Shown one piece after another: positions 1 through 64,000 of a DNA stretch of 64,000 nucleotides. The stretch comes from Ignavibacterium sp. (lineage in GTDB: Bacteria; Bacteroidota; Ignavibacteria; Ignavibacteriales; Ignavibacteriaceae). The translations under genes and the position numbers were made by a program. The DNA lies in contig JAVSMP010000001.1 of NCBI GenBank assembly GCA_032027145.1, forward strand, positions 3,539,116 through 3,603,115. The letters run 5' to 3'. The number at the start of each line of letters is the position of its first letter. Position 1 is the stretch's first letter. A model generated the notes under the pieces. The model was not told where the DNA came from. It did not search any database and worked only from the letters and a program-made list of their open reading frames with translations.

Positions 1-316
1 GTTTGCCAAGTATTTCTAAGTTCTTATAAGCTGACAAATAATTATAAAAGTCAGGCTTCTCAACGATAGCCCCAATTTTCCCAAGAATATTTTTTCTATC
101 TGAGCTAATTGAGTTACCAAAGAGATTGATGGTGCCGGATGTTTGTCTGATAAGTGATAATAACATGCGTATAGTTGTGCTTTTACCTGCACCATTAGGT
201 CCCAAGAAACCAAATACATCACCTTTATATACTGACAAATTAAGATTATTAACTGCGCGCAATTTTTTAAAGTCTTTTACAAGTGAATTTATTTCAATAA
301 TTTTTTCCTGAGCCAA
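1..316 (-). CDS. ABC transporter ATP-binding protein, N-terminal part (runs off the left edge)
   Basis: About 105 codons are visible, read from a TTG at 314-316. The start is MAQEKIIEINSLVKDFKK, followed by Walker A GPNGAGKST at residues 39-47. The Q-loop region reads GAIVEKPDFY, with Glu where most ABC ATPases have Gln. As I recall, this is usual in the BcrA/CcmA-like ABC-2 exporter ATPases, which power efflux or membrane-protein export with a separate permease. The signature motif, Walker B and the permease would lie left of the window. No ATG is available near the start, and the TTG gives the usual N-terminal length for the family. The substrate cannot be told from this fragment. Confidence 0.85.
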   Translation of the reverse strand, partial: MAQEKIIEINSLVKDFKKLRAVNNLNLSVYKGDVFGFLGPNGAGKSTTIRMLLSLIRQTSGTINLFGNSISSDRKNILGKIGAIVEKPDFYNYLSAYKNLEILGK

Positions 317-740
317 GTTTTTCTCAATTGTATAATTTTGCAGTATTAAAATACTAACAAAAAAATCTTTTAAATGATTTAAAAATTTTTAGCGGCAGAT
401 TTTTAGGATAAGAAGTTCAAAATTCCTAATGATGCTAAAATTTATTTATAGTCAAGTGTTGTATAAAAAAAATTCAATTTGGTTTTTTATAAAAAAATTT
501 TCATTTTCGATTCGAGAATTAGCAGACAAAAATAATTTTTTCTATTACTGATTATTTATTTTTATTTTAAAATTATTTTCATAGCTTTGGATAAATTTTG
601 ATATGAGTGATGATAAAAATATTAACCTTTCTTATACAATTACTAAATCACTCATAACGCTAAGCTCGCTTCTCAACAAAAATATAAATTTTATTATTTA
701 ACTTAACTGCTCAATGCAGTAACACCCTTAGGAGATTTGG
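317..740 (+). promoter_or_regulatory. Intergenic region and nrdJ leader with a long inverted repeat
   Basis: This 424-base gap separates two divergent genes and holds no convincing gene. A -7-like TAGCTTTG lies at 582-589, but no TTG is found 19-21 bases upstream, so the promoter is weak evidence. In the stretch that would be nrdJ leader, TATGAGTGAT at 602-611 is exactly complementary to ATCACTCATA at 647-656, a 10-bp stem with a 35-base loop. A second short hairpin, ACTGC/GCAGT, sits at 706-720. AGGAG at 730-734 is a good ribosome binding site six bases before the ATG at 741. No B12-box sequence GCCACTG and no NrdR-type box pair was seen. Confidence 0.4.
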
Positions 741-3700
741 ATGCATATAAAAAGACTTTTTACCGAACAGGGAAGGGATCCTTTATCATCTTTTGAATTT
801 ATTAAGAGAACATCTGAGATTAAAAATCCTGATGGTTCAATCGTTTTTAAAATGGAAAATGTATCTGTGCCCGGGCAATGGTCACAGGTAGCTACTGATA
901 TCATAGCACAAAAATATTTTAGAAAAGCAGGCATCCCAAAACTTCTGAAAAAAATAAATGAAAAAGGAGTTCCAAAATGGCTTTTACCATCTGCTGCAGA
1001 TACAGAAAGATTAATGGAACTTCCCGAGAATGATAGATTTACTTCTGAAACAGATTCAAGACAAGTGTTTCATAGACTTGCCGGTACCTGGACTTATTGG
1101 GCCTGGAAAGCTAAATATTTTGATTCAGAAGAAGATGCCAGAGCATTTTATGATGAACTGATGTTTATGTTAGCAAATCAGATGGCTGCACCAAACAGCC
1201 CGCAGTGGTTTAATACAGGTTTAAACTGGGCATACGGAATCACCGGTCCTTCACAAGGACATTTTTATGTTGACTATGAAACCGGCGAGTTAACTAAATC
1301 AAGTGATGCATATACTCATCCACAGCCACACGCCTGCTTTATTCAATCGGTAAATGATGATCTTGTAAACGAAGGCGGAATAATGGACCTTTGGGTGAGA
1401 GAAGCAAGATTATTTAAATATGGTTCTGGAACTGGTTCAAATTATTCAGAGCTTAGAGGCTCTAAAGAACCATTAAGCGGCGGAGGTAAATCTTCAGGAT
1501 TAATGTCATTCTTAAGAATTGGAGATAGATCTGCAGGCGCAATAAAATCCGGAGGCACAACCAGACGTGCTGCAAAAATGGTAACACTTGATCTTGATCA
1601 TCCAGATATTGAAGAATACATAAACTGGAAAGTGATTGAAGAACAAAAAGTTGCTGCACTTGTTGCGGGATCAAAACTTTGTAATTTACATCTTAACAAT
1701 ATCATAAAAGCTTGTTACGATGAACATCCTGAAAATGACCGCTTTAATAAAAAGCTGAACAAGAAGCTAAGAATTGCAATTCTTGAAGCACGTAAAGCTC
1801 AGATACCAAACAATTACATCGAAAGAGTTATTCAGCTTGCTAAATTAGGATTCAAATCAATTGAATTTCCTATTTACGATGCTGATTGGAATTCTGATGC
1901 TTATGCAACTGTATCTGGTCAAAACTCGAACAACTCTGTAAGAGTAACAAATGAATTTATGAACGCAGTTCTTAACGATGGCAATTGGAATCTGTACTGG
2001 CGTATAGAAAAGAGAAAAGCCAAGGTTGAAAAGAGAAATCCAAAACCCTGCAAAACATTAAAAGCAAAAGATCTGTGGGAACAAATTGCGTATTCAGCAT
2101 GGTCATGTGCTGATCCTGGTATTCAATTTCATACAACAATAAATGAATGGCACACAAGTCCTGCCGGCGGTGAGATAAAAGCATCAAATCCCTGCAGTGA
2201 GTATATGTTTCTTGATGATACAGCCTGTAATCTGGCATCATTAAATCTGGTTAAGTTTTATAACTCAGATAATCATCAGTTTAACATTGAAGCATTTAGA
2301 CATGCATCGAGAATCTGGACTATAGTATTAGAAACAAGTGTTTTAATGGCTCAATTTCCTAGTAAAGAAATTGCTCAACTTAGCTATGATTACAGAACAT
2401 TAGGTTTAGGTTATGCAAATCTTGGTACACTACTAATGCTTCAAGGAATACCTTACGATAGCCGTGAAGGTTTTGCAATTTGCGGTGCATTAACTTCTAT
2501 TATGCATATGTCTGCCTATGCCACCTCAGCTGAGCTTGCTAAAGAAGCAGGACCGTTCACAAAATATGAAGAAAACAAATACAATATGCTGCGTGTATTA
2601 AGAAATCACAGACGAGCAGCCTACAATGTTCCGGATGAAGAGTACGAAGGTTTAACAGTTTATCCTGTTGGCATAAACCCGCAATTTTGTCCATCAGATT
2701 TATTAAAAGCAGCTCGAGAGGATTCTGACAGAGCAATAGAGCTGGGTGAACTATATGGTTTCAGAAATGCACAGGTTACCGCAATTGCACCAACAGGTAC
2801 AATTGGATTAGTAATGGATTGTGATACAACCGGAGTTGAACCGGATTTTGCATTGGTAAAATTTAAAAAACTTGCCGGCGGCGGTTACTTTAAAATCATC
2901 AATCAGTCAATACCGCCTGCATTAGAAAAATTAGGATATAACAAAGATCAGATTAATGAAATTGTTAAATATGCAAAGGGGGCAGGTTCTTTGGTTGGAT
3001 GTCCTTATATCAATCCACAATCTCTTAAAGCAAAAGGTTTTACTGAAGAGTTAATTAATAAAATAGAAAAGATGCTGCCTTCAGTATTTGATATTACATT
3101 TGCATTCAACAAATTTTCGCTTGGAACAGAGTTCCTTACTAAAACATTGGGTTTTACTGAAACAGAAATAAATTCATTTGACTTTGATGTACTAAGCAGA
3201 CTTGGTTTTTCTAAAACAGAAATTTCATCAGCAAACGATTATGTCTGCGGAACAATGACAATAGAGGGGGCGCCTTTCTTACAGCACGAACATTATTCTG
3301 TTTTTGATTGTGCAAATAAATGCGGTAAAAAGGGAACCAGATTCATCAGATCACTTGCACATATAAAAATGATGGCTTCTGCACAGCCCTTTATTTCAGG
3401 TGCAATTTCTAAAACAATAAATCTTCCGAATGGTGCCAGTGTTGAAGATGTTGCTAATGCATATATGCAAAGCTGGAAACTTGGTGTAAAAGCTAATGCA
3501 CTTTATCGTGATGGTTCTAAACTTTCTCAACCATTAAACACTATGACTGATGAAGATATTGAAGTTATAATGGAAGAGAAAGAGAAAAACGATATTGTAA
3601 AAGTTGCTGAAAAAATAATTCATAGATACATTGCAAAAAGAAGAAGATTACCGGATAGAAGATCCGGCTATACACAAAAAGCAAAAATTGGCGGTCAATC

Positions 3701-4328
3701 AGTCTATATAAGAACCGGTGAGTATGATAACGGACAGCTTGGTGAAATTTTTATTGATATGCATCGCGAAGGTGCCTCTTTTAGAAGTTTATTGAACTGT
3801 TTTGCAATTTCTATTTCTCTTGGTTTACAGCATGGCGTTCCGCTTGAAGAATTTGCTGATGCTTTTGTATTTACACGTTTTGAACCAAGTGGAATTGTAA
3901 CCGGAAATGACAAAATAAAAATGGCTACATCGGTTATTGATTATATTTTCAGAGAACTTGCTGTTACTTATCTCGGCAGGAACGATCTATCTCATATCGA
4001 CAACGATGAAACTTCTACAAAAATTTCCAGAGGAATTGTCAAGAAATTAGCAGAACCTGAGTTTGAAAGTGAAGAATTAATTAGCGAAAGATTGGTTGAA
4101 TTGGATAAGAGTAATATGGATGCCGATTACTTAAATTCTTATAAAAATTCAGATGTTGTTTCAGGAACGGTTACAAAAACCTTTAACAATATGACTGCAA
4201 AAGTTAAACAGGCAATTGAGAACGGATATACGGGAGATATTTGCCCAGAATGTCAGAGTATTACGATGGTAAGAAATGGCACCTGTCTAAAATGTATGAC
4301 CTGCGGCGCAACAACCGGATGCAGTTGA
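741..4328 (+). CDS. nrdJ: B12-dependent (class II) ribonucleotide reductase
   Basis: At 1195 residues this has the size of the large class II (NrdJ) reductases, which make deoxyribonucleotides from ribonucleotides with adenosylcobalamin as radical source and need no oxygen. The substrate-site signature NPCSEY is present, with Cys at residue 485, followed by [13 protein letters not shown] later core segment reads [14 protein letters not shown]. The C-terminus carries a Cys-rich tail (CPEC at about 1168-1171, then CLKCMTCG), probably the zinc-ribbon or redox tail typical of these long enzymes. Two active-site-like stretches (SGTGSNYS and APTGTIGL) fit the family. The sequence reads through without an intein or frameshift. 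The start is fixed by AGGAG six bases upstream. It is monocistronic, with its own terminator downstream. Confidence 0.96.
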
Positions 4329-4340
4329 TAATTATTTAAT

Positions 4341-4433
4341 GAGACTATCTTAAAATAAAATATAATGCCGAATTTTTTTTCGGGATTGTTTTACAACTGA
4401 AATAGTACCCGATTTGAGATAGTCTCCCTTTTT
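4341..4433. terminator. Long-stem terminator between convergent nrdJ and the NlpC/P60 gene
   Basis: GAGACTATCT at 4341-4350 is exactly complementary to AGATAGTCTC at 4417-4426, and the second arm is followed by CC and a run of seven T on the plus strand. The 66-base interior contains a smaller CCG/CGG hairpin around a T run. It lies 12 bases after the nrdJ stop and just before the end of the oppositely oriented gene, so it could serve both directions. The long loop makes it less canonical than a simple hairpin. Confidence 0.65.
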
Positions 4434-4446
4434 TTAAAATCCGATA

Positions 4447-5145
4447 CTACTCTTCGTCTTCCTCAATTCGCCGTGCACCCATATAACGTTTATTATAGTA
4501 GTCATGCTCTAAAGAAGAAATTGTTACGCCTAATTTTGTTGAAGCGTGCGCAAATAAGTTTTCACCAATATAAATACCAACATGCCCTGGTTTTACACGT
4601 CTTCTGGTATTGAAAAAAACAAGGTCACCAAACTTCAGATCAGAGCGGTTTTCAATAGGAATTCCTTGTGTAAACTGTTCCCGTGCTGATCGGTTTAAAT
4701 CTAACAACCAAGAATTCTTGAAAACACTTTGAGTAAATGCACTGCAGTCAATACCGTTTAATGAATTACCTCCAAATTTATAAGGAGTGTTCATATATTT
4801 AATTATCTCCATTATCATCAGATCTTTTTTGGTTGATAATGGTAAACTTTCTTCTTCCCTGTTTTTATCCAGATTTTTTATAACTGCCGAGATATCAATT
4901 TGCGATTCATCATCCGGAAGATCTCCGGGATCTTCCGATTCAGGGAAATCACCATCTTCAAAAACGATCAAAGAATCATCCGAAGCAGAATTTGTTTGAT
5001 AACGCCCATAGTCTTTACCTTTTTTATCAGAGTTTTTACCTGAATCATTATATCTGGTAGAACTTGTTGTGCTTGAACAAGCAAGGAAAGTAAAGATGAT
5101 CAACCCCAAACACAAAATCGGATAAAAACTTTTTATAACTATCAT
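4447..5145 (-). CDS. NlpC/P60-family lipoprotein, probable cell-wall endopeptidase
   Basis: 232 residues. The N-terminus is a lipoprotein signal with lipobox FLAC, Cys23 being the lipidated residue. A low-complexity Ser/Asp/Glu-rich linker follows (about residues 25-105). The C-terminal domain is NlpC/P60: nucleophile Cys134 in GIDCSAF, His188 in KPGHVGIY and a second His200 in FAHAS. Enzymes of this family cleave peptide stems of peptidoglycan. Here the enzyme would be anchored to a membrane and act in the periplasm. It starts three bases after the sigma-factor stop codon, so the two are probably co-transcribed. The exact bond cut cannot be told from sequence. Confidence 0.9.
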   Translation of the reverse strand: MIVIKSFYPILCLGLIIFTFLACSSTTSSTRYNDSGKNSDKKGKDYGRYQTNSASDDSLIVFEDGDFPESEDPGDLPDDESQIDISAVIKNLDKNREEESLPLSTKKDLMIMEIIKYMNTPYKFGGNSLNGIDCSAFTQSVFKNSWLLDLNRSAREQFTQGIPIENRSDLKFGDLVFFNTRRRVKPGHVGIYIGENLFAHASTKLGVTISSLEHDYYNKRYMGARRIEEDEE

Positions 5146-5148
5146 TAA

Positions 5149-6003
5149 TCATCCAAGATATGATTTTAAAATATTACTTCTTGAGTTGTGTCTAAGTCTT
5201 CGAATTGCTTTTTCCTTTATTTGTCTTACTCTTTCCCTTGTCAGATTAAATTTTTCTCCAATCTCTTCTAAAGTCATCGCATACTCCCCATCAAGTCCAA
5301 AATAAAGTCTAATTACCTCAGCTTCACGTTCGGGCAGCTCAGATAAGATATTTTTAATTTCCAGCTTCAGGGATTCAGAGATTAGTTCATTATCTGGTGA
5401 AGGCTGCTGATCATTTTCAATAACATCTAAAAGGCTGTTATCATCATTTGTTGAGAAAGGTGCATCAACAGAAACTGATTTACCGGAGATTCTGAGAGTT
5501 TCTGAAATCTCATCAATATCCATTTCAAGAATCTGAGCTATTTCATCAGCACTCGGTTCACGTTCAAACTCCTGCTTTAAACTACTATATGCTCTACCGA
5601 TTTTGTTTAATGCACCCACACGGTTCAATGGTAATCTAACTATTCTGGATTGTTCAGCTAATGCCTGCAAAATTGATTGTCTTATCCACCAGACTGCATA
5701 AGAAATAAACTTAAATCCCCGGGTTTCATCAAATCTTCTAACAGCTTTTATCAAACCTAAATTACCTTCATTAATCAAATCACCAAGTGACAATCCCTGG
5801 TTTTGATATTGTTTAGCTACACTAACAACAAACCGAAGATTAGCTTTTGTAAGTTTCTCCATTGCAGATTGATCCCCATTTTTCATTCGGATCGTCAGTT
5901 GTATTTCTTCCTCAGGTGAAAGTAATCCAACTTTTCCTATTTCCTGCAGATACTTGTCAAGCGATTGACTTTCTCTGTTTGTAAACTGTTTTACAATTCT
6001 CAT
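5149..6003 (-). CDS. rpoD: Primary RNA polymerase sigma factor (RpoD/SigA type)
   Basis: 284 residues, much shorter than E. coli RpoD because region 1.1 and the large insertion are missing. The N-terminus [15 protein letters not shown] is the form I associate with Bacteroidota and relatives. Region 2 shows [13 protein letters not shown] and [11 protein letters not shown], which bind core polymerase and the -10 element. Region 3 follows. Region 4 ends with the helix-turn-helix [19 protein letters not shown] that contacts the upstream element. This type of sigma recognises the TTG/TAnnTTTG promoters seen elsewhere in the window. It is followed at three bases by the lipoprotein gene. Confidence 0.93.
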
Positions 6004-6118
6004 TTAATTTTTTGCTTTTACTTACAAATGTTTCACTAAGAAAACCATAATATACAGTTATGATAATACCTGACTAAAAATAGAAATGTTTTAATTTAAA
6101 ATAAAGCTACATCCATTT

Positions 6119-6523
6119 TCAGAAAATTTGAGAAGTTATAAATTCAGGATGATAACAGCTTACTTTATTATCTTTAAACTTATCGGGGCTTAATGTAACA
6201 ATTGTCAATTTGTTTAATTCGGCTAAAATATAGAAAAGATTATCTCTCAGATTAGTAAATCTGTCTTTATGTTTTGGTATGGACAAACTATAGCGGGCGT
6301 GTATTCCTAAAACTTTAATACTATATAAAACATCATTAACCCGCTGTAGTTCTAAACGGGAGTCAGCTAACAGATAAAGCTCAGAGGCATTTAATACTGA
6401 TGTAAAACAAATACCTGATTTCAATAATTTAATCAGATATGATCCTGTCTTTGAATCAGTTATAAGATGATCTGCCAATATATCTGTTTCAATAAGAAAT
6501 TTAGGAATTATTTTTTGATTCAT
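6119..6523 (-). CDS. PIN-domain protein, possible VapC-like ribonuclease
   Basis: 134 residues, the size of a single PIN domain. The acidic residues expected in the metal-binding site are visible: Asp14 in ETDILADHL, Glu48 in NASELY, Asp94 in LRDNLFYILAE and Asp114 in LSPDKF. PIN domains are magnesium-dependent ribonucleases and often toxins. Its start codon overlaps the end of the upstream 60-residue gene by 23 bases, an arrangement common for toxin-antitoxin pairs. The identification as PIN comes from this pattern, not from a search. A housekeeping nuclease is also possible. Confidence 0.65.
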   Translation of the reverse strand: MNQKIIPKFLIETDILADHLITDSKTGSYLIKLLKSGICFTSVLNASELYLLADSRLELQRVNDVLYSIKVLGIHARYSLSIPKHKDRFTNLRDNLFYILAELNKLTIVTLSPDKFKDNKVSCYHPEFITSQIF

Positions 6524-6683
6524 CTATTTTCTTAGCAAACTCAGAATCCTTTAATGAGCCTTGAGCTTCTATTAGTTTTTTCACTACGTCCAAAGGCATA
6601 TCCTGAAGTTCTGAAATTTTATTTATTGTATCGTTTAGATTTTCTTCCGGTCTGTATGAATTAGTATTGTTTTGATCATTCAT
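6501..6683 (-). CDS. Small hypothetical protein upstream of the PIN gene
   Basis: 60 residues, hydrophilic and predicted mostly helical, with no family I recognise. The central part ISELQDMPLDVVKKLIEAQG could form two amphipathic helices. Its ATG overlaps the deoB stop by eight bases (deoB ends at 6676, this gene starts at 6683) and its end overlaps the PIN start by 23 bases. It is therefore probably translated by coupling between the two. The position directly before a PIN protein would suit an antitoxin, but no ribbon-helix-helix, AbrB or Phd motif is visible. A real gene is supported by the overlaps at both ends. Confidence 0.55.
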   Translation of the reverse strand: MNDQNNTNSYRPEENLNDTINKISELQDMPLDVVKKLIEAQGSLKDSEFAKKIDESKNNS

Positions 6684-7839
6684 ATAAAAAACTTTTTCCT
6701 TTTAAGTCATTTGCTACTCCAAAAAAATCTGCAGCTGTTTTACCAATATCAGAAAAGGTGTTTCTTGTGCCGAGATTATTTACAGCTTTGTTTAAGCCAT
6801 AATAGAGAAGCGGAACATATTCTCTGCTATGATCAGTACTTGGTGTTGTAGGGTCGTTTCCGTGATCAGCAGTTATTATAACTCTGTCAGTATCATCTAA
6901 ACTGCTTAAAAATTCCGGCAAAAAATTATCAAAACTTTTTAATGCATTTGCAAAACCGAGAACATCATTCCTATGACCGAAGTAAACATCAAAATCAACC
7001 AGGTTTATAAATATTAAACTTTTTACAAACTCTTTTGATGCTTTTAAAAGTTCTTTACATCCTTCTTCATTGGAGAAAGTTTTAACAATATGATTTATTC
7101 CACGATAGTTAAAGAGATCACTAATCTTACCAATGCTGACTGTATTAATACCATCTTTATAAAGAAAATCCAAGACAGTATCTGAAGGAGGACTAAGAGA
7201 ATAATCTTTTCTGTAAACAGTTCTGGTAAAGTTTCCAACTGTTCCTATAAATGGTCTTGCGATAACTCTGCCTATCATTATCGGATCTGCTAAAACAATA
7301 TTTCTTGTTAGTTCACAAATATGATAAAGAGCTTCCAATGGGATTACTTCCTGATGTGCTGCAATCTGAAAAACTGAATCGGCAGAAGTGTACACAATAG
7401 GATAACCTGTTTTAAGATGCTCCTCACCCAACTGTTTAATTATCTCTGTACCCGAAGCAGCAATATTACCAAGGTAGCCCTTACACCTGGTAACTTCTAA
7501 AAATTTCTGCATTATATCAGCAGGAAACCCATTTGGGTAATAATTAAAATCAGTATCTACATAAAGTCCGCTTATCTCCCAATGTCCTGTTGTACTGTCT
7601 TTACCTTTGGATATCTCTGCAAGCTTCCCAAATGAAGCCATTGGAATTTCAGTTCTATCAACTCCTGCAATAGGAATTATATTTCCCAATCCCATTCTTT
7701 GAAGATTAGGAAGTGAAATACCATTTAATGATCTGGAAATATTGCCAAGGGTATTACTTCCTTCATCGCCATATAAATTTGCATCAGGAAGTTCACCAAC
7801 GCCAACTCCATCAAGAACTATTATAAAAAAATTATTCAT
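6676..7839 (-). CDS. deoB: Phosphopentomutase
   Basis: 387 residues, the usual length. DeoB interconverts ribose (or deoxyribose) 1-phosphate and 5-phosphate, linking nucleoside breakdown to central carbon metabolism. Alkaline-phosphatase-superfamily metal ligands are visible: Asp10 in VLDGVGVGELPDA, and the C-terminal DHGNDP and DHSRE motifs. The phosphorylated Thr lies in GKDSTTGHWE. It is preceded at 34 bases by the GAF/GGDEF-like gene and overlaps the small downstream gene by eight bases, so it is in the middle of a cotranscribed group. Confidence 0.96.
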   Translation of the reverse strand: MNNFFIIVLDGVGVGELPDANLYGDEGSNTLGNISRSLNGISLPNLQRMGLGNIIPIAGVDRTEIPMASFGKLAEISKGKDSTTGHWEISGLYVDTDFNYYPNGFPADIMQKFLEVTRCKGYLGNIAASGTEIIKQLGEEHLKTGYPIVYTSADSVFQIAAHQEVIPLEALYHICELTRNIVLADPIMIGRVIARPFIGTVGNFTRTVYRKDYSLSPPSDTVLDFLYKDGINTVSIGKISDLFNYRGINHIVKTFSNEEGCKELLKASKEFVKSLIFINLVDFDVYFGHRNDVLGFANALKSFDNFLPEFLSSLDDTDRVIITADHGNDPTTPSTDHSREYVPLLYYGLNKAVNNLGTRNTFSDIGKTAADFFGVANDLKGKSFLYE

Positions 7840-7873
7840 ACAGGTAAGAAATAATATTAGAACCGGTTAAATA

Positions 7874-9733
7874 TCAACTAACACTTTTAACAGTGTTACC
7901 GCCTTTTTCAACAGCTTTCTGAAGCGCCAATTCGGCATTATGTAAAACTTCATCAGTATCAATTTTTCCAAGAGTTGAAGCAACACCGATTGATACCGTA
8001 TAAGTGTTTTGTTTGCTTACAATTGCAATAGGCATGCGTGCAATTTTAACTCTAAGCTTTTCTGCCCAAACAAAAACTTTTTTTGAATCATTATTAAAAA
8101 AGTAAACTGCAAAAATCTTCTCGTCAATTCTGCCAAAGATATTAATAGGAGTCATTTCTTCGGCTATACTTTCCGAAATCGCTTTTAATACTTTAGGAAA
8201 GGGATCGCCATCAAATAAGGATTCTTGTTCAAGAAATTCATCAATCCTTATTAATGCCAAAGCTCCGGATATTTTAAGCATATTAGCTTTGTATAAATCC
8301 GAGGTAAGTCTTTCAATAAAGGTATCACGATTAAGAGCCCTTGTTTCCATATCAAGAGCCATAAGACTTTTTATAAGTGTCTGAGAAGAATGTGAATAAA
8401 TAATATAGGATATTATATGAACAGAATGCCTAAGAAATTTTACATCAGAATTTGTGTATATATTTTTCTTAAGGCTCTCAAAACAAAGAACGCCAAAGTT
8501 CTGATTGCCGTAAATTAAAGGTATTGCAAGGAATGAACCATCAAATGTTAAATCTTCAGACTTTGAAAAACGTTTATAATTATCTGCTGCAGTATCATCA
8601 ATTTTAACAGGGATACCTGATAGTATTGCTTTACCGACAAGTGTTCCAGTAAGATCGATCTGAAGACCTTTACCAACATATTTTAAGGAAGTTCTATTTA
8701 CTACTTTTAAGATTTCAAATTTTTGCTCAACCGGTTTAAAGTAAACAAAGACTAAAGCATCCCATTCTATTAACTCACTCAGAGCATTCTGCATGGAAGC
8801 AAGTAAGTTATCTTCAGTATCAAAATCTGTTTCCGGTCCAATCAGGTTTAACAGCCCCTTTAATCTTTGTTGAGAAATAGTATCAGTATGTTTCTCTTCA
8901 AAAAACTGAATTATCATTGTTATAACACGAACAAATCTTCCAAGCGAATAAATAGTTTCAATGCCAAAAGCATCTCCGACTTTTGAATCAACTGCTAAAA
9001 TTGCAATAAGAGAGCCTTCATAAAAAAGAGGTACACCAACAAAACTTCTAATCTTCTGAGTTTTATCATAATACCTTATCACATCAGATTCTGCAGCCGG
9101 AGAGATATCGCTCAATAATTCAGGCTCACTCTTCTGAACAATTTTACTAAGGATATCATCTTCTATATCAAATTTCCGTTTTGCAATTTCTTGTGGTGAG
9201 GCAGATACAAACTTTTCAATTGATAGTTTTTCTTTTTTCTTATTGTACCAAAAAAATATTGCGGTATGCGCTGAGTAAGCATCTTTAATTACAGTAAGAA
9301 TTTTTTCGAGTGCAAATGTAAATTGTCCATCGTTGCCGATTTCAGCAGGCGGCAGCTCAGTTGCAATCTCTTCAAACCGCTCTTTAAGATCCGGAGGTAT
9401 CAGAGTTGTTTTATGCGCCTTAAATTCGGGTGCATAATTATTTGCAGTAATTACCTCAGCCTCAGGGTTAGCTTTTGATATAATTGTAAATGATCCATCC
9501 TGATCAGAAGAAGCGGGTATATTATACTCACTATCAAAGTCGCTTTCTTCCTTAATCGAATACTTTCCATCAAGTCTTACTGAATCTCTTAGGAAAATAA
9601 TAAAGGCAACATAGATAATAATTACTGCTATAATTATTACCCGTAAAAGCAGATCATCTGATATGAATAAAAGTGTTGCGAGAACAGGCACAAGCAAAAA
9701 TATTAATAATCTTTTCTTTTGTCTTTTATCCAT
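7874..9733 (-). CDS. Membrane protein with two GAF domains and a degenerate GGDEF domain
   Basis: 619 residues. Two hydrophobic segments close together (about residues 8-50) anchor the N-terminus. A charged linker follows. Then come two GAF-like sensor domains: about 140-275, with FVGVPLFYEGSLIAILAVD, and about 300-445, with LAIPLIYGNQNFGVLCFES. The C-terminal ~160 residues fold like a GGDEF domain and end in VSIGVAS and ALQKAVEKGGNTV. The GGDEF motif itself is replaced: residues 533-543 read FGRIDEKIFAV, so the five aligned residues are DEKIF. Diguanylate cyclase activity is therefore unlikely. It may instead bind nucleotide or act as a partner in signalling. It probably starts the operon with deoB. 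Confidence 0.75.
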   Translation of the reverse strand: MDKRQKKRLLIFLLVPVLATLLFISDDLLLRVIIIAVIIIYVAFIIFLRDSVRLDGKYSIKEESDFDSEYNIPASSDQDGSFTIISKANPEAEVITANNYAPEFKAHKTTLIPPDLKERFEEIATELPPAEIGNDGQFTFALEKILTVIKDAYSAHTAIFFWYNKKKEKLSIEKFVSASPQEIAKRKFDIEDDILSKIVQKSEPELLSDISPAAESDVIRYYDKTQKIRSFVGVPLFYEGSLIAILAVDSKVGDAFGIETIYSLGRFVRVITMIIQFFEEKHTDTISQQRLKGLLNLIGPETDFDTEDNLLASMQNALSELIEWDALVFVYFKPVEQKFEILKVVNRTSLKYVGKGLQIDLTGTLVGKAILSGIPVKIDDTAADNYKRFSKSEDLTFDGSFLAIPLIYGNQNFGVLCFESLKKNIYTNSDVKFLRHSVHIISYIIYSHSSQTLIKSLMALDMETRALNRDTFIERLTSDLYKANMLKISGALALIRIDEFLEQESLFDGDPFPKVLKAISESIAEEMTPINIFGRIDEKIFAVYFFNNDSKKVFVWAEKLRVKIARMPIAIVSKQNTYTVSIGVASTLGKIDTDEVLHNAELALQKAVEKGGNTVKSVS

Positions 9734-9806
9734 TAGAGTTGATCTTGCTGATAGTTATTTTTAATTAGTAAAAAACTTTTACAATAAAATAGTAAACTTT
9801 CTAACG

Positions 9807-9835
9807 CAAAGATATAAACTATTTAATTAAATAGT
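9807..9835 (-). promoter_or_regulatory. Promoter -7 candidate with an 18-bp palindrome upstream of the GAF protein
   Basis: On the minus strand TATCTTTG (9807-9814) matches TAnnTTTG. Just upstream the sequence ACTATTTAATTAAATAGT (9818-9835) is a perfect 18-bp palindrome that covers the engB stop codon. No good TTG lies 19-21 bases upstream. The palindrome could be a repressor site or an AT-rich hairpin ending engB transcription. Confidence 0.35.
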
Positions 9836-10407
9836 GAAAGCAGCACCTTCTTTATTTCTTTTTTCCCTGTTCCTTTAATAGATGAATACAAAAATAGATT
9901 CACATTAAATATCAGTTCAGGGAAATAATGGATTACTGACTTAACCCTTTTTGATACCTCGGATTGTTTCAGTTTATCCGATTTGTTAAGGATAACTTTA
10001 TAAGGCAGGTTAAGATCTCTTAACATTTGGTTAAGCTTTATATCAAGTTCAGTAGGATGATGTCTGCAGTCAATAATATGAAAGACTAAGACAATATTTT
10101 TTGATTCCGTAAAAAAATCATTTATCAATATACCCCATTTCTTACGATCTGCTTGGCTTACCTTAGCATAGCCATAACCCGGCAGATCAACCATAAAAAA
10201 ACTGGAGTCAATATCATAAAAATTTATTGAGCGGGTTTTACCCGGAGTTGAGCTGGTTTTAGCAAGGTTCTTCCGGTTAAAAAGTGAATTGATAAATGAA
10301 GATTTACCAACATTTGATCTTCCACATAAAACTATCTGAGGCAAATCAGATTTTGGCAAATCGGTCAGCTTATAAACTGAAGCTATAAAATTTTGTTTCT
10401 CGAACAT
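9823..10407 (-). CDS. engB: Ribosome biogenesis GTPase EngB/YsxC
   Basis: 194 residues, normal length. EngB is a GTPase needed for late assembly of the large ribosomal subunit. The G motifs are all present: G1 GRSNVGKSS at residues 29-37, a Thr-rich switch I (KTSSTPGKT), G3 DLPGYGYAK, and G4 NKSD. The gene follows rplQ, but a strong terminator ends just three bases before its ATG, and there is no ribosome binding site in that short gap. The start is nevertheless right for the family. Confidence 0.95.
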   Translation of the reverse strand: MFEKQNFIASVYKLTDLPKSDLPQIVLCGRSNVGKSSFINSLFNRKNLAKTSSTPGKTRSINFYDIDSSFFMVDLPGYGYAKVSQADRKKWGILINDFFTESKNIVLVFHIIDCRHHPTELDIKLNQMLRDLNLPYKVILNKSDKLKQSEVSKRVKSVIHYFPELIFNVNLFLYSSIKGTGKKEIKKVLLSLFN

Positions 10408-10410
10408 AAT

Positions 10411-10440
10411 AAAAAAGAGTAACCGGTATTCCGATTACTC
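10411..10440 (-). terminator. Intrinsic terminator after rplQ
   Basis: Minus-strand RNA GAGTAATCGG (from 10440) pairs fully with CCGGTTACTC (ending 10417), ten pairs including one G-U, with a four-base loop (AATA), followed at once by six T. It is 27 bases after the rplQ stop and closes the ribosomal block. It also abuts the engB start codon (10405-10407). Confidence 0.85.
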
Positions 10441-10467
10441 TCAAAATATAAAATTATCAATTGTTGA

Positions 10468-10956
10468 TTAATTTTTATCAGTGCTTTCAGAAACAACATT
10501 TGCTTCTTCAATTGCACTTTCAGATTTCTTTTCAGCTTTTTCTTTGGCTTTTAATTCCCTTTTCTCTTTTTGCTCTTCAGCTTTTTTGTTAGCAACATCA
10601 TTATAATCAACCAATTCCAAAATTGCCATTGGTGCTGCGTCGCCCATTCTACTGCCGAGTTTAACAACACGAGTAAAGCCGCCTGGTCTTTCACCAATCT
10701 TTGGTAAAATTTCTGCAAAAAGTTCCTTTACAACTTCTTTATCATTTATTACTGCCATAACTTGTCTGCGTACGTGAAGGTCATTTTTTCTGGCTTTAGT
10801 AATTAATTTTTCAACAAAAGTTCTGGCTTCTTTAGCTTTAGCTTCGGTGGTTCTAATCCGTTTATGTTTTAAAAGAGAAGTAGCCAGCGAGTTTAGCAAA
10901 GCTGCTCTATGACTGGCTGTTCTACCTAATTTTCTTCCTTTAACGTTGTGTCTCAT
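10468..10956 (-). CDS. rplQ: 50S ribosomal protein bL17
   Basis: 162 residues. The first ~118 are the L17 fold (start MRHNVKGRKLGRTASHR) that binds 23S rRNA near the exit tunnel. The remaining ~45 residues are a Lys/Glu/Ala-rich tail, from about NKKAEEQKEKRELKAKEKAE to the end, longer than the E. coli protein (127 residues). The tail is probably extended and charged. It is the last gene of the alpha group, 17 bases after rpoA, followed by a strong terminator. Confidence 0.97.
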   Translation of the reverse strand: MRHNVKGRKLGRTASHRAALLNSLATSLLKHKRIRTTEAKAKEARTFVEKLITKARKNDLHVRRQVMAVINDKEVVKELFAEILPKIGERPGGFTRVVKLGSRMGDAAPMAILELVDYNDVANKKAEEQKEKRELKAKEKAEKKSESAIEEANVVSESTDKN

Positions 10957-10973
10957 TTAATAACCCATTTAGA

Positions 10974-11969
10974 TTAATTTGAATCTGAATCTTCTTTAAG
11001 ATATTTATCTACATCCATTCCAAAATCAAGACCAAGATTTTCAACTATTTCCATCAATTCTGCCAAGGACTTTCTTCCGAAATTTCTGAACTTCAACATT
11101 TCCTGCTCATCTTTTCTAACAAGGTCAGCAAGATTTTTAATATTAGCAGCCTTTAAACAATTGTGAGATCTTACACTTAGTTCAAGATCGTCAACTGAAG
11201 TAAGAAGTACTTTTCTTATTCTTTCTGTCTCACTGTCTTTCTGGCTAACACTTTGCTCTTCTTCCTGTTCCATATCAAAGTTAATAAACAACTGAACATG
11301 TTCTTTTAAAATTTTTGCTGCCTGAGTTAATGCATCATCAGGTGTAATAGAACCATCAGTTGATATTTCCAAAGTAAGCTTTTCAAAATCGTTCTTATCA
11401 CCTATTCTAACGTTTTCTACAAAATACTTGACTAATTTTATAGGTGTAAATATTGAATCAATGGGAATCACACCAATTGTCTGGTCAGATGAAATATTTT
11501 CATTTGCTGGTACATAACCAACACCTTTACCAATTCTCAACTCTACATCAACTTTTGCATTCTTGTTTAAAGTAGCTATATGTAATTCCGGATTAAGAAT
11601 TTCAACTTCATTACTAACCTTTTGAATATCTGCTGCAGTCCACTCGCCAGGACCAGTCAAAGAAAGATCAATTTTACCTGGTTTCTTCGAAAGGAACTTC
11701 ATCCGGACTTGCTTGAGATTTAAAATAATCTCTGAAACATCTTCAACAATTCCCTCGATAGTTGTAAACTCGTGAAGCACACCACTAAATTTAACGGAAG
11801 TAATAGCTGCTCCCTGCAGAGACGATAAAAGTACTCTGCGGATAGAATTACCAAGTGTAACACCATAACCTCTTTCAAGTGGCTGTAATGTAAATCTTCC
11901 GTATGAATTTGTGTAATTAGATTCATCAAGAACAACAGATTCTGGCATCTTTAACGATGATACGCTCAT
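10974..11969 (-). CDS. rpoA: RNA polymerase alpha subunit
   Basis: 331 residues, standard length. The N-terminal domain (to about residue 235) dimerises and nucleates beta and beta-prime assembly. The motif LERGYGVTLGNSLRR-type is present as ERGYGVTLGNSIRRVLLSS. An acidic linker (EQEEEQSVSQKDSE) leads to the C-terminal domain with LSVRSHNCLKAANI and FGRKSLAEL, the helix-hairpin-helix parts that bind upstream promoter DNA. It lies between rpsD and rplQ as in most bacteria. Confidence 0.98.
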   Translation of the reverse strand: MSVSSLKMPESVVLDESNYTNSYGRFTLQPLERGYGVTLGNSIRRVLLSSLQGAAITSVKFSGVLHEFTTIEGIVEDVSEIILNLKQVRMKFLSKKPGKIDLSLTGPGEWTAADIQKVSNEVEILNPELHIATLNKNAKVDVELRIGKGVGYVPANENISSDQTIGVIPIDSIFTPIKLVKYFVENVRIGDKNDFEKLTLEISTDGSITPDDALTQAAKILKEHVQLFINFDMEQEEEQSVSQKDSETERIRKVLLTSVDDLELSVRSHNCLKAANIKNLADLVRKDEQEMLKFRNFGRKSLAELMEIVENLGLDFGMDVDKYLKEDSDSN

Positions 11970-12001
11970 TATTATCCTCTATCTTATTCTAATTAAAAAT
12001 T

Positions 12002-12628
12002 TTATTTCGAGTAAAGCTCAACTACTAATTGTTCATTAGCAATCAAAGGTACATCTGCTCTTTCCGGTATTTGAACAAAGGTTCCGGATAAAGAAGCTTT
12101 ATCAACTGTTAACCAGCTATATGTATGATCTTTTACTCTTTTAAGTGAATTATGGATTGCATCCAGTTTTTTGCTTTGATCTTTTATCTGTATGGCATCT
12201 CCTGCTCTTAACAGATAAGCCGGGATATCAACAAGAGAATTATTAACTAAAATATGTCTGTGTCTGATTAACTGTCTAGCCTGTTTACGTGATGATGCAA
12301 ATCCTAATCTGTAAACAACGTTATCTAATCTTCTCTCTAACAGTTTAATAAGGTTTTCTCCTGGAATTCCTTTTTGACTATTAGCCTTTTTATAATAATT
12401 TCTAAACTGAGTTTCCAACAAACCATATATTCTTTTAATTTTTTGTTTCTCTCTTAGCTGAACTCCGTATTCAGAAACCTTAGCTCTTCTGGAAAGCCCG
12501 TGTTGTCCGGGTGGATAATTTCTTTCTTCAAGCGGACATTTTTCAGTAAAACACTTTTGTCCTTTAAGGAAAAGTTTCTGTCTTTCTCTTCTACATAACT
12601 TACAAACTGAATCAGTGTATCTTGCCAT
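12002..12628 (-). CDS. rpsD: 30S ribosomal protein uS4
   Basis: 208 residues. uS4 binds the 5-prime domain of 16S rRNA early in assembly and often represses the alpha operon. The N-terminus keeps a zinc-type cysteine set (CKLC at residues 9-12, then Cys26 and Cys31), the ancestral C-plus form. The S4 RNA-binding domain follows, with [20 protein letters not shown] and GHILVN-like RHRHILVNN. It is in the usual order rpsM, rpsK, rpsD, rpoA. Confidence 0.98.
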
Positions 12629-12646
12629 TTAGTTAATCTCCATAAA

Positions 12647-13033
12647 TTAAACTCTTCTTTTCTTTGGTGGTCTGCATCCATTATGAGGAATTGGAGTAAC
12701 ATCCTTGATTGATGAGATAGTTAATCCTGCAGTGTGTAATGCTCTTATAGCTGCTTCTCTACCTGAGCCTGGTCCTTTAACAAAAACATCTATTTTTCTC
12801 ATTCCTAAATCATAAGCTTCTTTGGCAGCAGCTTCTGCTGAAACTTGTGCAGCAAACGGAGTGTTTTTTCTTGACCCCTTAAATCCATTTTTACCTGCAG
12901 ATGACCATGAGACAGTATTTCCGTAAATATCTGTAATAGTAACCAGAACATTATTAAAAGTTGCTTTAATATGTGCAACACCATTAGAATCTACGTGAGT
13001 TTTTTTCTTAACTTTTTTTACAGTTTTAGCCAA
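12647..13033 (-). CDS. rpsK: 30S ribosomal protein uS11
   Basis: 128 residues, standard length. uS11 sits on the platform of the small subunit near the mRNA exit path. Recognisable segments are [28 protein letters not shown] and the C-terminal [14 protein letters not shown]. It is 25 bases after rpsM and 18 bases before rpsD, consistent with one transcript. Confidence 0.98.
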
Positions 13034-13058
13034 TGCTTAATCCTCCGTGTATCAAATA

Positions 13059-13442
13059 TTATTTCTTAGTAGGTACTTTTTTCTTACCAGCAACAGTTCT
13101 TCTTTTACCTTTTCTGGTTCTAGAATTTGTTCTTGTACGTTGACCTCTGACAGGTAAACTTTTACGATGTCTGATACCGCGGTAAGACCCAATATCCATC
13201 AATCTTTTAATATTCTGCTGCACTTCAGAACGCAAAGCTCCTTCAACACGATAATCTGCAGTGATAACTGCTCTTATTTCTGCAATCTCTTCATCAGTCA
13301 GTTCCGCAACTTTTTTAAGCGGATTAACTTTAGCTTTTTCTAAAATCTGTGCAGCTACAAATTCACCAATACCATAAATGTATTGTAAACCGTATAACAC
13401 CTTTTTATTTTTTGGTAAATCAACTCCAGCTATACGAGCCAA
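13059..13442 (-). CDS. rpsM: 30S ribosomal protein uS13
   Basis: 127 residues. uS13 is in the head of the small subunit, contacts 5S-side bridges of the large subunit and its tail reaches the P-site tRNA. The start [15 protein letters not shown] and the conserved [19 protein letters not shown] are diagnostic. The very basic C-terminus ends in repeated Lys. It follows rpmJ closely in the alpha group. Confidence 0.98.
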
Positions 13443-13460
13443 TGATATACTCCTTTGTTT

Positions 13461-13574
13461 TTAACCTTGTCTTTGTTTGTGTTTAGGGTTTTTGCAAATA
13501 ACTCTTACAACACCCTTGCGTTTAATAATTTTACATTTATCGCAAATCTTTTTTACAGAAGCTCTGACTTTCAT
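13461..13574 (-). CDS. rpmJ: 50S ribosomal protein bL36
   Basis: A 37-residue protein starting [15 protein letters not shown] from the ATG at 13572-13574, with stop TAA at 13461-13463. The zinc ribbon is intact: Cys11, Cys14, Cys27 and His32. bL36 binds 23S rRNA near the factor-binding region. It lies 11 bases after infA and 18 bases before rpsM, the standard bacterial position. Confidence 0.97.
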
Positions 13575-13585
13575 TTTGCTTATTC

Positions 13586-13804
13586 CTATTTATACCTGTA
13601 GGTAATTCTGCCTTTTGTTAAATCGTACGGAGAAAGTTCTATAGAGACCTTATCTCCAATCAAAATTTTTATAAAGTGCATTCTCATTTTACCGGAAATA
13701 TGTGCTAGTATTTCATGTCCATTATCAAGTTTAACTCTAAAAGTTGCATTTGGTAATGTATCTGTAATTATACCGTCTATTTTAATTGGACCTTGTTTTG
13801 CCAT
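13586..13804 (-). CDS. infA: Translation initiation factor IF-1
   Basis: 72 residues, a single OB fold that occupies the A site of the small subunit during initiation. Conserved segments are [20 protein letters not shown] and [21 protein letters not shown]. Its start abuts the map stop codon with no gap, so translation may be coupled. Confidence 0.98.
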
Positions 13805-14566
13805 CTAACAAACTGTTAAGATTTCCGGCTTATTATTATTTATTAAAACTGTATGTTCAAAATGTGCTGATGTTGATCCATCTGATGTTAAAATTGTCCA
13901 TTTATCATTTGCAGTTAAAACATCATACTTTCCGGCATTAACCATTGGTTCAATTGCTAAAGTCATTCCGTTTTTTAATTTGGGACCTGTGCCTTTTTTC
14001 CCAAAATTCGGGATTGACGGTTCTTCGTGTAAATATTTTCCTACGCCATGACCACACAGATCTCTGACTACCGAAAAACCATTTGCTTCAACATATTTCT
14101 GAACTGCAAATGAAATATCATGAACCCGATTTCCATCAATTGCCTGTTCAATACCAAGATATAAAGAACGCTCCGTTACTTCCATCAATTTTTTCTTTTC
14201 ATCGCTAACTTCACCAATCGCAACGCTTAATGCAGCATCACCAAAGTAACCATTTTTAACAACACCAATATCAATAGAAATCAGATCACCATCTTTCAAA
14301 ACTCTAAAACCAGGAATACCATGAACAACCTCTTCATTAACTGAAGTACAAATTGAACCTGGATAATCAGGTGCCCCACCTTGTGAATACCCTTTAAAAG
14401 CCGGTCTTGCATCATTACTTAAAATATAATCTTCAGCTATTCTGTCCAGTTCTAAAGTTGTAATCCCCACTTTAACATTTACTTTAAGAAGCTGAAGTGT
14501 TTCTGCAACAATTTTACAGCTTTCTCTTATGTAATCAATCTCTTTTTTAGATTTAATTAAAATCAC
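13805..14566 (-). CDS. map: Methionine aminopeptidase type I
   Basis: 253 residues. It removes the initiator methionine from nascent proteins. All catalytic residues are in place: His82 in VVHGIPG, Asp99 and Asp110 (ISIDIGV and GYFGDAA), His173 in GHGVGKYLHEEP, Glu206 in AIEPMV and Glu237 in HFEHT. It is the short form without an N-terminal zinc-finger extension. It lies six bases after secY and directly before infA. Confidence 0.98.
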   Translation of the reverse strand: MILIKSKKEIDYIRESCKIVAETLQLLKVNVKVGITTLELDRIAEDYILSNDARPAFKGYSQGGAPDYPGSICTSVNEEVVHGIPGFRVLKDGDLISIDIGVVKNGYFGDAALSVAIGEVSDEKKKLMEVTERSLYLGIEQAIDGNRVHDISFAVQKYVEANGFSVVRDLCGHGVGKYLHEEPSIPNFGKKGTGPKLKNGMTLAIEPMVNAGKYDVLTANDKWTILTSDGSTSAHFEHTVLINNNKPEILTVC

Positions 14567-14572
14567 GAAAAA

Positions 14573-15907
14573 CTATCTACGACCTTTAACCTTACCGGAT
14601 TTCATAAATCCATCATAATGTCTCATCAATAAATGAGATTCGATCTGTTGTAAAGTATCTAATGCAACACCAACAACAATCAATAAACTTGTTCCGCCAA
14701 AAAACTGTGCAAAATTGCTCGAAACTCCCCAACCAGCAACAAATGCTGGAAGTATTGCAATAATTGCCAGAAAGATAGAACCAGGTAAAGTAATCTTTGT
14801 TAAAATATTATCAATAAAATCAGAGGTTTGCTTTCCGGGTCTGATACCAGGAATAAAACCACCTTGCTTCTTCATATTATCAGCAACATCTTTTGGATTA
14901 AATGCAATTGCTGTATAAAAATATGTAAAGAATATAATCATCAACGCATAGAAAAATGAATAAATTGGTGATGTAAATACAAAGTATCTTGCAAGATTTT
15001 GCAAAAACTCATTGTCAGGGAAAAATGATAAAACTGTCCCGGGTATAAACATTATAGACTGTGCGAAAATTATGGGCATTACACCAGCAGTATTAACTCT
15101 TAATGGAATATATTGAGTTACTCCGCCGTAAACTTTTCTTCCAACAACTCTTTTTGCATACTGTACAGGAATTTTTCTTGTACCTTGAGTTACAAGAACA
15201 ACACCTGCAATAATAAAAAACATAAAAGCTAAAATTATTATCTCGATTATTATTGACCTTTGTCCTGCTGAAATCAACTGATATTCCTCATGAACAGCAA
15301 CCGGGAACCGTGCTATAATACCAATAAAGATTATAAGAGAAATTCCATTGCCAATTCCTTTATCGGTAATCTGTTCACCCATCCACATCATAAACATAGT
15401 GCCTGAAGTTAGAATAATAATGGTAGACATAACCCAGCCAAAGCCCTGAACTGGTTCTGGAACAATAGGTGTTCCCTGAACATTAATATTCAGCAATCTT
15501 ATTGTAACTCCCCAAGCCTGCATTGCAGAAATAATAACTGTCAAATACCTGGTAAGTTGGGTAATTTTCTTCCTTCCTTCTTCACCTTCCTGTTGCAATT
15601 TCTGAAAGTACGGTACAACAGCACCCATTAGCTGTAAGATAATTGATGCAGAAATGTACGGCATAATACCAAGAGCAAAAATTGCTGCATTTGAAAATGC
15701 ACCACCTACAAAAAGATCAAATAATCCGAAAAGATTATCTGAAGAAGCATTTTTCATACTCTCGGATAATAAAACCGTATCCACTCCGGGAATAGTTAAA
15801 TGTGAACCAAGTCTAACAATAATCAGTATAGACAGTGTGTAAATAATCCGCTGTCTGAGTTCATTGATTTTGAAAATATTTCTAAAAGTATCTGTAAATC
15901 TTGACAT
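14573..15907 (-). CDS. secY: Protein translocase channel subunit SecY
   Basis: 444 residues with about ten membrane segments. SecY forms the pore for protein export and membrane insertion with SecE and SecG. Conserved parts include GSHLTIPGVD at the start, SIILQLMGAVVPYFQ, GTRKIPVQYAKR and the cytoplasmic loop FNPKDVADNMKKQGGFIPGIRPG that contacts ribosome and SecA. It is in the standard spc position after rplO. Confidence 0.98.
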   Translation of the reverse strand: MSRFTDTFRNIFKINELRQRIIYTLSILIIVRLGSHLTIPGVDTVLLSESMKNASSDNLFGLFDLFVGGAFSNAAIFALGIMPYISASIILQLMGAVVPYFQKLQQEGEEGRKKITQLTRYLTVIISAMQAWGVTIRLLNINVQGTPIVPEPVQGFGWVMSTIIILTSGTMFMMWMGEQITDKGIGNGISLIIFIGIIARFPVAVHEEYQLISAGQRSIIIEIIILAFMFFIIAGVVLVTQGTRKIPVQYAKRVVGRKVYGGVTQYIPLRVNTAGVMPIIFAQSIMFIPGTVLSFFPDNEFLQNLARYFVFTSPIYSFFYALMIIFFTYFYTAIAFNPKDVADNMKKQGGFIPGIRPGKQTSDFIDNILTKITLPGSIFLAIIAILPAFVAGWGVSSNFAQFFGGTSLLIVVGVALDTLQQIESHLLMRHYDGFMKSGKVKGRR

Positions 15908-15916
15908 TTGTATTAA

Positions 15917-16375
15917 CTAAATCTTAGTGATAGAGCCACCAGCTGCTTCAATTTTTTGTTGAGCTGATTTACTGAAATCATTAACTGTTAAATCGAGTTT
16001 AGTTTTTATATCGCCTTTGCCTAAAACCTTAATTGGTTTTTTTGTACTCGAAACCAATCCCAGCTTTTTAAGTTCTTGAGCATTTAATTTCTGATCTGTA
16101 ATCTTATTAAGATCAACTAACTTCTGTAATGCGTTCAAATTAACTACCTGATACTCAACTTTAAAGATATTTGTAAATCCAAATTTTGGTATTCTTCTTT
16201 GTAAAGGCATCTGTCCGCCTTCAAACCAGGCTTTATGTTTTGCACCTGATCTTGAGAGCTGACCATTTCTACCCCTTGTAGATTGCTGCCCGTGTCCGGA
16301 GCCTTCGCCTCGCCCGACTCTTTTACGATTTTTTTTAGAACCTTTTGCGTATTTAAGATTACTTAGAATGTCCAT
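15917..16375 (-). CDS. rplO: 50S ribosomal protein uL15
   Basis: 152 residues. uL15 threads a basic Gly-rich N-terminal arm into 23S rRNA; here it is KKNRKRVGRGEGSGHGQQST with RGRNGQLSRSG. The globular domain ends with the usual SAQQKIEAAGGSI. It is 11 bases after rpmD and nine before secY. Confidence 0.97.
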   Translation of the reverse strand: MDILSNLKYAKGSKKNRKRVGRGEGSGHGQQSTRGRNGQLSRSGAKHKAWFEGGQMPLQRRIPKFGFTNIFKVEYQVVNLNALQKLVDLNKITDQKLNAQELKKLGLVSSTKKPIKVLGKGDIKTKLDLTVNDFSKSAQQKIEAAGGSITKI

Positions 16376-16386
16376 TATAAACCTTA

Positions 16387-16572
16387 TTAATCTTTTAATT
16401 CTTCAACTTTTACTAGATGAACTACTTTCTTAATCATACCTCTTATTTGCGGAGTATCATTATGAATTTTTTGCCAATTTGGTCTTCCTAATCCTAAAGC
16501 TTCAATAGTAGCTTTTTGATTTTTTGGTCTATCAATCACGCTTCTTGTTTGTGTTATTTTAATTTTTCCCAT
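16387..16572 (-). CDS. rpmD: 50S ribosomal protein uL30
   Basis: 61 residues, normal for the bacterial form. It contains IKITQTRSVIDRPKNQKATIEALGLG, shown here only in part by the conserved QKATIEALGLGR, and ends in MIKKVVHLVKVEEL. It binds 23S rRNA and lies between rpsE and rplO in the usual spc order. Confidence 0.96.
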   Translation of the reverse strand: MGKIKITQTRSVIDRPKNQKATIEALGLGRPNWQKIHNDTPQIRGMIKKVVHLVKVEELKD

Positions 16573-16579
16573 TATATCC

Positions 16580-17092
16580 TCAGTTAGAAGAAATGAACAA
16601 ATCTTTTACGGTGATGCCTCTTTTACTTGCCATTTTTCTCGCATCAATTTGCTGCATTAAACCATTAAGTGTTGCTTTAACCTGATTATGAGGATTGCTA
16701 GATCCCAGTGATTTAGTAAGGATATCGGTTATTCCTGCAGCCTCTAATACAGCTCTTACTCCGCCGCCGGCGATAAGACCGGTACCAGGAGATGCAGGTT
16801 TTAATAAAACCTTTCCAGCGCCAAATTTTCCTAAGATTTCATGCGCTACTGTTCCTTTAATAATAGAAACCTTAACAACATTTTTTTTGGCATCATCAAT
16901 TCCTTTAGAAATAGCGTCGGTAACTTCATTAGCTTTTCCAAGCCCAACTCCAACAACACCATTACCATTTCCAACAACGACTATTGCGTTAAAACTGAAT
17001 CTTCGCCCACCTTTAACAACTTTAGCAACTCTGTTAATGTGAACAACTTTTTCTTTAAGTCCTTCAGTCTCAGTTGATTTTACAGCTTTCAA
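16580..17092 (-). CDS. rpsE: 30S ribosomal protein uS5
   Basis: 170 residues from a TTG at 17090-17092. This start is chosen because GGAG lies five bases upstream (17098-17101). An earlier in-frame TTG at 17107 lacks such a site. uS5 helps form the mRNA entry channel and affects decoding accuracy. The double-stranded RNA-binding region reads [20 protein letters not shown], and the C-terminal part has [21 protein letters not shown]. The gene follows tRNA-Gln by 46 bases rather than rplR directly, so its mRNA 5-prime end may be set by tRNA processing. Confidence 0.94.
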
Positions 17093-17138
17093 ATAAACTC
17101 CAAACAATCATTAATTAAAAAAAAATTTCTAAACACTT

Positions 17139-17212
17139 TGGCTGCCGGAAGAGGACTCGAACCTCTACAGACGCCTCCAAAGGGCGTAGTCCTGCCATTA
17201 GACGATCCGGCA
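17139..17212 (-). tRNA. tRNA-Gln (anticodon TTG), CCA encoded, inside the spc operon
   Basis: The 74-base minus-strand sequence folds as a full cloverleaf. The acceptor arm TGCCGGA pairs with TCCGGCA, with discriminator G and an encoded CCA (17139-17141). The anticodon arm ACGCC-CTTTGGA-GGCGT has TTG at the anticodon, and the T arm is AGAGG-TTCGAGT-CCTCT. The U1-A72 first pair is typical of glutamine tRNAs. It begins four bases after the rplR stop and ends 46 bases before the rpsE start, so it must be cut from the ribosomal transcript unless it has a private promoter. Confidence 0.95.
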
Positions 17213-17216
17213 ATTA

Positions 17217-17582
17217 TCAGAATTTTAAACCTGCCTCACGGGCTCCTTCTGCAACAGCCTGAATTCTGCCGTGATATTTGTAACCGTTACGATCAAAAAC
17301 AACACTTGATATTTTCTTTTCCAATGCTTTTCTTGCCACCAGATTTCCTACCAGTTTACTTTTGGAAATTTTACCTTTGGCATTTTTAATTTCTTCGATT
17401 AATTCTTTTGATAATGAAGAAGCAGCAACTAAAGTATTTCCGGTAGCATCATCAATTATCTGTGCATAAACCTGATTTAAACTTCTATAAACAGAAAGTC
17501 TGGGCATTTCAGATGTACCAGATATTTTTTTTCTTAATCTGGTCTTTGATCTTAATCTTAAATTATTATTTTTCTTAATCAT
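17217..17582 (-). CDS. rplR: 50S ribosomal protein uL18
   Basis: 121 residues, standard length. uL18 binds 5S rRNA together with uL5. Conserved parts are RLSVYRSLNQVYAQIIDD, TLVAASSL and the C-terminal FDRNGYKYHGRIQAVAEGAREAG. The next element on the transcript, four bases after the stop, is tRNA-Gln. Confidence 0.97.
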   Translation of the reverse strand: MIKKNNNLRLRSKTRLRKKISGTSEMPRLSVYRSLNQVYAQIIDDATGNTLVAASSLSKELIEEIKNAKGKISKSKLVGNLVARKALEKKISSVVFDRNGYKYHGRIQAVAEGAREAGLKF

Positions 17583-17605
17583 ATTACTCTTTAACTCCGT
17601 TAGAA

Positions 17606-18145
17606 TTACTTACCAGCAGTTTTACCAGCTTTTCTTAAAATTTGTTCACCAGAGTATTTAATTCCTTTTCCTTTATACGGCTCTGGTTTTCTTATTGATC
17701 TTAGTTTTGCTGCAACCTGTCCAACTAACTGTTTATCTATTCCTGATATCACAATCTGAGTTTGAGTTGGAGTTTCGATTTTAATTTCAGCAGGCGGCAT
17801 GAAATAAATCGGATGCGAGTAACCCATATTTAACAGCAGATTAGTTCCTTTAAGTTCTACTCTGTATCCAACTCCAACAATATCTAGAACTTTCTTATAC
17901 CCAGAAGTTACACCAATAATCATATTCTGTACTAATGCACGTGTTAAGCCATGCAAAGCTTTGTTTGTTTTCTGATCATCAGGTCTTTTAACTTCAAGAT
18001 TAGAATCTTTCAGCTCCAACTTCATATTGGGATGAATAGCTCTTTGAAGCTCTCCTTTGGGACCTTTAATTTTAACAATACTACCATCAATGGTAACTGT
18101 TACCCCTTTAGGGATTTCAATTATTTTTTTACCGATTCTAGACAC
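17606..18145 (-). CDS. rplF: 50S ribosomal protein uL6
   Basis: 179 residues. uL6 lies near the factor-binding site and sarcin-ricin loop. It starts MSRIGKKIIEIPKGVTV and carries the family signature near the end, KPEPYKGKGIKYSGEQILRK. It is 19 bases after rpsH and 23 before rplR. Confidence 0.98.
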   Translation of the reverse strand: MSRIGKKIIEIPKGVTVTIDGSIVKIKGPKGELQRAIHPNMKLELKDSNLEVKRPDDQKTNKALHGLTRALVQNMIIGVTSGYKKVLDIVGVGYRVELKGTNLLLNMGYSHPIYFMPPAEIKIETPTQTQIVISGIDKQLVGQVAAKLRSIRKPEPYKGKGIKYSGEQILRKAGKTAGK

Positions 18146-18164
18146 TTTTTTACTCCATCAAAAA

Positions 18165-18560
18165 TTACCAAATGTAGCAAATTACTTCACCACCAATTGA
18201 CTGATTTCTAGCTTCTTTATCAGTCATCAATCCTTTAGAAGTTGAAATTACTGCAGTACCCAGGCCATTTAAAACTCTGGGCAGTTTTTCGGAATCCTTA
18301 TAAATTCTTAAACCCGGTTTGCTGATTCTTTTCAAACCAGTAATAGCAGAAGACCCATCTCTGTATTTTAAATGAATTTTAATAACATTTTGTTTAGCAT
18401 CTTCAATCAAAGAAAAATCGTGGATATAATTTTCTCTTTTAAGAATTTCAGCTAACCCTACTTTCATCTTTGAAGCAGGAATTTCTACTCTTAGTTTTTT
18501 TGCTTTAGCAGCATTTCCAATTCTAACTAAAAAATCTGATATCGGATCAGTAACTGGCAT
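18165..18560 (-). CDS. rpsH: 30S ribosomal protein uS8
   Basis: 131 residues. uS8 binds helix 21 of 16S rRNA and in many bacteria represses the spc operon by binding its mRNA. The start is [17 protein letters not shown] and the C-terminal rRNA-binding motif reads [17 protein letters not shown]. The order rpsN, rpsH, rplF is standard. Confidence 0.98.
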
Positions 18561-18572
18561 ATTATTATACTC

Positions 18573-18842
18573 CTACCAACTTGATTTCTTTAAACCCGGA
18601 ATTTCACCTCTAAGGGCCATTTCCCTCAGAACCAATCTGGAAACACCAAATTTTCTGTAGTATGATCTACCACGACCGGTAAACATACAACGGTTTTTTA
18701 TTCTAACCGGAGATGAATTTCTTGGCAATTTCTGAAGCGCATCGTAATCACCTTTTTCTTTAAGCTCTTCTCTAAGTTTTTTATACTTATCATAAAGTTT
18801 TCTTCTTTTAGCATCACGTGCAATAATACTTAATCTTGCCAT
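18573..18842 (-). CDS. rpsN: 30S ribosomal protein uS14, zinc-free long form
   Basis: 89 residues, the longer form without the zinc-binding cysteine pairs. The core is [14 protein letters not shown] and [16 protein letters not shown], ending [11 protein letters not shown]. uS14 is in the small-subunit head near uS3 and uS10. It is between rplE and rpsH as usual. Confidence 0.97.
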
Positions 18843-18860
18843 TAAATCTCCTTTTATTCC

Positions 18861-19508
18861 TTATTTGACTTCTTTTTTTCTAAATGGAAAACCAAAAGCT
18901 TTCAGCAATTCAAAAGCTTCGTTATCAGTATGAGCCGTTGTTACAATTGTTATATCCATACCCATAACGCGGGTTATTTTATCAACATTAATTTCCGGAA
19001 AAATAATTTGTTCTTTAACTCCAAGAGTATAATTACCTCTTCCATCAAAAGATTTATCAGATAATCCTCTAAAATCTCTAACGCGCGGTAAAGCAACATT
19101 GATCAGTCTGTCTAAAAACTCATACATTCTATCTCTTCGTAAAGTTACCATTGCACCTATGTTTACATTTTCACGCAATTTAAAATTAGAGATAGCTTTT
19201 CTGGATTTTCTAACACTCACTTTTTGTCCGGTAATTGCTTCAAGCTCTTTTACAGCTTCATCCATAATTTTTTGATCAGCTACAGCAGCGCCTACTCCCA
19301 TATTTACAACAATCTTATTAAGACTTGGAACCTGCATTATGCTTTTGTAATTAAATGTTTTTACTAGCGCTGGAATAATTTCCTTTTTATAGATTTCACC
19401 AAGTCTTGGTGTAATTCTAATTTCTTTTACCTGCTTAGCCGGCGCTTCTTTGCCAGTTGATTTTGGCTTAGCTTCTTTTTCTGTTTTTTTCGTTTTCTTT
19501 TCAGCCAT
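18861..19508 (-). CDS. rplE: 50S ribosomal protein uL5 with an N-terminal Lys-rich extension
   Basis: 215 residues, against about 180 in most bacteria. The first ~33 residues are rich in Lys, Glu, Ala and Thr, with the conserved protein starting near [18 protein letters not shown]. No other Met, Val or Leu start with a clear binding site lies between the two, so the extension is probably translated. The body carries VVNMGVGAA and the 5S-rRNA and P-site loop [20 protein letters not shown]. uL5 joins 5S rRNA to the ribosome with uL18. Confidence 0.95.
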
Positions 19509-19532
19509 TTTAATAAACTCTGTTAAATTTCA

Positions 19533-19859
19533 TTAAGGAATCATTTCGCCGGATGCTCTGCTAATCCTGGCAATTTTCTTTTTACCTGTTTTGTCATCCA
19601 AAATAATTTTTGATCCAATTCTAGTTGGCTCATTAGTTTTTGGATCCAAGATCATAACGTTCGAAATATGAATTGGTGCTTCCTTTTCCTGAATCCCACC
19701 TTGAGGTGAACGCTGAGTAGGTTTAGTATGTTTTTTACGAAGGTTAATACCTTCAACTATCAAACGTAAAGTTTTCGGAAACACTTTTAATACTTTTCCG
19801 GTTTTCCCTTTATCATTACCGGCAATAACTATTACATTATCATTTTTTCTGATTTTCAT
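19533..19859 (-). CDS. rplX: 50S ribosomal protein uL24
   Basis: 108 residues. A KOW motif is at the N-terminus ([23 protein letters not shown], of which [15 protein letters not shown] is the core). The loop [15 protein letters not shown] reaches the tunnel exit. uL24 is one of the two assembly initiators of the large subunit. It lies 14 bases after rplN. Confidence 0.98.
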
Positions 19860-19873
19860 TTATTCGTAAATCC

Positions 19874-20242
19874 TTATATAACTTCTGGAGCTAAAGAAAC
19901 AATCTTCATAAATTGTCTCTCTCTTAATTCTCTGGCAACTGGTCCAAAAATACGTGTACCTTTTGGTTCATTCTGATTATTTATCAGAACAACAGCATTT
20001 TCATCAAATCTAATATATGAACCATCTTTTCTTCTAACTTCTTTTTTTGTTCTGACAATAACTGCTCGCGAAACCTCACCTTTCTTAACTGTACCATTAG
20101 GCATTGCTGTTTTAACAGAAACAACAATAGTATCGCCCAAAGTTGCATATCTTCTATCGCTTCCACCAAGTACGCGGATACATCTAACTCTTTTTGCTCC
20201 TGAATTATCAGCAGCAATCAAATTGGTTTCTTCCTGAATCAT
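19874..20242 (-). CDS. rplN: 50S ribosomal protein uL14
   Basis: 122 residues, the usual length. Diagnostic segments are [39 protein letters not shown] and [14 protein letters not shown]. uL14 contributes to inter-subunit bridges and binds the silencing factor RsfS in other bacteria. It follows rpsQ by 14 bases. Confidence 0.98.
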
Positions 20243-20256
20243 CTCTCTATATCTCC

Positions 20257-20514
20257 TTACTTGGCTTTTTCAACAATTTCTACAAGTCGCCATCTTTTAT
20301 TCTTGCTAAGAGGGCGTGTTTCCATAATTTTAACTTTGTCACCCAAAGCACATTCTTGTTTTGCATCGTGTGCCATTAGTTTTGTGGTCTTCTTAAAAAA
20401 CTTCTTATAAATAGGATGAGGAACTCTTCTTTCAATTGCAACCGTAATTGTTTTGTCCATTTTATTGCTAATGACAACACCAACTCTGGTTTTTCTTAAT
20501 GCGCGTTCTGTCAT
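20257..20514 (-). CDS. rpsQ: 30S ribosomal protein uS17
   Basis: 85 residues from the ATG at 20512-20514. A longer reading from 20577 exists, but it would overlap rpmC almost throughout its extra 21 codons. The shorter start has AAGGAG in the rpmC tail 13 bases upstream and gives the normal N-terminus [20 protein letters not shown]. uS17 binds 16S rRNA early in assembly. One base separates it from the rpmC stop. Confidence 0.95.
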
Positions 20515-20515
20515 T

Positions 20516-20749
20516 TTAAGAATTAGCTCCTTCCTTCGAAGTTTGTTGAGCTGTTTTTTCAGCTCTTTGTCTTTCACCCAAAATTGTTTTCATTCTTGCA
20601 ATTTCTTTTCTTGCAATTTTAAGTTTAGCTGTATTATTCAATTGTTTAAGTTCGTGAGAAAACCGAAGATCAACAATATTTTTTTCTTCTTCTTCAATTC
20701 TTCTAACAAGCTCATCACTTGTCATTTCTTTAATTTCATATAATTTCAT
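20516..20749 (-). CDS. rpmC: 50S ribosomal protein uL29
   Basis: 77 residues, two long helices. The start is [20 protein letters not shown] and the family signature is [28 protein letters not shown], in part [13 protein letters not shown]. uL29 sits at the tunnel exit next to uL23 and helps dock trigger factor and SRP. The tail is slightly longer than in E. coli (63 residues). Confidence 0.97.
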
Positions 20750-20766
20750 AATAAATAATTCTCTGT

Positions 20767-21183
20767 TTATTCGTAATCAGGTCTACTAACAACTTTGGTT
20801 TTAATAGGTAATTTGTAAGAACAAGTTTTAAGTGCTTCATTAGCAAGTTCCTTGGAAACACCAGCAACTTCAAACATAATTCTACCGGGTCTAATAACTG
20901 CTACCCAAAATTCAGGTGCACCTTTACCTTTACCCATTCTTGTTTCAAGTGGTTTTTTGGAAACAGGTTTATCAGGAAAAATTCTAATCCACACCTTTCC
21001 ATCTCTTTTCATTTTTCTGGTTAACGCCACACGACAGGCTTCAATTTGTCTGTTGGTTATCCAGGCTGGTTCTAAAGCTTTAAGCCCAAAATCACCAAAG
21101 GAAACGGCACTGCCTCTATAAGCTTTACCAGCTCGTCTTCCTCTTTGTGATTTTCTAAACTTTACTCTTTTAGGCATTAACAT
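20767..21183 (-). CDS. rplP: 50S ribosomal protein uL16
   Basis: 138 residues from the ATG at 21181-21183, chosen because CTCCT on the plus strand (AGGAG on the message) at 21192-21196 is eight bases away. The next Met two codons later is the more usual N-terminus, [14 protein letters not shown]. uL16 shapes the A-site tRNA pocket. [12 protein letters not shown] and the C-terminal ELANEALK are conserved. Confidence 0.97.
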
Positions 21184-21204
21184 AAGAAAAACTCCTGATC
21201 GATT

Positions 21205-21846
21205 TTAATCTGTAACTCTTTTGCCAAGTATTTCACCGCGGCAAATCCAAACTTTAATTCCAATAGAGCCATAAATAGTTTCAGCTCTGCCATTAGCATA
21301 ATCAATATCTGCTCTGATAGTATGAAGTGGAATTCGTCCTTCTTTATACTGTTCAGTTCTTGCCATTTCAGCACCGCCAAGTCTTCCAGAGCACATAATT
21401 CTAATACCTTCGGCACCCATTCTCATTGCAGCAGTGATAGATGTTTTCATGGCTCTTCTAAATGAAACTCTACCAGCTAACTGACTGGCAATATTTTCAG
21501 CAACAAGCTGTGCATCAAGCTCGGGTCTTTTGATTTCTGATATCTGAACCTTTACATCTTTGCCAGTTACTCTTTTTAATTCTTCTTCAAGCTGAGTAAT
21601 TTCCTTACCACTTTTACCAATTACGACACCTGGTCTGGAAGTATGAATTGTCAAAATAATATTCTTAGATGTTCGATCAATTACTATTCTTGAGATACCA
21701 GCTTTTTTAAGTCTGTTTCTGACATAAGTTCGTAACTGTTCATCTCCTTTTAGTTTAACAGAATAACTTTTGTTCTCATACCAGTTAGAATCCCATCCTC
21801 TTATGATTCCAACTCTAAATCCAACAGGGTTTGTCTTTTGTCCCAA
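21205..21846 (-). CDS. rpsC: 30S ribosomal protein uS3
   Basis: 213 residues. uS3 forms part of the mRNA entry channel and helps unwind mRNA. The start is MGQKTNPVGFRVGIIRGW. A KH domain follows with VVIGKSGKEITQLEEEL, and the C-terminal domain contains GRLGGAEMARTE and ADIDYA. It is 16 bases after rplV. Confidence 0.98.
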   Translation of the reverse strand: MGQKTNPVGFRVGIIRGWDSNWYENKSYSVKLKGDEQLRTYVRNRLKKAGISRIVIDRTSKNIILTIHTSRPGVVIGKSGKEITQLEEELKRVTGKDVKVQISEIKRPELDAQLVAENIASQLAGRVSFRRAMKTSITAAMRMGAEGIRIMCSGRLGGAEMARTEQYKEGRIPLHTIRADIDYANGRAETIYGSIGIKVWICRGEILGKRVTD

Positions 21847-21862
21847 AAATATATCTCCTTAC

Positions 21863-22207
21863 TTAATCTTTACTTGCTACAACAACGGTAAGATGACAGG
21901 ATCTTTTTCTGATTCTGTATGCTCTACCCATAGGTGCAGGTGAAATTCTTTTAATTGTTGGTCCTTGATTTACAAATACTTCTTTTACATATAAATCCTG
22001 AGGTTCAACTCTAGTTGCATCATCAGAGTTCATCAGATTAGCAACAGCAGATCTTAAAGTTTTTTCTGCATCTTTTGATGAATGCTTGGCTGAAAAATGA
22101 AGCACTTCAAGAGCTTTGTCAACCTGCATACCTCTTATTAGATCAATCACCAATCTCATTTTTCTGGGTGATGAACTGATAAACCTATTTATTGCTTTAG
22201 CTTCCAT
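21863..22207 (-). CDS. rplV: 50S ribosomal protein uL22
   Basis: 114 residues from the ATG at 22205-22207. An in-frame TTG three codons earlier is also possible but less likely. uL22 lines the exit tunnel with a long beta hairpin, here VFVNQGPTIKRISPAPMGRA followed by RIRKRSCH. The N-terminal part has SPRKMRLVIDLIRG. It is 18 bases after rpsS. Confidence 0.97.
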   Translation of the reverse strand: MEAKAINRFISSSPRKMRLVIDLIRGMQVDKALEVLHFSAKHSSKDAEKTLRSAVANLMNSDDATRVEPQDLYVKEVFVNQGPTIKRISPAPMGRAYRIRKRSCHLTVVVASKD

Positions 22208-22225
22208 TAATCTCAAATCCTATTT

Positions 22226-22510
22226 TTATGCTTTTGCGGCTTTCTCTGCCTTTGTTCCAGGATGTCCTCTAAAAATTCTGGTTGGAGCAAACTCACCAAG
22301 TTTATGTCCTACCATATTTTCAGTTATATAAACCGGAATCATTTTATTACCGTTATGTACTGCAATAGTGTGTCCAACAAATTCCGGAAAAATTGTTGAC
22401 GCGCGGGACCAGGTTTTAATTATTTTTTTCTGATTTGTTTCGTTAAGTTTTTTAATTTTTTCACCTAACTTGTAATCAAGAAAAGGACCTTTTTTTACGG
22501 ATCTTGGCAT
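22226..22510 (-). CDS. rpsS: 30S ribosomal protein uS19
   Basis: 94 residues. It begins [15 protein letters not shown] and contains [23 protein letters not shown] and [11 protein letters not shown]. uS19 is in the head, next to uS13 and the A-site finger bridge. It lies between rplB and rplV in S10 order. Confidence 0.98.
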
Positions 22511-22527
22511 AAATTACTCTCTAATTA

Positions 22528-23352
22528 CTACTTACGTCTTTTAATAATAAATTTATTTGAACCTTTTTTTCTTTTTCTGGTTTTTAAGCCTTTAGCTTTT
22601 TGACCCCATGGAGATACCGGATGACCACCACCGGAAGTTTTTCCTTCGCCACCACCCATCGGATGATCAACTGGATTCATAGCAACACCTCTGACTCTTG
22701 ATCTCCTGCCTAACCAGCGGCTTCTACCTGCTTTTCCTAAGTTGATATTTTCGTGTTCTGCATTTCCAATAACTCCATAAGTAGCCATACATTCTAATCT
22801 AATCATTCTGACTTCACCTGAAGGCATCTTCAACTGAGCATAATCACCTTCTTTAGCCATCAACTGAAGTGAGACTCCAGCGCTACGTCCTAACTGACCG
22901 CCTTTACCTGGTTTTATTTCCACATTGTGAATAAAACTTCCTAATGGCATTTCTTTTAACGGTAAGGCATTTCCAATCTGAATATCACTGCCAGGTCCAG
23001 AGACAACTTTTTGTCCGACTTTTAAACCATCGGGGGCAAGAATATATTTCTTCTCTCCATCAGCATAATGTAATAATGCAATTCTACAAGTTCTGTTAGG
23101 ATCATATTCAATCGAAAAAACTTTTGCAGGTACACCTGTTTTGTTTCTTTTAAAATCTATAACTCTGTATCTTCTTTTATGACCACCACCAACAAATCTT
23201 GTTGTCATATGTCCAAGATTATTTCTTCCGCCAGATTTTTTGAGAGAAACTGTCAAAGATTTTTCAGGAGTAGATTTTGTAATTTCTTCAAATGAATAAT
23301 TTGATCTAAATCTTGTTCCCGGAGTAGTTGGTTTTAAAATTTTTATTGCCAT
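22528..23352 (-). CDS. rplB: 50S ribosomal protein uL2
   Basis: 274 residues, standard. uL2 is needed for subunit joining and the peptidyl-transferase fold. The C-terminal motif around the conserved His reads [20 protein letters not shown], and [16 protein letters not shown] is intact. The basic tail ends in KFIIKRRK. It is 21 bases after rplW. Confidence 0.98.
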
Positions 23353-23373
23353 AATAAAATCCTGTTTCCTGCG

Positions 23374-23670
23374 CTATACTTGCTCAAATAATTCAATAGT
23401 CTCTCCCTCTTTAAGAGTTACTATAGCTTTTTTAGTTCTGGGGGTTTTACCTTCAAACCGCCCTCTTTTTCTAAATTGCGATTTCATCTTACCTGGATGA
23501 TTCATTGTTGTAACATCAATAACATGAACATTAAACTTTTTTTCAATAGCTTTTTTTATCTCAATTTTATTAGCGTTTGGATTTACTAAAAACCCATACT
23601 TACCAGCTTGAGCAGCGCTAATATTTGTCATTTTCTCAGTAATAAGAGGTTTAACTAAAATCTGATTCAT
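23374..23670 (-). CDS. rplW: 50S ribosomal protein uL23
   Basis: 98 residues. uL23 at the tunnel exit docks trigger factor and SRP. Conserved parts are LVKPLITEKM, YGFLVNPNANKIEIKKAIE and KFNVHVIDVTTMN. One base separates its start from the rplD stop, so translation is likely coupled. Confidence 0.97.
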   Translation of the reverse strand: MNQILVKPLITEKMTNISAAQAGKYGFLVNPNANKIEIKKAIEKKFNVHVIDVTTMNHPGKMKSQFRKRGRFEGKTPRTKKAIVTLKEGETIELFEQV

Positions 23671-23671
23671 A

Positions 23672-24325
23672 CTAATTCACCGCCTCTTCAGTTTCTTTTG
23701 CTGAAAATGTATCTTCAATAACTTTTACAGCACTTTTTTGTAAAAGCAGCACCTGGTTATTCAAAAGATCATAGGTTGAAGCTTTTGAAGCTTCAAGAAC
23801 TTTTACCTTTGGAATATTTCTTCCAGATTTGAAGATATTTAAATTATTTGCATCTGTAAGTAAAAGAACTTTCTTACCTTCAACTTTCAATGCACTTAAT
23901 ATCTTAACAAATTCTTTTGTCTTTGGCTTATCAATAGAAAAGTCTTCAACAACAACAAGTTGTTCATCTTTCACTTTATAACTTAAAGCAGATTTACGGG
24001 CTAGTCTTTTAACTTTTTTAGGAAGATCCTGCCTGTAATCTCTTGGTCGAGGTCCAAAGATCGTTCCACCACCAACCCATAGTGGTGATCTGGATGTACC
24101 AGCTCTTGCACCGCCACGACCCTTTTGTTTCCAGGGCTTTTTCCCTCCGCCACTCACCTCACCACGCTCTTTAGTTTTATGTGTGCCTTGTCTTTGATTC
24201 GCAAGATATGCTTTTACTGAAAGATAAATTGCATGATCGTTAGGTTCAATTGCAAATATGCTATCAGCAAGAGTGATCTTTTCTTTTGATTTTGAACCGT
24301 CAATTTTAAAAACATCAAGTGTCAT
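23672..24325 (-). CDS. rplD: 50S ribosomal protein uL4
   Basis: 217 residues. uL4 sends a long loop into the exit tunnel and in E. coli represses the S10 operon. The loop is visible as GGGKKPWKQKGRGGARAGTS followed by GGTIFGPRPRDYR. The fold after it contains KSALSYKVKDEQLVVV. It lies between rplC and rplW. Confidence 0.97.
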   Translation of the reverse strand: MTLDVFKIDGSKSKEKITLADSIFAIEPNDHAIYLSVKAYLANQRQGTHKTKERGEVSGGGKKPWKQKGRGGARAGTSRSPLWVGGGTIFGPRPRDYRQDLPKKVKRLARKSALSYKVKDEQLVVVEDFSIDKPKTKEFVKILSALKVEGKKVLLLTDANNLNIFKSGRNIPKVKVLEASKASTYDLLNNQVLLLQKSAVKVIEDTFSAKETEEAVN

Positions 24326-24338
24326 TTTTATTACCGAA

Positions 24339-24962
24339 TTACTTCTTAATCAATTCTAAAATGCTGTTTACTGCCCCTGGTACTGCACCTTTAACAAATA
24401 TCAGATTTTGCTCAGGTAGTACTTTAACTACCTTAAGTCCTGATACAGTTACATTTTCATTTCCCATCCTACCAGCCATACGCTGTCCTTTAAAAACTCT
24501 TGATGGGTATGAACTGGCACCGATTGAACCTGGAGCTCTTAATCTATCGCTCTGACCGTGAGAGGTACCACCGACACCGCCAAAGTTATGACGTCTCATA
24601 ACGCCTTGAAAGCCTTTTCCTTTATTTCTTCCTCTGACTTTAATTTTCTCACCTTCGACAAAAAAATCAGCTCCTAATTGATCGCCGATCTTATAATCAC
24701 CAACATTAAAACTTCTAAACTCTTTAAGTAATTTTGAGGGTGAAACTCCACTACTTTTAAACTGACCTGCCAGCGGCTTTGAAGTATGTTTTTCTTTTCT
24801 TTCACCAAAAGATAACTGTAAAGCTTCATAACCATTTTTATCTTTGGTCTTAATACTAACTACTTTACAAGGACCAGCTTGAATAATAGTTACAGGAATT
24901 ATTTCTCCGTCGTTACCGAAGACATTAGACATTCCCAATTTTTTTCCAATTATGCCAGACAT
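24339..24962 (-). CDS. rplC: 50S ribosomal protein uL3
   Basis: 207 residues. uL3 starts large-subunit assembly and reaches the peptidyl-transferase centre with a loop, here MRRHNFGGVGGTSHGQSDR with RAPGSIG. The start MSGIIGKKLGMSNVF and the late segment RMAGRMGNENVTV are typical. It follows rpsJ by 18 bases. Confidence 0.98.
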   Translation of the reverse strand: MSGIIGKKLGMSNVFGNDGEIIPVTIIQAGPCKVVSIKTKDKNGYEALQLSFGERKEKHTSKPLAGQFKSSGVSPSKLLKEFRSFNVGDYKIGDQLGADFFVEGEKIKVRGRNKGKGFQGVMRRHNFGGVGGTSHGQSDRLRAPGSIGASSYPSRVFKGQRMAGRMGNENVTVSGLKVVKVLPEQNLIFVKGAVPGAVNSILELIKK

Positions 24963-24980
24963 CTTATCTCCAAAAATTCA

Positions 24981-25289
24981 TTAAAGCTTAATTTCAATAT
25001 CAACACCCGCAGGAATATCAAGCTTACTTAAAGAATCTACGGTCTTGTTGTTTGAGTTGTGAATATCAATTATTCTTTTATGTGCTCTGGTTTCAAATTG
25101 TTCTCTAGATTTTTTATCAACATGAGGAGAACGTAAAACTGTATATACAGTTTTCTTAGTTGGAAGCGGTATTGGACCAGAAACTACGGCACCAGTACTT
25201 CTTACAGTTTTAATAATCTTCTCAGTAGATTTATCAATCAATATGTGATCGTACGATTTCAATTTTATTCTTATTTTCTGACCGGGCAC
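24981..25289 (-). CDS. rpsJ: 30S ribosomal protein uS10
   Basis: 102 residues. uS10 is in the head and in other bacteria doubles as NusE in antitermination complexes. Conserved parts are [36 protein letters not shown] and HKRIIDIHN. It is separated from tuf by 71 bases that contain a strong hairpin, unlike the tight packing after it. Confidence 0.98.
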
Positions 25290-25319
25290 TTAATCAACTC
25301 CTTTTATTTATTTAATAGG

Positions 25320-25343
25320 AAAAGGAAGTATTTACTCCCTTTT
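25320..25343 (-). terminator. Hairpin between tuf and rpsJ, candidate terminator or attenuator
   Basis: On the message AAAAGGGAGTA pairs along its full length with TACTTCCTTTT (eleven pairs, one G-U), with two bases between. In practice the loop would open a few pairs. The 3-prime arm ends in TTTT followed by CC. It sits after tuf and before rpsJ, where expression of elongation factors and S10 genes could be uncoupled. Confidence 0.5.
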
Positions 25344-25360
25344 TCAGAGCAATACTATTC

Positions 25361-26566
25361 TTATGCAATAATTTTTGTTACAACACCTGAACCTACTGTT
25401 CTGCCACCTTCACGAATAGCAAATCTTAATTTTTCTTCCATAGCAATAGGTGCAATAAGTTCAATAGATAATCTTACATTATCACCAGGCATAACCATTT
25501 CTGTACCTTCAGGCAAAGTAGCAACACCTGTAACGTCGGTTGTTCTGAAATAGAACTGTGGTCTGTAACCATTAAAGAATGGTGTATGTCTTCCGCCTTC
25601 ATCTTTTGAAAGGATATAAACTTCGCCTTCAAATTTTGTATGAGGAGTAATTGATCCTGTTTTTGCAAGAACCATTCCTCTTTCAATTTCATTTTTATCA
25701 ACACCTCTTAATAAGATACCTGCATTATCTCCAGCTAAAGCTGAATCTAATTCTTTTCTAAACATCTCAATACCGGTAACAACTGTTTTCTTGTGTAATC
25801 CAAGACCAATCAATTCAACTTCTTCCTGAATCTTAACTTGTCCTCTTTCTACTCTACCAGTTGCAACAGTTCCGCGGCCAGTAATTGAAAATACGTCCTC
25901 AACCGGCATCAAGAAAGGTTTGTCAGTGCTTCTTTCAGGAATAGGAATGTAGTTATCAACTGCATCCATAAGTTCCCATATACAATTATATCTTGGATCA
26001 CTAGGATCTGCATTAGATGCACCAGCCTCTAATGCCTGGAGAGCTGAGCCTTTAATAATTGGAATTTCATCACCGGGAAACTCATACTGAGTTAACAAGT
26101 CTCTTAATTCTACTTCAACTAATTCAATCAACTCAGGGTCATCAACCATATCTACCTTATTCATAAATACAACTATTCTTGGAACGCCTACCTGTCTTGC
26201 TAAAAGGATATGTTCTCTGGTTTGAGGCATCGGTCCATCAGTTGCAGCAACCACTAAAATCGCACCATCCATCTGAGCGGCACCTGTGATCATATTTTTA
26301 ACATAATCTGCGTGACCAGGACAATCCACGTGTGCATAGTGGCGATTAGCAGTTGAATATTCTACGTGTGATGTTGCAATCGTGATACCTCTTTCTCTTT
26401 CCTCAGGTGCATTATCAATACTATCAAAAGATCTAACCTGTGATAAACCTTTCTTTGCTAGTGCCATTGTAATAGCTGCTGTCAAAGTAGTTTTACCATG
26501 ATCTACGTGACCGATTGTACCAATGTTAACGTGAGGTTTACTTCTATCAAATTTTTCTTTAGCCAT
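25361..26566 (-). CDS. tuf: Translation elongation factor Tu
   Basis: 401 residues. EF-Tu brings aminoacyl-tRNA to the ribosome in its GTP form. G1 is GHVDHGKT at residues 19-26, G3 DCPGHADY, G4 NKVD, and switch I contains ERERGITIA. Domains 2 and 3 are complete and end [10 protein letters not shown]. It is the only copy in the window and lies between fusA and rpsJ. The tRNA-Thr/tRNA-Trp region further upstream, which carries tuf in some relatives, has rpmG instead. Confidence 0.99.
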
Positions 26567-26610
26567 CGAATTCTCCTTTTATAATTTTTCTTTTTGTTTT
26601 ATTTCAATTA

Positions 26611-28707
26611 TTAATTTACTGTTGTCTTTTTTCCTAAGGATTTTTCAGAAATTTCTTCAGCAATTGCTTTAGGTACTGCAGAGTAATGATCAAACTGCAT
26701 TGAATAGATTGCTCTACCCTGACTCATTGATCTTAATATCGTAGCATATCCAAACATCTCCGATAAAGGTACATTTGCTTTTATCACCTGAGCATCTTTT
26801 CGAGCTGAAAATCCTTCAATTTTTCCTCTTCTTGAATTAAGATCTCCCATAACATCTCCTAAATATTCTTCAGGAGTAACTACCTCAACAGCCATAATTG
26901 GTTCAAGCAAAACCGGGTTTGCTTTTTTTGCCCCTGCCTGAAATGCCATTGAACCTGCTACCCTGAATGAAATCTCATCAGAATCGACATCATGATAAGA
27001 ACCATCATATAGTTTTGCTTTAACATCTACCATCGGAAAACCGGCAATTATTCCATTTTTCATCGCATCCTGAATTCCTTGAGAAACAGCGGGAATATAT
27101 TCTTTCGGAACAACACCTCCAACAATACCATTAATAAACTCATAGCCTTTCCCTGGTTCATTGGGTAAAAGCTCAATCCACACATGTCCAAATTTTCCAC
27201 GACCGCCTGATTGCTTTACAAACTTGCCTTCTGCTTGAACTCTTTGAGTTATAGTTTCTCTGTAAGCGACTTGTGGCTTGCCAATATTAGCTTCAACTTT
27301 AAACTCTCTTTTCATCCTGTCAACAAGAATTTCAAGATGTAATTCTCCCATACCACTGATTAAAGTTTGACCGGTTTCTTCATCAACTTTAATTTTAAAA
27401 GTTGGGTCCTCATCGGCAAGTTTAGTCAAAGAATCGGATAATTTATCCTGATCAGCTTTTGTTTTTGGCTCAATAGCAATCTGAATAACTGGTTCAGGGA
27501 AAGAAATTTTTTCTAAAACTATCGGATCATGTTCATCACACAATGTGTCGCCGGTTCTGGTATATCTTAGACCAACAGCTGCTGCTATATCACCAGCCTT
27601 TACCTCAGAAATTTCTTCTCTATGGTTTGCATGCATTCTGAGTAATCTGCTGATTCTTTCTTTCTTACCACTAACCGAATTAAAAATATATGATCCTGAT
27701 TTTAATATACCAGAATAAACTCTAAAGAATGTTAATTTACCAACATAAGGGTCATTCATAATTTTGAAAGCTAAAGCAGTAAATTTCTCGTTTTCATCAA
27801 CTTTTCGTTTAACTGTATCAAGCAATCCAATATGATGAGCTTCAATCTCCGGAAAATCCATTGGAGATGGTAAAAAATCAACAACAGAGTCCAATAATTT
27901 CTGTACACCTTTATTTTTAAACGAAGAACCACAAAGAACTGGGATTATCTTTAACTCAATTGTTGCTTTTCTAAGTACATTCTTTATCTCATCAGCACCA
28001 ATTTCTTTACCTTCTAAATATTTTTCAAGCAAAGTATCATCAACATCAGACACTGCTTCCAACATTTGAGTTCTGAATTTTGATGCAATCTCTAACAGAT
28101 CTTTTGGAATATCAATTTCATCATAAGAAGTACCGAATGAGCCCTCATGATACATTCTTGCATTAAATTGGATTAAATCAATAATACCAACAAATAAATC
28201 ACCTTCGCCGATTGGCAAACAAACTGGTATAGCATTGGCACCAAGTCGTTCTTTCATCATATTAACTGCATTGTAAAAATCTGCACCTGTCCTATCCATT
28301 TTATTTACAAATGCAATTCGGGGAACTCCATATTTATCTGCTTGTCTCCAAACAGCTTCTGACTGTGGCTCGACACCGCCAACAGCACAAAAAAGTGCAA
28401 CGGCTCCATCTAAAACTCTTAAAGATCTTTCAACTTCAACTGTAAAGTCAACGTGTCCAGGCGTATCAATAATATTAATCTGATGATCATTCCAAAAGCA
28501 AGTAGTTGCAGCACTGGTTATAGTGATACCTCGTTCTTTTTCCTGCTCCATCCAATCCATTGTTGCAGCACCATCGTGAACTTCTCCAATACGATGTAAT
28601 TTACCTGTGTAGAATAAAATCCTTTCCGTAGTAGTCGTCTTACCAGCATCTATGTGAGCCATTATACCAATATTTCGAACCTTATTTATTTTAACTTTAC
28701 CAGTCAT
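26611..28707 (-). CDS. fusA: Translation elongation factor G
   Basis: 698 residues from the ATG at 28705-28707 (the TTG one codon earlier is less likely). EF-G drives translocation with GTP hydrolysis. G1 is AHIDAGKT at residues 17-24, G3 DTPGHVDF, G4 NKMD, switch [12 protein letters not shown]. Domains II-V are complete, with [17 protein letters not shown] in domain IV and [15 protein letters not shown] in domain V. It follows rpsG by 20 bases. Confidence 0.98.
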
Positions 28708-28727
28708 CAAACTCTATACAATCATAT

Positions 28728-29195
28728 TTACCATTTAAAGTGAGCAAAAGCTTTGTTTGCTTCAGCCATTTTGTGTACATCTTCTTTTTTCTTTACCGAT
28801 GATCCTTCGCCATTTGCTGCAGCCATTAACTCAGAGGCTAATTTGGCTGACATAGATTTTTCACCACGAGCACGTGAGTAGTTTTTAATCCATCTCATAG
28901 CAAGAGCAATTCTTCTTTCTGGTCTAACTTCAGTCGGAACCTGATAAGTAGCTCCGCCAACTCTACGGCTTCTAACCTCAATTAAGGGTTGTGTGTTTGA
29001 GATGGCTTTCTTAAAAATCTCTAATCCAGGTTTACTGGTTTTTTCTTCGATCAATTGAAAAGCATCATAAACTACATTTCGAGCTACTGCTTTTTTGCCA
29101 TCATACATTACACAATTAATAAATTTTGCCACCAGTACATCATTGAATTTTGGATCTGGCTTAAGATACTTTTTTTCTGCTCTTCTTTTTCTCAT
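28728..29195 (-). CDS. rpsG: 30S ribosomal protein uS7
   Basis: 155 residues. uS7 organises the 3-prime domain of 16S rRNA and in E. coli represses the str operon. The start [19 protein letters not shown] and the segments [20 protein letters not shown] and [13 protein letters not shown] are typical. Three bases separate it from the rpsL stop, which favours coupling. Confidence 0.98.
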
Positions 29196-29198
29196 TTT

Positions 29199-29579
29199 TT
29201 ATTTCGCTTTTGGTTTTTTTGCACCATACTTAGAACGACCTTTTTTTCTGTCAGCGACACCACTTGTATCTAAAGTTCCTCTAATAATGTGATATCGTAC
29301 GCCTGGCAGATCTTTTACTCTACCGCCTCTAATCATCACAATTGAGTGCTCCTGCAAATTGTGCCCTTCGCCAGGAATGTATGCTGATACTTCAACATTT
29401 GTTTTTGTTAATCTTACCCTAGCCACTTTTCTGAGCGCTGAATTAGGCTTTTTGGGTGTAGTAGTATAGACTCTTGTACATACGCCTCTCTTTTGTGGAC
29501 AGGCATTTAAAGCCGGAGCCTTATTTTTTGATAGTATTCTTACCCGACCTTTTCTAACTAACTGATTTATTGTAGGCAC
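29199..29579 (-). CDS. rpsL: 30S ribosomal protein uS12
   Basis: 126 residues. uS12 lines the decoding centre. The loops [15 protein letters not shown] and [16 protein letters not shown] match wild-type sequences, with Lys at the positions whose change gives streptomycin resistance in other bacteria. It is the first gene after a good promoter candidate (29622-29652), and its message has TAGGAG just before the start. Confidence 0.98.
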
Positions 29580-29621
29580 AAAATCTCCTAAAAATTTACT
29601 TCTTCAAAAAAATTCAGATTT

Positions 29622-29652
29622 CAAATATAGTTTTCAATTAAAAAATAGTCAA
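29622..29652 (-). promoter_or_regulatory. Bacteroidota-type promoter for the rpsL (str/S10/spc/alpha) transcript
   Basis: On the minus strand CTTG (TTG at 29652-29650) is followed by exactly 20 bases and TATATTTG (29629-29622), a full match to TTG-N20-TAnnTTTG. The predicted start of transcription is near 29615, about 36 bases before the rpsL start. The same element recurs upstream of tRNA-Tyr and the M16 protease. Confidence 0.7.
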
Positions 29653-29681
29653 GAAAACTTAAACTATTTTTCAAATTAAGA

Positions 29682-29736
29682 AGAACAATTGAATTAATTA
29701 TTCACAAGTGCTAAGAATTTAATTAATCAATTGTTC
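29682..29736 (-). terminator. Hairpin at the rpoC stop codon
   Basis: AGAACAATTGATTAATTA (from 29736) and TAATTAATTCAATTGTTCT (to 29682) are complementary apart from one bulge. The first arm covers the rpoC stop codon. The 3-prime flank is T-rich but not a clean T run, so it may be a weak terminator or an end-protecting stem. It lies directly before the rpsL promoter. Confidence 0.45.
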
Positions 29737-32700
29737 TGAACTGAATGACTTTCAGCATCTTTTTCTTCTTCGACTGCAATTTCTTCACTTTCAAGAATTA
29801 TGTTTGCATAGCTCTTTAGACCAGTACCTGCAGGAATGAGATGTCCCATAACTATATTCTCTTTCAGTCCTAATAATCTATCTTCTTTAGCTTCTGTTGC
29901 TGCATTTGCAAGCACTTTGGTTGTTTCCTGGAAAGAAGCTGCGGAAATAAAACTCTCAGTGGATAAGGCAGCCTGCGTGATTCCTAACAATATGTTTTCG
30001 AATGTAGCTGGTTCTGCATCACGAGCAATTATTTCCTTCTTATCCTTCTTCTTCAAATCACTATTAATTTCTCTCAGCTTAGATTTTGGAATCAATTGTC
30101 CATTCTTTAATTTTGAATCACCTTTATCCTCAACATAAGCCATTGTCATAATCAAAGAATCTTCTTCAAAGAACGCCACTCTATCTACAATATCCTCTTC
30201 AAGAAATCTAGTATCTCCGGGTGATACGATCTTTATTTTTTGAAGCATCTGTCGAACAATTACTTCAATATGTTTATCATTTATCTTAACGCCTTGCAGA
30301 CGATAAACATCTTGAATTTCATTCACTAAATATTCCTGAACGGCACTTGTACCCTTTATAGCAAGAATATCATGAGGATTTATCGGTCCGTCAGTTATTT
30401 TCTCGCCTGCAGGGATTTCATCTCCTTCCTGCACTAAAATATGTTTCTGAAAAGCTATATTGTATTTTTTCTCATCAGAGCCATCAGGTGCAACAACTAT
30501 AATTTCTCTCGAACCTTTTTTACGGGTACCAAACTTTACGTTACCTTCAATTTCTGAAACAACAGCTGGCTCATGTGGGCTTCGGGCTTCAAATAATTCT
30601 GTTACTCTTGGTAAACCTCCCGTTATATCCCTGCTCTTAGTGGTCTGTTTTGATATTTTAGCCAGAATAGTACCAGCAGCAATATTTTCACCTTCTTCAA
30701 CAGCTAAATATGCTCTTACAGGAAGGTTGAATGATTTTCTTTCTCCGTCTGAATTTTCAACTAAAATACCCGGAGTTAGGTTTTTATCTTTTGATTCGAT
30801 CACTACTTTCTGAACGTGCCCAGTCTGATCATCGGTTACTTGTTGTAATGTTATTCCCTCAATAAGGTCAACAAACTTAACTTTCCCAGATATATCTGTT
30901 AAAATCACAGCATTATAAGGATCGTGATTATATAGTGGTTGACGTTTCTTAATTTTTTGTCCGTCTTTTACTAATAACTCGGCTCCATAGGGTACGTCAA
31001 ATTTCTTTAACTGTCTGTTATTCTCATCATAAATCTCAATAACACCACGTCTACCAGTAACCACATTTACTTCAATATCAAAACCGCCGAAAGGATCCTT
31101 TACAGTTTTATCAACAGAATTTATTTTTTCAAACTTTACAATACCATCACTATTGGATTCAACCTGTGATTGTGATGCAATTCTTGAAGACGTACCGCCA
31201 AGATGGAAAGTACGAAGTGTTAATTGAGTTCCCGGTTCACCAATTGATTGTGCTGCAATAATCCCAACAGCTTCGCCAATCTCAACTGGTTTACCTGTTG
31301 TTAAATTTCTTCCATAACATTTCAGACAAACACCTCTTTTAGATTCACAGGTAAGAACTGTTCTGATGTAAACCGAATCAATGTTAGCATCTTCAATTTT
31401 CTCTGCTATAGGTTCAGTTATCATTTGTCCAGCCTCAACGATCAATTCGTCTGTCCTTGGATTATAAACATCTGCTTGTGCAAATCTTCCGGTAATACGT
31501 TCTGCTAAAGGTTCTCTTTCTTCCTCCACATCCTTTAATGCTTTAATTTCAATACCAAGTATAGTCCCGCAATCTTCTTCAGTGATAATTACATCTTGAG
31601 CAACATCCACCAATCTTCTGGTTAAGTAACCAGCATCAGCAGTTTTGAGTGCTGTATCAGCTAGTCCTTTTCTTGCACCGTGAGTTGAAATAAAATACTC
31701 AAGCACTGAAAGACCTTCTTTGAAATTTGCCACAATTGGATTCTCAATAATCTCACCGGCTTGTCCGGAAAGAGTTTTTTGAGGTTTCATCATTAATCCT
31801 CTCATACCGGCTAACTGTCTTACCTGTTCTTGTGAGCCTCTTGCGCCGGAATCAACCATCATATGTAAAGAGTTAAATCCTTTATCATGCTGTTTTATTC
31901 TATCCATCAGAACTCTGGCGACATCGTTTGTTGTATGAGTCCAAACATCTATTATTTTATTATATCTTTCAGCATCAGTAATTAAACCCATTTCATGTTC
32001 ATTAAGGATATTTTCAACCTTTTTATTTGCTTTACTAATCAGAGATACTTTTTCATCAGGAATAATCATATCACTAAAGCTAACTGACAAACCACCAGCA
32101 GTAGCATATCTAAATCCAAGATCTTTAAGATCATCAAGAAACTTTGCGGTTACTTTATTTCCTAATTTCATAAACATCTTACCGATAATACCACCGAAGG
32201 CTTTTTTGATAAGGACCTGATTTATATAGCCCATTTCTTTTGGTACTATTTGATTAAATATTACTCGTCCAGTTGTAGTTTCAATTAATTCACCATTAAA
32301 TCTAACCTTAATTTTTGCATGCAGCCCAACTACCCGGTTATCATAAGCAATAATTACTTCGTCAGGTGAAGAGAAGATCATTCCTTCTCCCTTATCACCT
32401 TCTTTAAATTTGGTCAGATAGTAACATCCAAGGACTAGATCCTGAGTAGGTACCACAATCGGACTTCCATTTTGGGGAGATAAAATATTATGGCTGCTAA
32501 GCATTAATAAAGAAGCTTCCAATTGTGCTTCATAGGAAAGAGGAACGTGTACCGCCATCTGATCGCCATCAAAGTCAGCATTAAATGCTGTACAGACCAT
32601 TGGATGTAATTGTATAGCTCTTTCATCAATCAAGATCGGTTGAAATGCCTGAATACCTAACCGATGGAGAGTTGGAGCTCTGTTTAACAATACCGGATGA

Positions 32701-33986
32701 GCTTCAATAATTTTAGAAAGTATTTCCCAGATAATTGGATCTTTTCTATCAACTACTTTTCTTGCACTTTTAACAGTTTTATTGTGTCCCCTTTCGATTA
32801 ACTTTCTGATAATAAAGGGTTTGAATAACTCAACTGCCATATCTTTAGGAAGACCGCATTGATGTAATTTAAGCTCAGGACCAACCACAATAACAGATCG
32901 GCCAGAATAATCAACTCTTTTACCTAAAAGATTCTGACGGAATCTGCCTTGCTTACCTTTAAGCATATCGCTTAAAGATTTTAATGGACGATTGTTATCA
33001 CTTCTTACTGCGCTTCCTCTTCTTGAATTATCAAAGAGAGCATCAACAGCTTCCTGAAGCATTCTTTTTTCGTTTCTTAAAATTACTTCCGGAGCTTTAA
33101 TATCGATTAATCTTTTTAGTCTGTTGTTTCTGATTATAACACGACGATATAAATCATTAAGATCACTTGTTGCAAACCTTCCGCCTTCAAGTGGAACAAG
33201 CGGTCGAAGTTCAGGAGGAATGACCGGAATGTAACCTAATACCATCCATTCAGGTTTATTAGGAACTTTTCCTTCTTCTTCCTTAAATGCTTCAAGCACT
33301 CTTAATCTTTTTAAATAATCAGCTTTCTTTTGCTGTGAGGTTTCGATTTTTACTGCTTCTCTTAATACTCTTGAAAGCTCTTCAATATTTGTTTTTTTCA
33401 AAATCTCTTTTACTGCATCACCGCCGATTTTGGCAACAAATTTTTTAGGATCATCATCATCAAGCTTTTCATTACCATCTGGTAAAGAGTTTAATACTTC
33501 AAAATATTGGTCTTCTGAAATCAGATCCAAACGGCTTAAGCCTGTTATACCCGGATTAAGAACAACATAAGATTCGTAGTAAATGATTTTCTCAAGTTCT
33601 TTTAGGCTGATGCCAATAATATTCCCTATTTTTGACGGCTGAGTTCTAAAGAACCAAATATGAACAACCGGAACGGCTAAACCAATGTGCCCCATTCTTT
33701 CACGTCTTACGCTTTTTTGTGTTACTTCAACACCGCATCTATCGCAGATAATTCCTTTATAACGGATTCTTTTATACTTTCCGCAAAAACATTCCCAATC
33801 TCTAGTAGGACCAAAAATCTTTTCGCAGAACAATCCATCTTTTTCTGGTCTGAATGATCTGTAATTAATTGTTTCAGGTTTAGTAACCTCACCATAGGAT
33901 CTGGTTAATATATCATCAGGGCTAGCTAAACTTATTGTTATACTATTAATATCTCTAATCGTATTTTCTTGATTTCTAAAAGCCAT
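29727..33986 (-). CDS. rpoC: RNA polymerase beta-prime subunit
   Basis: 1419 residues. It carries the catalytic site of RNA polymerase: [12 protein letters not shown] binds the active magnesium. The N-terminal zinc site is Cys66, Cys68, Cys81 and Cys84, and the second zinc site is in [11 protein letters not shown]. Trigger-loop region [19 protein letters not shown] is intact. Length and order fit a Bacteroidota-like beta-prime. It follows rpoB by 39 bases. Confidence 0.99.
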
Positions 33987-34025
33987 TTTTTATCTCCTAA
34001 TTTCTAAGTGAAAAACAGTTTAACA

Positions 34026-37000
34026 TTACCTTATTTTAATATCCAGACCTAAGCCCTGGAGTTCCTTTATAAGAACGTTAAACGCTTCGGGAATATTTGG
34101 TTCCTGCAAATTTTCACCTTTAACGATTGCTTCATAAACTTTTGCTCTTCCGGTTACATCATCACTCTTTACAGTTAATATTTCCTGCAAAATATTTGAA
34201 GCACCATAACCTTCAAGTGCCCAAACTTCCATTTCTCCAAATCTTTGCCCGCCAAACTGTGCTTTACCACCAAGCGGCTGCTGAGTAATCAGCGAGTATG
34301 GCCCAATAGACCTTGCGTGAATCTTATCATCTACTAGATGGCTTAGTTTAAGCATATAGATATATCCACAGGTAACTTTTTGATGAAACATCTCCCCGGT
34401 TCTTCCATCATAAAGATCAGTTTTGCTGCCTGATTCTAATTCGGCTTTAGCTAACCATTCTTCAACATTACCTACTTTAGCACCATCAAAGATCGGAGTA
34501 GAGAATCTTACTCCTAATTTTTTACCAACCCAACCTAAGGCGGTTTCATATAGCTGACCAAGGTTCATACGAGAAGGTACACCGAGTGGATTTAAGATAA
34601 TATCAATCGGAGTTCCATCAGGTAAATAAGGCATATCGGCAACAGGAACAATCTTTGCAACAACACCCTTATTTCCGTGTCTTCCTGCCATTTTATCACC
34701 AACAGAAAGCTTACGCTTTTTAGCAACATATACTTTTGCCAACTGAACTATTCCAGGAGGAAGCTCATCACCGCTTTGAATTTTTATTCTTTCTCTCTTA
34801 AAATCTTCTTCAATATCAGTTTTGATTGTGAAATAATTTTTGAAAAGAGTATTAATCAAATTATTTGTCTTTTTTGTATCAAACCAATCAAGCGAATAAT
34901 CGAGTTTTGTTACATCTTCCATTCCGGAAAAAGTTTCTTCTCTTATTGTTGAACCGCTTCTTAAAACAACACTGCCATCAAGATCTCGGATACCGGTAGT
35001 AATCTGTTCTTTAGTTATCTTGGTTAGTTTTTCAACAAGCTTATCATAATGATTTTGCAATTTCTTTTTAAACTCAGCATCTAGATTATCTAATGCAGTT
35101 TTTTCTTGCTTTTTAGCTTCATTATCTCTTTTCTTTCTGCTGAAAAGCCGGGTTTTAATAACGGTACCCTTCAATCCGGGAGGCGCTTTCAATGAAGCAT
35201 CTTTAACATCACCGGCTTTATCTCCAAATATTGCACGCAATAATTTTTCTTCAGGAGTAGGATCAGTTTCTCCTTTAGGTGTAATCTTTCCAATTAAAAT
35301 ATCACCTTCTTTAACCTCTGCCCCTTCTCTGATTATTCCGTCTTCATCAAGATTTTTTACAGCTTCTTCACTAACATTTGGAATTTCTCTTGTTAATTCT
35401 TCTTCGCCGCGCTTTGTTTCTCTAACTTGTAATTCAAATTCTTCTATATGAATTGAAGTATAGATATCTTCACTTACAACTCTTTCACTTATTATAATAG
35501 CATCTTCAAAGTTATAACCTCGCCAGGGCATAAAAGCAACCAATACGTTCCGTCCTAAAGCTAATTCACCGCCATCTGTTGCTGCTCCATCCGCAAGAAC
35601 ATCATCCTTTTTAATTTTTTGTCCTTCTTTTACAATTGGAATCTGATTAATACAGGTTTCCTGATTAGTGCCATGGAATTTTGTAAGATTATAAACTACT
35701 TCCCTTACTTCATTAAAACTTGTCAGGGCTTCAAAACTGTTAGGGTTGATATCATATTTAACAACAATTTTATCAGCATCAACATATTCAACTATACCGT
35801 TATCTTCTGCAACAACAATTGCCCTTGAGTCAAAAGCAATTTTCTTTTCCATTCCGGTTCCAACAATTGGTGCTTCCGGTTTTAGTAACGGTACAGATTG
35901 ACGCTGCATGTTTGAACCCATCAACGCTCTGTTAGCATCATCATGTTCTAAGAATGGAATTAATGCAGCCGCTGCACTAACTATCTGTGCAGGAGCAACA
36001 TCAAGATATTGTACATCTTCTGGACGAACTATCGGGAACTCACTTTTCAGTCTGGATTTTACTCTTTCATCAACAAATTTTCCTGATTCAGTTATCAACT
36101 CATTTGCTTGAGCAACAGTGTAGATATCTTCATGCTCGGCAGTTAAATATTCAACTTCATCAGTGGCTTTTCCTTTAACTACTTTCCGATAAGGAGTTTC
36201 TAAAAATCCATATTTGTTTACTCTTGCATAAATTGTAAGAGAAGAAATTAATCCGATATTAGGTCCTTCAGGAGTTTCGATAGGACAAAGTCTTCCATAA
36301 TGTGTATAATGAACGTCACGAACTTCAAATCCCGCTCTCTCTCTGGTTAATCCGCCAGGTCCTAAAGCTGACATTCTTCTTTTATGTGTCATTTCAGCTA
36401 ATGGATTAGTCTGATCCATAAACTGTGACAATTGATTGGTACCAAAGAATGCATTAATAACACTGGTTATTGTTCTGGCGTTTACTAAATCCTGTGGTGT
36501 AAAATTTTCTGTGTCGCGCATGTTCATACGTTCTTTTATTGTTCTGGCCATACGAGCCATGCCAACATTAAACTGCTGCCCTAACTGTTCACCAACAGTT
36601 CGGACTCTTCTGTTACCAAGGTGGTCAATATCATCAACATCTACTTCACCATTTTTAAGATCAATAATGTATTTCATTATTGAAATTATATCTTCGACAG
36701 TAAGAACAGTTGTAGTTTCAGGGATGTTAAGTTCTAATTTCTGATTCATTCTATGACGACCAACATCACCAAGATCATAACGTTTATCGTTAAAGAAAAG
36801 TTTTTCAATTAATGATTCAGCAGTCGCAAGATCTGGTGCTTCACCAGTTCTTAGCTGGCGATAAATTGCATACAAAGCTTCCTCACGTGTGTGAGAAGTA
36901 TCCTTACGTAAAGTATTTACAATTAGATTTTGTTCATTAACAGATTCAGATTTAATAAATTTAAGTACATCAACTTCAGCATCATTTATTCTTTCCAGGT

Positions 37001-37784
37001 CTTCTTCGGTTAAGATTGAATCCCGAGTTAGAAAAATTTCGCCTGTTGACATATCGAATATATCACTTGCAATCATTCGACCGAGATAATTTTCAAGTTT
37101 CCCTTTTTTAACTGATACATTCTCAACTAAATCAAAAAGCTTTAATATCTCTTCATCCGATTGAAAATTTAATGCTCTTAACAAAGTAGTGGCGGGGAAT
37201 TTTTTTCTCCTATCAATGTAAACATACATTACGTAATTAATGTCAGTAGCAAACTCTACCCAAGAACCTCTCAAAGGAATTATTCTTGCTGAGTAAATGG
37301 GAGTTCCATTTGGATGGATGGTTTGCGCAAAGGCAACACCAGGCGAACGATGTAACTGAGATACAACAACTCTTTCTGCTCCATTTATTACAAAGGTTCC
37401 TTTCTCAGTCATAAATGGAAGATTGCCTAGATATGCTTCCTGCTCAACAGTATTTATAAATTCCTCGGTTTCGGGATCTTTTGTCGAAAGCCTTAATTTG
37501 GCTTTAAGAGGTGCCGCAAAAGTGAGTCCTCTTTCCAAGCATTCTTCTACAGAAAATCTTGGTTTTTCAACATAATACTCAAGAAAATCCAATCTGTAAT
37601 TTTCTTTATTATCAAATATTGGGAAATTAGATGTAAATACGGCTTGCAATCCTTGATTTTCTCTTTTTGAAGGGTGAACATTAAGCTGAACAAATTCCTC
37701 AAATGTTTCAGTCTGAATACCTAAAAGATTCGGAATATCAATTACTGATGAAATATGACCAAATGAAATACGGTTATTATCCAA
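34026..37784 (-). CDS. rpoB: RNA polymerase beta subunit
   Basis: 1252 residues. The rifampicin-site segment reads LSQFMDQTNPLAEMTHKRR followed by MSALGPGGL, which is the drug-sensitive sequence of E. coli apart from conservative changes. Conserved ends are MNLGQLYETALGW and the C-terminal GGKAQFGGQRFGEMEVWALE. It follows rplL after 129 bases that contain a hairpin. Confidence 0.99.
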   Translation of the reverse strand: MDNNRISFGHISSVIDIPNLLGIQTETFEEFVQLNVHPSKRENQGLQAVFTSNFPIFDNKENYRLDFLEYYVEKPRFSVEECLERGLTFAAPLKAKLRLSTKDPETEEFINTVEQEAYLGNLPFMTEKGTFVINGAERVVVSQLHRSPGVAFAQTIHPNGTPIYSARIIPLRGSWVEFATDINYVMYVYIDRRKKFPATTLLRALNFQSDEEILKLFDLVENVSVKKGKLENYLGRMIASDIFDMSTGEIFLTRDSILTEEDLERINDAEVDVLKFIKSESVNEQNLIVNTLRKDTSHTREEALYAIYRQLRTGEAPDLATAESLIEKLFFNDKRYDLGDVGRHRMNQKLELNIPETTTVLTVEDIISIMKYIIDLKNGEVDVDDIDHLGNRRVRTVGEQLGQQFNVGMARMARTIKERMNMRDTENFTPQDLVNARTITSVINAFFGTNQLSQFMDQTNPLAEMTHKRRMSALGPGGLTRERAGFEVRDVHYTHYGRLCPIETPEGPNIGLISSLTIYARVNKYGFLETPYRKVVKGKATDEVEYLTAEHEDIYTVAQANELITESGKFVDERVKSRLKSEFPIVRPEDVQYLDVAPAQIVSAAAALIPFLEHDDANRALMGSNMQRQSVPLLKPEAPIVGTGMEKKIAFDSRAIVVAEDNGIVEYVDADKIVVKYDINPNSFEALTSFNEVREVVYNLTKFHGTNQETCINQIPIVKEGQKIKKDDVLADGAATDGGELALGRNVLVAFMPWRGYNFEDAIIISERVVSEDIYTSIHIEEFELQVRETKRGEEELTREIPNVSEEAVKNLDEDGIIREGAEVKEGDILIGKITPKGETDPTPEEKLLRAIFGDKAGDVKDASLKAPPGLKGTVIKTRLFSRKKRDNEAKKQEKTALDNLDAEFKKKLQNHYDKLVEKLTKITKEQITTGIRDLDGSVVLRSGSTIREETFSGMEDVTKLDYSLDWFDTKKTNNLINTLFKNYFTIKTDIEEDFKRERIKIQSGDELPPGIVQLAKVYVAKKRKLSVGDKMAGRHGNKGVVAKIVPVADMPYLPDGTPIDIILNPLGVPSRMNLGQLYETALGWVGKKLGVRFSTPIFDGAKVGNVEEWLAKAELESGSKTDLYDGRTGEMFHQKVTCGYIYMLKLSHLVDDKIHARSIGPYSLITQQPLGGKAQFGGQRFGEMEVWALEGYGASNILQEILTVKSDDVTGRAKVYEAIVKGENLQEPNIPEAFNVLIKELQGLGLDIKIR

Positions 37785-37855
37785 TTGAAAACCTCCTAAT
37801 AATAGTCAAATGCTAATTAATTAACATCTAAACAACGTTCTCTATATATAACAAA

Positions 37856-37885
37856 GCGATAAGACGGTTTTATTCGCCTTATCAC
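37856..37885 (-). promoter_or_regulatory. Hairpin in the rplL-rpoB gap, candidate attenuator or processing site
   Basis: Minus-strand RNA GATAAGGCG pairs with CGTCTTATC (nine pairs, one G-U), extending to eleven with one more G-U and one G-C. The loop is AATAAAAC. No T run follows, though two T-rich tracts precede it. In E. coli the same gap carries an attenuator and an RNase III site that lower rpoBC relative to ribosomal proteins. A similar role here is inference from position. Confidence 0.5.
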
Positions 37886-37913
37886 TAAAAAAATGTATTA
37901 AAAAAAAAGAATT

Positions 37914-38294
37914 TTATTTTAATGTAACGGTTGCGCCGGCTTCTTCAAGCTCTTTCTTAACCTTTTCAGCCTCATCTTTTGATACTTGTTCTTTAACTGT
38001 TTTCGGGGCACCATCAACAAGATCTTTGGCTTCTTTTAATCCTAAACCGGTATGAACCCTCACAACCTTAATTACATTGATCTTTTTGTCACCAGCAGAT
38101 TGAAGAATAACATCAAACTCTGTTTGTTCTTCAACAGGAGCTGCAGCTGAACCACCAGCAGCAGGACCAGCCATTACAACCGGTGCAGCAGCGGTAACTC
38201 CAAATTCTTCTTCAAGAGCTTTCTTTAATTCAGAAGCTTCCAATAGTGACATACCTTTTATAAGTTCAAGTGCTTGTGCAACTTTTTCAGACAT
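37914..38294 (-). CDS. rplL: 50S ribosomal protein bL12
   Basis: 126 residues. The N-terminal dimerisation domain is joined by an Ala/Gly/Pro hinge (about residues 33-55) to the C-terminal domain that recruits translation factors: [20 protein letters not shown]. bL12 is the multi-copy stalk protein. It is 33 bases after rplJ. Confidence 0.98.
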
Positions 38295-38327
38295 TTTTAT
38301 TTCTCCTAATTATTTTTTCTAAATTAA

Positions 38328-38849
38328 TTATGCAGCTTTCGTCTTTGATACTTCATCAATAACACTGACGAGTTCTCTGATTACTGCTGAAATAGATCCT
38401 ACAATACCAGATGCAGGAGAATTCAAACTGCCGATAATACCAGCAATTAATTCATCCTTTGTAGGCAGCGATGCTAACTGATTTAATTTACTGCCGTCAT
38501 AGTATTGAGTTTCAATGTAACACGCTTTTAACGCAAACTTTTGTGAAGTGTCGTTAAATTTTTTTATTATCTTTGCAGGTGCAACCGGATTTGTAGAAGC
38601 AAAGGCAAACCCTGTCATTCCTTCAAGATGTTCTGCAAGCTTTTCAAACTTTCCTGATTCAACAAGCGCACGTTTAAATAAAGTATTCTTAAATACTTTA
38701 TACTTAACTCCGTCTTTTCTAAACTGATTTCTTAATTCAGTAATGTCTGCAACATTAATATTAGAGTAATCAGTAAGAAAAACAGCTGTCGAATCCTGGA
38801 TTAGTTCTTTCGCTTCAGCAATTATTTCTGCTTTTTCATTCTTATTCAT
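38328..38849 (-). CDS. rplJ: 50S ribosomal protein uL10
   Basis: 173 residues. uL10 anchors bL12 dimers to 23S rRNA and, in E. coli, represses its own leader. The N-terminal part shows SNINVADITELRNQFRKDGVKYKVFKNTL, with KVFKNTLFKRAL conserved. The C-terminal helix binds bL12. A 72-base gap to rplA could hold the leader site; I saw no clear structure in it. Confidence 0.97.
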   Translation of the reverse strand: MNKNEKAEIIAEAKELIQDSTAVFLTDYSNINVADITELRNQFRKDGVKYKVFKNTLFKRALVESGKFEKLAEHLEGMTGFAFASTNPVAPAKIIKKFNDTSQKFALKACYIETQYYDGSKLNQLASLPTKDELIAGIIGSLNSPASGIVGSISAVIRELVSVIDEVSKTKAA

Positions 38850-38921
38850 TTTTCTCCCGTATCATATTTTAGTATTTCGGGTCGGTTAGAAGCTATATTT
38901 TTATGAGTGCGTAAAATCTTA

Positions 38922-39617
38922 TTAAACAATGCTTAATTCATCTTTAGAAATTTTTAATCCAGGACCCATAGTACTGGATAAAAACAAACTTCTTACGTAT
39001 TGTCCTTTGGCAGTTGAAGGTTTCATCTTAATAATAGTATTAAGAAAAGCTCTTGTATTATCAACTAATTTGTCAGTGTCAAAATTCAACTTTCCTAAAG
39101 AAGTATGTACAATACCGGCTTTTTCAACTCTGAACTCAATTTTGCCGCCTTTTACTTCTTTAACAGCTTTTGCGACATCCATTGTAACTGTTCCGCTTTT
39201 AGGATTAGGCATCAAACCTTTTGGTCCTAACACTTTTCCAAGTTTTCCTAACTCAGCCATTGAATCCGGAGTTGCGATAACAACATCAACATCAGCCCAT
39301 CCGCTTTTAATTTTTTCAAGATAATCTTCAAATCCGGCGTGATCTGCACCGGCATCTAAAGCTTCTTGAGCTTTTGCACCTTTGGCAATAACCAACACTC
39401 TTACTGTTTTTCCGGTACCGTGTGGTAAAGATACTGTTCCTCGAACCATTTGATCAGCATGCCGAGGATCAACACCTAATCTTATTGCACAATCAAGCGA
39501 TTCCACAAATTTAACTTTTGACTGATCTTTCAAAATTGAAATTGCTTCAGCTAAGGTGTACTCTTTTTCTACGTTTACAGATTTAATAATTTCTTTATTT
39601 CTCTTAGTTTTTTGCAT
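38922..39617 (-). CDS. rplA: 50S ribosomal protein uL1
   Basis: 231 residues. uL1 forms the mobile stalk at the E site and represses the L11 operon in several bacteria. Conserved parts are DPRHADQMVRGTVSLPHGTG, LGPKGLMPNPKSGTV and FRVEKAGIVHTSLGK. It follows rplK by 42 bases. Confidence 0.98.
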   Translation of the reverse strand: MQKTKRNKEIIKSVNVEKEYTLAEAISILKDQSKVKFVESLDCAIRLGVDPRHADQMVRGTVSLPHGTGKTVRVLVIAKGAKAQEALDAGADHAGFEDYLEKIKSGWADVDVVIATPDSMAELGKLGKVLGPKGLMPNPKSGTVTMDVAKAVKEVKGGKIEFRVEKAGIVHTSLGKLNFDTDKLVDNTRAFLNTIIKMKPSTAKGQYVRSLFLSSTMGPGLKISKDELSIV

Positions 39618-39659
39618 CTTAAATCACCAATAAATTTAAATTCTATTCAATAAATGAGT

Positions 39660-40085
39660 TTATTCATCTACAGAAATGCCCATACTTCTTGCTGTTCCGG
39701 CAATCATACTCATAGCATGATCGATATCGAAAGCATTAAGATCAGGCATTTTTACTTCAGCTATTTCCTTAACTTGTGTTTTGGAAACTTTTCCAACTTT
39801 AGTTCTATGAGATTCAGGCGAACCTTTCTCAAGTTTCGCAGCTCTTTTTAGAAGAACTGAGGCAGGAGGTGTTTTCGTAATAAAAGTAAAAGATTTGTCA
39901 GTGTAAACTGTTATAATAACTGGAATAATAAGACCATCTTTATCCTGCGTTCTTGCATTAAATTGCTTGCAGAACTCCATAATATTAACACCTTTTTGAC
40001 CAAGTGCTGGTCCAACTGGCGGTGATGGATTAGCTTTTCCTGCAGGAATTTGTAATTTTATATAAGAATCTATTTTTTTTGCCAT
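39660..40085 (-). CDS. rplK: 50S ribosomal protein uL11
   Basis: 141 residues. uL11 is at the base of the factor-binding stalk and is required for RelA activation in other bacteria. Typical segments are [33 protein letters not shown] and FITKTPPAS. It lies between nusG and rplA. Confidence 0.98.
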
Positions 40086-40113
40086 TATGTTAACCTGATA
40101 TAATAAATAACTG

Positions 40114-40650
40114 TTATTTTTCTAATTCAGCTTGTACAAAATCGATTTCAAGTGGAGTTTTTCTACCAAAAATTGAAACCATTACTTTAATTTTCATCTT
40201 TTCTTCGTTCACTTCCTCAATAGTGCCTGAAAAATTATTGAATGGACCATCTATTATCTTAACTATATCACCATTTCTAAAAATTGTTTCCATTCTCTCA
40301 GTTGAGCTATCCTGCGTTATTCTTCCCACAATTCGTCTTACTTCTTCGGGTTGTAAAGGATTTGGATTGTTGCCAGAGCCTAGAAAGCCCATTACAGATT
40401 GAGTTGATAGAATAAAATCCTTAACCTGATTATCAAGCAAAGCATTAATTAAAATGTAACCCGGGAAGAAATTTTTTGTTTTACTTCTCTTTTTTCCATC
40501 TTTGACCTCAAAAACTTTTTCCATCGGCACTAATACTTCGTGTATTTTTTCTTTCAGATTTTCATTCTCACTGATACCATTATCCAAAAGAGTTTTAACT
40601 TTATTTTCGTGACCGGAAAAAGTTCTAACTACATACCATCTAGTTTCCAT
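40114..40650 (-). CDS. nusG: Transcription elongation and antitermination factor NusG
   Basis: 178 residues. The NGN domain starts [19 protein letters not shown] and carries [13 protein letters not shown]. The KOW domain near the C-terminus is [20 protein letters not shown]. NusG binds RNA polymerase and links it to Rho or the ribosome. It starts 11 bases before... the secE stop lies just upstream, so the two are cotranscribed. Confidence 0.97.
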
Positions 40651-40661
40651 TAAATCTTAAC

Positions 40662-40844
40662 CTAAAAAATACCTTTAAATACTTGGTTAATTATTATATC
40701 AATGACATAAGTAAAAAGCGCTAAAACAATGCAAACAACTATCACAATTTTTGTAGATTCTATTAGCTCGGCTTTGGTAGGCCAGGTAACTTTTTTCATC
40801 TCCTTAATAACATCCTGGAAAAAGTTTATAATTTTTTCTTTCAT
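40662..40844 (-). CDS. secE: Protein translocase subunit SecE
   Basis: 60 residues with one membrane segment, as in most bacteria outside the Enterobacteria. The cytoplasmic helix FFQDVIKEMKKVTWPTKAEL clamps SecY and the segment after about residue 30 is the transmembrane helix. It follows tRNA-Trp by 20 bases. Confidence 0.96.
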   Translation of the reverse strand: MKEKIINFFQDVIKEMKKVTWPTKAELIESTKIVIVVCIVLALFTYVIDIIINQVFKGIF

Positions 40845-40864
40845 AAAAAGCCTTTCAAAATCTG

Positions 40865-40938
40865 CACGTCAGGAGGGACTCGAACCCCCAACCTGCGGTT
40901 TTGGAGACCGCTGCTCTAGCCAATTGAGCTACTGACGT
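40865..40938 (-). tRNA. tRNA-Trp (anticodon CCA)
   Basis: The 74-base minus-strand cloverleaf has acceptor ACGTCAG paired with CTGACGT and discriminator G. The anticodon arm GCGGT-CTCCAAA-ACCGC carries CCA. The terminal CCA is not encoded (the next bases are CAG). It lies between rpmG and secE, a common position. Confidence 0.97.
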
Positions 40939-40943
40939 ATTCA

Positions 40944-41108
40944 TCATTTAGTTTCTTTAAAAATTACATGCTTCCTTACTACTGGATCATATTTTTTATA
41001 TTCAACACGTGCTGGATGAGTACGTTTGTTTTTTGTTGTAGAATATCTGTAGCCTGTTCCGGCAGTGCTTTCTAAAATAATAATTTGTCTTATGTTACTT
41101 TTAGCCAT
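40944..41108 (-). CDS. rpmG: 50S ribosomal protein bL33, zinc-free form
   Basis: 54 residues, ATG at 41106-41108 and stop TGA at 40944-40946. The protein starts [20 protein letters not shown] and contains the family motif [19 protein letters not shown]. It has no cysteines, so it is the zinc-independent form. It lies between tRNA-Thr and tRNA-Trp, five bases before the latter. Confidence 0.96.
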
Positions 41109-41180
41109 TTTACTTCCTTAACTATTCAACCTAAAAATGATCTGACACCAGCCAAGTATGGTGATCTTACTGTACTTTTG

Positions 41181-41253
41181 AGCTGACGACCGGGATTGAA
41201 CCGGTGACCTCATCCTTACCAAGGATGTGCTCTACCAACTGAGCTACGTCAGC
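41181..41253 (-). tRNA. tRNA-Thr (anticodon GGT)
   Basis: 73 bases. Acceptor GCTGACG pairs with CGTCAGC. The anticodon arm CATCC-TTGGTAA-GGATG carries GGT, and the T arm contains CCGG-TTCAATC-CCGG. CCA is not encoded. A 72-base gap separates it from rpmG. Confidence 0.97.
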
Positions 41254-41310
41254 AGAGAAAAGTTAAAATCAAAATTTTTATAAATTATCAAAATTAACCA
41301 GAATCAACTG

Positions 41311-41384
41311 AGCGGGAGACGGGACTCGAACCCGCGACCAACAGCTTGGAAGGCTGTGACTCTAGCCAACTGAGTTACTCCCGC
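41311..41384 (-). tRNA. tRNA-Gly (anticodon TCC)
   Basis: 74 bases. Acceptor GCGGGAG pairs with CTCCCGC. The anticodon arm ACAGC-CTTCCAA-GCTGT carries TCC, which reads GGA and GGG. CCA is not encoded. It is 57 bases before tRNA-Thr on the transcript. Confidence 0.97.
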
Positions 41385-41432
41385 ACATTTTCATGGAAAA
41401 AATATCTTTGTATAACACATCTTTTTTTGCAG

Positions 41433-41516
41433 TGGGCGGCGAGGGATTCGAACCCCCAAAGGCGCTTGCCAACGGATTTACAGTCCGCCCCGGCTCTCCA
41501 ACTCCGGCGTCCGCCC
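41433..41516 (-). tRNA. tRNA-Tyr (anticodon GTA)
   Basis: 84 bases with a long variable arm, as expected for bacterial tRNA-Tyr. The anticodon arm CGGA-CTGTAAA-TCCG carries GTA. The acceptor GGGCGG pairs with CCGCCC. CCA is not encoded. It is the first gene of the 31-kb block and lies about 30 bases after a promoter candidate. Confidence 0.96.
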
Positions 41517-41547
41517 AAACACAATAATGCAAATTAAAAACGAGCAA

Positions 41548-41579
41548 CAAATATATTTTTCTTCCATTAAATATGCAAA
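41548..41579 (-). promoter_or_regulatory. Bacteroidota-type promoter for the tRNA/secE/rpoBC transcript
   Basis: On the minus strand TTTG (41579-41576) is followed by exactly 20 bases and TATATTTG (41555-41548). Both elements fit the -33/-7 pattern TTTG-N20-TAnnTTTG. Transcription should begin near 41541, about 25 bases before the tRNA-Tyr 5-prime end. Confidence 0.72.
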
Positions 41580-41896
41580 TTTTTTTACTTGAATAATTTA
41601 AGTTCCACAATCTAAAGCAAGAATAGATTATGTAGTGTATCTCTTATGTTGCTAGCATCAGATAGTCAACGTTAATAAACCAGCGTATGTATGACTGACA
41701 TAAAATTTTAAACAGGTAATTTTTACATGATGATAAATTTTTCAAGTAAAATCTAACCACATAGATTTTCTACTTATTTATTATTCATTTTTTTTAGTCA
41801 ATTTTAAGCTGACATAAACGGTACACTATTTGTCGTGTAAAAGCCAACTGGTAACAAAATCAAAATAATCAACAACAATATAAATAGGGGCTCATT
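41580..41896. other. Divergent intergenic region with a 10-bp direct repeat
   Basis: About 320 bases between the tRNA promoter and the plus-strand lipoprotein. I see no gene. The sequence CTGACATAAA occurs twice in direct orientation (41695-41704 and 41809-41818). ACAC and GTGT arms flank 41829-41843, a weak dyad. No good -33/-7 pair was found for the lipoprotein. AGGGG lies about 8 bases before its ATG. Confidence 0.4.
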
Positions 41897-42577
41897 ATGA
41901 AAAACTTATTATTGGTTCTCTCGGTTCTTTTCCTTTTCGGATTAACTTCATGTACAGATGTAATGGACAACTCATTACCAACCAACCCGGTTTTAGAGAA
42001 AAATGGTAATGACAATTTATTTTCTCCATCTTCACATCCTTATCCATATCTGTTTAATTTTAATAAAATCGAAGGAGTTAAGTATTCAAGACTCAGTTTA
42101 GATGATAATGCAATAGAGTTATACTTACCACCTGTCTCTCCCAAATATTTGCATTTTTATGTAATCGTTAGTTATATAAACGATAAACCAACAAGTATGT
42201 TCTTTATAGATAAATTTAATGATGGTTCATTTATCATCTCTGGTTTAAATGCTTCAGAGGTACTTGATGTAAGTGTTTATGGTTTTGGTTCTAGAAATGA
42301 TATTGCTTCACCTTTCTCAAATAATACTATGATGAAAGAAATTACCCATATTTGGGGAACAGATGGAGAGAATTTGAAAGTTGAGTATTCTGGAGTCCGC
42401 GCATCAAATTTTAAATATGTTTTTGCAGAGATAGAAACAAGAGTAGGAACACACTTAATATTCTTACATAAACCTGTATCACAATCTTTCTCAATTCCAG
42501 GATATGGTAAAGGAGCTGTTGACCTTAAATTATATGGATATCAAACTTATTTTGACAATGCAGATTTAGCGAACTAA
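41897..42577 (+). CDS. Hypothetical lipoprotein
   Basis: 226 residues. The signal peptide ends in the lipobox LTSC with Cys19 lipidated, so the protein is probably surface or periplasmic. The body is rich in beta-strand-like stretches (alternating hydrophobic residues, for example LHFYVIVSYIN and KYVFAEIET). I recognise no domain or catalytic motif. It stands alone on the plus strand, with its own terminator, flanked by genes on the other strand. Confidence 0.8.
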   Translation: MKNLLLVLSVLFLFGLTSCTDVMDNSLPTNPVLEKNGNDNLFSPSSHPYPYLFNFNKIEGVKYSRLSLDDNAIELYLPPVSPKYLHFYVIVSYINDKPTSMFFIDKFNDGSFIISGLNASEVLDVSVYGFGSRNDIASPFSNNTMMKEITHIWGTDGENLKVEYSGVRASNFKYVFAEIETRVGTHLIFLHKPVSQSFSIPGYGKGAVDLKLYGYQTYFDNADLAN

Positions 42578-42598
42578 AACAATCACGCTTATAAATTC

Positions 42599-42624
42599 AA
42601 AGCCGGACTTAGCTCCGGCTTTTT
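42599..42624. terminator. Terminator between the lipoprotein and comM
   Basis: AGCCGGA (42601-42607) pairs with TCCGGCT (42614-42620) around a six-base loop, flanked by AA on the left and TTTT on the right. It ends 20 or so bases after the lipoprotein stop and touches the comM stop, so it can act for both convergent genes. Confidence 0.8.
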
Positions 42625-44161
42625 AATGTTTCCACAATTCTCTATCAAGACTTCTATATTGAATTGCCTCACTGATATGTTGAGGCAAAATATCCTGCGA
42701 GTTTTCCAGGTCAGCTATTGTTCTGCTAACTTTTAGTATTCTATCATAAGCCCTTGCAGAAAGTCCTAATTTTGTCATAGCAGTTTTTAATAACTCTTCA
42801 CCCGGTTCATTTAATTTACAGAATGTTCTTACTTCTTTTGATCCCATATCACCATTGTTAAAAATATGCTTAAGATCATTAAACCTATTCAACTGAATTT
42901 GCCTTGCAGTTATAACTCTTTTTCTGATTTCTTCTGACTTTTCTCCAATCATTTTAGAAGAAAGTTCTTTATACTTTACTGCGGGCACTTCTATGTGAAT
43001 ATCAATTCTATCTAATAACGGACCTGAAATTTTTGCCATATATCTTTGAATCTGTGGAGGTGCGCAAGTACACTCCTTATTAGGATCTGTGTAAAAACCG
43101 CAAGGGCAAGGATTCATTGCGGCAGCAAGCATAAAGTTTGCCGGAAACTCTAATGACAATTTTGAACGACTAACGGTTACTTTCGCATCTTCTAAAGGCT
43201 GACGTAAAACTTCAAGAACATTTTTTTTGAATTCAGGCAGCTCATCTAAAAATAAAACTCCAAAATGTGCAAAAGAAACTTCACCCGGCTTAGGAAAAGA
43301 GCCGCCTCCAACTAAAGCAGCATCACTAACAGTGTGATGTGGACTTCTAAAAGGTCTCTCTGTTATAATAGCTTTATTCTTTGGTAAGATACCTGCAATA
43401 GAATGAATTTTGGTAGTTTCCAAAGCTTCATTAAAAGTTAATGGTGGAAGTATGGATGGCAATCGTTTAGCAAGCATCGTTTTACCTGAACCCGGTGGAC
43501 CAATCATAAGAATATTGTGTGCGCCGGCTGCGGCAACTTCAAGTGCTCGCTTTACATTCTCCTGTCCTTTAACATCTGAAAAATCCAGATGATAATTATT
43601 AATTGCCGAAAATAACTCATCTTTATCAGTAAGTGTTTTTTTAGGTTGAATTTCTTCATTCAAAAATGAAATTACTTCATTTAAATTTTCAAATCCAAAT
43701 ACATCAATCTCATCAACAATCGCTGCTTCACTGGCAGATTCTTTCGGTAAAACAATTCGTTTTATACCTTTTTTTCTTGCTTCAACAGCAATGGGAAGGG
43801 CACCTTTAATGTGACGTAAAGTGCCGTCAAGAGAAAGCTCTCCAAGAAAAATAGAATCTGAAAGAAATTTATCTGAGACTAATTCTTCAGCAGCAAGAAT
43901 TCCGATTGCAATTGAAAGATCAAATGAGCTGCCCTCTTTTTTAATATCTGCGGGGGCAAGATTTATTGTAATTTTTTTAGTGGGAAATTTTATGTTTGAA
44001 TTTTTTATTGCAGCTATTACTCTTTCACGACTTTCACGCACTGCATTATCAGGCAAGCCAACAATTATAAAACCTGGTATTTGTTTTTCAACATGAGTTT
44101 CAACTTCAACAAGGTATGCCTCTATTCCATAAGTTGCACTGGTTAATGTTTTTGATAACAT
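42623..44161 (-). CDS. comM: ComM/YifB-family AAA ATPase (Mg-chelatase-like)
   Basis: 512 residues, the usual length. An N-terminal Lon-protease-like fold (GIEAYLVEVETHVEKQIPGF, RESRERVIAAI) precedes the AAA core with Walker A GPPGSGKT at residues 221-228, Walker B LFLDELPEF and a zinc-like Cys group NPCPCGFYTDPNKECTC. In other bacteria ComM is a hexameric helicase that extends branch migration during natural transformation. dprA is also in this window. It is the last gene of the presumed M16-nuoGHI-comM transcript. Confidence 0.93.
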   Translation of the reverse strand: MLSKTLTSATYGIEAYLVEVETHVEKQIPGFIIVGLPDNAVRESRERVIAAIKNSNIKFPTKKITINLAPADIKKEGSSFDLSIAIGILAAEELVSDKFLSDSIFLGELSLDGTLRHIKGALPIAVEARKKGIKRIVLPKESASEAAIVDEIDVFGFENLNEVISFLNEEIQPKKTLTDKDELFSAINNYHLDFSDVKGQENVKRALEVAAAGAHNILMIGPPGSGKTMLAKRLPSILPPLTFNEALETTKIHSIAGILPKNKAIITERPFRSPHHTVSDAALVGGGSFPKPGEVSFAHFGVLFLDELPEFKKNVLEVLRQPLEDAKVTVSRSKLSLEFPANFMLAAAMNPCPCGFYTDPNKECTCAPPQIQRYMAKISGPLLDRIDIHIEVPAVKYKELSSKMIGEKSEEIRKRVITARQIQLNRFNDLKHIFNNGDMGSKEVRTFCKLNEPGEELLKTAMTKLGLSARAYDRILKVSRTIADLENSQDILPQHISEAIQYRSLDRELWKH

Positions 44162-44232
44162 CTTACATCCAGATTATTTATTGATTTTCTGTTATGCGAG
44201 GCAACATTCAATCTACCCCATATTTTAATTTA

Positions 44233-44742
44233 CTATCTATAATCTCTGAGAAAGCCTATCTTATTATTTAACTGATTAACTGGAATCAGCAGTTTATCCT
44301 TTCCATATATAGCATCTTCTCTGTTTGTAAATGCTAGTTCATAATCCATGCTCATTATAATAGCTTCTTCAGGGCATACTTCTTCGCAAAAGCCGCAAAA
44401 GATACATCGTAACATATTAATCTCAAACCGAACCGGATATCTTTCTTTTTCATTTTCAGTTTCGGAAGCTTGTACTTCAATAGCTAACGGAGGACATACT
44501 CTTGCACACAAACCACAGGCTACACATCTTTCTTCTCCATTATTTTCCATTACCAGGATCGGTCTGCCGCGATATGATGCCGGGGGAACAAATTTTTCTT
44601 CAGGATATTCCATAGTAAATTTTGGTCTGAACATTGTTTTTATTGTAAGAGCTAATCCTTTAAAAATTTCCGGAACATATACTTTTTCCAATAAGGTTAA
44701 GTCTTTGATTCTTTTCTTAGCAGGAATATTTTTTTCTGACAT
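44233..44742 (-). CDS. nuoI: NADH dehydrogenase I subunit I
   Basis: 169 residues from the ATG at 44740-44742, which has GGAG five bases upstream; the TTG one codon earlier is less likely. Two 4Fe-4S motifs are present, CVACGLCARVCP (Cys73, 76, 79, 83) and CIFCGFCEEVCP (Cys113, 116, 119, 123), the N6a and N6b clusters that pass electrons toward quinone. It follows nuoH by 52 bases. Confidence 0.96.
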   Translation of the reverse strand: MSEKNIPAKKRIKDLTLLEKVYVPEIFKGLALTIKTMFRPKFTMEYPEEKFVPPASYRGRPILVMENNGEERCVACGLCARVCPPLAIEVQASETENEKERYPVRFEINMLRCIFCGFCEEVCPEEAIIMSMDYELAFTNREDAIYGKDKLLIPVNQLNNKIGFLRDYR

Positions 44743-44794
44743 CAAAACTCCATTATAGATTTCTTTAATTACTAACTTATGAACAATATAAAAA

Positions 44795-45850
44795 CTACAT
44801 CTTAAATATCATTATTAAAAGTGCAACCCAAACAATATTTATCAATGAAAGCGGGAACATAACTTTCCAGCCTAAACTCATTAATTGATCGTACCTGAAT
44901 CTTGGGATAGTCCATCTTACCCAAATAAAGAAAAATAAAAGCAAAGCAACTTTTAAGAGGAAAGCCGCTATCTGAAGAGCTACAACCAGCCCTGAAGACA
45001 ATCCTAATGTTTCGATATACGGAATTTGCCAACCTCCTAAATAAAGAGTTACTATTAGTGTGCTTGCAATTAACATATTTGCGTACTCTGCAAGAAAGAA
45101 TGCTGCAAACTTCATACTGCTGTATTCAGTATGATATCCGCCTACAAGTTCAGGTTCTGCTTCAGGTAAGTCAAATGGTAAGCGGTTTGTTTCAGCAAAA
45201 GCAGAAACAAGAAATGTTATAAATCCGATTGGTTGAACAAAAGCATTCCACATCCATCCTGATTGAGATTCCACGATAGCTATTGGTCTTAATGATTCAG
45301 ATAAAAGAACAACTCCGCCAATTGAAAACCCCATTGAAATTTCATAAGAAATCATCTGAGCAGAAGAACGAATACCACCAAGTAAAGAATATTTACTTCC
45401 TGATGACCAGCCGGCAAAAGTTATTGCATAAACGCCAAGTGAGGTAAGAGCAAGTATATATAAGATTCCAATATTAACATCTGCAATAACCAATGGAATT
45501 TCATATCCTGCAATATTGATTCCAGGTCCAATTGGTATAACAGCATAAGTTGTAAATGCTACAAACAATGCAAGCATTGGTGCAAGCGTATGTATCATTT
45601 TATTTGCGTTATCAGGAACGATATCTTCTTTAAGTAAAAGCTTAAATACATCCGCAAAAGATTGTAAAGAGCCTTTCCAGCCTACACGGTTAGGACCTAA
45701 TCTATCCTGTATCCATGCGCTTATTTTTCTTTCGAAATAAACAAGATAAGCAGCAGTTAAAAGCATCAAGACAAGTATTATTACAATTCTAATTAACAAA
45801 AAATTGTAAAAGCTAATTATCGACCATAGAAAATTTCCGAGTGCTTCCAT
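44795..45850 (-). CDS. nuoH: NADH dehydrogenase I subunit H
   Basis: 351 residues with about eight membrane segments. NuoH forms the quinone entry site at the junction of the arms. Conserved loops are DRLGPNRVGWKGSLQSFADV and RLPFDLPEAEPELVGGYHTE. The C-terminal loop RWTIPRFRYDQLMSLGWK is intact. It lies 21 bases after nuoG. Confidence 0.97.
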   Translation of the reverse strand: MEALGNFLWSIISFYNFLLIRIVIILVLMLLTAAYLVYFERKISAWIQDRLGPNRVGWKGSLQSFADVFKLLLKEDIVPDNANKMIHTLAPMLALFVAFTTYAVIPIGPGINIAGYEIPLVIADVNIGILYILALTSLGVYAITFAGWSSGSKYSLLGGIRSSAQMISYEISMGFSIGGVVLLSESLRPIAIVESQSGWMWNAFVQPIGFITFLVSAFAETNRLPFDLPEAEPELVGGYHTEYSSMKFAAFFLAEYANMLIASTLIVTLYLGGWQIPYIETLGLSSGLVVALQIAAFLLKVALLLFFFIWVRWTIPRFRYDQLMSLGWKVMFPLSLINIVWVALLIMIFKM

Positions 45851-45871
45851 TAGTTTTTAATTCCTTATAAC

Positions 45872-47557
45872 CTAATTTTTGTCAGAAGATTTTGAGTTTA
45901 CATTATTTAATTGTACACCGAGTTCTCCAAGTATATCATAATCTAATCTATTAAACACTTGATCATTGGCGGCAAGGTCAAGAAATACTTCTTCAGCCAT
46001 GCCATATTTCATTTTGTGCCCCATTGCAGAAGCAAGCCCAACTATAATTTTCCAGCTGGACCTTGCATCAAAATGTTTACCTTGTGCCCAACGGTCGAAT
46101 TTAGTACCGAATTTATCCCAACGACTCATCGACATTCCTTCTAACGCCCGATCAACATCTAATGTAGCAACAGCTGGGCGGATTCTCTGAACTCTTCCAC
46201 TAAAATTAACAAACGTACCGTTCTTTTCCGCATAAGTTGAAGCAGGAAAGACAATATCTGCAAGCACTGTTGTTTTATTAAAATTGGTAGCATGTACAAT
46301 TAGTAAATCAAGTTTTGCAAATATATTTTCTAATTCAGGATTTGCAGCAATTAAATCATCTTCAAGAATATAAAGAGCTTTTATTTTTCCTTCTTTAATG
46401 GCTTTAATAATTCCATTAAAATCATTTCCGTTTTTAGAAGGCTTAATGCCTGCTAATTCAGCACCAAAAGAATTAGGAGTAATATCATTTCTTCTTAAAA
46501 TATCATCACCAAATGTTGGATCTACATGCCTTACAAAATCTAAATTTCCGGTTCCTAAAACCGATTTAGCAAACTTGGCTGCAATATAATTATCTTCAAC
46601 AGTAGTAAAAGCAGAACCAAGTACTGCGATCTCATCTTTACCAAATCCTTTTAATCTGGATGCTGCTTCTGCAAAAGCTTCATCCCATCCAACTCTAATC
46701 AAATTTCCTTCAACTCTTATATGGGGTCCATCAACTCTGCTTTCAGCATTTACAAATTTAAAAGTATTAACTCTGCCGTGATCACACATCCAATAGCTGT
46801 TTACATCTTCATTATATTTTGGTACCAGCCTCAACACTTCATTGTTTCTTACCCATAGTTCAATGTTGCATCCACGAGCACAGCCGGTACAAACCGAGTT
46901 TGTGAGGGACATTTCCCATACTCGTGATTTAAATCTAAAATCACTGTTTGTTAATGCACCAACCGGACAAATATCTACAACATTCATTGAATATAAATTA
47001 TCTAGTTTTTCGCCGGGATAAGTTGTAAGGAAAACCCTATCACCTCTTTTTGTAAATGTCAGCTCAGGGTCTTTTGCTATCTCATCACAAAATCTAATAC
47101 ATCTCGAACACATAATACATCTATCAGCATCAAACATTACATAAGGTCCGATCTGAATTCTTTTACCTTTTTTTACTTTCTCTTCTACAAATCTGCTTTC
47201 ACCAACACTATGTTTATAGGTATAGTCCTGCAATTTGCATTCTCCTGCTTCATCACAAATTGGGCAATCAAGCGGATGATTGATAAGAAAGAACTCCATA
47301 ACAGCATTTCGGGCTGCAAGAGATTTATCAGATTGAGTTCTGACAACCATTCCATCGGCAGCGGTTGTTGCGCAGGCTATTACAAGTTTAGGCATTTTTT
47401 CAACTTCAACAAGACACATTCTGCAATTGCCTGATACAGAAAGTTTTGGATGCCAGCAGAAGTGGGCAATTTCAATTCCGTAATCTTTTGCTGCCTCAAT
47501 TATTGTTTGACCTTGTTTAAATTCTATTTCTTTTCCATCTATTTTAATTTTAGGCAT
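45872..47557 (-). CDS. nuoG: NADH dehydrogenase I subunit G
   Basis: 561 residues, shorter than the E. coli subunit (908). The N-terminal 2Fe-2S site is Cys34, Cys45, Cys48 and Cys62. 4Fe-4S ligands follow in CPICDEAGECKLQ and CIMCSRCIRFC. The extra N7 cluster motif is complete: Cys223-x2-Cys226-x3-Cys230-x27-Cys258. The molybdopterin-like domain after it is shortened and carries no cofactor signature that I recognise. It lies 25 bases after the M16 protease gene. Other nuo subunits are not in the window. Confidence 0.95.
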   Translation of the reverse strand: MPKIKIDGKEIEFKQGQTIIEAAKDYGIEIAHFCWHPKLSVSGNCRMCLVEVEKMPKLVIACATTAADGMVVRTQSDKSLAARNAVMEFFLINHPLDCPICDEAGECKLQDYTYKHSVGESRFVEEKVKKGKRIQIGPYVMFDADRCIMCSRCIRFCDEIAKDPELTFTKRGDRVFLTTYPGEKLDNLYSMNVVDICPVGALTNSDFRFKSRVWEMSLTNSVCTGCARGCNIELWVRNNEVLRLVPKYNEDVNSYWMCDHGRVNTFKFVNAESRVDGPHIRVEGNLIRVGWDEAFAEAASRLKGFGKDEIAVLGSAFTTVEDNYIAAKFAKSVLGTGNLDFVRHVDPTFGDDILRRNDITPNSFGAELAGIKPSKNGNDFNGIIKAIKEGKIKALYILEDDLIAANPELENIFAKLDLLIVHATNFNKTTVLADIVFPASTYAEKNGTFVNFSGRVQRIRPAVATLDVDRALEGMSMSRWDKFGTKFDRWAQGKHFDARSSWKIIVGLASAMGHKMKYGMAEEVFLDLAANDQVFNRLDYDILGELGVQLNNVNSKSSDKN

Positions 47558-47582
47558 AATTAACTCTGTTTTATACTTACTA

Positions 47583-48833
47583 CTAAGCTGCGTTTTTTAA
47601 TGAATTATTTTTTGAACAAATAACTATCTTACTTAATGTTGATTCATCAAGAACTTCTACAGAAAGTTTTTGAATATCGTGTAAACTTACCGAATCGATT
47701 TTATTTAATATATACTCAACCGGAACAACTTTTCCATAATGATTGATTGAATTTGCCAATCTTATCATTCTGTTGGTTGTATTTTCAAGACTCATTAAAG
47801 TATTGCCTTTAATATATTCTTTTACCCTGTTAAGTTCTTTCAATTTTACTTCTTCATTTCTCAGTTTTTTAAATTCCCGATATACAATTTCACTTACTTT
47901 GCCGGCTTGTTTATCGTTTGTAGAAAAGTAAACTCCAAATGATGACACATCCTGATATGAATTTAAAAAAGTATTTATTTGATAAGTCATACCAAGCTTT
48001 TCTCTTACCGCCTGAAATAATCTTGATGAACTTCCATCACCAAGTAAAGTAGAAAGAACTTTTAATTTATGTCTTCGCGAATCATTAAATCCATAAGTTT
48101 TTCTTCCGATGATTGAATGTACCTGTTGAATTTCTTTTTCGATTAAAACATCACAAACAGAATGTTTAAAGATACTTTTTCTTTTGGGGTTTGATGAATT
48201 TTTTTTATTTGTAAAATACTTATCAGCAAGTCTAACTGCTTCTTCGTGTTCTATTGCACCCGATACAGCAATCATAAGATTATCGGAGCAATAATTTGTT
48301 TTATGAAACTGATGAAGACTTTGTGCATTAAATAATAACAGATTTTTTTCTGTACCAATTATCGGATAACTTAAACTATGACCATTAAAAATCGCTTCCT
48401 CGAATTTATCAAAAATTAATTCTTCAGGATTATCATCAATATCTTTTAACTCATCTATTACAACACCAGATTCTTTTTTGATATGTGAGTCTTTGAATAA
48501 TGGATTCTGAATCATATCTGCAAGAACAACAAAAGTTTTTTTAAAATTTTCAGAAAGTCCTCTGCCATAATAACATGTATGTTCTTTTGAAGTAAACGCA
48601 TTCAGATAGCCGCCGTATGATTCAATTGTATCTGAGATTTGTTTTGCAGTTCTGGTTTTTGTTCCTTTAAATAGCATATGCTCAACAAAATGTGAGATAC
48701 CATTATTGTGGCGATTTTCATCTCGAGCACCAATATTAAACCAAAATCCCAACGAAAAAGATTTTAGATGGGGAATAAATTCTGACACAACTTTTACACC
48801 GTTTGAAAGTGTCGTTACTTTACAATTATCCAC
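47583..48833 (-). CDS. M16-family zinc metallopeptidase
   Basis: 416 residues from a GTG at 48831-48833, which gives the family N-terminus MDNCKVTTLSNGVKVVSE. A longer reading from a TTG at 48893 is rejected because the best promoter in the region (48867-48897) lies inside it. The inverted zinc motif HFVEH is at residues 48-52 and the distal Glu lies in GVVIDELK. The protein is a single ~45-kDa unit like the processing-protease half of M16B. Members degrade peptides or process proteins. It leads the nuoGHI genes. Confidence 0.9.
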   Translation of the reverse strand: MDNCKVTTLSNGVKVVSEFIPHLKSFSLGFWFNIGARDENRHNNGISHFVEHMLFKGTKTRTAKQISDTIESYGGYLNAFTSKEHTCYYGRGLSENFKKTFVVLADMIQNPLFKDSHIKKESGVVIDELKDIDDNPEELIFDKFEEAIFNGHSLSYPIIGTEKNLLLFNAQSLHQFHKTNYCSDNLMIAVSGAIEHEEAVRLADKYFTNKKNSSNPKRKSIFKHSVCDVLIEKEIQQVHSIIGRKTYGFNDSRRHKLKVLSTLLGDGSSSRLFQAVREKLGMTYQINTFLNSYQDVSSFGVYFSTNDKQAGKVSEIVYREFKKLRNEEVKLKELNRVKEYIKGNTLMSLENTTNRMIRLANSINHYGKVVPVEYILNKIDSVSLHDIQKLSVEVLDESTLSKIVICSKNNSLKNAA

Positions 48834-48866
48834 AATTTCTTCTACTAATGATGAATTATTAGGGTT

Positions 48867-48897
48867 CAAATATAGACAAAGACGATTAGGCAATCAA
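48867..48897 (-). promoter_or_regulatory. Bacteroidota-type promoter for the M16-nuoGHI transcript
   Basis: CTTG (TTG at 48897-48895) is followed by exactly 20 bases and TATATTTG (48874-48867). Transcription would begin near 48860, about 27 bases before the GTG start of the protease. The pattern is identical to the rpsL promoter, including the C before TTG. Confidence 0.7.
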
Positions 48898-49053
48898 GAA
48901 AAGAAAATAGAGAAATAAATATTCAGGTCATCTGAAATATTTTTGATTTGATCATCCTGAAATAACAGCATCTGAAAGAAAGAATAACATTTTCCACTTT
49001 TTAATTCTTGAATGATATTTCAGAAAACTGTATATGCAAAAATAAAATTATAC

Positions 49054-49104
49054 TAGCGAAGCCGGAAAAAAATATTTCTATTGATTTCATTTTCGACTTC
49101 GCTA
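49054..49104 (-). terminator. Candidate terminator after the aminotransferase
   Basis: TAGCGAAG (minus strand, from 49104) pairs with CTTCGCTA (ending 49054), eight pairs with a 35-base interior. It lies 14 bases after the aminotransferase stop. The 3-prime flank is AT-rich without a clean T run. A transcript ending here fits the independent promoter found for the next gene. Confidence 0.5.
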
Positions 49105-49118
49105 ATAAAAAAAGAATC

Positions 49119-50339
49119 TTAAGCTTCAACTAAATCAGGATATTTTTCCTGATACTTAACAAAGAAACTTCCAATTGCTTTGTATGCTTTTTCAAGAATC
49201 TGTTCATTAGGTAAAAATACTACACGAAAATGTTTTGTGCCCGGTACCTGTCCAAAACCGCTGCCGGGAACAACAACAACTCCGGTTTCTTTTATTAGCT
49301 CTGCAACAAAATGATTATCAGGTTGCTTCATCTCTAATTTTGGGAAAGCATAAAACGCACCTTCTGGTTTAACACAAGAAATTCCTGGAATTGCATTTAA
49401 CATTTCAACAGTTAAATCTCTTCTGCTGGATAATTTTTTCATTGCATCAAAAAGATGATCTTGATTTCCTTCAAGACAAGGTTTAATTCCATATTGTTCA
49501 GGATGATTTGCAGATAATCTGGCACGCAGGATTTTATTAATTGCTTCAATATAATCAGCAAGAACTTCTTTTCTTCCGCTAACAATTCCCCAGCCTATTC
49601 TAAAACCAGGAACCATATAATTTTTCGACAATCCGCCAAAAGTAATACAAGATACATCCTTATTTAATGCGCCGATTGAAATTTGTTTCTTTCCATCAAA
49701 TAAAAGTTTATCATAAATTTCATCAGCAAAGATTACTAAGTTGTGTTTAAGTGCCAGATCAATAATCTGTCGCAGGTTTTCTTCTGTATAAATTGAACCA
49801 GTTGGATTATTGGGATTAATCAGAATGATAGCTCTAGTTTTATCATTGATCTTTGATTTAATATCATCAATATCAGGCAGCCAGCCATTTGATTCATCAA
49901 GATAGTAGGGATTCTCTATCATCTGTAATTTGCTTGCAATTGCAGTGTAAAGTGGATAACCCGGAGTTGGTGTAAGAACATTTTCACCATCATTAACCAA
50001 AGCAGTCAAGCAAATATCAATTGCTTCACTTGCACCGGTTGTTACAAAAATATCGTGAACATTTGTAATGCCCTTCCGGTCTGCTTCCTTTTCGATTGCA
50101 ACTACTGCTTCTTTTATTCCTGATGAAGGAGCATAACCATTCAGGTTTTTTAACATTGCTTCATAAGTTGCATCAACAAGATATTTAGGCGGGGCAAAAT
50201 CGTAAATATTCGGATCACCGATATTTAGATATAACATTTCTTTTCCAGTTTTTGCAACCTGATTGGCAAGAACAACAATATCTCTCACTGCATAGGTTAT
50301 ATTTTCTGTCCTTACTGCAGGAACTATTTTATTTATCAT
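49119..50339 (-). CDS. Class I pyridoxal-phosphate aminotransferase (alanine/aspartate-like)
   Basis: 406 residues. The PLP lysine is Lys239 in FGGLSKNYMVPGFRIGWG. Other conserved parts are YAPSSGIKEA, TTGASEAID and NPNNPTGS. The RIGW and PSG-like segments place it in the Ibeta/AlaA-like group, which transfers amino groups between amino acids and pyruvate or 2-oxoglutarate. The substrate cannot be fixed by sequence alone. It is monocistronic by its flanks. Confidence 0.9.
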   Translation of the reverse strand: MINKIVPAVRTENITYAVRDIVVLANQVAKTGKEMLYLNIGDPNIYDFAPPKYLVDATYEAMLKNLNGYAPSSGIKEAVVAIEKEADRKGITNVHDIFVTTGASEAIDICLTALVNDGENVLTPTPGYPLYTAIASKLQMIENPYYLDESNGWLPDIDDIKSKINDKTRAIILINPNNPTGSIYTEENLRQIIDLALKHNLVIFADEIYDKLLFDGKKQISIGALNKDVSCITFGGLSKNYMVPGFRIGWGIVSGRKEVLADYIEAINKILRARLSANHPEQYGIKPCLEGNQDHLFDAMKKLSSRRDLTVEMLNAIPGISCVKPEGAFYAFPKLEMKQPDNHFVAELIKETGVVVVPGSGFGQVPGTKHFRVVFLPNEQILEKAYKAIGSFFVKYQEKYPDLVEA

Positions 50340-50487
50340 TTTTTAGACTCCTTAAAAAGTAAATCAAATTTTGCAAACAAAGTTAAAGAAAATTTGAGTG
50401 ATTAGCAGAGTTAGTATTTTTTATCGTTCCTTCATAACCTCATCAATCAGATGCTATAAATTTAGCTGTTAAAAATACCCGCATATA

Positions 50488-50520
50488 ACTTGACATTATT
50501 GATATTTCTATCAATATTTA
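50488..50520 (+). promoter_or_regulatory. Promoter-like site with an 8-bp inverted repeat (operator candidate)
   Basis: ACTTGACA (50488-50495) is followed by 17 bases and AATATTTA (50513-50520). Spacing and upstream element equal those of the site at 51022, but the -7 part is weaker. TATTGATA (50497-50504) and TATCAATA (50509-50516) form a perfect inverted repeat with a four-base centre, filling the spacer. A repressor bound there would block RNA polymerase. Confidence 0.4.
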
Positions 50521-50524
50521 CAGT

Positions 50525-50659
50525 AGTAATTTAAAAAAGGAAAAATTTTAGAAGATTTGCTACATTATTAATTTTCGTTCGTCTAAAATATTATTTTTAA
50601 GAAAATTAACCAGAGTAGCAAAGTACACCGATTTAGGGAATTTCTCTGGTCGGTTTTTT
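50525..50659 (+). ncRNA. Candidate structured leader or small RNA ending in a terminator
   Basis: A terminator-like hairpin is at 50609-50659: ACCAGAG (50609-50615) pairs with CTCTGGT (50644-50650), followed by CGG and six T. No plus-strand gene lies upstream. TTTGCTAC (50556-50563) is exactly complementary to GTAGCAAA (50615-50622), and ACCGA (50627-50631) to TCGGT (50650-50654). Both compete with the terminator stem or its loop, so alternative folds are possible. It precedes the 82-residue gene by about 100 bases. It could be an attenuator for that gene or a free RNA; the 5-prime end is only inferred from the promoter-like site. Confidence 0.4.
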
Positions 50660-50757
50660 GTTATATAATAAACAAATAATGGAGATTTGACTAATAGATA
50701 AATTGATACGAAAACTTTAGGTAAACGCATCCACTAATTTATTAGGAGAAACATGTG

Positions 50758-51006
50758 ATGAGAGAAATAAAAGTAAAAATCGAAAATCCGTTATCTGAGC
50801 TTATCAGCGATGATATATTTGATCTTCTTGATTCTCACGGTTTAATTGATGAGAAAGCTGTCAGAGATTATCAAATAAGGAAAAAATTTAAACATCTTAG
50901 ATCCAGTAAATTGAGTGCCGGAGATGCAATTGATGCTATCCGTGCTGAATATCCATATTTACAATTTGATACTATAAGAAAAATTGTATATCAAATCAGT
51001 AAATAA
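50758..51006 (+). CDS. Small hypothetical protein, possible helix-turn-helix
   Basis: 82 residues from the ATG at 50758-50760, which has AGGAG nine bases upstream; the GTG one codon earlier is less well placed. No family is recognised. The C-terminal half, SAGDAIDAIRAEYPYLQFDT followed by IRKIVY, has the look of two helices that could bind DNA. The protein is charged and soluble. It lies between two structured-RNA candidates and 15 bases before the promoter of the second. Confidence 0.7.
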   Translation: MREIKVKIENPLSELISDDIFDLLDSHGLIDEKAVRDYQIRKKFKHLRSSKLSAGDAIDAIRAEYPYLQFDTIRKIVYQISK

Positions 51007-51021
51007 TTAATGACATATAAT

Positions 51022-51054
51022 ACTTGACAATTAACATTTATGAATTTATTTTTA
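51022..51054 (+). promoter_or_regulatory. Promoter of the small RNA at 51058
   Basis: ACTTGACA (51022-51029; TTG at 51024-51026) is followed by TATTTTTA (51047-51054). TTG to TATTTTTA is exactly 20 bases, matching TTG-N20-TAnnTTTG except for the final A. Transcription would start at about 51058-51061, the first bases of the outer stem of the RNA. Confidence 0.6.
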
Positions 51055-51057
51055 ATT

Positions 51058-51139
51058 CGACTCTTTCAAAGGGTTCTCCCCTGCCCTTTGATGGAAATGA
51101 GTCGGGCCCGGTGAATCCCCCTCACCGGGTTTTTATTTT
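51058..51139 (+). ncRNA. Small structured RNA with two C-rich loops and its own terminator (unassigned)
   Basis: About 80 bases. Outer stem CGACTC (51058-51063) pairs with GAGTCG (51099-51104). Inside it CAAAGGG (51067-51073) pairs with CCCTTTG (51084-51090) around loop TTCTCCCCTG. The terminator follows: CCCGGTGA (51107-51114) pairs with TCACCGGG (51122-51129) around loop ATCCCCC, then five T, A and four T. A promoter lies just upstream. Both loops show runs of C, which in other small RNAs bind G-rich ribosome binding sites. It does not contain the SRP, 6S or tmRNA core sequences I know. It may also be a leader that controls the DUF3098 gene, whose ATG is at 51156. Confidence 0.6.
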
Positions 51140-51155
51140 AAAATAAGGATGCATT

Positions 51156-51443
51156 ATGGCTAAAAAAATTAAAAAGAAGAGTGCTAAGACAACTGCAAAG
51201 TCATTACCTTCACCATTTAATATTTATTGGGAAAGAACCAACTATCTGCTTTTTGGTCTAGGATTATTATTAATCGTTTTAGGTTTTTATTTTATGAGTC
51301 AGGGAACCTGGGACAGCACATCTTCATTAGTTGTATCTCCAATACTTCTATTTCTTGGCTTTGTGGTTGTTATTCCGGCTTCGATTCTTTATCGAAAAAA
51401 GACCGAGGCAATCAACACTGATATTGTTGAAACAGAAAAATAA
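51156..51443 (+). CDS. Small membrane protein, DUF3098 type
   Basis: 95 residues. A Lys-rich N-terminus (MAKKIKKKSAKTTAKSLPSP) is followed by two hydrophobic segments (about residues 30-48 and 60-78) and a charged tail. The pattern matches the DUF3098 family of Bacteroidota and relatives, whose function is unknown to me; in some of them it lies near cell-division genes. AAGGA lies six bases before the ATG. It starts about 16 bases after the end of the small RNA. Confidence 0.7.
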   Translation: MAKKIKKKSAKTTAKSLPSPFNIYWERTNYLLFGLGLLLIVLGFYFMSQGTWDSTSSLVVSPILLFLGFVVVIPASILYRKKTEAINTDIVETEK

Positions 51444-51467
51444 TTTAATAACTCAAAAATATTTGAT

Positions 51468-52589
51468 TTGGGAAAATTAAGTTTCGATCAACTAACGGAT
51501 TTATACGTTTTAATTTCCGTTGATAGAATTGGACCAGCAAAGGTGAGAAACCTTCTGGCTAAATTCAAACACATTTCCAACATTCTTGAAGCAAATATTT
51601 CTGATCTGATGGAAACTGATGGTATAAGTAAAGAGCTGGCTTCAAGGATCAGAAAGTCTTCATTAAACAAAGATTCAACAAGAAAACAATTAGAAAAAGA
51701 ACTGAAATTTCTTGACAAGATTGGTGGTCGAGTAATTACTGTCTGGGATAATGAGTTTCCACAACTGTTAAAAAAGATTTATGACCCACCGATAATTTTA
51801 TATCTAATGGGGAATTTTGATGAGATGGATAAATACTCAGTTGCGGTTGTTGGAACAAGACAGCCAACCACCTATGGAAAAATTCAGACTGAGAAAATTG
51901 TTGCAGATTTGGTTCGGCAAAACATAACGATTATTAGCGGATTAGCTAGAGGAATTGATTCTGCTGCTCATTCTTCCGCAATAAAAAACAATGGAAGAAC
52001 GATTGCTGTTATCGGATCCGGATTAGATATTATTTATCCTTCTGAAAACAAAAAACTATTTAATGAAATAAAGGAACGCGGAGTTATTATCTCTGAGTTT
52101 CCACCCGGAACAATTCCAAATGCAGAAAATTTTCCCAGACGTAACAGAATTATTTCCGGATTAGCTTTGGGTACATTAGTAATAGAAACAGCAATTACCG
52201 GCGGTGCAATGCAAACTGCCAGACTTGCATTGGATCAAAATCGTGAAGTATTTGCTGTTCCAGGAAATCTTGGTATTAAGCAATCCGAAGGAACAAATAT
52301 GCTGATTCAGCGGGGTGAAGCTCAGTTAATTAAAAATGCTGAAGACATATTAACCGGATTAGAATTGAAGCTTAAACCTGAAGTTGGAAAAAATATTCCT
52401 AAACATCAAAAAGATCTTACAATCTTTGAGGAAAAGATTTTAAACAGTCTTATCAATGAACCACTACATATAGATAAGATTGCAGAAAATACTGATCTAA
52501 CCACTTCTGATTGTTTAGTTAATTTACTTTCTCTGGAGTTTAAGGGATTAGTTAAACAATTGCCCGGTAAAATGTTTATGTTGATGTAA
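51468..52589 (+). CDS. dprA: DNA processing protein DprA
   Basis: 373 residues from a TTG at 51468-51470. The preceding in-frame codon group contains a stop at 51441, so no ATG is available. DprA binds single-stranded DNA entering in transformation and loads RecA. N-terminal helix-hairpin-helix (ISVDRIGPAKVRNLLAKF) leads to the Rossmann fold with AVVGTRQPTTYG, SGLARGIDSAAH, GSGLDIIYPSEN and FPRRNRIISGLA. A winged-helix tail ends the protein. It lies 24 bases after the DUF3098 gene. Confidence 0.95.
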   Translation: MGKLSFDQLTDLYVLISVDRIGPAKVRNLLAKFKHISNILEANISDLMETDGISKELASRIRKSSLNKDSTRKQLEKELKFLDKIGGRVITVWDNEFPQLLKKIYDPPIILYLMGNFDEMDKYSVAVVGTRQPTTYGKIQTEKIVADLVRQNITIISGLARGIDSAAHSSAIKNNGRTIAVIGSGLDIIYPSENKKLFNEIKERGVIISEFPPGTIPNAENFPRRNRIISGLALGTLVIETAITGGAMQTARLALDQNREVFAVPGNLGIKQSEGTNMLIQRGEAQLIKNAEDILTGLELKLKPEVGKNIPKHQKDLTIFEEKILNSLINEPLHIDKIAENTDLTTSDCLVNLLSLEFKGLVKQLPGKMFMLM

Positions 52590-52606
52590 ATACAGATTAG
52601 ATTTGT

Positions 52607-53902
52607 TTAATATTTCTTCTTTGTTTTCCACAAAAATTTTAACCAATCTTTTAACTTCTTTTCCTGGCCATTTTCTGTTGGGAAATAAAATTGCTTGTTT
52701 TTTATTTCATTGGGAAGATAATTTTCTTCGATAAAATGATTCTCAAAATCGTGTGCGTATTTATATTCTTTCCCATATCCAATATCCTTCATAAGCTTAG
52801 TCGGTGCGTTACGCAAGTGTTTTGGAACTGCAGCTAAAGGATTTTTTCTGACCTCTTGCAAAGCACTTTCAATCCCCACATAAGATGCGTTACTTTTGGG
52901 CTGAGCAGCCAGATAGGTAACGCATTGAGATAGAATTATTCTTCCTTCTGGCATACCGATTTTTTCAACTGCACTAAATGCTGCCTCAGCAAGAACCAGT
53001 GCATTGGGAGATGCATTTCCAATATCTTCAGATGCTAGAACTATCAATCGCCGCGCAATAAACAGAGGATCTTCACCTCCTTCTATCATTCGGGCAAGCC
53101 AGTATAAAGCTGCATCCGGATCACTGCCGCGGATACTTTTTATAAAAGCTGAAATAACATTGTAGTGTTCTTCGCCGGCTTTATCATATAGGATATTTTT
53201 TCTTTGAACAATATTCTCGAAGATTTCTTTTTTAAGGACTATCGCTTGACTATTTATCTCCTGAACAACAGCAGCTTCTAAAATTGTTAACATTACTCTT
53301 GCATCACCACCAGAGAGATAAATCAGATAATCTTCATCAATAGATTTAATATTAAGTTGTTTTAGAAGTTCATCCTTTAAAAGTGCGGATTTTAATATAT
53401 CAAGCAAATCTTCTTTAGATAATTCTTCTAAAACAAAAACTCTTGTGCGTGAGCGAAGTGCAGGGATAACTTCAAATGATGGATTTTCAGTTGTAGCGCC
53501 AATCAATATAAGCACACCAGATTCTATTGAATGAAGCAGTGCATCCTGTTGTGCTTTATTAAATCTGTGAATTTCATCTATGAATAATATTGTTCGTTTA
53601 GCTAGGTTTCTGTTTTGTATCCCAATTTCAATAACAGAACGAATATCCCGCACACCGCTTGATACGGCATTAATTTGAAAAAATTCTGCTTGGGTTTGAT
53701 TTGCAATTATTCGCGCAATTGTTGTTTTACCAGTACCGGGCGGTCCCCATAGAATAAATGATGACGGAGTATCATTCTCGATCATTAATCTGATTGGCTT
53801 GCCTTCACCAAGTAAATGTTTCTGTCCGTAAAAATCATCGATGGTTTTCGGTCTTATTCTTTCAGCAAGCGGGGTAGTAGGAATTTTTAATTTATCATTC
53901 AT
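52607..53902 (-). CDS. rarA: Replication-associated recombination protein RarA (MgsA)
   Basis: 431 residues, the usual length. An AAA ATPase similar to clamp loaders that acts at stalled forks. Walker [11 protein letters not shown] starts at residue 52, Walker B is FIDEIHRF, and sensor [10 protein letters not shown] is present. The C-terminal tetramerisation part has [19 protein letters not shown] and [15 protein letters not shown]. It ends 17 bases from the convergent dprA stop, with no clear terminator between. Confidence 0.95.
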
Positions 53903-53940
53903 TTAAATATTATTAATCGAGACTTAATCCTTTTACCGGT

Positions 53941-54237
53941 TCATTCTTCAACTTTAAATGATATTTTTTTCTCTTTCGGTCTAATCATATCATATTTTTC
54001 TCTTGCAATTTTTTCAATTTTTGCTGGTATATTTCTTTTTAATGAATCAATCTCTGCTTCCAACTTTTTATTTTCTTCTTCCAGCTGAGCTATTCTAATA
54101 TTTAAATCATCAAGTTCAGTTTTAACTTTTATGTACTTTATTACACCATAACTGTTAAAAAGCAGATATAAAGTTCCCAGCACCACTACAGTTACTATAA
54201 TATAGAATTTGATTTTTTTGTTTTCTATTAATCTCAT
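53941..54237 (-). CDS. FtsB/DivIC-like cell-division protein
   Basis: 98 residues. One membrane segment (about residues 10-27) is followed by a coiled coil (about 33-70) rich in Glu, Lys and Leu, then the DivIC-type motif KIAREKYDMIRPKEKKISF. Such proteins join FtsL and FtsQ in the division machine. The start overlaps the ddl stop by four bases (ATGA), so translation is coupled. rarA follows after 38 bases. Confidence 0.85.
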   Translation of the reverse strand: MRLIENKKIKFYIIVTVVVLGTLYLLFNSYGVIKYIKVKTELDDLNIRIAQLEEENKKLEAEIDSLKRNIPAKIEKIAREKYDMIRPKEKKISFKVEE

Positions 54238-55235
54238 CTCAAGCTTAATGAAATAATCTTATCAACAAGCTGCTCAAATGAAATATCAACAGCTTTTGCC
54301 ATTTTAGGAACCAGACTTAATGATGTCATTCCGGGTAGTGTATTTACTTCAAGAGCATAAATTTTGTTATCCGGACTCAAACGAAAATCAACTCTTGCAT
54401 ATACTTCGCACCTTAATGATTTACAGGCAAGCACAGCTATTTCTTTCATCTTATTACTTACATCATCAGGGATTTCTGCTGGTACAATATACTCACTCAT
54501 ACCAGATGTGTATTTACACTCATAATCATAAATACCATGTTTAGGTTTTATTTCTAGAACCGGCAGAGCTTTATCATCCAGCACAGCCACAGTTAGTTCT
54601 CTTCCAGGAATATATTTTTCTACAAGTATTCTGTCTGAATACTCAAATGCAAGGCGAATTGCTTCATGAAGCAGTTCATTTGATTTACAAATTGTTAATC
54701 CAACAGTTGATCCTTGATCATTTGGTTTAACAACTGCAGGATAAGCAAAAGCTTTTTTAATTTTATCGTTTACTTCGTTAGTTGTAAACTCATCTTTTTT
54801 GAAGTGAAAATATTCGGGTGTTGGTACTTTGTATTCCTCAAATAAAATTTTTGACATTATTTTATCCATTGCAAGAGCACTTGACAAAACTTTTGAGCCA
54901 GTATATTTAATACCTTTCAATTCGAGTAATGATTGTATTGTCCCATCTTCTCCATATTTGCCATGCAATGCAAGAAAAGCAACATTTATTTCAGATGGTG
55001 AAATCAGATTTATTGCATCCAGATAATTTTCATTTGAGATTTCTGTAAAATCTTCTTCACTAAAATAATCTTCAACATCAAACGGCTGATTTATTCCGTA
55101 AGCTGGGTCAAGTAAAACAACTTCATAATTAAGATTTATCAACGCATTATAAATTGATTTACCAGTGGATTTGGAAACTTCTCTTTCGGGTGATGTGCCG
55201 CCGAGCAGTAATAATACTTTTATTTTTTTATCCAT
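54234..55235 (-). CDS. ddl: D-alanine-D-alanine ligase
   Basis: 333 residues, an ATP-grasp enzyme that joins two D-Ala for peptidoglycan. The N-terminal motif is LGGTSPEREVSKSTG. ATP and substrate binding are seen in VKPNDQGSTVGLT, VEKYIPGRELTVAV and LEVNTLPGMTSLSL. It overlaps the FtsB-like gene, pairing cell-wall synthesis with division. Confidence 0.96.
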   Translation of the reverse strand: MDKKIKVLLLLGGTSPEREVSKSTGKSIYNALINLNYEVVLLDPAYGINQPFDVEDYFSEEDFTEISNENYLDAINLISPSEINVAFLALHGKYGEDGTIQSLLELKGIKYTGSKVLSSALAMDKIMSKILFEEYKVPTPEYFHFKKDEFTTNEVNDKIKKAFAYPAVVKPNDQGSTVGLTICKSNELLHEAIRLAFEYSDRILVEKYIPGRELTVAVLDDKALPVLEIKPKHGIYDYECKYTSGMSEYIVPAEIPDDVSNKMKEIAVLACKSLRCEVYARVDFRLSPDNKIYALEVNTLPGMTSLSLVPKMAKAVDISFEQLVDKIISLSLR

Positions 55236-55249
55236 AAATTAAAACAACT

Positions 55250-55903
55250 TTAATTATTTCTTTTATCAATTTTAATTCCATAGGTACTTTCAGAGATTCT
55301 AAGAATATCATTTATATTCTTCTTGGAAAGTCTTCTTGGGGTACCCGATAATTTTGCCAACAGAAGAATTTTAGAATAATGTTCTAGTTTTTCCATTTTA
55401 TAATAAGCATCATCCAAAGTTTTACCTAAGGTAACAGCACCATGATTTTCTAAAAGCATTGCCCATGAAAAATTTATATAGGGGTTCATACTTTCAGGAA
55501 CATCACTAGTTGATGGAGCAGCAAATTTACACAAGGGAATTTTACCAAGAGTCAGCATAACTTCTGGAAGATAATGTTCAAGTAATCCTTTACCTAAAAG
55601 ACTAATTGCAGTTGCATAAACCGGATGACAATGAACAACTGCATTAACATCATTTCTTATTTTATAAACATTAAGATGTATCTTGTATTCAGTAGAAATT
55701 TTTGATTTGCCTTCTAATAACTTACCATTTGAATCAATTTTAACAATATCTTTTTCTGTAACATCACCTTTGCAAATTCCTGAACGGGTTATTAAGAACT
55801 TATTATCATCTAATCTGCAGGAGATATTTCCATCATAAGCTGCAACAAAACCTTTGCTGTAAACTTTATGACAAATTTCTACTAGCTTTTTCTTTGGAGA
55901 CAT
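55250..55903 (-). CDS. Class II aldolase, fuculose-phosphate aldolase-like
   Basis: 217 residues, close to E. coli FucA (215). Residues that in FucA bind zinc or act in catalysis are in step: Glu72, His91 and His93 in VVHCHPVYA, and His154 in LENHGAVTLG. This supports a zinc aldolase that splits a sugar phosphate into dihydroxyacetone phosphate and an aldehyde. The natural sugar cannot be told; the neighbours include no sugar kinase or isomerase. Its start overlaps the end of the oxidoreductase gene by 22 bases. Confidence 0.85.
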   Translation of the reverse strand: MSPKKKLVEICHKVYSKGFVAAYDGNISCRLDDNKFLITRSGICKGDVTEKDIVKIDSNGKLLEGKSKISTEYKIHLNVYKIRNDVNAVVHCHPVYATAISLLGKGLLEHYLPEVMLTLGKIPLCKFAAPSTSDVPESMNPYINFSWAMLLENHGAVTLGKTLDDAYYKMEKLEHYSKILLLAKLSGTPRRLSKKNINDILRISESTYGIKIDKRNN

Positions 55904-56883
55904 TTTCTTTCCAGTTCTTCCAATAATTTAAGATTAGTTAAACCATCTTCACCGGTTACAAAAGGAGTTTCATTATTTAAAAAGGATTTTTGAACTGATT
56001 TAAGAACATACATCATCTTGTTTCCGCGTTTACGAAAACTTTTCCTTGTTTCATCTTCCAGAAGTATAGTAAGCTTTGGTGCAGCCATTTTCTTTCCGAT
56101 AAGATTATCTATTGCAATGGCTCCTTTATGACATAATATTTCAATTCTGTTGAAAGCTTTTTTGTTATTGTAAGAAACATTAAAGATTCCGAAACCGCTT
56201 TTTTTAAACTTTACTGTTCCAATAGCAAAATCATCTATTTCACTGTTGTAAACTAAATTTTCCATATAACCATCAATACTTTCCACATCACCGCCGAAGT
56301 AAATTAACAAGTCTAATACGTGTGTGCCGATATCTCGTAATGCACCTCCACCGCTAAGTTCTTTCTTAAATCTGAAATTATTATCAGGAGGAAAATCGAT
56401 ATTAAACTTAATATCAATTGATACCAGTTTACCAAGTTTTTGATCAAGTAATAATTCTTTCGCTTTTTTTATAAGAGGGTGATACCTGTATATATAGTTT
56501 ACAGAAAACAACACATTATTTTCTTTACACACTCTTACCATTTCCTCAGCCTGAACTGAAGAGAGAGCCAAAGGTTTTTCACATAAAATATTTTTACCTG
56601 CCCGTGCAGCCTTTATTACTTGTTCATAGTGATGAGCATTTGAGCTAGAAACGAAAACTGCATTAATATCTGAATCAAGGAATTTATCGTAGTCATCAAA
56701 ATAATTTTGTACACCAAACTTTTGAGATAAGGATTTAGAACGTTTTATATCTCTGCTGTAAAGTGATATGACGCTGCTTTTCCTTAATAATTTTGTAACC
56801 GGTAAAAAACTGTTTTCAGCAAATCTTCCGCAGCCGGCTACTCCCCATTTGACTTTTTTACCTTTGTATAATTGTTCAACCAT
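55882..56883 (-). CDS. Gfo/Idh/MocA-family oxidoreductase
   Basis: 333 residues. N-terminal Rossmann fold with Gly17-x-Gly19-x-x-Ala22 (VAGCGRFAENSF) binds NAD(P). The family motif CEKPLALS is at residues 101-108, with Lys103 expected to be catalytic, and GGGALRDIGTHVLDLL supplies the second. Members oxidise sugar or inositol hydroxyls. The overlap with the aldolase gene implies joint function. Confidence 0.9.
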   Translation of the reverse strand: MVEQLYKGKKVKWGVAGCGRFAENSFLPVTKLLRKSSVISLYSRDIKRSKSLSQKFGVQNYFDDYDKFLDSDINAVFVSSSNAHHYEQVIKAARAGKNILCEKPLALSSVQAEEMVRVCKENNVLFSVNYIYRYHPLIKKAKELLLDQKLGKLVSIDIKFNIDFPPDNNFRFKKELSGGGALRDIGTHVLDLLIYFGGDVESIDGYMENLVYNSEIDDFAIGTVKFKKSGFGIFNVSYNNKKAFNRIEILCHKGAIAIDNLIGKKMAAPKLTILLEDETRKSFRKRGNKMMYVLKSVQKSFLNNETPFVTGEDGLTNLKLLEELERKCLQRKS

Positions 56884-56887
56884 TGTA

Positions 56888-57838
56888 TTATAGTTTTAGC
56901 CGTTCCATTAGTTTGATAATTGGTTTAGAATTTTGCATCACATAAAAATGGATGCTTTTAACATTTGCATTTAATAATTCTTCAACCTGTTTAGCAGCCC
57001 ACTCAACACCAATATCCAGAACTTGTTCCGGTTTTGCTGCCATAATTTCATCAGAAAGTTCATCAGGAATATTTAGAAAAAAGTTTTTTGGAACTGAGGT
57101 TAAATGAGCTTTCGAAGTCAATACTTTAAGTCCGGGAATTATCGGAACATCAATTCCTATTTCTCTACACTGATCAACATAATTAAAATAATGTCTATTA
57201 TCATAAAACATCTGAGTAACAATATACTCTGCACCAGCATCAACTTTTTCTTTAACATACTTTATATCAGTCTTCAGATTCGGAGCCTCAAAATGTTTTT
57301 CAGGATAACCGCCTACTCCAATACAAAAATCAGTAGGGCGGGCATCCAGTAAACTGTCTTCAAGATATTTACCATTATTCATATTAATTATTTGTTTAAC
57401 CAGATCCACTGCATAAGGGTTTTTACTTTTCCCTTCCGGAATTGGTTTTTCGTATCCCGAATCATCGCCTCTAATTGCGAGTACATTCTGAATCTGCAAG
57501 TAATTAAGTTCAATTAAAAAATCTTCCGTTTCTTCTCTGGTAAATCCTTTTGATATTACATGTGGAACAGCATCTATGTTGTATTTATTTTGTATCAGTG
57601 CACAAATACCAAGTGTGCCTGGTCTTTTCCTCTTTACTTTTTTCTTAATACCTGTCGGAGTTTCTTCATAAAATACTTCTGCTGCGTGCGAAGTTATATC
57701 AATAAACGGCGGATTAAATTTTGTAATATCATCAAGTACCGATAATAACCCTCTTATATCTCCACCTCTTTTAGGTGGAATCAATTCAAAACTAATTAAT
57801 GGATTTGTTGCATTATTAAGATGTTCGATAACCTTCAT
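56888..57838 (-). CDS. metF: Methylenetetrahydrofolate reductase
   Basis: 316 residues. It reduces methylene-THF to methyl-THF for methionine synthesis, using FAD. Conserved parts are SFELIPPKRGG, DITSHAAEV, LAIRGD, and GYPEKHFEAPN. It lies four bases before the oxidoreductase gene on the transcript. Just upstream TAGTTTTG (57862-57869) fits the -7 element, but no TTG lies at the right distance. Confidence 0.95.
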   Translation of the reverse strand: MKVIEHLNNATNPLISFELIPPKRGGDIRGLLSVLDDITKFNPPFIDITSHAAEVFYEETPTGIKKKVKRKRPGTLGICALIQNKYNIDAVPHVISKGFTREETEDFLIELNYLQIQNVLAIRGDDSGYEKPIPEGKSKNPYAVDLVKQIINMNNGKYLEDSLLDARPTDFCIGVGGYPEKHFEAPNLKTDIKYVKEKVDAGAEYIVTQMFYDNRHYFNYVDQCREIGIDVPIIPGLKVLTSKAHLTSVPKNFFLNIPDELSDEIMAAKPEQVLDIGVEWAAKQVEELLNANVKSIHFYVMQNSKPIIKLMERLKL

Positions 57839-57948
57839 TTAAACTCATTTTATTTATTAAACAAAACTAATATAATAATACTTTACTATTTGATAATACT
57901 TATAACTAATGCTTTCTCAGAATATAATACTGATTTTTTGCTCAGCCT

Positions 57949-60402
57949 TTATTGATGCTTTATAAGCAATAAGTTTTTATTCTTCCTGATTGAGGATTCA
58001 TCTGTTTTAATCAGCATATATTTACCTTTTAACCAGTAGGGTGTTTGATCACGATAATTGTCACTCATTACATTACCAGACTGACCAGTAGTTAAGATCA
58101 GAAAGTATTCATCAGTTTTTGCAAAATCATAAATGTACCGAACTGATGGTCCGAGTATATTATCAAATTCGTTGTGTCTGAACATAGAATATTTATCTAT
58201 ACTTTCAGCAAAAGAATATTCTGTGTTGTTAATTGTTGTGCCGTCTCCTCCTACCTCATAAGGACCTATGTTGATATACTTATCCAACAAACTAAAGTTA
58301 CCGCTAAAAGCATGCTTAAATGTTACTGTATGTAATCTGCCCCATTGCCAGTCAGTTAAATCTTTTCCAAATTCTTTTTCCAGAAATGTTAATGCATCCA
58401 CAAGACTTTTTCTAATAATCTCATTTTTAGTTTCAGTTTTAGCAGTATTAATATTATTAAAGATTAATGATTCCTGATTATCTAATACTTGCAGTAAGCT
58501 TCTGAATGGCACATTTGCCAGAAATACAAAACGATTAAACAAATCATCACCCAGTTCATCATAATAAATATTATGCAATAAATATTTTAATGTTACGATG
58601 TATATAGATGGGGTTTGACTTTGCTTATCTAAATTAAAATCCCACTCATTCAATAATTCAAGTGCAGTTTTAAGATTATTATCAGTGATTTTAATTTCTG
58701 CAAATGCTTTAACTATATGGGATGTTATCACTTTAGCATAAGGGGATGTAATATCCATCTGATATTTTTTAAAATCTTCTGCCGAGTGCTTCTCCTTTGA
58801 AGTTAACAGTTCACGTATTCTGTCAATACGTGATGAAGGTTCCCATAAATTGGAAATATGATACTTAAAATTTCTTAATGCCTTATTATTTGCAGAGGCA
58901 ATAAAGTTTTCTTTTGGATTAAGTACAGCTGGAATCTCTTCTATCGGAACAAAACCTTCCCAATCGTTCTCAGTATTAGTTCCGTCAAATACTAGTGTTG
59001 GATTGTTTTTCTTTCGCAGTGGAATTCTTGCACCCATAATGTATCCGATATTTCCTGAAGTATCAGCATAAACAAAATTTTGACCCGGTATCCCAAAATA
59101 TCTCACGCCTTCCTTGAACTGATTCCAGTTTTTTGCTTTGTTGATTTTATAGAAACCAAGCATCTCGTCACTAAATTCGTTGCCCGACCATTTCATACTT
59201 ATCGGCGGAGATTTTGATTCTGATTTATTATAAATAAAATTAAACGTATGAATATCTGAGATAATTGGTCCGCGGTGGGTTTCTTTTATTTCAATAATCT
59301 GGTCTTTACTGTTTTTAACTTTAATTGTGTCCTTAATAATTTTAAGTTCCTTCCACATACCATCTACAAAATATTTAGTCTCAGATGAATCAAGTTTCTC
59401 AACATAAAAATCCGAATCGTCATTCATTACATTAGTAATTACCCAGGAGATACATTCTCCCTTGCCAATCACAACTCCCGGAACTCCGGGTAAAGTAACA
59501 CCAGAAGTTTTCCATCCTTCCTTAGAATTGATAGTAGCAGCAAACCATTTACCTGGCGCACTAAAAGCAAGATGAGGATCGTTAGCCATAATTGGTTTTC
59601 CTGTTACTGATTTATTAGCATTAACAACCCAGTTATTAGAACCAATATGTGTCCCAGTCCATCCAATAAAATTTCTGAATGCTTTATCGGTTTCTACAAG
59701 AGATGAATTTATTACAGGTAAATATTTAAAATTATCTGCAATAATAGTCGGAGCGTTTTCAGGATAGTCAGGTAATATTTCCAATGCTTCTTTTTCACCG
59801 AGTTTTTGAATCAATTCTGAAAAAGTAATATCTGTCCACCAACTGATATTTAATTCCCATGCCATCATTTTAATAATAATTAAACTGTGCAGAGGTTTCC
59901 ATTTTTCAGGTTGATAACCGAGAATATCAAACTCAATTGAATAATTACCTTTCTGTTCTTCAATATAAGCATTAACTCCATCTGAATAAGATTGAAGCAA
60001 TGAGATAACTGAAGGATCAACTCTGGAATAATTTTTTAAAATATTTCTTTTTATTCCAACAGTTCTAAACATATTATCAAAAGGCACTGCTTCTTCGCCA
60101 AGTATTTCACTAAGTCTGCCTTCACCGGCTCTTCTAATGAAATCCATAGTGAAAAATCTTTCTTGTGCGTGAACATAACCTAATGCAAAGGCAGCATCAT
60201 TATCCTTTTCAGCAAAAATATACGGTACAGCAAAACTATCCCTGTATATTTCTATATCAGAAATGATTTTTGAAGAAGTAATTCTACCATTATAAACCGG
60301 AAGAGACGATGAGAGCATATTGTAAAATATTGCACCAGCTACAATGAAAATAATTACAAAAGAAACTGATAGTCCGATTAATATTTTCTTCCAATTACGC
60401 AT
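57949..60402 (-). CDS. Penicillin-acylase-family N-terminal-nucleophile hydrolase
   Basis: 817 residues from the ATG at 60400-60402; a TTG four codons earlier is also open. A signal anchor (about residues 5-25) directs the enzyme to the periplasm. The nucleophile Ser in IGSNNWVVNANKS, residue 255 from this ATG, is where the precursor would be cut to give alpha and beta subunits. The segment NDPHLAFSAPGKWF and the later QFWPWGRLH-like DWQWGRLHTV fit the family. Members cleave amides, including acyl-homoserine lactones and beta-lactams; the substrate here is unknown. TATATTTG at 60425-60432 lies just upstream without a good -33. Confidence 0.9.
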   Translation of the reverse strand: MRNWKKILIGLSVSFVIIFIVAGAIFYNMLSSSLPVYNGRITSSKIISDIEIYRDSFAVPYIFAEKDNDAAFALGYVHAQERFFTMDFIRRAGEGRLSEILGEEAVPFDNMFRTVGIKRNILKNYSRVDPSVISLLQSYSDGVNAYIEEQKGNYSIEFDILGYQPEKWKPLHSLIIIKMMAWELNISWWTDITFSELIQKLGEKEALEILPDYPENAPTIIADNFKYLPVINSSLVETDKAFRNFIGWTGTHIGSNNWVVNANKSVTGKPIMANDPHLAFSAPGKWFAATINSKEGWKTSGVTLPGVPGVVIGKGECISWVITNVMNDDSDFYVEKLDSSETKYFVDGMWKELKIIKDTIKVKNSKDQIIEIKETHRGPIISDIHTFNFIYNKSESKSPPISMKWSGNEFSDEMLGFYKINKAKNWNQFKEGVRYFGIPGQNFVYADTSGNIGYIMGARIPLRKKNNPTLVFDGTNTENDWEGFVPIEEIPAVLNPKENFIASANNKALRNFKYHISNLWEPSSRIDRIRELLTSKEKHSAEDFKKYQMDITSPYAKVITSHIVKAFAEIKITDNNLKTALELLNEWDFNLDKQSQTPSIYIVTLKYLLHNIYYDELGDDLFNRFVFLANVPFRSLLQVLDNQESLIFNNINTAKTETKNEIIRKSLVDALTFLEKEFGKDLTDWQWGRLHTVTFKHAFSGNFSLLDKYINIGPYEVGGDGTTINNTEYSFAESIDKYSMFRHNEFDNILGPSVRYIYDFAKTDEYFLILTTGQSGNVMSDNYRDQTPYWLKGKYMLIKTDESSIRKNKNLLLIKHQ

Positions 60403-60573
60403 AAAATAAATCAAAGTGTTTAGACAAATATAAAAAGAATTACTCGTAAGGTAAGAAATAAACGAACCGATACTCTGTAACTAATAATTTAATGCGGATT
60501 GAATATTACTTAATCAGATTTAACTGCAAATGATTTTCATATAACATAGTACATAAATGGAGCAGATAAATGA

Positions 60574-60669
60574 ATAAAGCATTTACCAGATGCAATTAAA
60601 GATCATTCAAATATTTCAAATGATAGTTACAATGCTGTAGAAAAGTTGAAATGCTTTTGCGAACTTTAA
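60574..60669 (+). pseudogene. Possible remnant of a coding sequence
   Basis: An open stretch of about 31 codons ends in TAA at 60667-60669. It has a coding-like composition, with several Asp, Asn and Lys and the tail VEKLKCFCEL. It has no start codon, and an in-frame TGA at 60571 precedes it. It lies between two minus-strand genes. It may be the tail of a decayed gene, or chance. Confidence 0.2.
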
Positions 60670-60675
60670 TCGTAT

Positions 60676-61509
60676 TTATTCCGAATCTTTCCAGAGGTCT
60701 CCTTCAGGCTGTTTTGGATTAGCAGTTGTTTTTCCATGCATTGAAATAACATAACTGGCAACTTCCTGAATTTGTTTTGGACTTAATATACTTCGCCAGG
60801 AAATCATTCCTTTTTCAGGAACCCCGTATTTAGTAACAGAAAATACATTTTTTATTCCACCGCCATGAATCCAATAATCATCAGTTAGATTAGGTCCAAC
60901 TAATCCTCCGCCATCATTACTATGGCAAGCAGCACAATTTGCATCAAAAATCTGCTTTCCAAAATTCAATGATGAAGGATCAGTTAATAAAGTAACAGTA
61001 ACTTCATCTAATTGTTCACTTGATGTTTCAAATAATCCATTACCAGTTCCAGCCTGCTTAACTTCAGTTTGATTCTTTCCGGTTTGAAGCTGATTCATGT
61101 TTAGAATATGATAATTAATTAAGAAAGCGATTACCGCAAATATTGTAGTATAAAACAACCACATAAACCAAGATGGGACATTATTAACCAACTTTTTTGC
61201 ATCAATACTTTTGTCTACTAGTAAATGTTCATTTATTAAAATTTCAGAGGTTGTTTTAATATTATACTTTTCATGCTGATTCCTAACAGAACTTTGGTTT
61301 TCAAACGACTCTCCTTTTTGTATCTTAGATTCTTTCCCTTCATAATAAATTAACGCAATAAAACTTATAAGAATAACAGCAATAAGGAATATTGCAATAA
61401 CATCATAATATGAAGGAGGAAAATCAGATCCTGTTGTTGCGTAAGCTTCCTGAAAGCCAAATAGAATTGACAGAAACATTAAATTAAAGACAGATAATTT
61501 TCTTTTCAT
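60676..61509 (-). CDS. CcoP-like cytochrome c subunit, monoheme
   Basis: 277 residues. A signal or membrane segment (residues 1-25) is followed by a second hydrophobic helix (about 37-57), then a third in PSWFMWLFYTTIFAVIAFLI, the arrangement of cbb3-oxidase subunit III. A single haem c motif is visible, Cys192-Ala-Ala-Cys195-His196, with the sixth ligand possibly Met in the later KGMISW. True CcoP normally has two. No ccoN or ccoO genes are adjacent, so the partner is elsewhere or the protein serves another oxidase. Confidence 0.85.
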   Translation of the reverse strand: MKRKLSVFNLMFLSILFGFQEAYATTGSDFPPSYYDVIAIFLIAVILISFIALIYYEGKESKIQKGESFENQSSVRNQHEKYNIKTTSEILINEHLLVDKSIDAKKLVNNVPSWFMWLFYTTIFAVIAFLINYHILNMNQLQTGKNQTEVKQAGTGNGLFETSSEQLDEVTVTLLTDPSSLNFGKQIFDANCAACHSNDGGGLVGPNLTDDYWIHGGGIKNVFSVTKYGVPEKGMISWRSILSPKQIQEVASYVISMHGKTTANPKQPEGDLWKDSE

Positions 61510-62013
61510 AAAAATCCTAAATCCATTAAAATTTTTCCTTAAAAGTAATTACGATTAGTATTTGAAATTACAAATAACCCAAAAGTATTAAAAATTTATT
61601 CTCATGTATTTTAAGTAAAAGTGATGCAGGTAATATCTAATGAATAAGAAATTATATTTAAATTAACTTAAAGATTAAATGCTAATCATAGTCAAGTAAC
61701 TAAATGAAAATGAATAATTTGTAGTCAGCTATTGTGCAAATTGATTAACGACCGAATACTGTCTGGTTAAAATCAGAATAAAGTAAGAAGCAGTATAGTT
61801 ATCATATTTTATTCTCAAATAAGAAAAATTCAAATAATTGATTTTACTTTTTTCAAAGTGAAGAAGTACAATTATTTAAAATATTTTTATAAAGACTTAA
61901 CGAGGCTATTCATTCAGGTAGCTGATGATCTGATTATATCATTTTGAATAAAATTATTTTGGACAGATGAGCATTAACCATATTTTAATGTTCAAAGGTA
62001 AAATAATTTTAAA
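61510..62013. repeat. Intergenic region with an inverted repeat
   Basis: About 500 bases between divergent genes and no gene that I can see. AAATAATTG (61832-61840) is exactly complementary to CAATTATTT (61869-61877), with 28 bases between that hold a smaller ACTTT/AAAGT dyad. A weak promoter-like pair lies before the helicase gene: TTG at 61959-61961, then 19 bases and TATTTTAA. Confidence 0.4.
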
Positions 62014-64000
62014 ATGAAAATAGACCACACTGAAGAATTTGATCTGGCATATCGTTTTGTTACTGAAACAAATTTAAACATTTTTCTTACGGGCAAAGCC
62101 GGAACAGGAAAAACGACCTTCCTGAAATATGTTCAAAAGAATTCAACAAAAAAGATGTTAGTTGCTGCACCAACCGGAGTTGCGGCAGTAAATGCCGCAG
62201 GTGTTACACTTCATTCTTTATTTCAGCTTCCGTTAGGAATAATACTACCATATACAAATACTGTTAATCCTTCTAAAGATTTATTTAAGGATCATCCTCT
62301 TCTTTCAAGAATTCACTATAGTAAAGAAAAATTAAATCTACTCAGAAGTATTGAACTCCTTATAATTGATGAGGCAAGCATGCTCGCTTCGTACATAGTT
62401 GATGCAATTGATATTATTTTACGTTATGTAAAGCGTAAACCTGAAGAAGCATTTGGTGGAGTACAAATTTTATTTATTGGTGATCTCAATCAGCTTCCTC
62501 CAGTGGTAAAAAATGAGGATTGGGAAATTCTGAGTGATTATTATTCATCAATTTTTTTCTTCGATAGCATCGTACTGAGTGAAAACATTCCTGTTATAAT
62601 TGAATTGAAAAATATTTATCGTCAAAAAGATAACAAGTTTATTGAAATACTGGGTGAAATAAGGAACAATGAATTAACAGAAGAAAATTATAATCTGTTA
62701 AACTCAAGATTATTAAGAAATTTTACACCTTCAGATAGTGAGGGATACATTTCACTAACTACTCATAACTACCAAGCTGATGAAATAAACAAAACCAAAC
62801 TAAAAAATCTTCCTTCACCTGAGTATATCTTTAGTGCTGAAATAATAGATGAATTCCCGGAAAACATTCTGCCCGCTGAAAAAGAATTAATCCTGAAAAA
62901 AGGTGCACAGGTAATATTTCTTAAAAATGATACAGAAGCAAAACAATATTTTAACGGAAAAATCGGGATGGTTACCGAACTTGATTGGGATTTTATAAAA
63001 GTCTTTTGTAGAGATGATCAACTTGAAATCATAGTTAAAAAATCTGAATGGCAGAACATCAGGTTTAAAGTTGATCCTGAAACCCATAAAATAAAAGAAG
63101 AAGTTCTTGGAAGCTTCATTCAATATCCTTTAAGACTTGCCTGGGCAATTACTATTCATAAAAGTCAGGGTTTGACTTTCGATAGAGTAATTATAAATGC
63201 GGAAAGAGCTTTTGCTGCCGGACAGGTTTATGTTGCACTTAGCAGATGCACTTCACTGAATGGGCTTGTTCTTTCAAGTCCTGTTCGAAGAAACTCAATT
63301 ATTTCGCACAAAGAATTGAATGAATGGTTTATCAGGAACAAAGATATAAACTTACAGATGCAATTTATAGAAGCGCGGCAAAATTATATTCTCAGGGAAT
63401 TAAAAAATATTTTCGACAGTCAAAAATTGTATAACTCATTGAAAGATTTAAAAGCATTCTTTGAAGAAAATATATCTGATCTCTCTGCTGAATCATTATC
63501 TTGGCTTGAGGAATTGATCTTCAGACAGAAGCAGCTTAATGAAACATCAGAAAAATTTATGATGAGTTTAGTCCATCTGGGTGCTATTGGTTCTGATATT
63601 GAGAACAACAATCAAATACAAAAAAGGATTAAGGAAGCTGCATATTACTTCTATAATGAAATTGAAGCTTGGAAAAAATCATTTATTAATCATCCTTTGA
63701 GGGTACATACAAAGAAAGTTTCGAGTAAGGCTGACAAACTCCTTTTTGAGATTAATTTAATTCTATCAGAAACTCTGACCAATCTTCACTGTTGCAAAAA
63801 CGGATTTATGTTAAAGAATTATTTAATGAATAAGAACAGTTTAAGATTGCCGTCATTTGAATTAGATTCAACTATTAAAAGTTCCTATACAAAAGATAAA
63901 TCATCAAAAACAGATACAGTAAAGGAAACAGTTAAACTGTTTAAAGAAGGTAAAAGTGCGGACCAAATTGCTGCAGAACGGAATCTTGTTATCAGTACAA
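62014..64000 (+). CDS. PIF1-like superfamily 1 helicase (runs off the right edge)
   Basis: 662 codons are visible, from the ATG at 62014. Walker A GKAGTGKT is at residues 27-34. Walker B is LLIIDEASM, motif III is FIGDLNQLPPV, and the C-terminal helicase motifs include AITIHKSQGLTFDRVI and VYVALSRCTSL. The order is that of PIF1/RecD2-type helicases that unwind duplex or structured DNA 5-prime to 3-prime. After about residue 470 comes a helical region, and the last visible residues, KLFKEGKSADQIAAERN, resemble the helix-turn-helix tail found on many helicases of this group. The protein continues beyond 64000. Confidence 0.9.
   Translation, partial: MKIDHTEEFDLAYRFVTETNLNIFLTGKAGTGKTTFLKYVQKNSTKKMLVAAPTGVAAVNAAGVTLHSLFQLPLGIILPYTNTVNPSKDLFKDHPLLSRIHYSKEKLNLLRSIELLIIDEASMLASYIVDAIDIILRYVKRKPEEAFGGVQILFIGDLNQLPPVVKNEDWEILSDYYSSIFFFDSIVLSENIPVIIELKNIYRQKDNKFIEILGEIRNNELTEENYNLLNSRLLRNFTPSDSEGYISLTTHNYQADEINKTKLKNLPSPEYIFSAEIIDEFPENILPAEKELILKKGAQVIFLKNDTEAKQYFNGKIGMVTELDWDFIKVFCRDDQLEIIVKKSEWQNIRFKVDPETHKIKEEVLGSFIQYPLRLAWAITIHKSQGLTFDRVIINAERAFAAGQVYVALSRCTSLNGLVLSSPVRRNSIISHKELNEWFIRNKDINLQMQFIEARQNYILRELKNIFDSQKLYNSLKDLKAFFEENISDLSAESLSWLEELIFRQKQLNETSEKFMMSLVHLGAIGSDIENNNQIQKRIKEAAYYFYNEIEAWKKSFINHPLRVHTKKVSSKADKLLFEINLILSETLTNLHCCKNGFMLKNYLMNKNSLRLPSFELDSTIKSSYTKDKSSKTDTVKETVKLFKEGKSADQIAAERNLVIST

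Follow-up and report, generated by a model that had tools for sequence, protein, structure and literature searches.

A multicopy family of putative small RNAs with C-rich loops in the class Ignavibacteria, linked to DUF3098 genes

A compact RNA unit upstream of DUF3098

The window, a stretch of 64,000 nucleotides from the genome of an Ignavibacterium sp., contains at 51022-51140 a compact unit situated between a gene for an uncharacterized 82-amino-acid protein and a gene for a DUF3098 membrane protein (Table 1). All the elements that had been proposed for this unit from inspection of the DNA (promoter, closing stem, hairpin, and terminator) were found again, with two adjustments. The promoter, originally described as a TTG-N20-TATTTTTA pair, is the same element but is better read as a sigma70-type TTGACA-17-TATTTT promoter; a single match of this kind is not unusual in the AT-rich DNA of the window, where 27 promoter-like matches were found against 26.5 expected. 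The inner hairpin is present with nine pairs instead of the seven that had been counted. The six-pair outer stem was recovered as five pairs, GACTC/GAGTC, or six if C51058-G51104 is included, and the terminator has the anticipated eight-pair core and run of T residues, extending to 11 pairs when flanking G-C and G-U pairs are added. Both loops do carry C runs, UCUCCCCU in hairpin 1 and CCCCC in the terminator. The predicted fold has a z score of -4.48, with none of 200 dinucleotide shuffles being as stable; the MFE and centroid structures agree, and no alternative antiterminator fold was seen for the window RNA.

Table 1. Positions of the features considered in this study, numbered from the first nucleotide of the window
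Feature	Position	Strand	Remarks
Candidate target gene, predicted lipoprotein	41897-42577	+	AGGGGCTCATT-ATG ribosome site, one of four GGGG sites; predicted duplex about -9 kcal/mol
Gene for 82-aa uncharacterized protein	50758-51006	+	Just 5' of the RNA; candidate target in family f2
Promoter, sigma70-type	51024-51052	+	-35 TTGACA 51024-51029; 17-nt spacer; -10 TATTTT 51047-51052
Small RNA, ~82 nt	51059-51140	+	5' end predicted from the promoter, 3' end from the terminator
Outer stem GACUC/GAGUC	51059-51063 with 51099-51103	+	5 pairs; encloses hairpin 1 (51059-51103)
Hairpin 1 (51066-51091)	51066-51074 with 51083-51091	+	9 pairs; loop UCUCCCCU at 51075-51082, proposed seed 1
Intrinsic terminator	51104-51140	+	8-pair core 51107-51114 with 51122-51129; T-rich tail
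Terminator loop AUCCCCC	51115-51121	+	Proposed seed 2
DUF3098 membrane protein gene	51156-51443	+	Pfam PF11297, 31.5 bits (cutoff, 25); begins 15 nt past the RNA

The usual order in Ignavibacteriaceae is the 82-aa gene, the RNA, DUF3098, EutN/CcmL, and dprA. In the window genome, dprA comes directly after DUF3098 (51443-51468); in many relatives, the two are separated by an EutN/CcmL shell-type gene. The 82-aa gene precedes the RNA in Ignavibacteriaceae and in families f2 and f3 (families beyond Ignavibacteriaceae are labelled f2, f3, and so on), and LolE/LolD-type genes are often found 5' of the RNA in other families. The 82-aa protein, with a mean column identity of 72% over 18 relatives, had no sequence match in Pfam, NCBIfam, or the PDB; its AlphaFold2 model is all helical (pLDDT, 88) and returned no convincing PDB fold match.

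Distribution and conservation of the RNA

Ignavibacteria are frequently found in anammox reactors, sediments, and hot springs. We found no description of small RNAs from this class in the open-access literature, where DUF3098 was mentioned in a single paper. When 59 genomes, comprising the window genome and those of its nearest relatives, were searched at the DNA level, clear homologs emerged, several per genome in some cases, and covariance models were built from 38 (R1) and 78 (R2) copies. R1 recovered the RNA from 75 of 80 Ignavibacteriaceae genomes, and from 49 of 49 with completeness of 90% or more and contamination of 5% or less. With R2 it was recovered from 143 of 391 class genomes, many related families being represented, and a sample taken across the phylum showed it to be nearly confined to Ignavibacteria, with one weak match outside. 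That match (L298, G671:C45:51668-51752; E value, 8e-6) has neither DUF3098 nor the 82-aa gene nearby. Up to nine copies occur per genome (nine in G008), and two or three are closely spaced in G064, G082, and G012 (L085, L086, and L087). The window genome has two, the second being diverged, intergenic, and in possession of the loop UCUCCCCC (G000:C1:636630-636710; L049 1501-1581). Most of the named contigs bearing the RNA come from metagenome-assembled genomes whose labels are Ignavibacteriaceae, Ignavibacteriales, or, less precisely, Bacteroidetes, and no phage-borne copies were present in an IMG/VR scan. The window RNA is best regarded as a member of a multicopy family of the class Ignavibacteria, situated at the locus where conservation extends furthest.

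The compensatory changes that the original prediction had proposed seeking in relatives were found in all three helices. An alignment of 95 copies has two-sided changes at 22 of its 24 pairs and conforms to the structure in 96.6% of cells, although this alignment was fitted to the model, which favours the structure; none of 500 shuffles reached the observed covariation, and slid structures, serving as a control, were only 23 to 55% paired. Our first, unfitted alignment (MAFFT) gave compensatory changes at 16 of the 24 pairs. In the 95 copies, two-sided changes affect every pair of the outer stem (5/5; 91% of cells paired) and of hairpin 1 (9/9; 99% paired). Among unpaired bases, conservation is highest in the C-rich loops, which are better conserved than the covarying stems: apart from its first position, the hairpin 1 loop (CUCCCCU) is 94 to 100% conserved, and the terminator-loop CCC 95 to 100%; the model includes these loops, so that retrieval favours copies keeping them, but f2 copies without loop 1 were still found. 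Paralogs keep the same C-rich loops.

Upstream sequence was long enough to be examined in 138 copies; 115 of these contain a match of at least 9/12 to TTGACA-16/18-TATATT, and 105 of the matches end 4 to 6 nt 5' of the RNA, whereas 19% of shuffled controls reach such a match at any position. A terminator hairpin with a T-rich tail closes each aligned copy. Class-wide covariation and the conserved promoter give strong support to a discrete structured small RNA, and the sequence evidence likewise speaks strongly for the window unit as a genuine small RNA equipped with a promoter and a terminator of its own. We infer that it is transcribed as a discrete RNA that would start near 51059 and end at that terminator.

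As had been anticipated, the RNA could not be assigned to a described family: none of 4227 Rfam families matched the window copy, or the copies in L217, L226, L214, and L049, at the gathering threshold. Relaxed thresholds gave weak matches only, all far below threshold, the top one being RsaE (RF01820) at 26.4 bits, where the curated threshold is 79; we therefore place the window RNA outside RsaE/RoxS.

G-rich ribosome sites as candidate targets

Ribosome sites in the window genome are of the AAGGAGA type and seldom contain GGGG, which was present at those of 4 of 333 sampled genes. Conservation of the GGGG was followed for three such genes, pepF, A2M, and MurE. Our target statistics rest on genome samples of 400 to 464 kb, and the background in two f1 genomes was 5 GGGG sites among 625 sampled genes. 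Against this, the ribosome site of pepF contains GGGG in 13 of 34 Ignavibacteriaceae genomes (10 of 30 orthologs and 3 of 4 further readable ones) and in all five readable genomes of the same genus, where the flanks have otherwise diverged; Fisher's test gives a P value of 1e-14 but ignores shared ancestry and was applied to a gene picked after its GGGG was seen. Duplexes between the RNA loop and the pepF site in the five same-genus genomes have predicted energies of -7.7 to -15 kcal/mol, compared with -3 to -4 kcal/mol for DUF3098. No GGGG was present at pepF in f2 where the site was readable. On this pattern of sites, pepF would be the most likely target within Ignavibacteriaceae. In one genome, G071 (C12:227665-230016), this best of the candidate targets has an RNA paralog ~1.1 kb away.

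Other genes gave mixed results. A gene for 8-oxoguanine deaminase beside one RNA paralog has GGGG in 4 of 4 cases. A2M was rejected as a target, GGGG being kept in only one of six, and MurE, with 3 of 19, was set aside as weak. Exact 8-mer complements of loop 1 (AGGGGAGA) are no more frequent near ATG in the window genome than in the control (eight in each), none falls at a plausible start, and a search before ATG in six genomes revealed no own-genome regulon of such sites. Four AGGGGAGAAATTGTTGTAACAATG-like matches lie within 14 kb in one genome (L287, G024:C1:1619161-1633342), each before short open reading frames only, in an arrangement that resembles a dispersed repeat.

Family f2 differs at both the RNA and a neighboring gene. 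Its locus, between the 82-aa gene and DUF3098, keeps the promoter, stems, and terminator, but hairpin 1 no longer has a C-rich loop; in the terminator, the loop sequence is UCUCCCCCC-AA or close to it. With this C run kept though loop 1 is lost, a C-rich motif is therefore retained in at least one loop. In f2, GGGG(G) occupies the ribosome site of the 82-aa gene in 11 of 17 cases against 8 of 317 in the f2 background, a difference noticed after the fact, and the f1 and f3 versions of the gene have it in 0 of 57; here too, Fisher tests on GGGG ignore shared ancestry and concern genes chosen after the GGGG was seen. The proposal that the C-rich loops pair with G-rich ribosome sites thus survives in part: GGGG is kept in pepF and in the f2 82-aa gene, but the exact complement is unenriched and A2M and MurE gave negative or weak results.

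Mode of action and relation to known RNAs

Whether the RNA acts in trans or serves DUF3098 had been left as alternatives. A profile search placed DUF3098 downstream of 81 of 140 distinct copies, and the gene follows the RNA at 20 of the 21 class-level primary loci sampled, which represent most other families, even though the upstream genes differ. When 25 other-family loci were checked singly, DUF3098 was present at 20; the five exceptions comprise a second f19 copy (L226) and weaker matches in four families (L211, L212, L213, and L215). By this record of synteny, the link between the RNA and DUF3098 is real and old. Since the gene begins a few to ~30 nt past the terminator across loci, it is probably reached by read-through, and the window copy is likely also to be a read-through leader of DUF3098. 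The other 59 copies are differently placed: 32 face a convergent gene, 13 have a codirectional open reading frame within 120 nt, and 12 have a farther one. The 32 copies facing a convergent gene cannot be leaders, and the RNA therefore most likely acts in trans.

We accordingly favor, as the probable explanation, a multicopy trans-acting antisense RNA that silences mRNAs with GGGG ribosome sites, the window copy doubling as a DUF3098 leader; this was one of the options originally put forward, and it is preferred because many copies cannot be leaders. The RNA, starting at ~51059 and ending at its own terminator, would expose the loops UCUCCCCU and CCCCC, which would base pair with GGGG at the ribosome binding sites of a restricted group of mRNAs and prevent these from being translated, and DUF3098 would be made from the window copy upon read-through of the terminator. 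We infer the pairing, the repression, and the read-through from sequence features. The main rival, which we consider unlikely, is a cis-acting attenuator, mainly a DUF3098 leader, in which a protein or G-rich RNA bound to the C-rich loops controls read-through and the extra copies are dispersed derivatives. The constancy of DUF3098 behind differing upstream genes speaks for it, as does the short gap, which leaves scant room for another promoter, but it does not sit well with the 59 copies elsewhere, with the agreement of MFE and centroid structures on a fold that offers no antiterminator, or with the retention of the same C-rich loops by paralogs. Trans-acting and leader roles can coexist. Of the originally suggested riboswitch-like leader, the leader link stands (20 of 21 primary loci) and the ligand sensing gains no support: there is no conserved aptamer-like core apart from the two C-rich loops. 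A ligand-sensing riboswitch is not supported, the only conserved unpaired bases being those of the C-rich loops, no antiterminator being seen, and 32 of the 59 copies away from DUF3098 facing a convergent gene.

Strictly conserved loops within covarying stems, a copy number of up to nine, and tandem copies would also suit an RNA whose C-rich loops capture and titrate an RNA-binding protein, with the copies acting by dosage; the loss of one loop in f2 tells against this, it gives no reason to expect the GGGG preference seen in pepF and in the 82-aa gene, and we rate it somewhat below the attenuator. A terminator-like hairpin does sit between genes, and an ordinary terminator of the upstream gene, accompanied by chance hairpins and a chance promoter-like match, would account for it; this is very improbable, being refuted by the covariation of all three helices and at odds with a promoter at a fixed distance and copies in unrelated places. 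Least credible of all is a small protein-coding gene: a mechanical open reading frame of 40 aa does run from a TTG (51024-51146), but single-base insertions and deletions occur among the copies, in loops and linkers, and variation tracks base pairing rather than codons.

If the RNA does silence mRNAs in trans, its mechanism would be of a known kind. The family itself, with the DUF3098 link, the multiple copies, and the relocated f2 loop, is new with respect to Rfam and the open-access papers searched. sX13 of Xanthomonas has three C-rich loops and an unstructured 5' region, and its CCCC/CCCCC loop motifs serve to repress mRNAs with G-rich motifs near the start (PMC3771888). The Ignavibacteria RNA is likewise short, with stem-loops bearing 4C/5C motifs, but two of its loops are C-rich, one of these being the terminator loop; it also has a closing outer stem and is present several times per genome, and no homology to sX13 was found. 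In RsaE/RoxS of Staphylococcus and Bacillus (RF01820), C-rich regions pair with G-rich targets (PMC8216469); the likeness is one of working mode only, in that unpaired C-rich motifs could pair with G-rich ribosome sites, and the present RNA differs in belonging to another phylum and in being multicopy. HPnc5490 (RepG) of Helicobacter, which represses tlpB, is similar in having a loop that contains UCCCCCU (as cited in PMC3771888). Within the wider Bacteroidota group, FopS of Bacteroides is a paralogous small RNA family with its own promoters that acts on mRNA starts; it is ~65 to 70 nt long with an A/T-rich 35-nt seed region, and no C-rich loops are reported for it (PMC11697453). The Ignavibacteria family shares multiple copies and own promoters with FopS but has C-rich loops, and its window member is ~82 nt long. 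By analogy, the view we favor is that the RNA works like sX13 or RsaE/RoxS without homology to either. It offers a natural test of whether C-rich-loop regulation, known from Xanthomonas, Bacillus, Staphylococcus, and Helicobacter, had a separate origin in another phylum; the present analysis supplies a ready covariance model, a defined (predicted) transcript, loops to mutate, and pepF and the 82-aa gene as candidate targets.

A more far-reaching and somewhat doubtful possibility is that the RNA is both an attenuated DUF3098 leader and a multicopy trans-acting antisense RNA, whose seed could shift from the loop of hairpin 1 to that of the terminator as a neighboring gene acquires the matching G run. 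If true, RNA seed and target site would evolve together, and f2 would be a natural test of how the seed of a small RNA relocates between hairpins. One f2 genome also has three weak tandem matches to the RNA (G056:C1:78589-78874).
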